In this document: positions 1-36,211 of the stretch, in pieces
Numbering within the stretch: the first letter of the stretch is position 1
Layout: the number at the start of each line of letters is the position of its first letter
Assembly (NCBI GenBank): GCA_013202295.1
Contig: JABMRT010000245.1
Coordinates: 1 to 36,211, forward strand
Direction of reading: 5' to 3'
DNA from: Candidatus Zhuqueibacterota bacterium
GTDB taxonomy: Bacteria > Zhuqueibacterota > QNDG01 > JABMRT01
DNA length: 36,211 nt
Made by a program: the position numbers and the translations under genes
The notes under the pieces: generated by a model
Told to the model about the DNA's origin: nothing
The model's input: the letters and a program-made list of their open reading frames with translations, nothing else
Database searches by the model: none

Positions 1-2550
1 ATTGAATGAATCCAGTAAAGTGGACACATCATGAAAATGCAATCCCGTTGTGGGCTCGTCAAAGAGATAGAGGATATGCTTGCCCGGTTTCTGGAGCAAA
101 TGCGCGGCCAGTTTAACCCGCTGTGCTTCTCCACCGGATAAAGTCGTGGCTGGCTGGCCAATCTGAAGATATCCCAGCCCCACATCCACAAGGGTTTGAA
201 GGCGTCGTACAATCGATTTTTTGTCATGGAAAAATACAAGCGCCTCATCCACACTCATTTCAAGTATATCATGGATATTCTTGCCCAGATACTGCACATC
301 GAGCACATCTTTCTTGAAGCGCTTGCCTCCACACATGTCACAGGTCAATTTCAAGTCTGCGAGAAAAACCATTTCCACTTCCAACTCACCGGTACCTTCA
401 CAGGTATCACAGCGTCCGCCCGCCGTGTTGAATGAAAAAGATCCCGGTTTGTAACCTCGCGCTCGACTGTGTCTCGTTTCGGAGAACAATTTACGAATCG
501 TATCAAACGCCTTCACATAGGTCACCGGGTTGGAGCGTGGAGTCCGCCCGATTGGGGATTGATCCACAAGAACAATCGCATCGACCAAATCTGCGCCATG
601 GAGGTCCTTGCATGCTCCGACCTTTTCTTTCCATGCTCCCTTGTCTTTTTTTAGAACCGGATACAGTGTATCAGTAATCAATGAGCTTTTTCCAGAGCCG
701 GATACACCTGTCACACACACCAACTTGTTGAGCGGTATATTTACATCAATACATTTTAAATTATGTTCAGTCACGCCATTAATTTGTATTGAGGATCCTT
801 GTCCCGTTCTTCGTTGGGATGGGATTGGGATTTTTCGTTTCTTTATTAAGTACTCGCCTGTAAGTGATCCTTCGGTTTTACAAATAGCAGCCACCGATCC
901 CTGAGCCATCACCTGACCACCTGAGAAACCGGATCCCGGCCCGAGATCTACAATCTGATCTGCTGATTCCATCATTTCCCGATCATGTTCCACCACGACA
1001 ACGGTATTACCCAATTCACGAAGCTTCAGCAATATCCCGATGAGTTTCTGATTATCACGTGGATGCAACCCGATGGTTGGTTCATCCAGCACATACAAGC
1101 TTCCCGTGAGTTGCGATCCAAGCGCAGTGGCCAGACTGATACGTTGAGCCTCTCCACCCGATAGTGTGGCAGACCGGCGATCCAGGGTTAAATATCCCAG
1201 TCCGACATGAATCAGATATTTCAGTCGATCATTGAGTTCGCGCAGTACCTGTTTTATGAGCTCCTCCTGAAACTGCGACAGTTTCAAGGTTTTAAAGAAG
1301 ACACTCGTTTCTTCGATGGACATGCGTGTTACCTGCCCGATATGACGACGATTCACTTCCACCCACAATGCCTCGGGCCGAAGCCGCAATCCATAACATG
1401 CTTTGCATGTGTAATACCCGCGATACCGGGCCATCTGCACCCGTGCACTAATCTTATATTTTTTGGTTTCAAGCCAGTTAAAATACGGATATATCCCCGG
1501 ATATGAACCTGCCCCCTGTTTCAGGATATCCATCTGCATGTCCGAAAGCGATGCAATGGGAACATCCAGATCAATATCGAAATCCGAAGCGATTTCTTTC
1601 AAATCTATCAAAATCGATCGATTGCTCGGTGAGTTCCAAAGCTCAATTCCACCCTGATTGATAGAAAGAGATGGATCGGGAATCACCCGTTCCATATCAA
1701 TGCTGATTGTGTCTCCGAATCCCTTGCAGGTCGGGCATGCACCAAAGGGATTATTAAAAGAGAAAAGGCGTGGCTGAGGTTCAATGAAGGATCGGCTGCA
1801 ATTGATGCACGTGAATGATTCAGAAAACAATCTCGGCATCCGGCCTTCTGGGATCAGCACAGCAGTGCCCTGGCCATGTTTAAACGCGATTTCTACAGAA
1901 TCTGCAATCCGTGCCGTGGACGAAGCGCCAGCTTCCAGCCGGTCAACCAGAATATAACTGCCTTCATGCAGTTTGGCAGGATCAAAATCTTCAAGCCGAT
2001 GTACGGTTCCGGAATTGAGCATGCGGACAAATCCCTGGGCAATGAGCCCGTCGATAACGGCATGCATATCAAGATTTTCAAGCACCAGCGGAAATCCGAT
2101 CATGAATGGATGCCCCCGTTCCAGGCTGGAGACCGCTTGCAGCACATCCATCATACCATGCTGTTTTACTTCTAGCCTGCAATCGGGACACATGACAATC
2201 CCGATGCGCGCGAAAAGAAGACGGATGTAATCCAGAACTTCAGTGGCCGTGCCGACTGTGGATCGATAGGAGCGGAATGTATTTTTCTGCTCAAGTGCCA
2301 TGGCCGGTGATATGCCTCGAATCTCATCCACATCGGGCCGATCCATACGTTCAAGAAATTGGCGGGCATACGCTGAAAGCGATTCAATATACCGTCTCTG
2401 TCCTTCTGCAAACAGGGTGTCAAAGGCAAGACTTGACTTGCCCGATCCGGAAGGGCCGGTAACGACGATCATCTTGCCGCGTGGCAGATCCAGATCGATA
2501 TTCTTGAGATTATGAACTCGCGCACCGCGTATTTGAATCACATTATCCAT
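1..2550 (-). CDS. uvrA: UvrA, excinuclease ABC subunit A (3' end cut by window edge)
   Basis: DNA-damage recognition ATPase of nucleotide excision repair; it acts in the cytoplasm with UvrB and loads it on lesions. The frame is open from ATG at 2550 to the left edge (850 codons), so about the last 90 residues of a usual ~940-residue UvrA are missing. Visible motifs: Walker A GPSGSGKS near residues 32-39; the first zinc module (CINC...CPTC) near residue 250; ABC signature LSGGEAQR near residue 465 followed by LDEPTIGLHPRD; a second Walker A GVSGSGKSS; the second zinc module (CDTC...CDMC) near residue 710; and the second LSGGEAQR followed by FDEPTTGLH at the edge. Both ABC modules look intact. 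No strong Shine-Dalgarno site is seen before the ATG, but the MDNVIQIRGARVHNLKNIDL start is normal for the family. It is divergent from the gene at 2706. Confidence 0.97.
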   Translation of the reverse strand, partial: MDNVIQIRGARVHNLKNIDLDLPRGKMIVVTGPSGSGKSSLAFDTLFAEGQRRYIESLSAYARQFLERMDRPDVDEIRGISPAMALEQKNTFRSYRSTVGTATEVLDYIRLLFARIGIVMCPDCRLEVKQHGMMDVLQAVSSLERGHPFMIGFPLVLENLDMHAVIDGLIAQGFVRMLNSGTVHRLEDFDPAKLHEGSYILVDRLEAGASSTARIADSVEIAFKHGQGTAVLIPEGRMPRLFSESFTCINCSRSFIEPQPRLFSFNNPFGACPTCKGFGDTISIDMERVIPDPSLSINQGGIELWNSPSNRSILIDLKEIASDFDIDLDVPIASLSDMQMDILKQGAGSYPGIYPYFNWLETKKYKISARVQMARYRGYYTCKACYGLRLRPEALWVEVNRRHIGQVTRMSIEETSVFFKTLKLSQFQEELIKQVLRELNDRLKYLIHVGLGYLTLDRRSATLSGGEAQRISLATALGSQLTGSLYVLDEPTIGLHPRDNQKLIGILLKLRELGNTVVVVEHDREMMESADQIVDLGPGSGFSGGQVMAQGSVAAICKTEGSLTGEYLIKKRKIPIPSQRRTGQGSSIQINGVTEHNLKCIDVNIPLNKLVCVTGVSGSGKSSLITDTLYPVLKKDKGAWKEKVGACKDLHGADLVDAIVLVDQSPIGRTPRSNPVTYVKAFDTIRKLFSETRHSRARGYKPGSFSFNTAGGRCDTCEGTGELEVEMVFLADLKLTCDMCGGKRFKKDVLDVQYLGKNIHDILEMSVDEALVFFHDKKSIVRRLQTLVDVGLGYLQIGQPATTLSGGEAQRVKLAAHLLQKPGKHILYLFDEPTTGLHFHDVSTLLDSFN

Positions 2551-2705
2551 TGAGATCAGTATAGTTCCATAGAAATACATACAATATTTATTAAACCAAT
2601 AATAAAAACATCCACCCAAAAAACCAAGCACAACCTGTTAAAACTCTTGCGAATAGAACAATTGCTCAGTAAATTTCTATCCTTTAGGAACGGGATATAA
2701 AATTC

Positions 2706-3146
2706 ATGCTGAGATGGATTCTCATATTGATAATTCTTGGAACGCTTGCTGCTCTCTGCAAATGGGGGGCCTCAAATAGTCCCTGGCTTCTGCTTGGGGA
2801 AGCAATGGAGGAACCAGTGCGATTTGACGGCAAGACCGTGAATCAGTTTCTCTATCCAAAAATCGAGGAAATTTACAGAGACGGATTTTTACTGACCGAA
2901 CGCGGCGGTCGGTCCATGCGAGTTTTTTGCGATACCACAGGTTTAATTCAGGACAAATGGGTCGGATTGGAAGCAGTGTATCATAAAGAGGGGTATCTAA
3001 TCGCCCGTCATGTCAAGATCGCTAAAAATCGGGGATATAAAATATACCTTTCCCTGCTCACTGTAATTTTTATCGCTATACTTGGAATACGGTCTTTCAG
3101 GTTTGACTGGCGAACCGGAACCATTCATTTGAGGCCAAATGCCTGA
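2706..3146 (+). CDS. Small membrane protein of unknown function
   Basis: 146 residues. An N-terminal hydrophobic segment (about residues 3-20, ILILIILGTLAALCKW) is followed by a soluble domain of about 95 residues (EEPVRFDGKTVNQFLYPKIEEIYRDGFLLTERGG...) and a second hydrophobic segment (about residues 114-128) before a short tail. The soluble part, beta-rich with alternating charged and hydrophobic residues, could be a small OB-like fold, but I do not recognise a family. A GGGA ribosome site lies before the ATG. The stop overlaps the start of the next gene by 8 bases, so the two are probably translated together and may work together at the membrane. Confidence 0.75.
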   Translation: MLRWILILIILGTLAALCKWGASNSPWLLLGEAMEEPVRFDGKTVNQFLYPKIEEIYRDGFLLTERGGRSMRVFCDTTGLIQDKWVGLEAVYHKEGYLIARHVKIAKNRGYKIYLSLLTVIFIAILGIRSFRFDWRTGTIHLRPNA

Positions 3147-3630
3147 CCTAATCACACATGTGGCAATCAGCCATCTCATCAAACGACCGTGGGATAGAGC
3201 GCATCCTGGCACACATGCGAATGCGTTCTGTATCCTTTTTTATTTTGGAACGATATTACCCGACATCACCAGCCGAGCACTGAACATCGCATTTCCCTCG
3301 ACTTTGAAATGGACGCTTGCCCTGCATACACCAGCCGGTACATTGCTCTGCTGCATCATTCTAACCTTGTTATTTGAATCATCCATCCGTAAGCGGGCAT
3401 TTCTGAATCTGATGGGTGGCGCAAGCCTTCATTATTTACTGGACACCTTTCAATACGCCACGACACCGGTATTCTTCTGGGGCTTCCCCTTCTCCTGGGC
3501 AGACTCCAGTCTGCACATTCTGGATGCCGGTGACATTGTGCTTTTTAGCCCGGTATGGGTATTTTTTGTTGTACTGATGGAAATTATTTTTTATCTTTTC
3601 CATTACAAACAACCGGCGCATCTGCATTAA
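3139..3630 (+). CDS. DUF457/YdjM-like integral membrane metal-dependent hydrolase
   Basis: 163 residues. The conserved features of the YdjM/DUF457 family (putative inner-membrane metal-dependent hydrolases) are visible: an N-terminal THVAISHLI with two histidines, LFYFGTILPDI with the membrane-embedded PD, ALHTPAGTLLC, and a later ASLHYLLDTFQ with His and Asp. About four hydrophobic segments are present. The family is thought to bind metal through these His/Asp residues, but its substrate is not known. The start overlaps the preceding gene by 8 bases, with a GAGG site just upstream, which suggests translational coupling. Family assignment comes from motifs; no function beyond that can be read here. 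Confidence 0.75.
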   Translation: MPDLITHVAISHLIKRPWDRAHPGTHANAFCILFYFGTILPDITSRALNIAFPSTLKWTLALHTPAGTLLCCIILTLLFESSIRKRAFLNLMGGASLHYLLDTFQYATTPVFFWGFPFSWADSSLHILDAGDIVLFSPVWVFFVVLMEIIFYLFHYKQPAHLH

Positions 3631-3703
3631 TAAATATTAAACTGATATTCATTCTACATTATGCGGATCTGAATCCTGTATTGAATTTCAAGAAATCAAA
3701 CCC

Positions 3704-4714
3704 ATGACTACTGATAAAAAATCTCTACAATGGATCTTCATCGCAAAAGGACTCGCTCTCATCCTGGTTGTAATCGGTCATTTTTATCCTGCCCATGTAC
3801 CCACTTACTGGGAAGAAATGCGTAAAATTATCTACCTCTTTCACATGCCCGTCTTCTTCATGCTATCTGGATATTTATACAAACATGCTAAGTATTCATA
3901 TGGCACACTACTGAAAAAAAAAGTCAAGCGACTGCTCTATCCTTTTTTATCACTCACACTCATATTCTTTGTACTTAAACTGATTGCAAGTTTATTCTTC
4001 GAGCTGGAATATCCAGTCAATTTACGAAGCCTGTCTGTCCTCCTCCTTGATCCTGTCTTCTCATACATGCCCCTTTTGTGGTTCATCCATGCCCTCATAA
4101 TATATTTCATCACCTATCCAGTGATGAGAAAAATCCTGAAAAATAATGTTTTAATTATCTTTCTGTTCTTTTTAGGCAGCCTGTATCTTAGCGAAACCTA
4201 TGAAGGATTGAACAAGATCGTGTTCAATTTTCCATTCTTCGTTTTCGGAATTTTGCTGAATGAGAATGGCAGAATATACCGGACAGTTATAACCGGCAAA
4301 CTGACCCAGATTTTAGGATGTGCTATGCTGTTCATCATCACCTATATCATATATGGATACACCAACATCATCAGACCAGTTAATATCGCATACATTCCCT
4401 GGCTTTTGCTGGGATTACTTGGATCACTTTTCATTATCAATTTAAGCCAATGGATTGCCTCCCTTAAGTCTGATTATGGTAAAAACTGGCTGATCATAAT
4501 TGGCGTTTATTCCATGTCTATTTTTCTGTTTCACTCCTTTTTTGAAAGCGCTGTGCGTATTGTATTTCTTCAGATTTTCACATTTATCACCGTTCCTTTC
4601 GAAATCATCGCACTCACAGCAATAATGGCGGGAATGATTTTCCCCCTTCTTGTAGAGAAATACATTTTGCTTAAGAATAAAATAACAAAGAAATATATTC
4701 TTGGTTTGAGCTGA
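3704..4714 (+). CDS. Acyltransferase-3 family membrane enzyme (NolL/fucose 4-O-acetylase-like)
   Basis: 336 residues, almost entirely membrane segments (about ten), the usual size and topology for acyltransferase family 3, which O-acetylates surface polysaccharides or lipids in the inner membrane using a cytoplasmic acyl donor. The N-terminal signature is clear: WIFIAKGLALILVVIGHFYP (active-site-type His in the first helix) and IIYLFHMPVFFMLSGYLY, the FHMPVFF-x-LSG motif typical of the NolL/COG3594 branch. A later ISMSIFLFHSFFE-like helix (YSMSIFLFHSFFES) is also typical. It follows the DUF457 gene by 73 bases. The acceptor molecule cannot be inferred. No nearby glycosyltransferases are present, so it may be a stand-alone decorating enzyme. 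Confidence 0.85.
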   Translation: MTTDKKSLQWIFIAKGLALILVVIGHFYPAHVPTYWEEMRKIIYLFHMPVFFMLSGYLYKHAKYSYGTLLKKKVKRLLYPFLSLTLIFFVLKLIASLFFELEYPVNLRSLSVLLLDPVFSYMPLLWFIHALIIYFITYPVMRKILKNNVLIIFLFFLGSLYLSETYEGLNKIVFNFPFFVFGILLNENGRIYRTVITGKLTQILGCAMLFIITYIIYGYTNIIRPVNIAYIPWLLLGLLGSLFIINLSQWIASLKSDYGKNWLIIIGVYSMSIFLFHSFFESAVRIVFLQIFTFITVPFEIIALTAIMAGMIFPLLVEKYILLKNKITKKYILGLS

Positions 4715-4806
4715 TAGTCGACCAATGATGCATGTCAATGTGTCAGATCAAATTCATTTATGGATTTTTTAATGTACAATCGTCTCAATTAGAAAAGAGT
4801 CAGATC

Positions 4807-6573
4807 ATGCGAAATTTTATGTGGGGTCGATGGTTTATTCATTTCTCCATCCTGATTGTAGTCCTATCTTCATCAATGGCATTTAGCCAAACACATCCCC
4901 AATCCACCCTCATGTCTATCAATGAAATTGAAATGTGGGTGCGTGCAGACAATCTGATTGGAAATAATCCCAACACAACTCTTCAGGAAGGAATTATCTA
5001 TCCGTTTAAAACTGCGAATGTCACCTATTCTGACGCATTAATCTGGGGCGGTTATGTCCATGATGGGTTGGAACAGAGCAAACGCGCGGGGGGTAGCTAT
5101 TACACAATTATGGGATTCCAACCTGGGAGAATCTTGGCCAAAGGTATTGCCGAAGATCCGGAAGATGCTAAAATATGGCGCATTCGCCCTGATTGGCAAA
5201 CCGCGGACCTCACAGTGGATGCGTCCGATTATTTTAATGTGGACGAATCAGCTGTCACACAGGATCATATCGATTCATTGCGAAGCTGGCTTGAAAATGA
5301 CTGGGATAACTGGCCTTGGGATCAGGGTGCCCCATTCTATGACAACAATGAAAATGGCATTATGGACGGCAATGAAGCACCCGGGTTGATGGATGCAGAC
5401 ATGGTCATCTGGTATGTCGCTAACGATCTGGATGAAACCAAATCAGCGGGTGTATATGGTGCACTCCCCACCGGATTTGAAATTCAGGTAACACTCTGGG
5501 CGTATAACGGCCTTGAACTGCCTGAGGATCACGCCTATTACAACACCGATCTGGAAGAAGCCCTGCGTCATGTGGTGTATAAGAGCCACAAGATTGTGTA
5601 TAAAGGATATGCAGCTGCGCCGGATACCGCCCACATTGATAGCCTCTTTTTTGGACTTTTTATGGATACCGAAATCGGTACTTACAGTGATGACTACGCC
5701 GGATGCGATACCCTCCTCCAACTGGGGTACGGCTACAACTCTGATAATACAGATGATATGTTTGGGATTCTGCAGATGACTCCCCCCGCATTCGGCTGCT
5801 GTCTGTTACAAGGACCTTCTGCTATTATGAATGGACAAGCTGCCAAAAACTCTCAATCCCAAATGACGGATTATCCAATACCCATGACTTTCTTCTGGCA
5901 TAAAGGAACTGGAGGTTCAATTCAAGATCCGGATATGGGCGTTTATGAAGGTACTGATCAGGTTTATAACCTTCTGAACGGACGCATGCCCCGTAACGGC
6001 GGGCCCTTTTATGACAACGAGAGCAATCCGACCATGTTCATGTGTCCCGGTGATCCGGTTACTGGCATAGGTTGGGTGGATGGAATACAGCTTCCCCCTG
6101 GTTCGCGTCGATTTATCATGGCATCCGGCCCAACTGAGATGGAACTCGGTGATTCACAGGAAATTATCTCGGCTTATATTGGTGGTCATGGCAGCGATCG
6201 CCTCGCCAGTATCACGATTCTGAAGCAATGGACCCTCTGGGCCAGAGTCTGGTTCGAAGAACAAGTCGCCACTTCAGTGGATGACATTTCACGGTCAGTA
6301 AAGACTCCCGTTCAATTTACCCTTCTTCCCAATTATCCAAATCCCTTCAATCCAGTAACACAAATCACGTACACGCTTCCTGTGAATTCTAAAATTAGCC
6401 TGAAAGTTTACGATACAATGGGACGTGAGATTGTAACATTGATTCAGGACAATCAGGCTGCGGGTCCACATACCGTCACATTTGATGGAGAAAACCTCAG
6501 CTCGGGCATGTACCTCTGCATACTTGAATCAGAGATGTCTAGAACCACACAGAAAATGGTGTTAATGAAATAA
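4807..6573 (+). CDS. Secreted protein of unknown function with type IX-like C-terminal sorting domain
   Basis: 588 residues from the ATG at 4807, chosen because it opens a classic signal peptide (MRNFMWGRWFIHFSILIVVLSSSMAFSQ). An in-frame ATG at 4732 would add 25 residues before the signal and is less likely. The body is acidic and rich in aromatic residues, with segments such as DQGAPFYDNNENGIMDGNEAPGL and GGPFYDNESNPTMF that look like calcium-loop-type insertions. I recognise no enzyme family. The last ~85 residues are a sorting domain: LLPNYPNPFNPVTQITYTL, then YDTMGREIVTL, then a basic KMVLMK end. Sorting domains of this type direct export through the type IX system and are cleaved or anchored at the surface. 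A strong rho-independent terminator follows. Confidence 0.85.
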   Translation: MRNFMWGRWFIHFSILIVVLSSSMAFSQTHPQSTLMSINEIEMWVRADNLIGNNPNTTLQEGIIYPFKTANVTYSDALIWGGYVHDGLEQSKRAGGSYYTIMGFQPGRILAKGIAEDPEDAKIWRIRPDWQTADLTVDASDYFNVDESAVTQDHIDSLRSWLENDWDNWPWDQGAPFYDNNENGIMDGNEAPGLMDADMVIWYVANDLDETKSAGVYGALPTGFEIQVTLWAYNGLELPEDHAYYNTDLEEALRHVVYKSHKIVYKGYAAAPDTAHIDSLFFGLFMDTEIGTYSDDYAGCDTLLQLGYGYNSDNTDDMFGILQMTPPAFGCCLLQGPSAIMNGQAAKNSQSQMTDYPIPMTFFWHKGTGGSIQDPDMGVYEGTDQVYNLLNGRMPRNGGPFYDNESNPTMFMCPGDPVTGIGWVDGIQLPPGSRRFIMASGPTEMELGDSQEIISAYIGGHGSDRLASITILKQWTLWARVWFEEQVATSVDDISRSVKTPVQFTLLPNYPNPFNPVTQITYTLPVNSKISLKVYDTMGREIVTLIQDNQAAGPHTVTFDGENLSSGMYLCILESEMSRTTQKMVLMK

Positions 6574-6588
6574 GTTCGGACACTTTTT

Positions 6589-6627
6589 CGAAAAAGCCGT
6601 TCCAAACCAATGGAGCGGCTTTTTTTT
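6589..6627 (+). terminator. Rho-independent terminator
   Basis: AAAAAGCCG-T-TCC pairs with GGA-G-CGGCTTTTT around an 8-base loop and runs into T8, right after the secreted protein gene ending at 6573. It separates that gene from the arylsulfotransferase-like gene. Confidence 0.85.
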
Positions 6628-6710
6628 ATCCCCGTTCTATAAAAAGATTTGTTTTTATTCGAGGGTATCCTACCTTATATGGAATGTTACCAATCAAATG
6701 GAATGCGAAA

Positions 6711-9275
6711 ATGATGAACTTGAAAATTAACTATCTGATCCTTCTACTATCTTTGACCTTCATGGAAATGACTTATTCATCTTCCTCCCATTCCATTCAA
6801 TATCTTTACCCAAAGAACAATGCAAGCTGGATCGTAAAAGAGTCCCCCATCATTATTCGATTTCAGAAAATCAAACCTGATCAGATTACCAATCTGGAAT
6901 CATTCATTCAAATCAGAGGTGAGCAGTCCGGACATGTTCAGGGAAGAACTGTTGTGTCTACTGATCAAAAGACAATTATTTATTATCCGGAAAATCCTTT
7001 TCAATCCGGAGAATTGGTAACAGTTAAACTAAAGCCATATTTGGATGGACAGTCCGAATCCTTCGTAGATACAACAATCACCTTTTTTATCGCGCCTGTG
7101 GAAGCCGTATTTCCTGAAGTTGAAGAACCCTCTGCTTCGCATGATTTTATTCCGGAGGTCACACAGAAGAGATACACACCAAATCAGGATGGCGTTGTTG
7201 TATTGAATGGCGTCTCTATACCTTCCGATTTTCCCTATATTGACATCACGATCAATGACAATCCCGATGATGGATATATTTTCGCCAATTATGAAGCAGA
7301 GAAATATGTAAACATGATATTAGACAATTCAGGTAATCCTGTATTTTACTGGTACGTGCCCGATAGCAGAAGGGATTTTAAGGTACAGCCGACTGGTGTG
7401 GTCACCATGACCGTACGTGAAGGATTCGGAGGGGGGGGATACATTGCTGTGGATGAAAGTTATACAGTAGTCGATACCTTTTTCGCGCCGTCTGGTTTCC
7501 AGATCGACGAACATGAATTGCTGATCAAGCCGGATGGCAATTATCTTGTGACCGCCATGCAGTATCGGACTGTGAATATGAGTCAGATCGTGCCCGGTGG
7601 GCGTCCCAATGCCACGGTCATTGACTATCACCTCATCGAAATGGATGCCAATGACAATCCAGTATTTATCTGGCTTTGTACAGATCCGGGTAATTATGAG
7701 ATTACAGATGCGGAGTATGTAGATCTCCAGCAGCCCACCATCGATTATCTGCATACCAATTCCATCGCTGTAGATCTGGACGGCCATTATCTCATTTCCC
7801 CTAAGATGTTGAATGAGATCACAAAGATCAACCGACATACGGGTGAAATCATGTGGCGGTTGGGCGGCAGTCAGAATCAATTCGAATATGTGGATATGGA
7901 AGATTTTGTATATATGCAGCACTCCATTCGTGTCTTGCCCAACGGCAATTACACGGTATTCGACAATGGCATGTACCACAATCCCCCCTATTCACGGGCG
8001 CTAGAATTTCGAGTGGATACCACAGACATGACTGTGACTAAAGTTTGGGAATTCCGCGACACACCGGACAAATACGCCCCCTACAAAGGCAATGTGCAGC
8101 GTCTCCCCAATGGCAACACGTTGATTAACTGGGGAATGGAGGAAGTACCCAAGCTGATGGAAGTCAGACCTGACGGAACAAAAGCATTTGAAATGAATTT
8201 TCAGAATCACATTCAATGCTACCGGGTACACCGCTTCCATTGGCAATCCAACGCGTATGCACCGTTCCTGGTTGCAGAAACCTTCACGGACAGAGTGACC
8301 CTGCTCTTCAATAAATTCGGCGATCCGGACGTGGTCGAATACCGCGTTTACGGAGGACCGACTTCCAACCCCACCACCCTGTTGCGTACAACTTCAAATC
8401 CATATATCAATCTGGATGAAAATGATTTCACTGAAAGCCAAACCTATTATTTCCGGGTTACCGCTATGGATTCCTACGGGAATAAGAGCGCATTCTCCAA
8501 TGAAGAACGGGTACGAACAAATTTTATCCCCGTAAACCGGAACATGGTCAACAACAGCGATTTTAATTCAGGTATTGGAGGATGGAATCTCAATGTACAG
8601 GGTTCGGCATCTGCCGCGATCAGCACCAGTAATTTTGAGTGCCATTTTGAAATTGCACAGGGTGGATCTGATCTGGAGGACATCCGCCTGACACAGGGCA
8701 ATCTAACCCTGTATCAGGGACAAACCTACAGTTTCGAATTTGACGCCCGCGCCGATCAGGGACGGCCCATCACTGCCAAAGTGGAGTCTTCAGCGTCACC
8801 TTATATCAATTATGGTAACATCGGCCCCACCTATATTCAATCCACTCCGAATCGGTTTGTCTACGCATTTGAAATGCAGAATGCGACTACCCATCAGGCA
8901 CGTATTGTCTTTTATGTGGGCTCATCTGATAATGATGTGGTCATTGATGATGTAGTTCTCAAACGGCTCGATCCAACTGATGTCCCGACAGAACCGAAGA
9001 ATGTAAAGCCCGCCGATTTTAAACTTTATCCCGCCTTTCCCAATCCGTTTAATTCGGCGACACAGATTGTTTTCTCTTTGCCATCTGAATCGGATATCCG
9101 TCTTACAATCTATGACACCCTTGGCCGAAAGGTCAAGACTTTAGTTGAAGGATTACAATCCGCAGGCAATCACACTGTGACCTTCAACGCCGACGACCTC
9201 ACCTCCGGCATGTACTTATGTGTACTTGAATCGGGTACAATCAGAACCACACGAAAAATTATTTTTATGAAATAA
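6711..9275 (+). CDS. Secreted arylsulfotransferase-like (ASST) multidomain protein with sorting domain
   Basis: 854 residues from the ATG at 6711 (a start at 6684 adds 9 residues; neither has a strong ribosome site). Order: signal peptide (INYLILLLSLTFMEMTYSSS); Ig-like module to about residue 128 (SPIIIRFQKIKPDQI...); ASST beta-propeller about residues 185-500 with LLIKPDGNYLVTAMQYR, YLHTNSIAVDLDGHYLIS, GEIMWRLGGSQN and YMQHSIRVLPNGNYTVFDNG; fibronectin III-like region about 515-600; CBM4/9-like galactose-binding module about 608-752 (NMVNNSDFNSGIGGWNLNVQG); sorting domain from FKLYPAFPNPFN to the end. The HTNS and QHSIRVLPNG histidines correspond in position to the conserved ASST histidines, so transfer of sulfate between phenolic substrates is possible but unproven. 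The protein is predicted to be exported through outer-membrane type IX-like secretion. Confidence 0.85.
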   Translation: MMNLKINYLILLLSLTFMEMTYSSSSHSIQYLYPKNNASWIVKESPIIIRFQKIKPDQITNLESFIQIRGEQSGHVQGRTVVSTDQKTIIYYPENPFQSGELVTVKLKPYLDGQSESFVDTTITFFIAPVEAVFPEVEEPSASHDFIPEVTQKRYTPNQDGVVVLNGVSIPSDFPYIDITINDNPDDGYIFANYEAEKYVNMILDNSGNPVFYWYVPDSRRDFKVQPTGVVTMTVREGFGGGGYIAVDESYTVVDTFFAPSGFQIDEHELLIKPDGNYLVTAMQYRTVNMSQIVPGGRPNATVIDYHLIEMDANDNPVFIWLCTDPGNYEITDAEYVDLQQPTIDYLHTNSIAVDLDGHYLISPKMLNEITKINRHTGEIMWRLGGSQNQFEYVDMEDFVYMQHSIRVLPNGNYTVFDNGMYHNPPYSRALEFRVDTTDMTVTKVWEFRDTPDKYAPYKGNVQRLPNGNTLINWGMEEVPKLMEVRPDGTKAFEMNFQNHIQCYRVHRFHWQSNAYAPFLVAETFTDRVTLLFNKFGDPDVVEYRVYGGPTSNPTTLLRTTSNPYINLDENDFTESQTYYFRVTAMDSYGNKSAFSNEERVRTNFIPVNRNMVNNSDFNSGIGGWNLNVQGSASAAISTSNFECHFEIAQGGSDLEDIRLTQGNLTLYQGQTYSFEFDARADQGRPITAKVESSASPYINYGNIGPTYIQSTPNRFVYAFEMQNATTHQARIVFYVGSSDNDVVIDDVVLKRLDPTDVPTEPKNVKPADFKLYPAFPNPFNSATQIVFSLPSESDIRLTIYDTLGRKVKTLVEGLQSAGNHTVTFNADDLTSGMYLCVLESGTIRTTRKIIFMK

Positions 9276-9347
9276 TAACCACTTCCTGTTTGTTTCTGTG
9301 AGCATCTATGGATTGTCTGTGAAAATCATATCAAAAAGAGGTGAATC

Positions 9348-10789
9348 ATGACTGATATGGAACAACTCTATAATGAGCGATTGGGCCGTTATCTCACGGC
9401 AATGCGCAATGAGAAACCCGACAAAATCCCAATACGTCCCTTTGTCGCTGAGTTTACAGCCAGATATGCAGGTTTCACATGTCAAGAGGTGACTCATGAT
9501 TTCGACAAAGCTTTCGAGGCTGCTCGTAAATGTGCTGCCGATTTCGATTGGGATGCTGTGGTTGCCAACATGGTTTATGTCTGGACCGGGCTGACACAAG
9601 CAATCGGTATAAAATATTACGGCACCCCCGGTATTGACATTCCACCGGATATCGGATTTCAATATAGAGAGCCTAATGAAGAAAATGCTTTCATGAAAGC
9701 AGACGAGTACGATGAGTTGATTGATGATCCGACCGCTTTTCTCTATTCAAAGTGGCTCCCGAGAGCTTCTACTGATATTTGTGCCATTGGAGAACCAGCC
9801 ACATATCGCAACAACCTGGCTCTGGTCAAGGGCGGCATGGCCATGTTGAACTATTTTACAGCTTTCGGTCCCCAATGCGATGCCTTGCGTACGGAATCGG
9901 GTACAGTCTCTGCAATCGCAGGTATCTTCAAAGCGCCATTTGATATAATCGGCGACAAGTTACGAGGATATATCGGCCTGACCATGGACATGATCGAACA
10001 ACCGGAAAAGGTCCTTGCGGCCTGCGAAGCCCTGATGCCTCACCTCTACAAAGTGGCTCTCTCAACTGCAGACGCCAATAAGCAGGTACCCATTGCCTTC
10101 TGGATGCATCGGGGATGTATGCCTTTTGTGTCTGAGGGTCAATTCGATTCTCATTACTGGCCCACATTAAAACCCATTATCGAAGAATTATGGCGAAACG
10201 GGCATCAGACGCTGTTTTACGCGGAGGGCGACTGGAAACATCACCTTCACAGCTTTACAGAACTTCCGGATCAGAGCATAGTGTATCATGTGGACAAGGG
10301 AGATATATTCGAAACCCACAAGATATTGGGTCATAAATTCTGCTTGAGCGGAGGCATACCCAATATGCTTCTCTCGTATCATCCACCCGATGATGTGCGT
10401 ACTTCTGTAAGAAAGTCATTGACAGTGTCGCACAAGACGGTGGATACATCATGGATGCCAGTGCGATCATGCAAAATGATACACGCATTGAGAACCTGAG
10501 AGCGCTCACGGATTTCACTCGGGAATATGGTGTTTACTCATCTGGCGTTTCACATCCTGTGGCGTCCAATCCCGACATCACACCTTCGCAGGATACAGTT
10601 TTCAGAAGTGATTATGGGATGTCTGAGAATCCAAATATGAAGGTAAAACCGGGTGTTTGTACCCCATGGGAAATAAAACTTGAAGACTTTCCGAAAATAA
10701 CCGGAGACAAGGATCTCGCACAACGGATATGGGAGGATGTCGACGCACTGGGAAACATGTTTATCTGGCAATGTCTGCTTTCATTTTAA
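9348..10789 (+). pseudogene. Uroporphyrinogen decarboxylase-family protein, interrupted by a one-base frameshift
   Basis: A good AGAGGTG site precedes ATG 9348. The first frame reads as a URO-D/MtaA-like protein (MEQLYNERLGRYLTAMRNEKPDKIPIRPF...) and is clean to about 10414 (...HPPDDVRTSVRK), after which it turns into unrelated sequence and stops at 10499. The homologous continuation is in the next frame from 10415 (VIDSVAQDGGYIMDASAIMQNDTRIENLRALTDF...) to 10789. Joining the two needs one extra A in the A-run at 10412-10414, so a one-base deletion or an assembly error is the simplest reading. The restored product is about 480 residues. The family includes heme-pathway decarboxylases and corrinoid methyltransferases; the missing operon context favours the diverse methyltransferase-like branch, but substrate is unknown. 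Confidence 0.8.
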
Positions 10790-10900
10790 AACCAATATAG
10801 CAGGATCAGAACATCCAGGATAGCGATAAACTGGATGGGTATAATCTATATTGAGGTTGATGTTGAATTGAAATATTTATTTTCTATTCATACATTCCTT

Positions 10901-11047
10901 CTATTTTACTTCCACCTCTTCCCTGTAAACCGGACATAAATATACCATGCATTCCGGACATTTAATCCAATCATCCTGATTCGTTGCAAAATAACATTTT
11001 CGTGTATTCTCACAAACAATTTGACTTTCACGGCTGTGGACACTATA
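10901..11047 (-). other. Cysteine-rich reading frame without a start codon (possible remnant)
   Basis: Within the 313-base gap between 10790 and 11102, the minus strand holds 48 sense codons before TAG, ending ...VCENTRKCYFATNQDDWIKC then PECMVYLCPVYREEVEVK. Five cysteines, including a CPEC pair, look like a zinc ribbon. There is no ATG, GTG or TTG in frame after the upstream stop at 11048-11050, so it is not callable as a gene. It could be a decayed gene end or chance. The rest of the gap holds only the promoter listed next. Confidence 0.25.
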
Positions 11048-11049
11048 CT
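11021..11049 (+). promoter_or_regulatory. Sigma70-type promoter of the radical SAM gene
   Basis: TTGACT (11021-11026), a 17-base spacer and TATACT (11044-11049): five of six consensus bases in each box at optimal spacing. Transcription would start near 11056, leaving a leader of about 47 bases before ATG 11103. Confidence 0.7.
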
Positions 11050-11102
11050 ATGGTCCGTATGTTTCTGGATAGACAGAATCAACTGAACCGGAGATTAATT
11101 TC

Positions 11103-12176
11103 ATGGCAGTAGCTGGCTTTTTTAAATCCATCCATAAAATTCTCACCCGCTACCCCTTGTTTGAAGTGGCACGAACTGCGCTCGCACAGCCCAAACTGAC
11201 CTGGGCTTATCAAAGACGATCCCTGACCATGCCTACACTGCCAGCTCGTATGATGATTGATCCCATAAATATTTGTAACCTGCAATGCACATTGTGTCCC
11301 ACCGGACAGAATACAAGTGGAATGACCCAGCGCGCCATGCCGTTTGAAATGTTTGAACACATCGTGAATCTCAATCCAAATCTACGTATGCTCGACCTGT
11401 TCAATCTGGGTGAGCCATTCCTTAATAAAGATATTTTTAGGATGTTCGAGCTATGTCAGAAAAAAAGAATCCGAGTTTCTGTGCACACCAACCTGGAAGC
11501 CTATGACATGGATATGGTGGAAAGGATTATCCAGTCGCCACTCGCCCGCTTGCACATCTCTGTGGACGGCCTTTGTCAGGAAACCTATGGCTACTACCGG
11601 GTGGGTGGAAGCTTCGATAAAGTTTGGAAAAATATGAAATATCTGAGCCGTAGGATTAAAGAAACAAGTAGAGGACCTGCAGTTGAATGGGGTTATCTGT
11701 ACCATAAACGAAACAAGCAGGATATTTCAGAAGCGCAAAAACGGGCACAGGAACTGGGATTTAAATTCTACGCTCGCCCATTGGTAATTGTACCCCAAGA
11801 ACGCGGACCTGAGTGGCATGACTCCGGGACCATTGCCAATGAGCCCATCTCTTTTCGTTCTGATGTGGTCTGCCCCCACCTGTGGCTACAAATGACCTTG
11901 CGTCCAACCGGTCAGTTGGCGTACTGCTGTTTTGCCTACCACGACGACGATGCCCTGAGTGAGCCACTTACTTCAATTTCCACACCCGAACAATTACTGG
12001 AGTTGTGGAATTCAGGTCGCGTGAAACGTGGGCGTGCCTGTTTCCGAAAGGGCACTTCCTTCCGCGAAATCAAAAATCCCATGCTCTGCGAAACATGCAA
12101 CATCTATCCCCGCACTGGCGGCCTGGATCCTGAAAAACATCCATATGACATGACATTCCGGGACTGGCTGAAATAA
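11103..12176 (+). CDS. Radical SAM protein with SPASM-type C-terminal domain
   Basis: 357 residues. Radical SAM enzymes use a 4Fe-4S cluster to cleave S-adenosylmethionine. The cluster motif CNLQCTLC (Cys58, Cys62, Cys65) sits after a ~50-residue N-terminal extension. It is followed by typical fold elements, MLDLFNLGEPFLNKDIFRMF (the GE motif), VSVHTNLEAYD and LHISVDGLCQETYGYYR. The C-terminal part has VCPHLW, AYCCFAYHD and LCETCNIYP, cysteines placed as in SPASM/twitch domains that hold auxiliary clusters. Such proteins modify peptides or small molecules. No candidate precursor peptide is seen next to it. The start is supported by GGAG nine bases upstream. It precedes the DUF362 gene by 236 bases and has an almost identical translation-initiation region (GGAGATTAATTTC before the ATG), hinting at related control. 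Confidence 0.9.
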   Translation: MAVAGFFKSIHKILTRYPLFEVARTALAQPKLTWAYQRRSLTMPTLPARMMIDPINICNLQCTLCPTGQNTSGMTQRAMPFEMFEHIVNLNPNLRMLDLFNLGEPFLNKDIFRMFELCQKKRIRVSVHTNLEAYDMDMVERIIQSPLARLHISVDGLCQETYGYYRVGGSFDKVWKNMKYLSRRIKETSRGPAVEWGYLYHKRNKQDISEAQKRAQELGFKFYARPLVIVPQERGPEWHDSGTIANEPISFRSDVVCPHLWLQMTLRPTGQLAYCCFAYHDDDALSEPLTSISTPEQLLELWNSGRVKRGRACFRKGTSFREIKNPMLCETCNIYPRTGGLDPEKHPYDMTFRDWLK

Positions 12177-12312
12177 TCGATATCATTGGAGATTTGAAGA
12201 TCCTGTATTTTTACAATCAGTATGAATACATCCTGCTTGGAAGGGTATATGTTCTAATCTCCTCATAAATACAAGCACATTACAATCATTTACATTGCTT
12301 TCCTTTTAATCC

Positions 12313-12341
12313 TTGACAAGTTACGTATAAATCGTTAAAAT
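12313..12341 (+). promoter_or_regulatory. Sigma70-type promoter of the DUF362 gene
   Basis: Perfect TTGACA (12313-12318), a 17-base spacer and TAAAAT (12336-12341). The leader is about 65 bases before ATG 12413. This indicates that the DUF362 gene can be transcribed separately from the radical SAM gene upstream; no terminator is seen between the two. Confidence 0.7.
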
Positions 12342-12412
12342 ACAAGTTCTTTGAACGCTAGAATGCAGCATATCCAATATGAATCATCAAAGTCAATTCG
12401 GGAGATAATTTC

Positions 12413-14389
12413 ATGCAACAACATGGCAAGCTATGTAACTCATTTTCTGAAAGTAGACGTAAATTCAAATCCAAGTGGTTCTCGCGTTTACTTTTTCCTA
12501 TACTCGGATTGGGCTCGCTCATCTGGTTCCTCATCCGTGTGATCCCCAAACCCAGCCGCGCGACCTACCCCTGTATGGAAGCCGCGTTCCCCCTCGCATC
12601 GAGCTTTGTCGTTTATGTCGCAGGACTTGCAGTGTCCGTGTTTGCGTATAAACAGGCCAGGCTGCGGTTTCAGGATTCAAGAATCGTGATAGGCACGTTT
12701 CTCGTTCTAATCGCAATTCTTTCTGGAGGATTCGCATTTCTCCAACCACAGAGTTCTTCCTATGCAACGTTTAACAGCCCCCCTCTGGATGATCCCTATG
12801 GCGCCAACAATCCAATCGGTGAAGCAAAAGGTATCAATCCCGGACGTGTAGTCTGGGTGTACAACCCGGATGCAACCAATGAAAATTGCACCAATAACAC
12901 TCACGATGATGCATACTGGGTTGATACCAATACAATCCAGACTGTAGTGGATCAAATGTTCTCCGATGGCCTTCTTGAACTCACCGGTGCGGAAACCGAT
13001 GCTTCAGCCTGGGATGCAATATTCCATTATTTCAACCAAAATCATGGTAAAGGAGATATCGGATATTCCGCCACAGAAACCATCTTTATTAAAATTAATG
13101 CGGTAACTGCATGGAGTGGTGCCATGCCCAATGGAGACATCAATCCCAACGCTGACATCGAATTTGACACCTCTCCACAGACTATCCTTGCCATGCTGAG
13201 GCACTTGGTAAACAATGCTGGCGTACCTCAGGGAAATATTTACATTGGTGATCCAATGGCGGACATCTGGAACCACCTATATTATTATTTCTCCGCTGAA
13301 TTCCCGGATGTCAATTACTGTTCAAAACGCAATGTACCTAACCGACATAAAATGACTGCCAGCACCCAGACAGGAATCACCTACTCAGACCATAGAGCTG
13401 TGATGAATCAAATCGGTTCACATAAATTCTTTCAGGAAATGATGGATGCGGATTACCTTCTCAATATTCCGACCATGAAGGGCCATCGATGGGCTGGAGT
13501 CACTTTTTTTGCAAAAAATCATTTCGGATCCAATACCACAGATGGATCATGGCAATTGCATAAAGGACTCATGAACCCGGATAATGCGGGGATGCGAACT
13601 GAATATGGGATGTACCGATGCCTGGTCGATCTCATGGCTAGCCAGCATACGGGCGGTAAAACACTTCTCTATTTTATGGATGGACTCTGGACTACTTCAT
13701 ATGAGCATCAGAAACCCCAAAAGTTTTACACCTCTCCCTTCAACAATGATTGGTGTTCTTCGCTCGTTTTCTCACAAGATCCCGTTGCTATTGAGACTGT
13801 CTGTCTTGAAATTCTGCAGAGAGAATTTAAAGAATATGATGCTTCCGAAAATCCACCACGCTATGATTATGTACAGTGGAATGCCATTGACGATTATTTG
13901 CATCAGGCAGCCAGTTCCGAAGATTGGCCAGAAGGAATCACCTATGATCCTGATAATTCTGGAACACCAATCAGCAGTCAAGGTGTGCATGAACACTGGA
14001 ACAATGAGACAGACATGGAATACAGCCGGAATCTCGGTTCTGGAGATGGCATTGAGTTGATTAAACTGTTTGGATCTACCTCAGTGGATGAAAATATTCA
14101 GACTGTGGCTGAGGATTTTACCCTGCTCGCCAATTATCCCAATCCCTTCAATCCGGTCACGACCATTCAATATACATTGGAAAAAGATGGGCAGATCGCA
14201 TTGGCCATCCATGATGTTTCGGGCCGTCATGTGCAGACTTTGATGAATGATTACCAAACTGCAGGATTACATCAGATCAATTGGAACGGATTATCGGATG
14301 ATGGAACATCTGTCCCGTCAGGAGTGTATATTTGCAGCCTCAAAAACAATGATAGATCAGAATCCCGCCGTTTAACGCTATTGAAGTAA
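12413..14389 (+). CDS. Membrane-anchored DUF362 protein with C-terminal sorting domain
   Basis: 658 residues; start supported by GGAG at 12401-12404. The N-terminus is not a cleavable signal: about three hydrophobic segments (around residues 25-43, 58-78 and 87-108) come first. The DUF362 (COG2006) region spans about residues 130-500, with ETIFIKINAVTAWSG, GNIYIGDPMADIWNH, YLLNIPTMKGHRWAGVTFFAKNHFGS and a later SSLVFSQDPVAIETVC, all typical for this family of uncertain, possibly iron-sulfur-linked function; the ferredoxin-type cluster domain found in some members is not seen. The last ~85 residues are a sorting domain (LLANYPNPFNPVTTIQYTL ... GVYICSL ... LTLLK). Having several N-terminal membrane helices plus a secretion-type tail is unusual. 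A terminator follows directly. Confidence 0.85.
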   Translation: MQQHGKLCNSFSESRRKFKSKWFSRLLFPILGLGSLIWFLIRVIPKPSRATYPCMEAAFPLASSFVVYVAGLAVSVFAYKQARLRFQDSRIVIGTFLVLIAILSGGFAFLQPQSSSYATFNSPPLDDPYGANNPIGEAKGINPGRVVWVYNPDATNENCTNNTHDDAYWVDTNTIQTVVDQMFSDGLLELTGAETDASAWDAIFHYFNQNHGKGDIGYSATETIFIKINAVTAWSGAMPNGDINPNADIEFDTSPQTILAMLRHLVNNAGVPQGNIYIGDPMADIWNHLYYYFSAEFPDVNYCSKRNVPNRHKMTASTQTGITYSDHRAVMNQIGSHKFFQEMMDADYLLNIPTMKGHRWAGVTFFAKNHFGSNTTDGSWQLHKGLMNPDNAGMRTEYGMYRCLVDLMASQHTGGKTLLYFMDGLWTTSYEHQKPQKFYTSPFNNDWCSSLVFSQDPVAIETVCLEILQREFKEYDASENPPRYDYVQWNAIDDYLHQAASSEDWPEGITYDPDNSGTPISSQGVHEHWNNETDMEYSRNLGSGDGIELIKLFGSTSVDENIQTVAEDFTLLANYPNPFNPVTTIQYTLEKDGQIALAIHDVSGRHVQTLMNDYQTAGLHQINWNGLSDDGTSVPSGVYICSLKNNDRSESRRLTLLK

Positions 14390-14401
14390 AATTTCTATTG
14401 G

Positions 14402-14433
14402 AAAAAAAGCCCCTCTTTTTGAGGAGTTTTTTA
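14402..14433 (+). terminator. Rho-independent terminator
   Basis: A-rich lead, then a CCTC-TTTTT-GAGG hairpin (outer bases mostly paired) followed by T6, 13 bases after the DUF362 stop. Confidence 0.7.
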
Positions 14434-14503
14434 TTTGCATCGCACCATTCTAATATCTATCTTTAGTCAACCCTGACATTTAACAATCCAATGGGAGTGA
14501 TAT

Positions 14504-15640
14504 ATGCAAATCACAATTCTCGGAACAGGTAGAGTGGGCAGTGCCATGATCCGTGATCTGGCTGCTGATGAATCAATTCAGGTTGTTGCAGTGGACAGCG
14601 ATCCAGCCATGCTTGCTCCCTTTATAAATGATCCCAATATATCTACCAAACAAACCATTCTTGATGATCTGAACGATTTTTCTGCATTACTTGAAAACGC
14701 GAATCTGGTAATCAATGCGGTTCCTGGATTCATGGGATTTGATACACTTAAGAAAATTATTATGGCTGGAAAGAATGTGGTGGACATCGCCTTCTTTCCT
14801 GAAGATCCCTTTTTACTGGATGAACTGGCTCACAAACAGGATGTCACTGCTATTGTGGATTGTGGTGTAGCACCCGGACTGAGTAATATCCTGGCAGGAT
14901 ATGCCACCACACAATTAGATCAAGTGAACTCTTTCACATGTTATGTGGGTGGTTTGCCAAAAGATCGGGAATGGCCCTATGAATACAAAGCCGGGTTCTC
15001 ACCCATTGATGTGCTCGAGGAATACACAAGAACAGCACGTCTGGTGGAATCAGGTAAAGAAGTTGAGAGACCTGCCTTAAGTGAGATTGAATCTCTTCAC
15101 TTTCCGGAGATTGGGGAGCTTGAAGCTTTTAATACTGATGGACTCCGAACTCTGATCAATACGATGGATATCCCGGATATGAAAGAAAAAACACTCCGAT
15201 ATCCGGGACATGCGAATCTGATGCGTGTTTTTAGTGAGAGTGGATTTCTGAATACAGAACCAATTGATGTGAATGGACAGAAAATCCGTCCCCTGGATCT
15301 GACATCACAGCTTCTATTCAAACAATGGAAATTCAAACCCGGCGAAGAGGATCTGACTATATTCCTAGTGATCGCTGAAGGTGAGAAAGCAGGTAAACGG
15401 ACAGAACTCAAATACACCATGCTTGATAGATTTAATCAGAAAACACAGACAACCTCAATGGCACGAACCACCGGATACACAGCCACAATTATCGCACGTC
15501 AGGTTATTTCTGGTTTATTTTCAAAAAAGGGAATCTGTCCACCTGAATTTATTGGACAGAATAAGGATTGTTTTAATAAACTGATGTCCGAATACAAAAA
15601 GCGAAATATTATTTTGAATGAATCTATAAGAGAGCTTTAA
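14504..15640 (+). CDS. Saccharopine dehydrogenase-family oxidoreductase
   Basis: 378 residues. The N-terminal Rossmann fold starts at once, ITILGTGRVGSAM (GxGxxG at residues 7-12), with an acidic residue after the second strand (VVAVDSD). It continues with ANLVINAVPGFMGFDTLKKIIMAGKNVVDIAFFPED and VDCGVAPGLSNILAGY, which are hallmark segments of the saccharopine dehydrogenase/LYS9 family. The C-terminal part includes TLRYPGHANLMRVFSESGFL, also typical. Family members make or cleave saccharopine-type or carboxynorspermidine-type secondary amines with NAD(P); the exact substrate is not clear, and no lysine or polyamine genes are adjacent. The start is supported by GGGAG before ATG 14504. The gene is flanked by terminators on both sides, so it is probably its own transcription unit. 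Confidence 0.9.
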   Translation: MQITILGTGRVGSAMIRDLAADESIQVVAVDSDPAMLAPFINDPNISTKQTILDDLNDFSALLENANLVINAVPGFMGFDTLKKIIMAGKNVVDIAFFPEDPFLLDELAHKQDVTAIVDCGVAPGLSNILAGYATTQLDQVNSFTCYVGGLPKDREWPYEYKAGFSPIDVLEEYTRTARLVESGKEVERPALSEIESLHFPEIGELEAFNTDGLRTLINTMDIPDMKEKTLRYPGHANLMRVFSESGFLNTEPIDVNGQKIRPLDLTSQLLFKQWKFKPGEEDLTIFLVIAEGEKAGKRTELKYTMLDRFNQKTQTTSMARTTGYTATIIARQVISGLFSKKGICPPEFIGQNKDCFNKLMSEYKKRNIILNESIREL

Positions 15641-15647
15641 AGAAAAC

Positions 15648-15689
15648 AAGTCCCCTGTATACTGACTATTTTGGATACTGGGGACTTTT
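15648..15689. terminator. Shared hairpin terminator between convergent genes
   Basis: AAGTCCCC-T-GTAT pairs with ATAC-T-GGGGACTT across an 11-13 base loop: a 12-bp stem with one T/T mismatch. On the plus strand it runs into TTTTC; on the minus strand it ends CTTGTTTTC. It lies between the dehydrogenase stop (15640) and the malQ stop (15693) and probably ends both transcripts. Confidence 0.8.
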
Positions 15690-15692
15690 CAA

Positions 15693-17195
15693 TTAGTCCC
15701 TCTTCCTGCCGTAAATCTCGATCATCTCTTTTAGCTTTAAGGAAAGAGAATAATCAAGCTGTCCCGGAGCGAGCTTCCACTTCCAGTTGTCTCCTATTGT
15801 AGAAGGATTATTAATCCGGTGCTCTACACCCAAACCGATCACATCCTGAATGGGAACGATCACTGTATCCGCTGGGGATGAAAGCGCCAGCCGAATAAAT
15901 GTCCATGGTGCATCCTCAGGGGATATCGTATGCCCAATATACTGAAATAATTTTTGTCGTTCTTCTTTTGTGGACTCATGCTCAAACCAGCCGCGCACTG
16001 TGTTATTATCATGCGTTCCAGTGTATAGCACAGAGTTTTTCGGAACATTGTATGGAATGTACGGATTTTTCGAAATCTCACCCCCAAAGGCAAACTGAAG
16101 TACTTTCATGCCTGGAAGGTCAAATTCATTCATTACATCAATGACATCCTGAGTGATGACGCCGAGATCTTCGGCGAATACGGGCAGATTGGGACATTCC
16201 TTTTTTACAGCTGTGAACAGCTCCTTTGCTGGAGCTGGAATCCATTCTCCGTTAATGGCAGTCTCCTCTCCAGCATGGATTTCCCAGTATCCCACCAAAC
16301 CGCGAAAGTGATCGATGCGTACAAAATCAAACAACTCTATATTGTGTTTGATCCGGTCAATCCACCATCGGTATTTGGAAGAGCTCAAAACTTTCCAATC
16401 AAACACCGGATTTCCCCAGAGCTGACCAGTTTCGCTGAAATAGTCTGGCGGGCATCCAGCCACAAAAAGTGGACATTTCTCTTTATCCAGCTTAAATATT
16501 TCAGGATTGGCCCACACATCTACACTGTCAAGCGCTACATAAATGGGAATGTCTCCGAGAATCTGAATCCCCTTTTTTTTGCAATAAGACTTTAAATCAC
16601 TCCACTGCTGATAAAAAAGAAATTGAAGGAATTTTGTACGTTCCCTTTCCAAAGCCAGCACTTCTGTCAATCCATCGAGAGCGCCCTCATCTCTGTCCCG
16701 AAATTCTTTTGGCCACTCTGTCCAGATCTTGTTTTTGAAATGCTTTCGAAGTGCAACAAACTCTGCAAATGGATCCAGCCATACAGCCTGTGTTCGACAG
16801 AATTCATTAAAATCGGAATGATCGGAATTTGTCCGGAATTTCTCGAACGCGAGATCAAAAATTGTATTCTTATGCTTGATCACTTCTTGATGATAGATAG
16901 TATTAGACGGATTCTTTGAAAGCGGCCTGCAGTCATTTATCTCAAGCAAACCGGACTCGATCATCCGATCGGGACTAATCAGATATGGATTAAATGCAAA
17001 CGCCGAAATACTCAGATAGGGTGAATTGTCCGTTCTGGGATCGGTAGGATTAAGTGGCAGTATCTGCCAATAGGTTTGACCACTTTCCGCAAGAAAATCC
17101 ACAAAACGATACGCCTCAGGGCCAAGATCACCGATACCATAATTCGTGGGCAATGAACATATGTGCAGGAGAATGCCACTCCGGCGTTGATTCAT
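15693..17195 (-). CDS. malQ: 4-alpha-glucanotransferase (amylomaltase, GH77)
   Basis: 500 residues from ATG 17195, the usual amylomaltase length. GAGG eight bases upstream supports this start; the frame is open for another 64 codons upstream but only by running out of frame through the end of the transporter gene. MalQ moves glucan chains between maltodextrins in the cytoplasm, releasing glucose. Catalytic residues are visible: Asp295 in FVRIDHFRGL (nucleophile), Glu342 in FAEDLG (acid/base) and Asp396 in GTHDNNT (transition-state stabiliser). The N-terminus RRSGILLHICSLPTNYGIGDLG and SPYLSISAFAFNPYLI are also diagnostic. It is the last gene of the glucan locus, 35 bases after the symporter gene, which fits a role in processing imported maltodextrins. 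Confidence 0.97.
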   Translation of the reverse strand: MNQRRSGILLHICSLPTNYGIGDLGPEAYRFVDFLAESGQTYWQILPLNPTDPRTDNSPYLSISAFAFNPYLISPDRMIESGLLEINDCRPLSKNPSNTIYHQEVIKHKNTIFDLAFEKFRTNSDHSDFNEFCRTQAVWLDPFAEFVALRKHFKNKIWTEWPKEFRDRDEGALDGLTEVLALERERTKFLQFLFYQQWSDLKSYCKKKGIQILGDIPIYVALDSVDVWANPEIFKLDKEKCPLFVAGCPPDYFSETGQLWGNPVFDWKVLSSSKYRWWIDRIKHNIELFDFVRIDHFRGLVGYWEIHAGEETAINGEWIPAPAKELFTAVKKECPNLPVFAEDLGVITQDVIDVMNEFDLPGMKVLQFAFGGEISKNPYIPYNVPKNSVLYTGTHDNNTVRGWFEHESTKEERQKLFQYIGHTISPEDAPWTFIRLALSSPADTVIVPIQDVIGLGVEHRINNPSTIGDNWKWKLAPGQLDYSLSLKLKEMIEIYGRKRD

Positions 17196-17230
17196 AAAAT
17201 ACCTCAATTCAATTCGAAAACTAGATCTCT

Positions 17231-19048
17231 TTACGTCTGTTCTACCTTCACTTCTGTCGATAGATGACGGAACCAGAAGTAGTACAGTCCTGCGGATAAG
17301 ACAAGGGTCAGCAGGAGTAACCATCCGAGGTTGTCCCATCGTTTCATGACAATCATCATCATGGTCAGGAACAGCGACAACTGCCACGGAACCGCAATAA
17401 CAGTTGCAATTTTGTCGCGCTTATTCTCCGCATCAATCTGCTTTTGCACATTGGAGCGAAGTGCCTTTTTCACAGGTCCCCAGAAACCGAAAGGACGTGT
17501 AAGCTTGTAGAATTCCTCCAGCGTTTTCGGGTCTGTCGCGGGAGTCAACAATGTGCCGACAATTGTACCAATCAAAGAAATCCCGCTCGCAAACATAAAC
17601 GATGTATATTCTGGCACGTCCGGGAAAACCAATTTCTGCACGACCGCAGCAATCATTCCTGCCACCATGCCAATGGAAAAGCCCCATCCATTCAATCGCC
17701 ACCAGTACCATCTGAGCAGCATGGGAACGAGCAATCCCGCGCCAATGGACATGGTAATCCATCCCCAAATATCATTGATATTTCGGATAACCAATGTGAA
17801 GGCCAATCCCAGAACCACGATAATGATGGAAGCCCACCGGCTGTGGCGCATCAGACTTTTCTTGGACGCGTTCGGTTTGAGAAAAGCCTGATAAATATCT
17901 TTAACCCAATATGCCGCGCCCGCGTTGACAGTCGAATCAAAAGTGGACATGGCCGCAGCGATCAGTCCGGCAATGAGTAATCCCTTCATTCCTGTAGGAA
18001 CCAGTTCATTGACGACTACTGGCAGAACCGTTTCCGGGTCGCCGATAACGGAACCCTGTGTCCCGAGCACAATACCCATACTGGCAATTGCAGCGATAAA
18101 GGGCCAGCGGAATGAAAGCAGAAACGTCCAGAACAGGGACAGCAATCCGCAGGCACGGTCGTCTTTGGCCGCCATAAATCGCTGAAGCATGTAATTGCCA
18201 GTGCCACCCGCCCCTTCGATTGTGGTCTTAAAAAGATAGAAAATGATAGCAATACCAAATAAATTGTAAATGGAATAGGTGCTCTCTGCGGGAAGATTGA
18301 GCTTCCAGGGGGGCACCACATTGGTCCAGGCCTGACGCGTGGTCTCAATCGCTTGAAACGTACCATCTTTCATGGGCAATGAGGTCATAAATGCTTCAGG
18401 CAGCGGAAATTTTGTCATGGCCAAAACGCAAATATAGACGATTGTTCCAAAGATCAGGAGACCCTGAAATACATCTGTCCAGACCACGCCATAAAGACCA
18501 CTCGTAACCGTATAAATCATAGCCAGCACGATCATCAGGGTGGCAGCCCAGAATTGGGAGGAAAGCCCAAGCATATCCGGAATGCCGAGAAATTCAGCCA
18601 CGAACTTACCGGAGCCAATGGCAAAATAGGTGATCATCGCCACAACCATGATGATGGATGAAATCGCCGCGATTATACGGGCGAGATCTCCTTCCTTTCC
18701 CTTGCCGAACCGGATCCTCATCCACTCGGCCATGGTCATCACATTACCACGCCGATTCCACTTGCCCATAAAGATCATTAGAAAGGCCATGATCAGGGTC
18801 ACTCCACCGCGAATCTCAATAAAGAATCCAGTTGCACCCAAGGCGAAGATGAACGCCGTATTGATCATTGTACCGCTGATATCCAAATTAGATGCCATGC
18901 CGGATGCACCAAGTGCCCACCAGGGGATTCCACGATTCCCCAGAAAATAGGAATCAATTCCCGCTGAGGCCTTTTTCTGAAGTAGTAGACCCAAAACCAC
19001 AATAGCCGTGAGATAAATCACTACAATACTGTAATCAACGAATGTCAT
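17231..19048 (-). CDS. Sodium:solute symporter (SSS family), probably for maltodextrin or sugar
   Basis: 605 residues, about 13-14 membrane segments. It begins FVDYSIVVIYLTAIVVLGLLLQKKASAGIDSYFLGNRGIPWWALGASGMASNLD, the standard SSS opening with the conserved first helix, SYFLGNR and substrate/sodium-site region. It also has VTSGLYGVVWTDVFQG and GLLIAGLIAAAMSTFDSTVNAGAAYWVKDIY, the helix 8 sodium-site signature with Ser/Thr residues. A perfect AGGAGGAGAG site precedes the ATG. The C-terminal ~90 residues (GTLLTPATDPKTLEEFYKLTRPFGFWGPV...) form the cytoplasmic tail and final helices seen in long SSS members. It sits between the alpha-amylase and malQ genes with 31- and 35-base gaps, so the substrate is most likely glucose, maltose or a short maltodextrin; this is from context only. 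Confidence 0.93.
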   Translation of the reverse strand: MTFVDYSIVVIYLTAIVVLGLLLQKKASAGIDSYFLGNRGIPWWALGASGMASNLDISGTMINTAFIFALGATGFFIEIRGGVTLIMAFLMIFMGKWNRRGNVMTMAEWMRIRFGKGKEGDLARIIAAISSIIMVVAMITYFAIGSGKFVAEFLGIPDMLGLSSQFWAATLMIVLAMIYTVTSGLYGVVWTDVFQGLLIFGTIVYICVLAMTKFPLPEAFMTSLPMKDGTFQAIETTRQAWTNVVPPWKLNLPAESTYSIYNLFGIAIIFYLFKTTIEGAGGTGNYMLQRFMAAKDDRACGLLSLFWTFLLSFRWPFIAAIASMGIVLGTQGSVIGDPETVLPVVVNELVPTGMKGLLIAGLIAAAMSTFDSTVNAGAAYWVKDIYQAFLKPNASKKSLMRHSRWASIIIVVLGLAFTLVIRNINDIWGWITMSIGAGLLVPMLLRWYWWRLNGWGFSIGMVAGMIAAVVQKLVFPDVPEYTSFMFASGISLIGTIVGTLLTPATDPKTLEEFYKLTRPFGFWGPVKKALRSNVQKQIDAENKRDKIATVIAVPWQLSLFLTMMMIVMKRWDNLGWLLLLTLVLSAGLYYFWFRHLSTEVKVEQT

Positions 19049-19079
19049 CTCTCCTCCTGGAATTGGAATTTCTTATCGA

Positions 19080-22000
19080 TTAACGGATTAAACAAATCTT
19101 CCTGCTTTTGATATAGGATTCGATTTTCACAATCACAATATACAATCCACTCGGACTAATCATGCTGTCATCATTTTTCCCATCCCAACGGATTTCATAA
19201 TGCCCTGCGATCTGCTGCCCTGAGTGCAGTTTTCTTACACGTCTTCCCAGAATATCGATAATTCGGATCTGAACATCGCACTTTTTTGGTAAATCATATT
19301 GAATCATGGTTCCTGCGTTAAATGGATTGGGATAATTGGGATACAACCGGAATTGGGATAGTGTTAGGCTTTTCACATCCGGTTGAACACGAACAGCCAA
19401 TTCAGGCAGGATCAGTGAATCCGGCGAAAGGGAAATTGTGAAAATGGATATGCCATACGGTTCAAGCTCAATCTGGAGAGTATCCAGATCACTACCAAGA
19501 ATTTGAGTGGATGTATTCCGATACAAGTCATTCAGATAATACAAATCAATCGGACGCATCAGCGGGCTGAATTCCATCCAGCTTTCAGGATCGACATACA
19601 CATCCACAGATTTGAATGTGCTGGAGAAATTCATCACTGCAAGACCATTCTGGTTCAGAAAAGGTCGGGCCATTGCATAGACCGAGCTATTGGATGTGAG
19701 CAAACGATCCTGAATGTTCAGATCTCCGCTGTTGATCAATCCATCTTCATTACTGTCTTCGAACTGGCGTCTGAATGCGGGGAATTGGGATCGTATCTGC
19801 GCTAGCTTTTGATAATGGGGCGCGAGAATTGTGACGGGTGAATTGTCCCAATCTACTGTGGAGCGTACACGAAAATCTCGACCTCCACCCATCCCATACC
19901 CCATACCCACTTCCTGCCCTTGAAATATCATCGGTAGGCCCGTACCCGCAAATATTGCAGTGGATACCGGAATGGTTTTTTCGATACTGTCATACCGGTA
20001 TGCTACTCGCTCTTCATCCTGATTTTCGAGAAATCTCAGGAATAGCGAGTTCGGCCCCGGACGGTAGTTTCCATTTAGTAATTGTGTATGCAGATTGCTC
20101 ACAGAAGGAAATCCTTGCAAAGCACCGTTCAGATTCCAGTCATAACTGATGTCCACTCCTCCTGATTGATCTGCATAGATCAGCTCAGAGCCCACTCCGG
20201 TTCCCGGTGCTTCTCCTAGTAGCAGAATATCGGACTTTAAAGCACGTAAAGCATTGCGCAACGGACGATCAAATGCATCCCGTCCATATCGATGATTTGG
20301 TCCCCAATAAACGTCAAAACGAAAACCATCTATGTCATATTCGGCTAACCAGTGCCTATAGACATTAATCATGTATTGCCGGGCTTCCGCGTCTGAATAA
20401 TTCCAGTTGAGCAAAGCGTCGGAAAAGGCAGAATAATACACTATGCCGTCGGACGAAACAGACTGTCCCAATCCCATATCATTATGCGGAATAATCTCAT
20501 GCTGATAAAAGTCATAGTAGCGGCTGTAGAGTTGATTGGATCGCACATCTTGCGCAATGGGATGTGACCGGCTGGAATGATTGGGGGTTACGTCCATAAT
20601 CACGCGTAATCCAATTTCATGAGCCGCTTCCACAAAATCCTTGAAATCCTGATTCGATCCGTAAAAGGGTTCCACATTAAAAAAGTCGATGATATTGTAT
20701 CCGATATTTACACCCTGATCTACGACTCCCTCCACATCCATGATTGGAATCACCCAGATCACGCTGAATCCCATATCCCGGATATGCTCAAGGTTTTCGG
20801 TCGCCGCCTGAAGTGTGCCCTCGTTTGTATATGAGCGGACGAACATGCAGTAAATACGTGCATCATGCACCCATAACGGGATGGTTTCAGATTCTGGGAG
20901 CATGACACTCAAATCATCCATCACGGAGAAAAATTGAACTGAGTGTCCTGTGAGGGATTCATCGTCTACAACATCAAGCCGGATCGCATAATCTCCAGGC
21001 AAGGATGGCAGATCGATTAGAAATGTAGAATCGGTTTGTGATTCAAGATTAGAGATGATTTCCGGATTGAGGGATTGATTCATCCACATATATTGCACCG
21101 GATTTCCCTGTGGATCTCCTCCGCTTCCTGTCACACGAATCTGATTGTCTTCCAATGAAAAGTGAATGGAGGGCACAGGATCCTGTGGTTCTGGAAATTC
21201 AAGTAGAAGTGTGTCCGTCAGAAATGTCGTGCCAGATGTATCTGTCAGCTCAACCATGAACGAATTCACACCGTAATAAAGCTGGACTGAATAATCCATG
21301 ATTCCAGTTTCAGCTGTAAGCAGCACAGGATCATGTGCCAATTGAACGAGTTTCAGGCTCTGGATAGCATTTTCATCTAACGAAACTTGCCAACGAATGG
21401 TTTTTTCAGCCGTAAGGATGCTGTCATGACTGGGCGTGATAAAAAAGATCTCACCGGCCCGAAAAGTAAACTGTGTGGAATCTTCAAGGATTAATCCATT
21501 TTCTGTTTCAGCATGGATGAATGCGGTGTGTAATCCATTTTCAAGATCCCGCATTTGATAATGTAGAATGGACAGTGAATCGATCATCCATCCTGTGAAG
21601 GAGGAAACGACTTCGCCATCAATGAGAATGGAGGAAACTTCTTGCAGAAGGGCATCTGCATCGGAGATAAAAATACCTGCTGTTAAATACGATAAGGTAT
21701 CCGTTAAGACAGAACCCGCAGAAGGATAAACTTCGAAAATCATCGCCTCTTGAACATTGAGTACTGAATTGTCGTTATCCTGAGTATTTATATTGGGATT
21801 AAGTGGATCGGTTAGCCAGGTACCAGGTGATCCATCATTGAAATGTTCATGAAATTTATATTGCTCAGTTTGCCCGGTTTGAAGTGTATATGTCTTATAA
21901 TAAAATTGAAAAGCTTCCGTATTTTTCATCCGGGAAGGCGCATTGGAATCGATCACCCCATTGCTGTTCGGTCCCCATCCGTTAAAAGATCCCGGAACAA

Positions 22001-22121
22001 ACGTACGAATGACATGCTCCGATGCTGGATAATGCCTGAAAGTAATTTGAATATTATTTTGAGCCAGAAGGTTGCAGAAAAATAAAGCAAAGAAAAGAAT
22101 AAACTTGAACAATATTTTCAT
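19080..22121 (-). CDS. Secreted alpha-amylase-family glycoside hydrolase (GH13) with sorting domain
   Basis: 1013 residues. Signal peptide 1-20 (MKILFKFILFFALFFCNLLA), then a CBM48/E-set-like module about 25-115 with FVPGSFNGWGPNSN, Ig-like linker modules to about residue 405, the GH13 barrel about 415-790, a C-terminal beta domain, and a sorting domain from about 925 (FRLYPNYPNPFNAGT... to KICLIR). Catalytic regions: I, DVTPNH (510-515); II, GFRFDVYW with Asp603 as nucleophile; III, LLLGEAPG with Glu637 as acid/base; IV, ENQD with Asp702. Region IV usually reads NHD, so His is replaced by Gln701. The enzyme should cut alpha-glucans at the cell surface or outside the cell. It lies between a secreted binding protein and the symporter. 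Confidence 0.94.
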   Translation of the reverse strand: MKILFKFILFFALFFCNLLAQNNIQITFRHYPASEHVIRTFVPGSFNGWGPNSNGVIDSNAPSRMKNTEAFQFYYKTYTLQTGQTEQYKFHEHFNDGSPGTWLTDPLNPNINTQDNDNSVLNVQEAMIFEVYPSAGSVLTDTLSYLTAGIFISDADALLQEVSSILIDGEVVSSFTGWMIDSLSILHYQMRDLENGLHTAFIHAETENGLILEDSTQFTFRAGEIFFITPSHDSILTAEKTIRWQVSLDENAIQSLKLVQLAHDPVLLTAETGIMDYSVQLYYGVNSFMVELTDTSGTTFLTDTLLLEFPEPQDPVPSIHFSLEDNQIRVTGSGGDPQGNPVQYMWMNQSLNPEIISNLESQTDSTFLIDLPSLPGDYAIRLDVVDDESLTGHSVQFFSVMDDLSVMLPESETIPLWVHDARIYCMFVRSYTNEGTLQAATENLEHIRDMGFSVIWVIPIMDVEGVVDQGVNIGYNIIDFFNVEPFYGSNQDFKDFVEAAHEIGLRVIMDVTPNHSSRSHPIAQDVRSNQLYSRYYDFYQHEIIPHNDMGLGQSVSSDGIVYYSAFSDALLNWNYSDAEARQYMINVYRHWLAEYDIDGFRFDVYWGPNHRYGRDAFDRPLRNALRALKSDILLLGEAPGTGVGSELIYADQSGGVDISYDWNLNGALQGFPSVSNLHTQLLNGNYRPGPNSLFLRFLENQDEERVAYRYDSIEKTIPVSTAIFAGTGLPMIFQGQEVGMGYGMGGGRDFRVRSTVDWDNSPVTILAPHYQKLAQIRSQFPAFRRQFEDSNEDGLINSGDLNIQDRLLTSNSSVYAMARPFLNQNGLAVMNFSSTFKSVDVYVDPESWMEFSPLMRPIDLYYLNDLYRNTSTQILGSDLDTLQIELEPYGISIFTISLSPDSLILPELAVRVQPDVKSLTLSQFRLYPNYPNPFNAGTMIQYDLPKKCDVQIRIIDILGRRVRKLHSGQQIAGHYEIRWDGKNDDSMISPSGLYIVIVKIESYIKSRKICLIR

Positions 22122-22218
22122 CTTTTATCCTATCATCAGCAAAAATGCCAAGGACAATTTCATTGTATGAATCATCACTATGAAGATAAAAAGTCTGATG
22201 AATGAAAAGATGAAAACA

Positions 22219-22244
22219 GGTTCAGGCATTTTCATGCCTGAACC
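22219..22244 (-). terminator. Hairpin after the small secreted protein gene (terminator or RNA processing signal)
   Basis: A perfect 11-bp stem, GGTTCAGGCAT and ATGCCTGAACC, closed by a GAAA tetraloop on the minus strand, 14 bases after the stop at 22258. A loose T-rich stretch (TGTTTTCATCTTTT) follows. It may terminate partly, or protect the upstream message, before the amylase gene. Confidence 0.65.
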
Positions 22245-22257
22245 CGTGAGATAATCA

Positions 22258-23130
22258 TTATTTGACAAGGAACATCTTGTTGCTGGCAGAGTAATTCTGG
22301 ATCGCGCCCTGTGCGTCCAAGCGGTAAATATATACACCGCTTGAAACAGGCTGACTATTCATGTCCATACCATCCCAGGTCACTTGATTGGTACCGGCGT
22401 CGCACTGACCATTGTACAAGCTTCTGACCAACTGGCCTTCAAGATTGTACACATTCAAAGTCAGGAAAGAGGATTCAGCCAACCGATAAGAAATGGTTGT
22501 GCTGGGGTTGAATGGATTGGGATAGTTCTGCTCAAGCCCAAACGCACTGGGAGCTGAAGCAGGATCATCCGGGCAGCAACCACCAACTGCGTTCTCGGGA
22601 GTTTCAACGACCACAACTGAATCAAGCCATACAACACATGCCTCATTGTCACCGAGCCAGAATTTCAGATCAATGTCTGCATCAGCTTCGCATACCCAGG
22701 TAAACGGTCCATAAACCTCAGGATCGGGGTCAATTTGATTATCAAAAGTATGATAATTTGTATACGGCTCAACTGGTAAAGACCAGATGATATCGCAATT
22801 GAGTGGACCGTCCCCATCGGTTGTGGCCATGAAATAGACATCATAGCTCGTTCCTGCCACAAGTGCAACAAGGTGATCCAGCGCCTGAACATGCCAGTCA
22901 GAAGTTCCACCTTCATAAATCTCAACCATGAGACTTGCGCTGCCTTCCAGCCAATCCGGGGTATCATCAATGCTGGATATACCATCTGCTTGGCCTGATT
23001 CAAATCCAATCCACCAGTTTCCCATACCCTCTTCAAAATCTTCATAGTAGAATGGGTCCTGTGCCGATACGTTCATCACAAACAGCGCAACAATTAAAAT
23101 GACAGTGATCATCAAATAACTTCTTTTCAT
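22258..23130 (-). CDS. Small secreted carbohydrate-binding-like protein with sorting domain
   Basis: 290 residues. Signal peptide about 1-23 (ILIVALFVMNVSAQ). The middle (about 25-180) reads like a CBM4/9-type jelly roll: FYYEDFEEGMGNWWIGFESGQADG at the start, LVALVAGTSYDVYFMATTDG in the middle, and IDLKFWLGDNEACVVWLDSVVVVE at the end. A short linker (GGCCPDDPASAPSA) precedes the sorting domain (FGLEQNYPNPFNPSTTISYRL ... KMFLVK). A strong GAGAGGAGGAACGACCA site precedes the ATG. Its place between the starch-binding-like protein and the amylase suggests a surface glucan-binding role, but the sugar bound cannot be read from the sequence. Confidence 0.85.
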   Translation of the reverse strand: MKRSYLMITVILIVALFVMNVSAQDPFYYEDFEEGMGNWWIGFESGQADGISSIDDTPDWLEGSASLMVEIYEGGTSDWHVQALDHLVALVAGTSYDVYFMATTDGDGPLNCDIIWSLPVEPYTNYHTFDNQIDPDPEVYGPFTWVCEADADIDLKFWLGDNEACVVWLDSVVVVETPENAVGGCCPDDPASAPSAFGLEQNYPNPFNPSTTISYRLAESSFLTLNVYNLEGQLVRSLYNGQCDAGTNQVTWDGMDMNSQPVSSGVYIYRLDAQGAIQNYSASNKMFLVK

Positions 23131-23242
23131 TGGTCGTTCCTCCTCTCAAGGGGTGATTTTAGGAATGGATATAAAATAATCAATTTTTAACCACTGCACA
23201 ATAGATAATTTTGTTTTCCATTTAAACCCAAAATGAATGAGG

Positions 23243-23269
23243 CGGGGAGCAGAATGAATCTGCTCCCCG
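23243..23269 (-). other. Intergenic hairpin inside the glucan locus
   Basis: A perfect 11-bp stem, CGGGGAGCAGA and TCTGCTCCCCG, with a 5-base loop lies in the 189-base gap after the stop at 23320. No T-run follows on the minus strand, so it is not a classic terminator. It may mark an RNA processing or stabilising point between cistrons. Confidence 0.6.
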
Positions 23270-23319
23270 GAAAATAAAAGGGATGAGAGAGGGAAATTCA
23301 TCAGACAAAAACCAGTGAT

Positions 23320-24972
23320 CTACTTTAAGAACAACATCTTTTTAGAATCGGTAAAGGCTCCGGCCTGGATTTCATAGATATAGACACCTGCGCCAACCAT
23401 TTGGCCTGAATGATCCGTACCATTCCAGACAGCGCGATGAGAGCCCGCATCCATCGCTTGATCATGAATCAGTGTAACAATCTCCTTGCCGAGCACATTA
23501 TAAATCCGGATTGTCACTTTTTGCGACTTGGCCAATTGATACTCGATCAATGTGGTCGGATTGAACGGATTTGGATAATTCTGATTTAACGTGTATTGTT
23601 CCGGCTGGATTGAGGGATTCTCGGCAACTCCAACTGGAATTCGAATATCATAATCCCATTCAGAGTAGAAGACGGGATTGATACTTCCGAACTGCGCGGC
23701 AATAGTGGAAGCGGACTGAGAATCATCAATATTCTCCACATGATTATTTCCAAACCCACCTTCTCCACCTTCATTATCACCACCACCGATGCCAAATTTA
23801 AACTCTTGCCCGACTGTGTGGGCACTGTCTACAGAAAACTGATATTGTGTGGAGTAGATACTGTCACCTGCGGCCACATCCCCATGGGTACCATCATCAT
23901 ACATGACCTTGTTGTCAATGGTCAGCAACTGAGGGCCCCAGTCTGCTCCCACATCATTGCTCCAGGAACCAGTAATCGGTCCGTTGGCAGCCAGACCCCA
24001 GTTAATCGCATCATCAGGATTGACCACATCGAGTGTTCCCTGAATATCTTCCAGAGTATTTCCACCCCCGAGCAAATGATAATAGGCCGGACGCACATCA
24101 CAGGTTAGCGTAACCAGAACATCTTGCGCGATGATGGATAAATTACGGAAAAATGGTGGTCTGCGACCATGCCCGGAATTGTTGCGTACTGTATCTGCAA
24201 TTGAAATACTGGACCCTGTTACAACCACTTGACGGTATTGCGCTTCAGATTGAATATCCCCACTATAGTCATAATTATAATAAACTTCCCAGTTTTCATC
24301 GCCTTTATTATAAGCAAAGTATGTATAATCCAGCGTGTCACCTATCGTAGTAGTCACTTCCCCGTTTCCACGATAATAGCTGGAGATTCCCTGCCTAAGA
24401 AGATCAATGGTAATCACACTGTCCGCTGTGGCGTATGCTCCCAAACGGGCTTCCACCGTATCACCATAGGTGAATCCTCGGTTTTGTATGGCTGGAGCCA
24501 GATCAACCATGATCTCAACACCAACAGTATCCTCATGCACTATTGGTTCCGGACCTTCTCCAAAGTGAATAGTCCAGTCCTGACTGCTGTTGTTATCCCA
24601 GCTTGATCCATTTGTAAAAACCAAGAGTATCACCTCAAATGTATCCAAAGTGGCAATCTCAATAACCCAGAGGCCATCGGGTTGCTGGGCCATTGGTGAC
24701 TGAACAGCTGTACCACCAGAATGCGGGATAGTGCCGGGAGGCCACGATTCTTCCGGGGGCAGGTTCCATGCACCTGGCACGCCATTGATACCCCAATGCA
24801 GTAGCAATTGCTCCGTATCATCCGGTATGGTACCCTCCTCTGCATCATAAAAAATTGTAAGCGAATCACCGGGTTGAGGATTTTCTGGCTCCCACCAACC
24901 TGATTCTTGTGCCATTGCCCAGCTTGTAAGCATCAGAAACACTGTTAAAAATACTGATACCCTGCGTTTCAT
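23320..24972 (-). CDS. Secreted starch-binding-like protein with sorting domain
   Basis: 550 residues. Signal peptide 1-22 (VFLTVFLMLTSWAMAQ). The first module (about 23-140) looks like a CBM25/26-type starch-binding domain: PQPGDSLTIFYDAEEG, LLLHWGINGVPGAWN, and FTNGSSWDNNSSQDWTIHFG, the W/D/N-rich segment common in starch binders. A second beta-rich module (about 148-250) and a third (about 280-440, with DAINWGLAANGPITG, MYDDGTHGDVAAGDSIY and a Gly-rich GIGGGDNEGGEGG loop) follow. The sorting domain starts near 465 (YTLNQNYPNPFNPTTLIEYQL ... KMLFLK). No catalytic domain is seen, so it probably holds glucan at the surface, like SusE/SusF in Bacteroides but with a different architecture. A perfect AAGGAGG site precedes the start; porV-like gene lies 50 bases upstream. 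Confidence 0.83.
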   Translation of the reverse strand: MKRRVSVFLTVFLMLTSWAMAQESGWWEPENPQPGDSLTIFYDAEEGTIPDDTEQLLLHWGINGVPGAWNLPPEESWPPGTIPHSGGTAVQSPMAQQPDGLWVIEIATLDTFEVILLVFTNGSSWDNNSSQDWTIHFGEGPEPIVHEDTVGVEIMVDLAPAIQNRGFTYGDTVEARLGAYATADSVITIDLLRQGISSYYRGNGEVTTTIGDTLDYTYFAYNKGDENWEVYYNYDYSGDIQSEAQYRQVVVTGSSISIADTVRNNSGHGRRPPFFRNLSIIAQDVLVTLTCDVRPAYYHLLGGGNTLEDIQGTLDVVNPDDAINWGLAANGPITGSWSNDVGADWGPQLLTIDNKVMYDDGTHGDVAAGDSIYSTQYQFSVDSAHTVGQEFKFGIGGGDNEGGEGGFGNNHVENIDDSQSASTIAAQFGSINPVFYSEWDYDIRIPVGVAENPSIQPEQYTLNQNYPNPFNPTTLIEYQLAKSQKVTIRIYNVLGKEIVTLIHDQAMDAGSHRAVWNGTDHSGQMVGAGVYIYEIQAGAFTDSKKMLFLK

Positions 24973-25022
24973 TGCAAACCTCCTTCTTTAAGATAATTAT
25001 GTCAACATCCTTGTTTATTTGA

Positions 25023-26051
25023 TTAAAACATCAATCCTACAGAAAACATTTGAATCTGTTCGAAAAGCCCGAAATCTGCATACGTATAATCGAACTGCCA
25101 AGATAAACTGGGACCAAGCGGCATATTCAATCCACATCCAAAGGTCAATCCCTCTTCACTGTTTTCACGGAAAAGTGATTTATATCCTGCCCGGAGAAAC
25201 ACCATGTTTTGAAGAACCAGTTCACCTCCTACATTTAATATCTCAGTATTGTCACTGGGTCGGAGAGCATCAACCGCAAGCATCAGGTGATGCGGCCCTA
25301 CTTCAATCACATTCATGGCCACGCCCACCCGGAATAAAAGTGGCAGTGGCCAGTCACCAGTTTTGAGTTTGGCGGGAATAGTTTCATTATGCCCCAATGC
25401 ATCGGGATCAAGATCATGCGATTTTAAGAGGTCGCGGCCATCCATGCGCATATCTGTACCGAAATTTGAAATGCTCATACCCAAACGCATGTCATTGAAC
25501 TGGGTAATAAAGAGTAGGCCCACATCGACTGCAAAAGCAGTGGCAGATTCGTTCCATATCTTTTCCTGAATGTATTTTACACTGCCGCCAATGGAAAATC
25601 GATCGGTTAAATTGCGGGCATAGGAGAACGATGCAGCCAGATCCGAGGCTCCCCAATTCTCCCCCGTCCCCTCAGGATTTGAAACGGTTGTGACTATTTC
25701 TTCTCCGTAGTTCAATTGTGTTACGCTGAGTCCGATTGCGTTGATACCATCCAGATTGATCACGAGGCCCACCCAGTTTAATTTTGAATCAACCAGCCAT
25801 CCAGTATGGGCAGCTGAAAATTGGGAACGGCCAAATCGCGATACCGCACCGGGATTATAATAAAGCGATGTCACATCTTCCCCGACTGCCGCGAATGCGC
25901 CTCCCATGGCCGTGGCGCGCGGGCAGATACTGATGCCGAGAAAAGGCACCGCAGTCGTACCCACTTTGGATTGTGCCATCAAACTAAAACAGCCAGTCAG
26001 AATTAATCCGGGAAGGAAGATTTGGTTGATTATGTTTTTACGAAAATTCAT
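25023..26051 (-). CDS. PorV/PorQ-like outer-membrane beta-barrel protein
   Basis: 342 residues from ATG 26051, chosen because it opens a signal peptide (MNFRKNIINQIFLPGLILTGCFSLMAQ) and has GGAG upstream; an ATG at 26087 overlaps the preceding stop as TAATG and could couple translation. The mature protein begins VGTTAVPFLGISICPRATAMGGAFAAVGEDVTSLYYNPGAVSRF, the diagnostic N-terminus of the PorV/UPF0164 family. Alternating beta strands follow and it ends with a Phe (FSVGLMF), as outer-membrane barrels do. In type IX secretion PorV shuttles or releases cargo with sorting domains. Inside this locus it may serve the co-encoded secreted proteins, or it may be a paralogue acting as a porin. No other secretion-system gene is in the window. 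Confidence 0.88.
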   Translation of the reverse strand: MNFRKNIINQIFLPGLILTGCFSLMAQSKVGTTAVPFLGISICPRATAMGGAFAAVGEDVTSLYYNPGAVSRFGRSQFSAAHTGWLVDSKLNWVGLVINLDGINAIGLSVTQLNYGEEIVTTVSNPEGTGENWGASDLAASFSYARNLTDRFSIGGSVKYIQEKIWNESATAFAVDVGLLFITQFNDMRLGMSISNFGTDMRMDGRDLLKSHDLDPDALGHNETIPAKLKTGDWPLPLLFRVGVAMNVIEVGPHHLMLAVDALRPSDNTEILNVGGELVLQNMVFLRAGYKSLFRENSEEGLTFGCGLNMPLGPSLSWQFDYTYADFGLFEQIQMFSVGLMF

Positions 26052-26086
26052 AACACGCTCCATAAAAGCGGTTGGTGGACAAACCA

Positions 26087-29000
26087 TTATTTGATGACCG
26101 CAATTTTTCCAGATTTATTTCCAATGCTCGATTCAACCACATAAAAATAAATTCCGGTCGCCACATCCAGATTTTCTTTTGTTTTTAAATCCCATGAAAC
26201 TGCGCCGTCAAACATACTGCCATCATGCTCCAAGGTACGCAAGTGTTCTCCACGTGACGTGAAAATATGAATGGTACAAGCCATAGGCAAGTGGATAAAA
26301 TCAATCTTCCGCTCACCTCGTCCGCTGATGATACCTGGCGGCAATGGCAGTTCATGGGTCGTGGCTGCCACATAAGGATTGGGTACTACTCTGATTTTAT
26401 CAAGCTCGTTTGCATTTAAATTGGATGCAACTGAGGGGAAAGGCGCTTCAAACTCAAATACATCTCCGGCGCGGAACGGTTTGTTCAGAGAAATCTTGAG
26501 AGTGTCCCCTACTCCATGTTCAAAAACTGAATCTAGGCGGTGCGTAAAAAATAGATCCCAGGTAAATATGGGCTGACCTCCCTCTCCATTTTCAAGTAGC
26601 CAGATTTCATCAAAGGGAGAGATAAACCGGTTTCTGTCAATATCACTGAAAATGAAATCGAGATAGACATCATCAGTCATATTTTTAATGCGAAAATTCA
26701 CAGGAATTGCGGGCACAAAAAACTCCGGCATAGCGAGTGATGTATCTATTACTTCATCCGCAAATTCAATTCGATAATCACTGGGATGCTCGAGACCAAG
26801 CAGCCGATCTGTGCCAAAGTATGTATCAATCACCCTGAAACTGTATTCGTAAGCAGTTTCGGGATTCGACCATCCGGAGTGTGATATATCTGTGACCAGA
26901 ACAATGTTCCAATGGTTTTGGAAAACGAGTCGGAGACCATCAAAATTATCGGTATCCATTGTTTCTTCCACATAGGGGCTGTGCTCAATATAGGGGCTTT
27001 GAAAAACAGGATAATACTCATAGGCAATCGTGTATGCTTCATAATAGAGCAAATCATCCACAGATCTGCCACGAATTTTACCGCGTTCCGAGTCAAGAAT
27101 ATATTTGGTAACTGGAACGAGACTGCCTTTCGCATCACGTACTTCAACCGTCTCCTCAATGAGAAAACTGTGATTTAGTGTGATACTTAACGTATCTCTG
27201 GCAATAAAAGTTTCTGTAACACCTGTAATATCGCGCACAGAATAACTTGTTGTTATTGGTATAAAATACTCGGTGGAATCTTGCAGATCTGCCATCCCGT
27301 TTTCATCATTATCAAAACCGTCATTGCCTGTATCCTGAAACTCAAGACGATATGTATGACCTGTGAGTGCCTGATCATCCAACACCTTGTAAAAAACATT
27401 GCCAGTTCCTTTGATATCGTCCCCTGTGAGTTGAATGCTTCCTTCCGGGGAAGCATCATAACCGGCCACCTGCGCATTGGGTGTCACCACCACTGTATTC
27501 TGAAACGTGCGCACTTCACCTGTGGTCAGAACATCGACACGCTTGTCATTTTCTTTTGGGAAGATATCAGCTATTTCATCACCCCGATCGTAGGCTACAA
27601 GTGCGTAATAATAGCGCTTGCCATTTTCAACATCCGTATCTACAAAACTATGCTGAAGCCCTGAATCATTGCCGAGGTAGAAGGAAGCACCACGGCTATC
27701 CTGAAACAGATCGCTGGAGGGTCTGAAATATCCCTCGAACCCATTATCCAGATCAAACTGCACCAGTGGGTCATATGCAATGGGATTTCCATCCGCATCC
27801 GTGATATTAAATACTTCATTAAAATTATGATCCGTAGCTTTATAGATTTTGTATCCTTCAAAGTCATTCGTTTTCAAGACAGGATCAAACGAATCTTCCG
27901 CTTTTCGATCCCAGTAGAGGGTAACCTGACCGTCATCAGGGACAACCGTGAGTGTGGGCTTATCCGGCGCGGGCGGGAAGCGATAATCGCTGTCATATAT
28001 TTTCTGGACAGTTTCACGGTTTTTCAGCAGATCGTCAATTTCCATATCCGGCCCACCGCCTTCGCCATACACCAGGGCCAATGAAAAACGCTGCGTCTCA
28101 CCGGCGCGCAGGGGAAAGTAGCCGGAACCGTAAATAAAATCTCCATCTTCGCCCTGCGTCGGTTTGTTGTTCATGATCGATCTGGGTACTTCAAAATAAC
28201 CCGGCGACAACCGTTGCCAGAGTTCCTCATCATCTGCCATGGAAAATTCATTGGCAGGTGTGAAATACTCAAAACTGGTCAAACCGATCTGATCTGACTC
28301 ATCGACATCGGTTTTATCAAAATTGGGTTCCCCGGGAGTGGGCACACCATCCCCTTCTCCACTGTCATTGGAAGCGATCAATCCATCTGCGCCCACATCA
28401 TCGAATTCAGCGGTCCAGTCCCCGTCATTGTCCACACCATCATCCCGGCTTTCATCGATCATGCCATCTTCCAGTCCGATTCCGTTAATGTAATCGACAT
28501 ATCGCACGGGACTGAGAAGATCGATTAAAACATTGCCCTCGGAATCCTTTCGGAGCTGTCGGTAATGGAGGTAGAAATTTTCATCTATTAATCCATCGAG
28601 ATCATTATCGACTCCATCGTAAGCGTTGGAATTTATGGACTCATCACTCTCAACAGTAACCACATTGCCTTCCGCTAATTCGGTTACACCCGGAGAAATC
28701 AGAATCGGTTCATCGAGTCCACGTGTGGTGAATGTGGTATCATATGAGGGAACCGTAACGATCCTGCGCCCATAATTGCGATCAATCAATACCAGTTTAT
28801 CCCCGGCCTGGATGATTCTTGGTGCGAAGTCATCCTCAATGAAATAAGGTGCTGTCGCGGGAGCAAGTGGATTCGCATCCGCGTCACCATCATTGTCAAC
28901 CCCATCATAGGGATTGCCCGGACTTTCGAGAAAGGCATATCCAACCACGCCGACATCACCGGTCCAGCGGGGATTGCGTGATGCATCATCATCATAATCA

Positions 29001-29854
29001 CCGGTATAAGTCAAATCCTTCTCCACATCAAAGAAGGAGTAGTCATCATCATATTCGCGATAGTCTTCAGTGGAAGTAACACCCACATACGTTCCAACCA
29101 GCATTCCGAATACCACCTTGTCATAGTCAGTCGTACTGGTGTTTGTGATTTCATAGAGCCAGAAAATGCAGTCCTGTGCTAAAAAATCGGGCCACTGCAT
29201 ACCGCGCACCTTGACTTCCAGACCGAGGCCATTACGATTCAAGTCCGTCGAATCCGGCTTGAATGCGATACCCCAGGGATTGTATTCAGCGACATTATAC
29301 TCTTCATCATTGTTGTCATCCATTACGAAATAGCTTTCCTCAGCAGCAGTCGTCGTCTTACCGAAAAATCCATTCCAATATCCCGACCAGCCGGGATCAG
29401 CAGGATCATTCATCTTGTCAGGCCAGTATGTGGGCCAGGAGGTCGGATCGCTGTACAGGGCGACTCCTCCATCCGCAGATTCACTGAAATATCCTCGAAC
29501 AGGCTCAAATCCCCAATAGGTATTGGTTTGTGACAATTCATGCTGGCGTGTGGGTCGAGCTACCGGACAGACCACCACAGAATGTACCTGAAGGCTGTCC
29601 TGCTTGATTTCCGCACCCACCATGGGGCTAACATCACCAATGTATCCATTGTTGTCATAAATCCACGCACCGCGCTTTCCCGTACCCGCAGGCTGTCCGA
29701 TTACACCCCAGTTGCCGAAAACCGTTTTTACGAGATTGCCCCGCATGACGGCATTTCTGCGATAGATCTCACCACTCTCATCGGAAAGAAGCAATCCGTT
29801 AAAAAGGAAGACTTGAAGGAATCCAAAAAGCAGAATCCGGTTGAACCATATCAT
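26087..29854 (-). CDS. Large secreted protein in the SusD position, with Asp-rich repeats, FN3 domain and divergent sorting domain
   Basis: 1255 residues from ATG 29854; AGAGGTG upstream and the signal peptide (MIWFNRILLFGFLQVFLFNGLLLS) fix this start. The rest is an extracellular protein of a type often found beside TonB receptors in uncultured FCB bacteria. Visible features: several DGVDNDxDGxxDE-type loops near residues 317-326, 413-425 (DGVDNDLDGLIDE), 472-479 and 845-856, like MopE/thrombospondin-3 metal-binding repeats; an FN3-like domain about 630-770 (KPTLTVVPDDGQVTLYWDRKAEDS...RYYYALVAYDRGD); and a divergent C-terminal sorting-like domain (DKIRVVPNPYVAATT ... LDVATGIYFYVVESS ... KIAVIK). 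I see no SusD TPR-type fold. It follows the receptor gene by 36 bases, so a role as the receptor's surface partner is plausible but inferred from position. Confidence 0.85.
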   Translation of the reverse strand: MIWFNRILLFGFLQVFLFNGLLLSDESGEIYRRNAVMRGNLVKTVFGNWGVIGQPAGTGKRGAWIYDNNGYIGDVSPMVGAEIKQDSLQVHSVVVCPVARPTRQHELSQTNTYWGFEPVRGYFSESADGGVALYSDPTSWPTYWPDKMNDPADPGWSGYWNGFFGKTTTAAEESYFVMDDNNDEEYNVAEYNPWGIAFKPDSTDLNRNGLGLEVKVRGMQWPDFLAQDCIFWLYEITNTSTTDYDKVVFGMLVGTYVGVTSTEDYREYDDDYSFFDVEKDLTYTGDYDDDASRNPRWTGDVGVVGYAFLESPGNPYDGVDNDGDADANPLAPATAPYFIEDDFAPRIIQAGDKLVLIDRNYGRRIVTVPSYDTTFTTRGLDEPILISPGVTELAEGNVVTVESDESINSNAYDGVDNDLDGLIDENFYLHYRQLRKDSEGNVLIDLLSPVRYVDYINGIGLEDGMIDESRDDGVDNDGDWTAEFDDVGADGLIASNDSGEGDGVPTPGEPNFDKTDVDESDQIGLTSFEYFTPANEFSMADDEELWQRLSPGYFEVPRSIMNNKPTQGEDGDFIYGSGYFPLRAGETQRFSLALVYGEGGGPDMEIDDLLKNRETVQKIYDSDYRFPPAPDKPTLTVVPDDGQVTLYWDRKAEDSFDPVLKTNDFEGYKIYKATDHNFNEVFNITDADGNPIAYDPLVQFDLDNGFEGYFRPSSDLFQDSRGASFYLGNDSGLQHSFVDTDVENGKRYYYALVAYDRGDEIADIFPKENDKRVDVLTTGEVRTFQNTVVVTPNAQVAGYDASPEGSIQLTGDDIKGTGNVFYKVLDDQALTGHTYRLEFQDTGNDGFDNDENGMADLQDSTEYFIPITTSYSVRDITGVTETFIARDTLSITLNHSFLIEETVEVRDAKGSLVPVTKYILDSERGKIRGRSVDDLLYYEAYTIAYEYYPVFQSPYIEHSPYVEETMDTDNFDGLRLVFQNHWNIVLVTDISHSGWSNPETAYEYSFRVIDTYFGTDRLLGLEHPSDYRIEFADEVIDTSLAMPEFFVPAIPVNFRIKNMTDDVYLDFIFSDIDRNRFISPFDEIWLLENGEGGQPIFTWDLFFTHRLDSVFEHGVGDTLKISLNKPFRAGDVFEFEAPFPSVASNLNANELDKIRVVPNPYVAATTHELPLPPGIISGRGERKIDFIHLPMACTIHIFTSRGEHLRTLEHDGSMFDGAVSWDLKTKENLDVATGIYFYVVESSIGNKSGKIAVIK

Positions 29855-29890
29855 ATCACACCTCTGGTTTATCAGAGCTTCAGACAAGGA

Positions 29891-32800
29891 TTAAAAACCT
29901 ATTGTCAAACCCAGTTCAATACGTCTGGGTTCTGAATAATGTGTTGCATTTGTAAACCAGGCATCCAGCGTATTGATGAATTCTGGTTGATTGGATTTCT
30001 GTGCTGTAAGCTTGTCTCTGGTATAATCGGCCTGACCTGAATCATCATACACATTGATTTCATTGAGTGTATCAAACAGATTGAAGACGCGGAGAAATAC
30101 AGTGCCGGAACCCACACCCAGTATCGGAAAATCATAGAAGGTTCTCAAATCTACATTATAGTATGTGGGTTTGCGCTGGCTGTTTGTCAGCAGGGTGCTG
30201 ATGTCACGCGAACTTTCAGGGGTAAAGGGCAGACCGCTTCCGACCTGACCAATCATACTTATGCCCCAATTTTTTCTGCCGTAACTGACGGATGCGTTGA
30301 CCGTATGGGTCTGATCCCAATCCAGGGAAGTGAGCTGCACTTCAGGAAGGGCGTTGCCGGCCAAAGCATTTCTCGCCTGTTCAGGATCGGAATTCGTGCC
30401 CTTTGCGATTTGATAGGTGTAATCCACAGATCCGGACCAACTGTCTGCAAAACGCCGATTCAGCGCCAGGATAATTCCCCGTATAAATCCGAAATCACTG
30501 TTCACGATTTTACTGTATGTGGCGGACCCGCCGTACAAGGAAATTTCTTCAGCCATGGTACCGGCCAGATCGCGGATATCTCTGAAGAAGGCGGTCACAT
30601 TTATAGCCAGATTGTCGGAGATCTGCTGCTGCAAACCGATCTCACCACTTGCAGTTTGTTCGGGCTTCAAATCAGAATTACCGATCACGCCCACTTTCTC
30701 ACCTACAGATTCGAGTTCGAATTCGGGATTCTGATAAAGTCTCTCAAACCGGGGAATTTGAAAAAAATGACCATAGGAAAAGTGAATGATGCCGCGGTCC
30801 GTGATCGGGAACGAAATGCCCAGACGCGGGCTGACCTGAATCTTCGGAGTTGCTTTTTTATACCAGTAAAGCAAACGCTCATCATAGGTCACTTCAGGCT
30901 CGCCAGCATCCTGCGCACCATTGCCTTCTGTGCCATCGGCGTCATGGGTATTTGCGATACCGTCTGTGCCCCAATCATGATACCGATTTTGACTGCCGCG
31001 TGGATTGTAAATATTGGGATCACGTTCATCATTCAGAACCAATCCATCCGGCTCGAAGTAGTCGAATCGTACACCCGCATTCACGATCATCTGATTAAGT
31101 TCCATTTTGTCCTGGAGATACCCAGAAATTTCACCGGGATGATGGGTATATGTATTATACTGCGTGGTCGTAACCGGCTGAATTCCAGTCAAAATATATG
31201 GGCTGAAAAAGATATTATATCCTGATGTAGGATTGCCAGCTTCATTCACCTGTACCAGGGTCAGATCTTTTCTGAATACCTCATAGCGTCTAAACTCAAG
31301 CCCGGTCTTCACCTGATGCACTGAATTGACCTGACTCGTCAAATCAATTTTGCCCAGCAAGGTTTTGGTTTCCCTAGAAAACACATCGTTGTTCGTACCG
31401 CCAGTCCGGAAACTGTTCGGCTGCTGTATGGATGCATTGGTATTCACATACTGGGAATCATGCATATCTTCGTAGCGATAATGTTTATAGGTTTTTGTGA
31501 AATAGGAAACGCCGACATCATAATAGGTTTTAGGACTGAGTGTATGTGTCCATTTCAGGATATGCGTCTGTCCTTCACGGAATCGTCTTAAATCTCCATC
31601 CGGATTATAGAGGTAATTCCTGTCATAATCCTGATAATCCACACCATCGAATATATAATTGTAGGATACCTTCAGCGAAGGACTGATCCGGTAGAGCAGC
31701 TTCCCCTGATAATAATTCTTCTGATTCCAGTTCATTGGAATCCGCTTCCCATCCCCTTTTCCGTTTTTATGGGCTTCACGAAGCAGGTCGTAAAAGGCAT
31801 CATAATTTTCCGGATCCAGCTCATAAGCGCGTATTAATTCATCAGTAACCAGCGAATCCAATCCAGCGTTGGAACCCATCACATATTCAAAGGCATACAG
31901 GCTATCCTCAAACGCATTGGCATCCTCCCAGTATTCGGGCGCGACTCTGCGTATAAATTCTTCATCCTCAAGAAGTGGAAAGGTCACTGCATTGGGATTA
32001 TAACGCCGTTCACCCTGAAGCCATCCATCAGAATAAATACGTCTCGCATTCGCATAAAAGAACAATTTGTCTTTAATGATTGGACCATTCAAGCTGAACT
32101 CAAAGTTGTTGATCGCAGCGGGATTTACATTTTCGATTTGGTTAAAGATCGTATCGTGTGTGCTTATATGATCACCAATGTAGGAAGTGAAAGATCCTCC
32201 AAATTTATTACTGCCCTCTTTGGTCGTGATATTAACAATTCCGGACATGGCTTGGCCGTATTCCGCGTTGAATGCGCCGCTTATAACTTGGAGTTCCTGG
32301 ACCATATCCTTGTTCACATCAACCACCGTGCCGCCGTCATAAACATCCGTCACAGGGACACCGTCAATCCAGTAGCTGATTTCGCCAGTCCTTCCGCCGC
32401 GTATGTGAAATCCGCCGCCTGCGTCTTTTACCAGTCCGGCCTGTAACTCAATCGCTTCAGAGATTTCGGTTATAGGCAGTGCATCCATCTCTTCGGCGCC
32501 AATTATGGCTGTGGATGCAGTCAAATCGCGAACGACCATCTGTCTCTCGGCGATCACGGTCACTGCTTCACCTGCTTCAAGTACAGTGGATTGAAGCTCG
32601 ACATCAATCGTGGTCGTGAGATCAATCGATACGTGGATGTTTTTCACAATCACATCCGTATACCCCATCATGGATGCGCGCAGCACGTAGATACCGGGCG
32701 GAATATTTAAAATATTATATCTTCCCTCCATATCTGAGGCAGCGCCTAAAACCGTACCGGTCAATATCATGTTTGAACCCGGAAGCGGATAGCCCGTCTC

Positions 32801-32914
32801 TGCATCAATAATATGACCTGCAATTTTTCCGGTTGTTCCGGCATGGACTGAATGGAAGGAGTTTAAACAGAATGTGAGGAACAAAATGATGAAAACATTA
32901 TCTTTTAATCTCAT
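29891..32914 (-). CDS. SusC-like TonB-dependent outer-membrane receptor
   Basis: 1007 residues from ATG 32914 (GGAG nine bases upstream; ATG 32929 lacks a site). Signal peptide (NVFIILFLTFCLNSFHSVHA), then a carboxypeptidase-regulatory-like domain about residues 28-110 (GKIAGHIIDAETGYPLPGSNMIL...GRYNILNIPPGIYVLRASMMGY), as in SusC proteins. A TonB plug about 120-240 follows (MDALPITEISEAIELQAGLV, FHIRGGRTGEISYWIDGVPVTD, MSGIVNITTKEGSN). The rest is a 22-strand-type barrel ending in Phe (RRIELGLTIGF). It should import large oligosaccharides using TonB energy, here probably maltodextrins. It starts 57 bases after the LacI-family gene. There is no SusD gene next to it. Confidence 0.95.
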   Translation of the reverse strand: MRLKDNVFIILFLTFCLNSFHSVHAGTTGKIAGHIIDAETGYPLPGSNMILTGTVLGAASDMEGRYNILNIPPGIYVLRASMMGYTDVIVKNIHVSIDLTTTIDVELQSTVLEAGEAVTVIAERQMVVRDLTASTAIIGAEEMDALPITEISEAIELQAGLVKDAGGGFHIRGGRTGEISYWIDGVPVTDVYDGGTVVDVNKDMVQELQVISGAFNAEYGQAMSGIVNITTKEGSNKFGGSFTSYIGDHISTHDTIFNQIENVNPAAINNFEFSLNGPIIKDKLFFYANARRIYSDGWLQGERRYNPNAVTFPLLEDEEFIRRVAPEYWEDANAFEDSLYAFEYVMGSNAGLDSLVTDELIRAYELDPENYDAFYDLLREAHKNGKGDGKRIPMNWNQKNYYQGKLLYRISPSLKVSYNYIFDGVDYQDYDRNYLYNPDGDLRRFREGQTHILKWTHTLSPKTYYDVGVSYFTKTYKHYRYEDMHDSQYVNTNASIQQPNSFRTGGTNNDVFSRETKTLLGKIDLTSQVNSVHQVKTGLEFRRYEVFRKDLTLVQVNEAGNPTSGYNIFFSPYILTGIQPVTTTQYNTYTHHPGEISGYLQDKMELNQMIVNAGVRFDYFEPDGLVLNDERDPNIYNPRGSQNRYHDWGTDGIANTHDADGTEGNGAQDAGEPEVTYDERLLYWYKKATPKIQVSPRLGISFPITDRGIIHFSYGHFFQIPRFERLYQNPEFELESVGEKVGVIGNSDLKPEQTASGEIGLQQQISDNLAINVTAFFRDIRDLAGTMAEEISLYGGSATYSKIVNSDFGFIRGIILALNRRFADSWSGSVDYTYQIAKGTNSDPEQARNALAGNALPEVQLTSLDWDQTHTVNASVSYGRKNWGISMIGQVGSGLPFTPESSRDISTLLTNSQRKPTYYNVDLRTFYDFPILGVGSGTVFLRVFNLFDTLNEINVYDDSGQADYTRDKLTAQKSNQPEFINTLDAWFTNATHYSEPRRIELGLTIGF

Positions 32915-32971
32915 GATCCATGACTCCATATTTCAATGAGTATGGGAAATTTCCTTGTCTCAACCGCTGCG

Positions 32972-34003
32972 TTACAAATTCATACCTGGAACCTGAGAAC
33001 CGCAGCTTTTGCGTATCACAAGCTTGGTGTGAAATCTCTGGCGGATTACAGGCAGTTCTGAATCATTCATCCGATCAATCAATCTCTGGATCGCGGTTTG
33101 CCCCATTTCAAACAGGGGTTGATGCATGGTGCTCAGTGACAGATATTCTGCCATTTCTATGTCGTCAAATCCTACTATAGAGACATCTTCTGGAATACGC
33201 AATCGTGATTCATGGATCGCCTGTATCGCGCCTGCCGCTTGAATATCGCTTGCAATAAATACTGCTGTAGGCCGATCCTCACCCATCGCGATCAATTGCT
33301 GCATACTTTCATAACCGGCTTCTCTGTTAAATCCGTCTTTTTCAGTTAAATCATGCGTGATCACAAGATACGCATCATTAAATGGAAGCCCATGATCGAC
33401 CAGGGCCTTTTTGTATCCATCCAGCCGGACCTGCGCCGGAGCACTTTTGAGCTGCGCATCCACCATGCCAATTTTTTTATGCCCCAGACTTATGAGGTGG
33501 GATGTGGCAAGATAGGCTCCCTCTCTGTTTTCTACAGTTAGAGAATCCAGATCAGAATGCAGACTATCGACAAGTACGATTGGAAAACGGGATTGTTGAA
33601 ACTGTTCAGCGTATTTATCCGACATTTTAAGTGAAACCAGAAGCACACCATCCACCCGGCTTTCGCTAAGAGTGCGTTTGAGAAAGGCTTCAGTGCGATC
33701 GCCTTCATCCACACTGTAAAGGAGCAAATCATAATTGTTTTTCGCTGCTTCTTTTTGGATCCCCTTTAGGAGCTCTAAATAAAAATATCCAGTGAAAACC
33801 GGAACAATAATGGCAATCATGTGGGTTTTTTTACGGGCGAGACCCTGTGCAAGCGCGTGCGGTTGATATTTAAGATCATGAATAGCTCGAAGCACCCGCG
33901 CCTTTGTATCAGGCTTGATTTGAGTACTTTCGTTCAATGCGCGGGACACGGTGCCGATACCGACACCTGCGCGTTTTGCTACATCATAAATGGTTGCTGT
34001 CAT
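32972..34003 (-). CDS. LacI-family transcriptional regulator of the glucan locus
   Basis: 343 residues, full length. The N-terminal helix-turn-helix MTATIYDVAKRAGVGIGTVSRALNES with hinge helix (YQPHALAQGLARKKTHMIAIIVPV) is typical LacI/GalR. The effector-binding domain has the usual FTGYFYLELLKGIQKEAAKNNYDLLLYS, VDGVLLVSLKMSD, FPIVLVDS, HLISLGHKKIGMVDAQ, TAVFIASDIQAAGAIQAIHE and VSIVGFDDIEMAEYLS segments. It is the first gene of the minus-strand glucan locus. Two identical inverted repeats lie between its promoter and its ATG, so it very probably represses itself and the genes downstream, with an inducer such as maltose or another glucan sugar (the sugar is inference). Regulators of this type in other bacteria control malto-oligosaccharide genes. 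Confidence 0.95.
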   Translation of the reverse strand: MTATIYDVAKRAGVGIGTVSRALNESTQIKPDTKARVLRAIHDLKYQPHALAQGLARKKTHMIAIIVPVFTGYFYLELLKGIQKEAAKNNYDLLLYSVDEGDRTEAFLKRTLSESRVDGVLLVSLKMSDKYAEQFQQSRFPIVLVDSLHSDLDSLTVENREGAYLATSHLISLGHKKIGMVDAQLKSAPAQVRLDGYKKALVDHGLPFNDAYLVITHDLTEKDGFNREAGYESMQQLIAMGEDRPTAVFIASDIQAAGAIQAIHESRLRIPEDVSIVGFDDIEMAEYLSLSTMHQPLFEMGQTAIQRLIDRMNDSELPVIRQRFHTKLVIRKSCGSQVPGMNL

Positions 34004-34018
34004 GGGTTTGCCTGTTTA

Positions 34019-34032
34019 TGGAAGCCCTTCCA
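34019..34032 (-). promoter_or_regulatory. LacI-type operator site 1
   Basis: TGGAAGCCCTTCCA: perfect 6-bp inverted arms (TGGAAG/CTTCCA) around CC, 16 bases upstream of the regulator's ATG at 34003. It is identical to site 2, 44 bases away. On the predicted transcript it lies about 46-59 bases downstream of the start point. Confidence 0.75.
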
Positions 34033-34062
34033 CATAAAGAGAAATAAAAATGGGCTTACCTG

Positions 34063-34076
34063 TGGAAGCCCTTCCA
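34063..34076 (-). promoter_or_regulatory. LacI-type operator site 2
   Basis: Second identical copy of TGGAAGCCCTTCCA, placed immediately downstream of the predicted -10 box (34085-34090), at or just after the expected transcription start. Binding here would block the promoter; the two sites 44 bases apart could be bridged by a looped tetramer or bound by two dimers. Confidence 0.75.
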
Positions 34077-34084
34077 TGGTTTTT

Positions 34085-34113
34085 AACATACAAAATGATT
34101 CATGGATTGTCAA
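34085..34113 (-). promoter_or_regulatory. Sigma70-type promoter of the glucan locus
   Basis: Minus strand: perfect TTGACA (34113-34108), a 17-base spacer, TATGTT (34090-34085). The start point would fall near 34078, directly at operator 2. It is the only convincing promoter found for the minus-strand locus. Confidence 0.75.
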
Positions 34114-34265
34114 GAGATTTTTATGATTTTTTACGAAGGTTTTACGAACTTGCCGTTAACGATTTCTTTTCTAGTCTTTTTCTAACATGAGTTTCTGCGC
34201 GTCGCTACCCACGCGTCGGTGTCCAATAATTTGTAACTATGTTTCAGAATCCGAAAAGAACTCTG

Positions 34266-34283
34266 GGATCGCGGTAGCGATCC
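34266..34283. repeat. Short perfect hairpin next to the attC-like element
   Basis: GGATCGC-GGTA-GCGATCC: a 7-bp perfect stem with a 4-base loop, directly abutting the long palindrome starting at 34284. The remaining sequence from 34114 to 34265 has no gene and no other structure I can support. Confidence 0.5.
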
Positions 34284-34417
34284 GCAGCTAACGGTACGTA
34301 TAAGAATAGTAGCCAACTTCGGGCTTCTTTCCTGTTGAGTTACAAGAAAATTGAAGCGGGATGAAACCCCTTAATTTACTACTATCTTGGCTATTATTTT
34401 TATACATTGTTCTCTGC
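34284..34417 (-). other. attC-like long palindrome A, after the serine hydrolase gene
   Basis: Plus strand order: GCAG-CT-AAC, spacer GGTAC, arm GTATAAGAATAGTAGCCAA (34298-34316), 70-base loop region, arm TTGGCTATTATTTTTATAC (34387-34405), spacer ATT, GTT-CT-CTGC. The 19-base arms pair throughout if two G/T wobbles are allowed, and the outer AAC/GTT and GCAG/CTGC also pair. Short simple-site arms, unpaired spacers and a total of 134 bases match the architecture of integron attC sites. It begins 6 bases after the hydrolase stop, where an attC site belongs in a cassette. No integrase is in the window and the consensus core boxes are imperfect. Confidence 0.4.
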
Positions 34418-34422
34418 CGTTT

Positions 34423-35637
34423 TTAATTTTTCGCATAAATTATTTCCGAAAATCGTTCAAACAAAGATGTTGTTTCAAAATGGTTAAAGGGCATATGCTG
34501 AGTGTAAATACTGGCAGCAATTCCTAATTTAAAATCAATAAAGAAGTAGGTATTCATATATCCGCCCCAAGTAACTGAACCCTCCTTTCTTCCATAATAT
34601 TTAGGATTATTATCAATCATAAAAGCTAGTCCCCATTTCGAGTTTTCACTCATTAGTCCATTAAAATTACAACATGTTCCCGAGTCGAAATATCTGCCTT
34701 CAGGATTAAGTGTTATATCTCCAATTTGATTCCGGATCATTTTGGCAATAGTTTCTTTTCTTAATATTCTTCCTTCTGCATATTTTCCTTCATTCAATAA
34801 ACATTGAAGTATCTTTGTATAATCTGAAGGTGAAGAGAATAGTCCTCCACCTCCACTGAAAGTGGTTACTTTTGCTTTTTGTACTCGATCAGGTGATTCA
34901 GTTAATTTCTGATTGCCATCATTACCTCTTTCACCCCATGAAACAATATAATTATGGAGAGAATCAGGTACATTGAAAAAAGTTCGGGTCATACCTAGGG
35001 GTTGTGTGATATTCTCTTTAAAGTATTCTTCAAGATTCATATTCGATAGCTTTTCAACCAGCTTCCCTGCCCAGTCAGTACTAGTCCCATAAAGAAAATC
35101 CGTTCCGCTTTCAAAGTGTCTTGGAGAGTCTTCATAATTCCAATTCTCATTATTGAAATCCCCAGCATTAACCGTGAATCCCGAATATCCAAATCCCGAA
35201 GTATGTGTTAAAAGGTGACGAAGTGTGATTTTTCTTTTAGGCTCTATTAATTCACCATTAGATAATATTGGTATATTTGTCATTTCCGGCATTATAATAG
35301 ACAAATCGTCATCCAGACCAATCAGCCCATTTTCCACACATTGCATTGCTGCAATACTCGTAACAAGTTTGGTCATGGACCAAATCCTGAATATGTGTTC
35401 TGGTGTAACCTTTGCATCTTCTTTCCATACAGCATTGCCATAACTATAGTTTACTTTTTCTCCGTTTTTATTTATGGCAATAGCAACTACGGCAGGTAAA
35501 TCACTTTTTTCAATAGCCTCGTTCATTTGTTTATTTACTTTTTCCTGTGAAGGGAGAGAGCTTGAATTATCTTTATTACAGCAGACAAACGAGAGAATTA
35601 TTGAGAAAAAAAGACAATATTTTACTATGGTTTTCAT
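34423..35637 (-). CDS. Exported serine hydrolase, class C beta-lactamase/EstB fold
   Basis: 404 residues from ATG 35637, chosen because it opens an export signal (MKTIVKYCLFFSIILSFVCCNKD), possibly a lipoprotein with a weak lipobox ending at Cys20 or Cys21. Upstream in-frame codons to 35715 are less likely. The serine hydrolase motifs are SMTK (FRIWSMTKLVTSIAAMQ, Ser nucleophile and Lys), YGT (DFLYGTSTDWAGKLVEKL, Tyr) and WGG (GSVTWGGYMNTYFF). LRHLLTHTSGFGY is also typical. Such proteins are esterases, peptidases or uncharacterised; resistance to beta-lactams should not be assumed. Codon use is A+T-rich (two 60-base samples count 37% and 38% G+C against 55% in one sample from the receptor-partner gene) and there is no Shine-Dalgarno site, only an A-run. 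Attributes suggest transfer. Confidence 0.9.
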   Translation of the reverse strand: MKTIVKYCLFFSIILSFVCCNKDNSSSLPSQEKVNKQMNEAIEKSDLPAVVAIAINKNGEKVNYSYGNAVWKEDAKVTPEHIFRIWSMTKLVTSIAAMQCVENGLIGLDDDLSIIMPEMTNIPILSNGELIEPKRKITLRHLLTHTSGFGYSGFTVNAGDFNNENWNYEDSPRHFESGTDFLYGTSTDWAGKLVEKLSNMNLEEYFKENITQPLGMTRTFFNVPDSLHNYIVSWGERGNDGNQKLTESPDRVQKAKVTTFSGGGGLFSSPSDYTKILQCLLNEGKYAEGRILRKETIAKMIRNQIGDITLNPEGRYFDSGTCCNFNGLMSENSKWGLAFMIDNNPKYYGRKEGSVTWGGYMNTYFFIDFKLGIAASIYTQHMPFNHFETTSLFERFSEIIYAKN

Positions 35638-35771
35638 ATTACTTTTTTTTAATGGCTGAGAACGATTGTGTATACGCATTGCTGTTATTCCTCCAATTTG
35701 GCAGGATAACAACAATTGTTGATATTTTACTTTTATGATTTTTCATGTTAAATTTCCATTCACCTACCACA

Positions 35772-35888
35772 TAACGTCGATCATCAGGGGTTCAACGCCA
35801 AACGAAATTATCCCGAAGTACGATTTTTGACAAACCTCTCAAATCCTCAAAAATGGTGAGCGTTTGAATCCCCTGCATGATTAGGTTA
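35772..35888 (-). other. attC-like long palindrome B, upstream of the serine hydrolase gene
   Basis: Left arm TAAC, spacer GTCG, ATCAT, CAGGGG, TTCAA, CGC (35772-35798). Right arm GCG, T, TTGAA, T, CCCCTG, C, ATGAT, spacer TAG, GTTA (35860-35888). All blocks pair perfectly, leaving three single-base bulges (35863, 35869, 35876), all on one arm, and unpaired spacers between the terminal TAAC/GTTA and the long stem. One-sided extrahelical bases and an internal spacer are the hallmarks of folded attC sites. A further ATTTTTGA/TCAAAAAT stem lies in the loop. It sits 7 bases after the stop of the gene at the right edge. Its sequence is unrelated to element A. Confidence 0.45.
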
Positions 35889-35894
35889 GCCCAA

Positions 35895-36211
35895 TTATTT
35901 GAGCATAATCATCTTCTTGACTCCCGTGCGATTTTTGCTTTGTAATGAATAGAAATAAACTCCTGTTGCAATATTTTGATTTGATAAATTACGTCCGTCC
36001 CATACAATTTGATGCCAACCAGCGCTCTGGTTTTCATCGACAAGAGTTCTTACTTTTCTGCCGAGTTCATCAAAAATGGTTAGATTCACTGAACCTGATT
36101 GATCGACTCTATACTTGATTGTTGTTGATGGATTAAACGGATTTGGATAATTCTGAAGCAATTCAAGCGATGAAGGTCTGCTTAGGGTTCCATCTTCACT
36201 GGGTATCTCAG
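35895..36211 (-). CDS. C-terminal end of a secreted protein with sorting domain (5' part beyond window)
   Basis: The frame is open to the right edge (105 full codons are visible); the rest of the gene is outside. What is seen is almost wholly the type IX-like sorting domain: SSLELLQNYPNPFNPSTTIKY, VNLTIFDELGRKVRTLVDENQSAGWHQIVWDG, GVYFYSLQSK and the KKMIMLK end. Nothing can be said of the catalytic or binding part. The stop is followed at once by palindrome B. Confidence 0.9.
   Translation of the reverse strand, partial: EIPSEDGTLSRPSSLELLQNYPNPFNPSTTIKYRVDQSGSVNLTIFDELGRKVRTLVDENQSAGWHQIVWDGRNLSNQNIATGVYFYSLQSKNRTGVKKMIMLK

Follow-up and report, generated by a model that had tools for sequence, protein, structure and literature searches.

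A serine hydrolase gene cassette between two attC sites at the edge of an integron cassette array in a Zhuqueibacterota draft genome

The right edge of the window (the whole 36,211-nucleotide stretch of DNA that was analysed, which is the entire contig C238) is almost certainly the end of an integron cassette array, in which two attC sites, A and B, bound one complete mobile cassette encoding a serine hydrolase. The host genome is a draft of 5.15 Mb in 303 contigs with an estimated contamination of 1.7%. A single gene lies between the two sites, which share one orientation. The features of the locus are as follows:

32972..34003, reverse strand: LacI-family regulator (PF00356, PF13377), the first gene past the array, in ordinary chromosome
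34286..34415, reverse strand: attC site A, of an A+T-rich long-stem type (R2 model, 90.8 bits, E 1.3e-19)
34292..35774, reverse strand: complete gene cassette, bounded by the G^TT of both R' boxes (1483 bp, 34.6% GC)
34423..35679, reverse strand: serine hydrolase of the beta-lactamase/family VIII carboxylesterase fold (PF00144, 4.5e-47)
35643..35735, reverse strand: cassette leader of 93 bp, an imperfect inverted repeat holding GGAGG and the ATG at 35679
35769..35891, reverse strand: attC site B (64.6 bits, E 3.5e-10 with covariance model R1, from which B was excluded)
35895..36211, reverse strand: 3' portion of the preceding gene, encoding a C-terminal sorting domain of type IX secretion (PF18962, 1.7e-9; FlgD_ig, 3.7e-11)

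The last of these genes runs off the contig, which ends 320 bases past site B. It is probably the preceding cassette, because its stop codon stands only 3 nt before the R'' box of B. At the other side, the LacI-family regulator has matches at E <= 1e-40 in 86 of the 119 genomes searched (own genome included); its closest relatives share about 60% protein identity and are too distant for comparison of the junction at DNA level.

Two families of attC site

A preliminary description of this DNA, made from its letters, had proposed a possible integron-type cassette between two palindromes with AAC/GTT ends, each closely following a stop codon of the same orientation. Palindromes of this kind were recovered near the places it gave, with lengths of 123 nt (B) and 130 nt (A) and with gaps from stop codon to R'' box of 3 nt and 7 nt, respectively. 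As it had also stated, the two are alike in architecture and not in sequence: they are unrelated to each other, and each has homologues in the same genome at 71-76% identity. Their plain folding energies are only moderately unusual (z -1.95 and -2.50 against shuffles), and a profile test was therefore needed. Two covariance models were used: R1, built from 13 other attC sites of the genome (A, B and the sites closely homologous to them were excluded), and R2, an A-type model built from two homologues inside cassette arrays (C248, C139).

The 13 sites behind R1 covary in the geometry expected of attC, which was tested as an R box stem, a spacer and an L stem in which columns 16, 20 and 24 of the R''-L'' arm are left unpaired. 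In this geometry 83.1% of cells are paired, compared with 63.0% in shuffles, and there are 62 double-change cells, compared with 23.2; none of the 500 shuffles reached 62. When the partner is shifted by one column, pairing falls to 37-44%. Two to three extra-helical bases on the R''-L'' arm are a hallmark of attC sites (PMC2727003).

Site B is an ordinary attC of its own genome, since R1, run with all filters off, scores it at 64.6 bits. Its R'' box (GGCTAAC, 35891-35885) and R' box (GTTATGT, 35775-35769) each match the RYYYAAC / GTTRRRY consensus at 6 of 7 positions, and crossover is expected between G35775 and T35774. The bulged bases G16 and A23, 7 nt apart, both stand on the R''-L'' arm, in agreement with the one-arm placement reported earlier. 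A same-genome search returned homologues at C248:14755-14878 and C139:10787-10910 and a half copy at C289:127-169; three stem pairs in this family carry compensatory changes on both sides. The cassette that follows the B-type site on C139 (L033 9655-10821, reverse strand) encodes another PF00144 serine hydrolase.

Site A belongs to a second, divergent A+T-rich attC family, because R2 scores it highly while the general model R1 hardly sees it. With R1 it obtains 10.7 bits (E 3.9) and ranks second, only slightly above noise at 9.6; in the R2 scan it obtains 90.8 bits, followed by 20.1 for the same palindrome on the opposite strand and then by 12.0, the case for A being one of homology to array sites, two of which were used in R2. 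Its homologues lie at C248:12779-12910, C139:8202-8332 and C131:4692-4821. The core boxes are imperfect, as previously noted for both palindromes: R' (GTTAGCT, 34292-34286) matches the consensus at 6 of 7 positions and R'' (AGAGAAC, 34415-34409) at only 4 of 7, with AAC and GTT retained in every member of the family. The stem of the family is fully paired and nearly invariant, and A itself has A.C mismatches rather than clear bulges. Our own palindrome scorer gave 14.7 for B, gave 15.6 for an unrelated palindrome at 22104-22226 and missed A because of its poor R'' box; it was therefore not relied on for either site. A 27-nt segment just past A (34266-34292, GCGGATCGCTANNGCGATCC) matches L034 2219-2245 on C271 at 85%, where its partner is part of a weak attC-like site; it is possibly a remnant of a further site, or a chance match.

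It is extremely improbable that the palindromes have nothing to do with an integron and are instead rho-independent terminators or interspersed palindromic repeats. Their position just after stop codons and their moderate folding energies would suit terminators, but terminators do not have conserved AAC/GTT ends, an unpaired spacer, one-arm bulges or lengths of 120-130 nt. The reading is also contradicted by the covariation in attC geometry and by the array context: the same model finds dozens of sites in one-orientation arrays, and the genome has an integron integrase. An Rfam search of 33900-36211 returned nothing above threshold. The proposal of an integron-type cassette is supported by profiles from the same genome that score both sites and set exact boundaries, by homologous sites in arrays of that genome and by the encoded integrase. 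The preliminary description had named, as grounds against it, background-level scores together with the presence of the hydrolase at an unchanged position in relatives; the scores are high, and the relatives searched lack the hydrolase except for two matches at 33% identity.

The hydrolase and its leader

The cassette hydrolase shares the PF00144 fold and an SxxK motif (SMTK) with family VIII carboxylesterases and LovD-type transesterases, and among solved structures it best matches transesterases of the LovD type and family VIII esterases (8.6e-42). Unlike AcmB and the class C beta-lactamases, it falls below their NCBIfam cut-offs. It scores 194 bits against a cut-off of 550 for AcmB; assignment as a class C beta-lactamase was rejected, with 59.6 bits against a cut-off of 415 for bla_class_C. 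The segment beginning at an inner methionine at 35638, MKTIVKYCLFFSIILSFVCCNKD, looks like a lipoprotein signal peptide, so that the hydrolase would be a secreted, lipoprotein-like enzyme of esterase type.

The gene is A+T-rich, as the preliminary description had it, with 34.8% GC compared with 45.1% in positions 1-34000 of the window. The closest relatives of the gene (67-70% identity) all come from Bacteroidota MAGs, and the best that 58 relatives of its own genome offer is two matches at 33% identity. Low GC, Bacteroidota relatives and the distance of these matches together fit horizontal acquisition of the hydrolase. No attC-like site was seen beside two close relatives of the gene (L065, L066), the former of which has little downstream sequence.

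A contig that is misbinned or chimaeric, with a cassette from another organism, would also account for such a composition: the draft is in 303 contigs with some estimated contamination, and the cassette is 10 GC points off the rest of the window. However, low GC is usual for cassettes of this genome (36-38% in the array stretches of C139, C57 and C234), and homologues of both site types are also present on several further contigs of the bin, some of them with long flanking stretches that are not cassettes. We regard misbinning as very unlikely.

The hydrolase was previously said to lack a Shine-Dalgarno site, and this does not hold for the extended start of the gene. GGAGG at 35694-35690 stands 10 nt ahead of the ATG at 35679, in frame with the hydrolase, and the site is absent only at the inner methionine at 35638, where the signal peptide starts. 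Both elements lie in the leader, which is 90% identical to C271:2041-2130 (L034, reverse strand), a copy that likewise comes directly behind an attC-like site, which R1 scores at 24.8 bits. Weaker copies occur on C181, C248 and C259 (L119 6201-6284; L014 13385-13441, reverse strand; L120 1703-1731, reverse strand), and the C259 copy also follows an attC-like site. No attC was seen before the copy on C181, which precedes a gene, and for this reason the leader may not be cassette-specific. The leader RNA folds into a hairpin that buries GGAGG (z -3.5), and in the window cassette its start is fused in frame to the hydrolase. One speculative and rather doubtful reading is that some cassettes carry a leader module after the attC, whose hairpin would hide the Shine-Dalgarno site and abut the start codon, giving the cassette its own translational switch.

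Cassettes and integrases across the genome

At E <= 0.1, R1 detects 63 sites in the genome; four more come from R2, giving at least 67 on 31 contigs. Clusters were counted from the genome searches and from fetched stretches, and the draft assembly prevents an exact count. Dense arrays are present on C139, C57, C142, C248 and C271, and three of these contigs (C139, C57, C271) are almost wholly array. Other clusters lie inside long contigs (C287, C68, C248) or at borders between chromosome and array (C238, C5, C218, C142, C242, C252); C287, C68, C248, C142, C218, C5, C242 and C252 also hold tens of kilobases without sites. As clusters are found both mid-contig and at several borders, the cassettes occupy several chromosomal places. 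Within arrays, sites are about one gene apart and in one orientation. For example, the homologue sites on C248 separate unrelated genes, among others those for a nitroreductase, a DUF4932 protein and a thioredoxin-like protein, with attC-kind palindromes intervening between them.

The earlier remark that no integrase is seen stands for the window, in which no integrase gene was found, and does not extend to the genome. Just ahead of its end, contig C8 encodes an integron integrase of 331 residues, which reaches 451 bits with TIGR02249 (cut-off 265). The translated sequence shows the catalytic Arg, Lys, His-x-x-Arg and Tyr motifs as well as the insertion specific to IntI, and the gene is apparently intact. 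It is the one apparently full-length integrase gene found in the genome; C241 carries a second, disrupted copy.

Several observations concern the surroundings of these genes. On C8 (L012 10936-12918), intI is followed by a same-strand 117-aa ORF and a gene without a Pfam match, and then by the contig end. In the copy on C241 (L013 1-360), an insert of about 300 bp breaks the gene close to its C-terminal end and holds a GIY-YIG nuclease ORF (PF01541) between the inverted repeats TTACCCTGTGAGATA and TATCTCACAGGGTAA; this insert is single copy in the genome by DNA search. In several relatives intI is also near a contig end (e.g. G007, G003, G032), and at loci L087 and L095 attC sites lie 3' of intI, in its own direction.

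IntI-like matches at E <= 1e-60 occur in 37 of the 119 genomes searched (own genome included), several with adjoining classical attC arrays; in G062 (locus L090), seven classical attC sites stand beside the match. Integrons were already known from the Bacteroidetes/Chlorobi/Ignavibacteriae group (PMC9024848), and clusters of cassettes apart from intI have precedents, among them seven loci in Xanthomonas (PMC12444791).

From these sequences we infer that the hydrolase cassette moved by the integron route and can still move. In the established mechanism, the bottom strand is bound in folded form by the integrase, whose orientation is set by the extra-helical bases on the R''-L'' arm, and strands are exchanged in R' (PMC2727003). 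An integrase from elsewhere in the genome would accordingly bind the folded bottom strand of A and B, strand exchange would take place at the G^TT of R' in each site, and the cassette would be excised as a circle and reinserted in another array. The intI gene and the cassette lie on different contigs of the 303-contig draft.

The route by which the cluster came to its present place is a separate matter from the identity of the cassette. One or more cassettes may have been inserted beside the LacI gene through attC x attG recombination, a form of secondary-site insertion described by Loot et al. (2024; cited in PMC12444791); alternatively, the cluster would be the tail of an array that formerly possessed an intI at this place. 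Clusters at several separate places, together with a single apparently full-length integrase gene, favor such entry. Against this, the contig does not reach the far side of the cluster, no empty site is available and the relatives are too remote to reveal one, and draft assembly and binning could split the pieces of one array. We consider entry by attC x attG a serious possibility, falling just short of an even chance.

The cassette is of an already known kind. What makes the genome moderately interesting is the size and spread of its cassette collection rather than the window cassette itself: it holds its many attC sites at several chromosomal places, in a lineage outside the Vibrio, Xanthomonas and class 1 models. 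Such genomes are useful for understanding the spread of cassettes beyond attI and the functions carried in environmental integrons, in this case that of a secreted enzyme of esterase type. In addition, the A+T-rich attC type is nearly invisible to the general attC model, and cassette counts in such genomes are therefore lower bounds.

Comparison with known integron systems

The leader resembles ORF-11 of attI1 in class 1 integrons (PMC8876359) in role and not in sequence. Both are short upstream frames with their own Shine-Dalgarno site near a cassette gene. Unlike ORF-11, the window leader lies inside the cassette after the attC, within a hairpin, and is fused in frame to the gene.

Taken locally, the locus resembles a cassette cluster of CALIN type, lacking an integrase and bordering on ordinary chromosome. 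CALINs, as defined in IntegronFinder, are clusters of attC sites lacking an integrase (PMC9024848), and the likeness consists in two attC sites, no intI nearby (none in the 36-kb window) and several clusters per genome. The cluster is locally integrase-less because the contig ends before any intI, and is not callable as a true CALIN because the contig ends inside it; false CALINs are known to arise when draft assemblies break up arrays (PMC9024848).

A complete integron, with intI, attI and cassettes together, was not found in the window, and intI is on C8 and C241. The correspondence with chromosomal (sedentary) integrons is nevertheless extensive. Common to both are the R'', L'', L', R' architecture of the attC sites, with extra-helical bases, a spacer and a variable end, one gene per cassette in the orientation of the attC, and related attC sites within the genome. 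Unlike chromosomal integrons, the window locus has its intI off-contig and attC sites that fall into two or more sequence families, including an A+T-rich, long-stemmed one.
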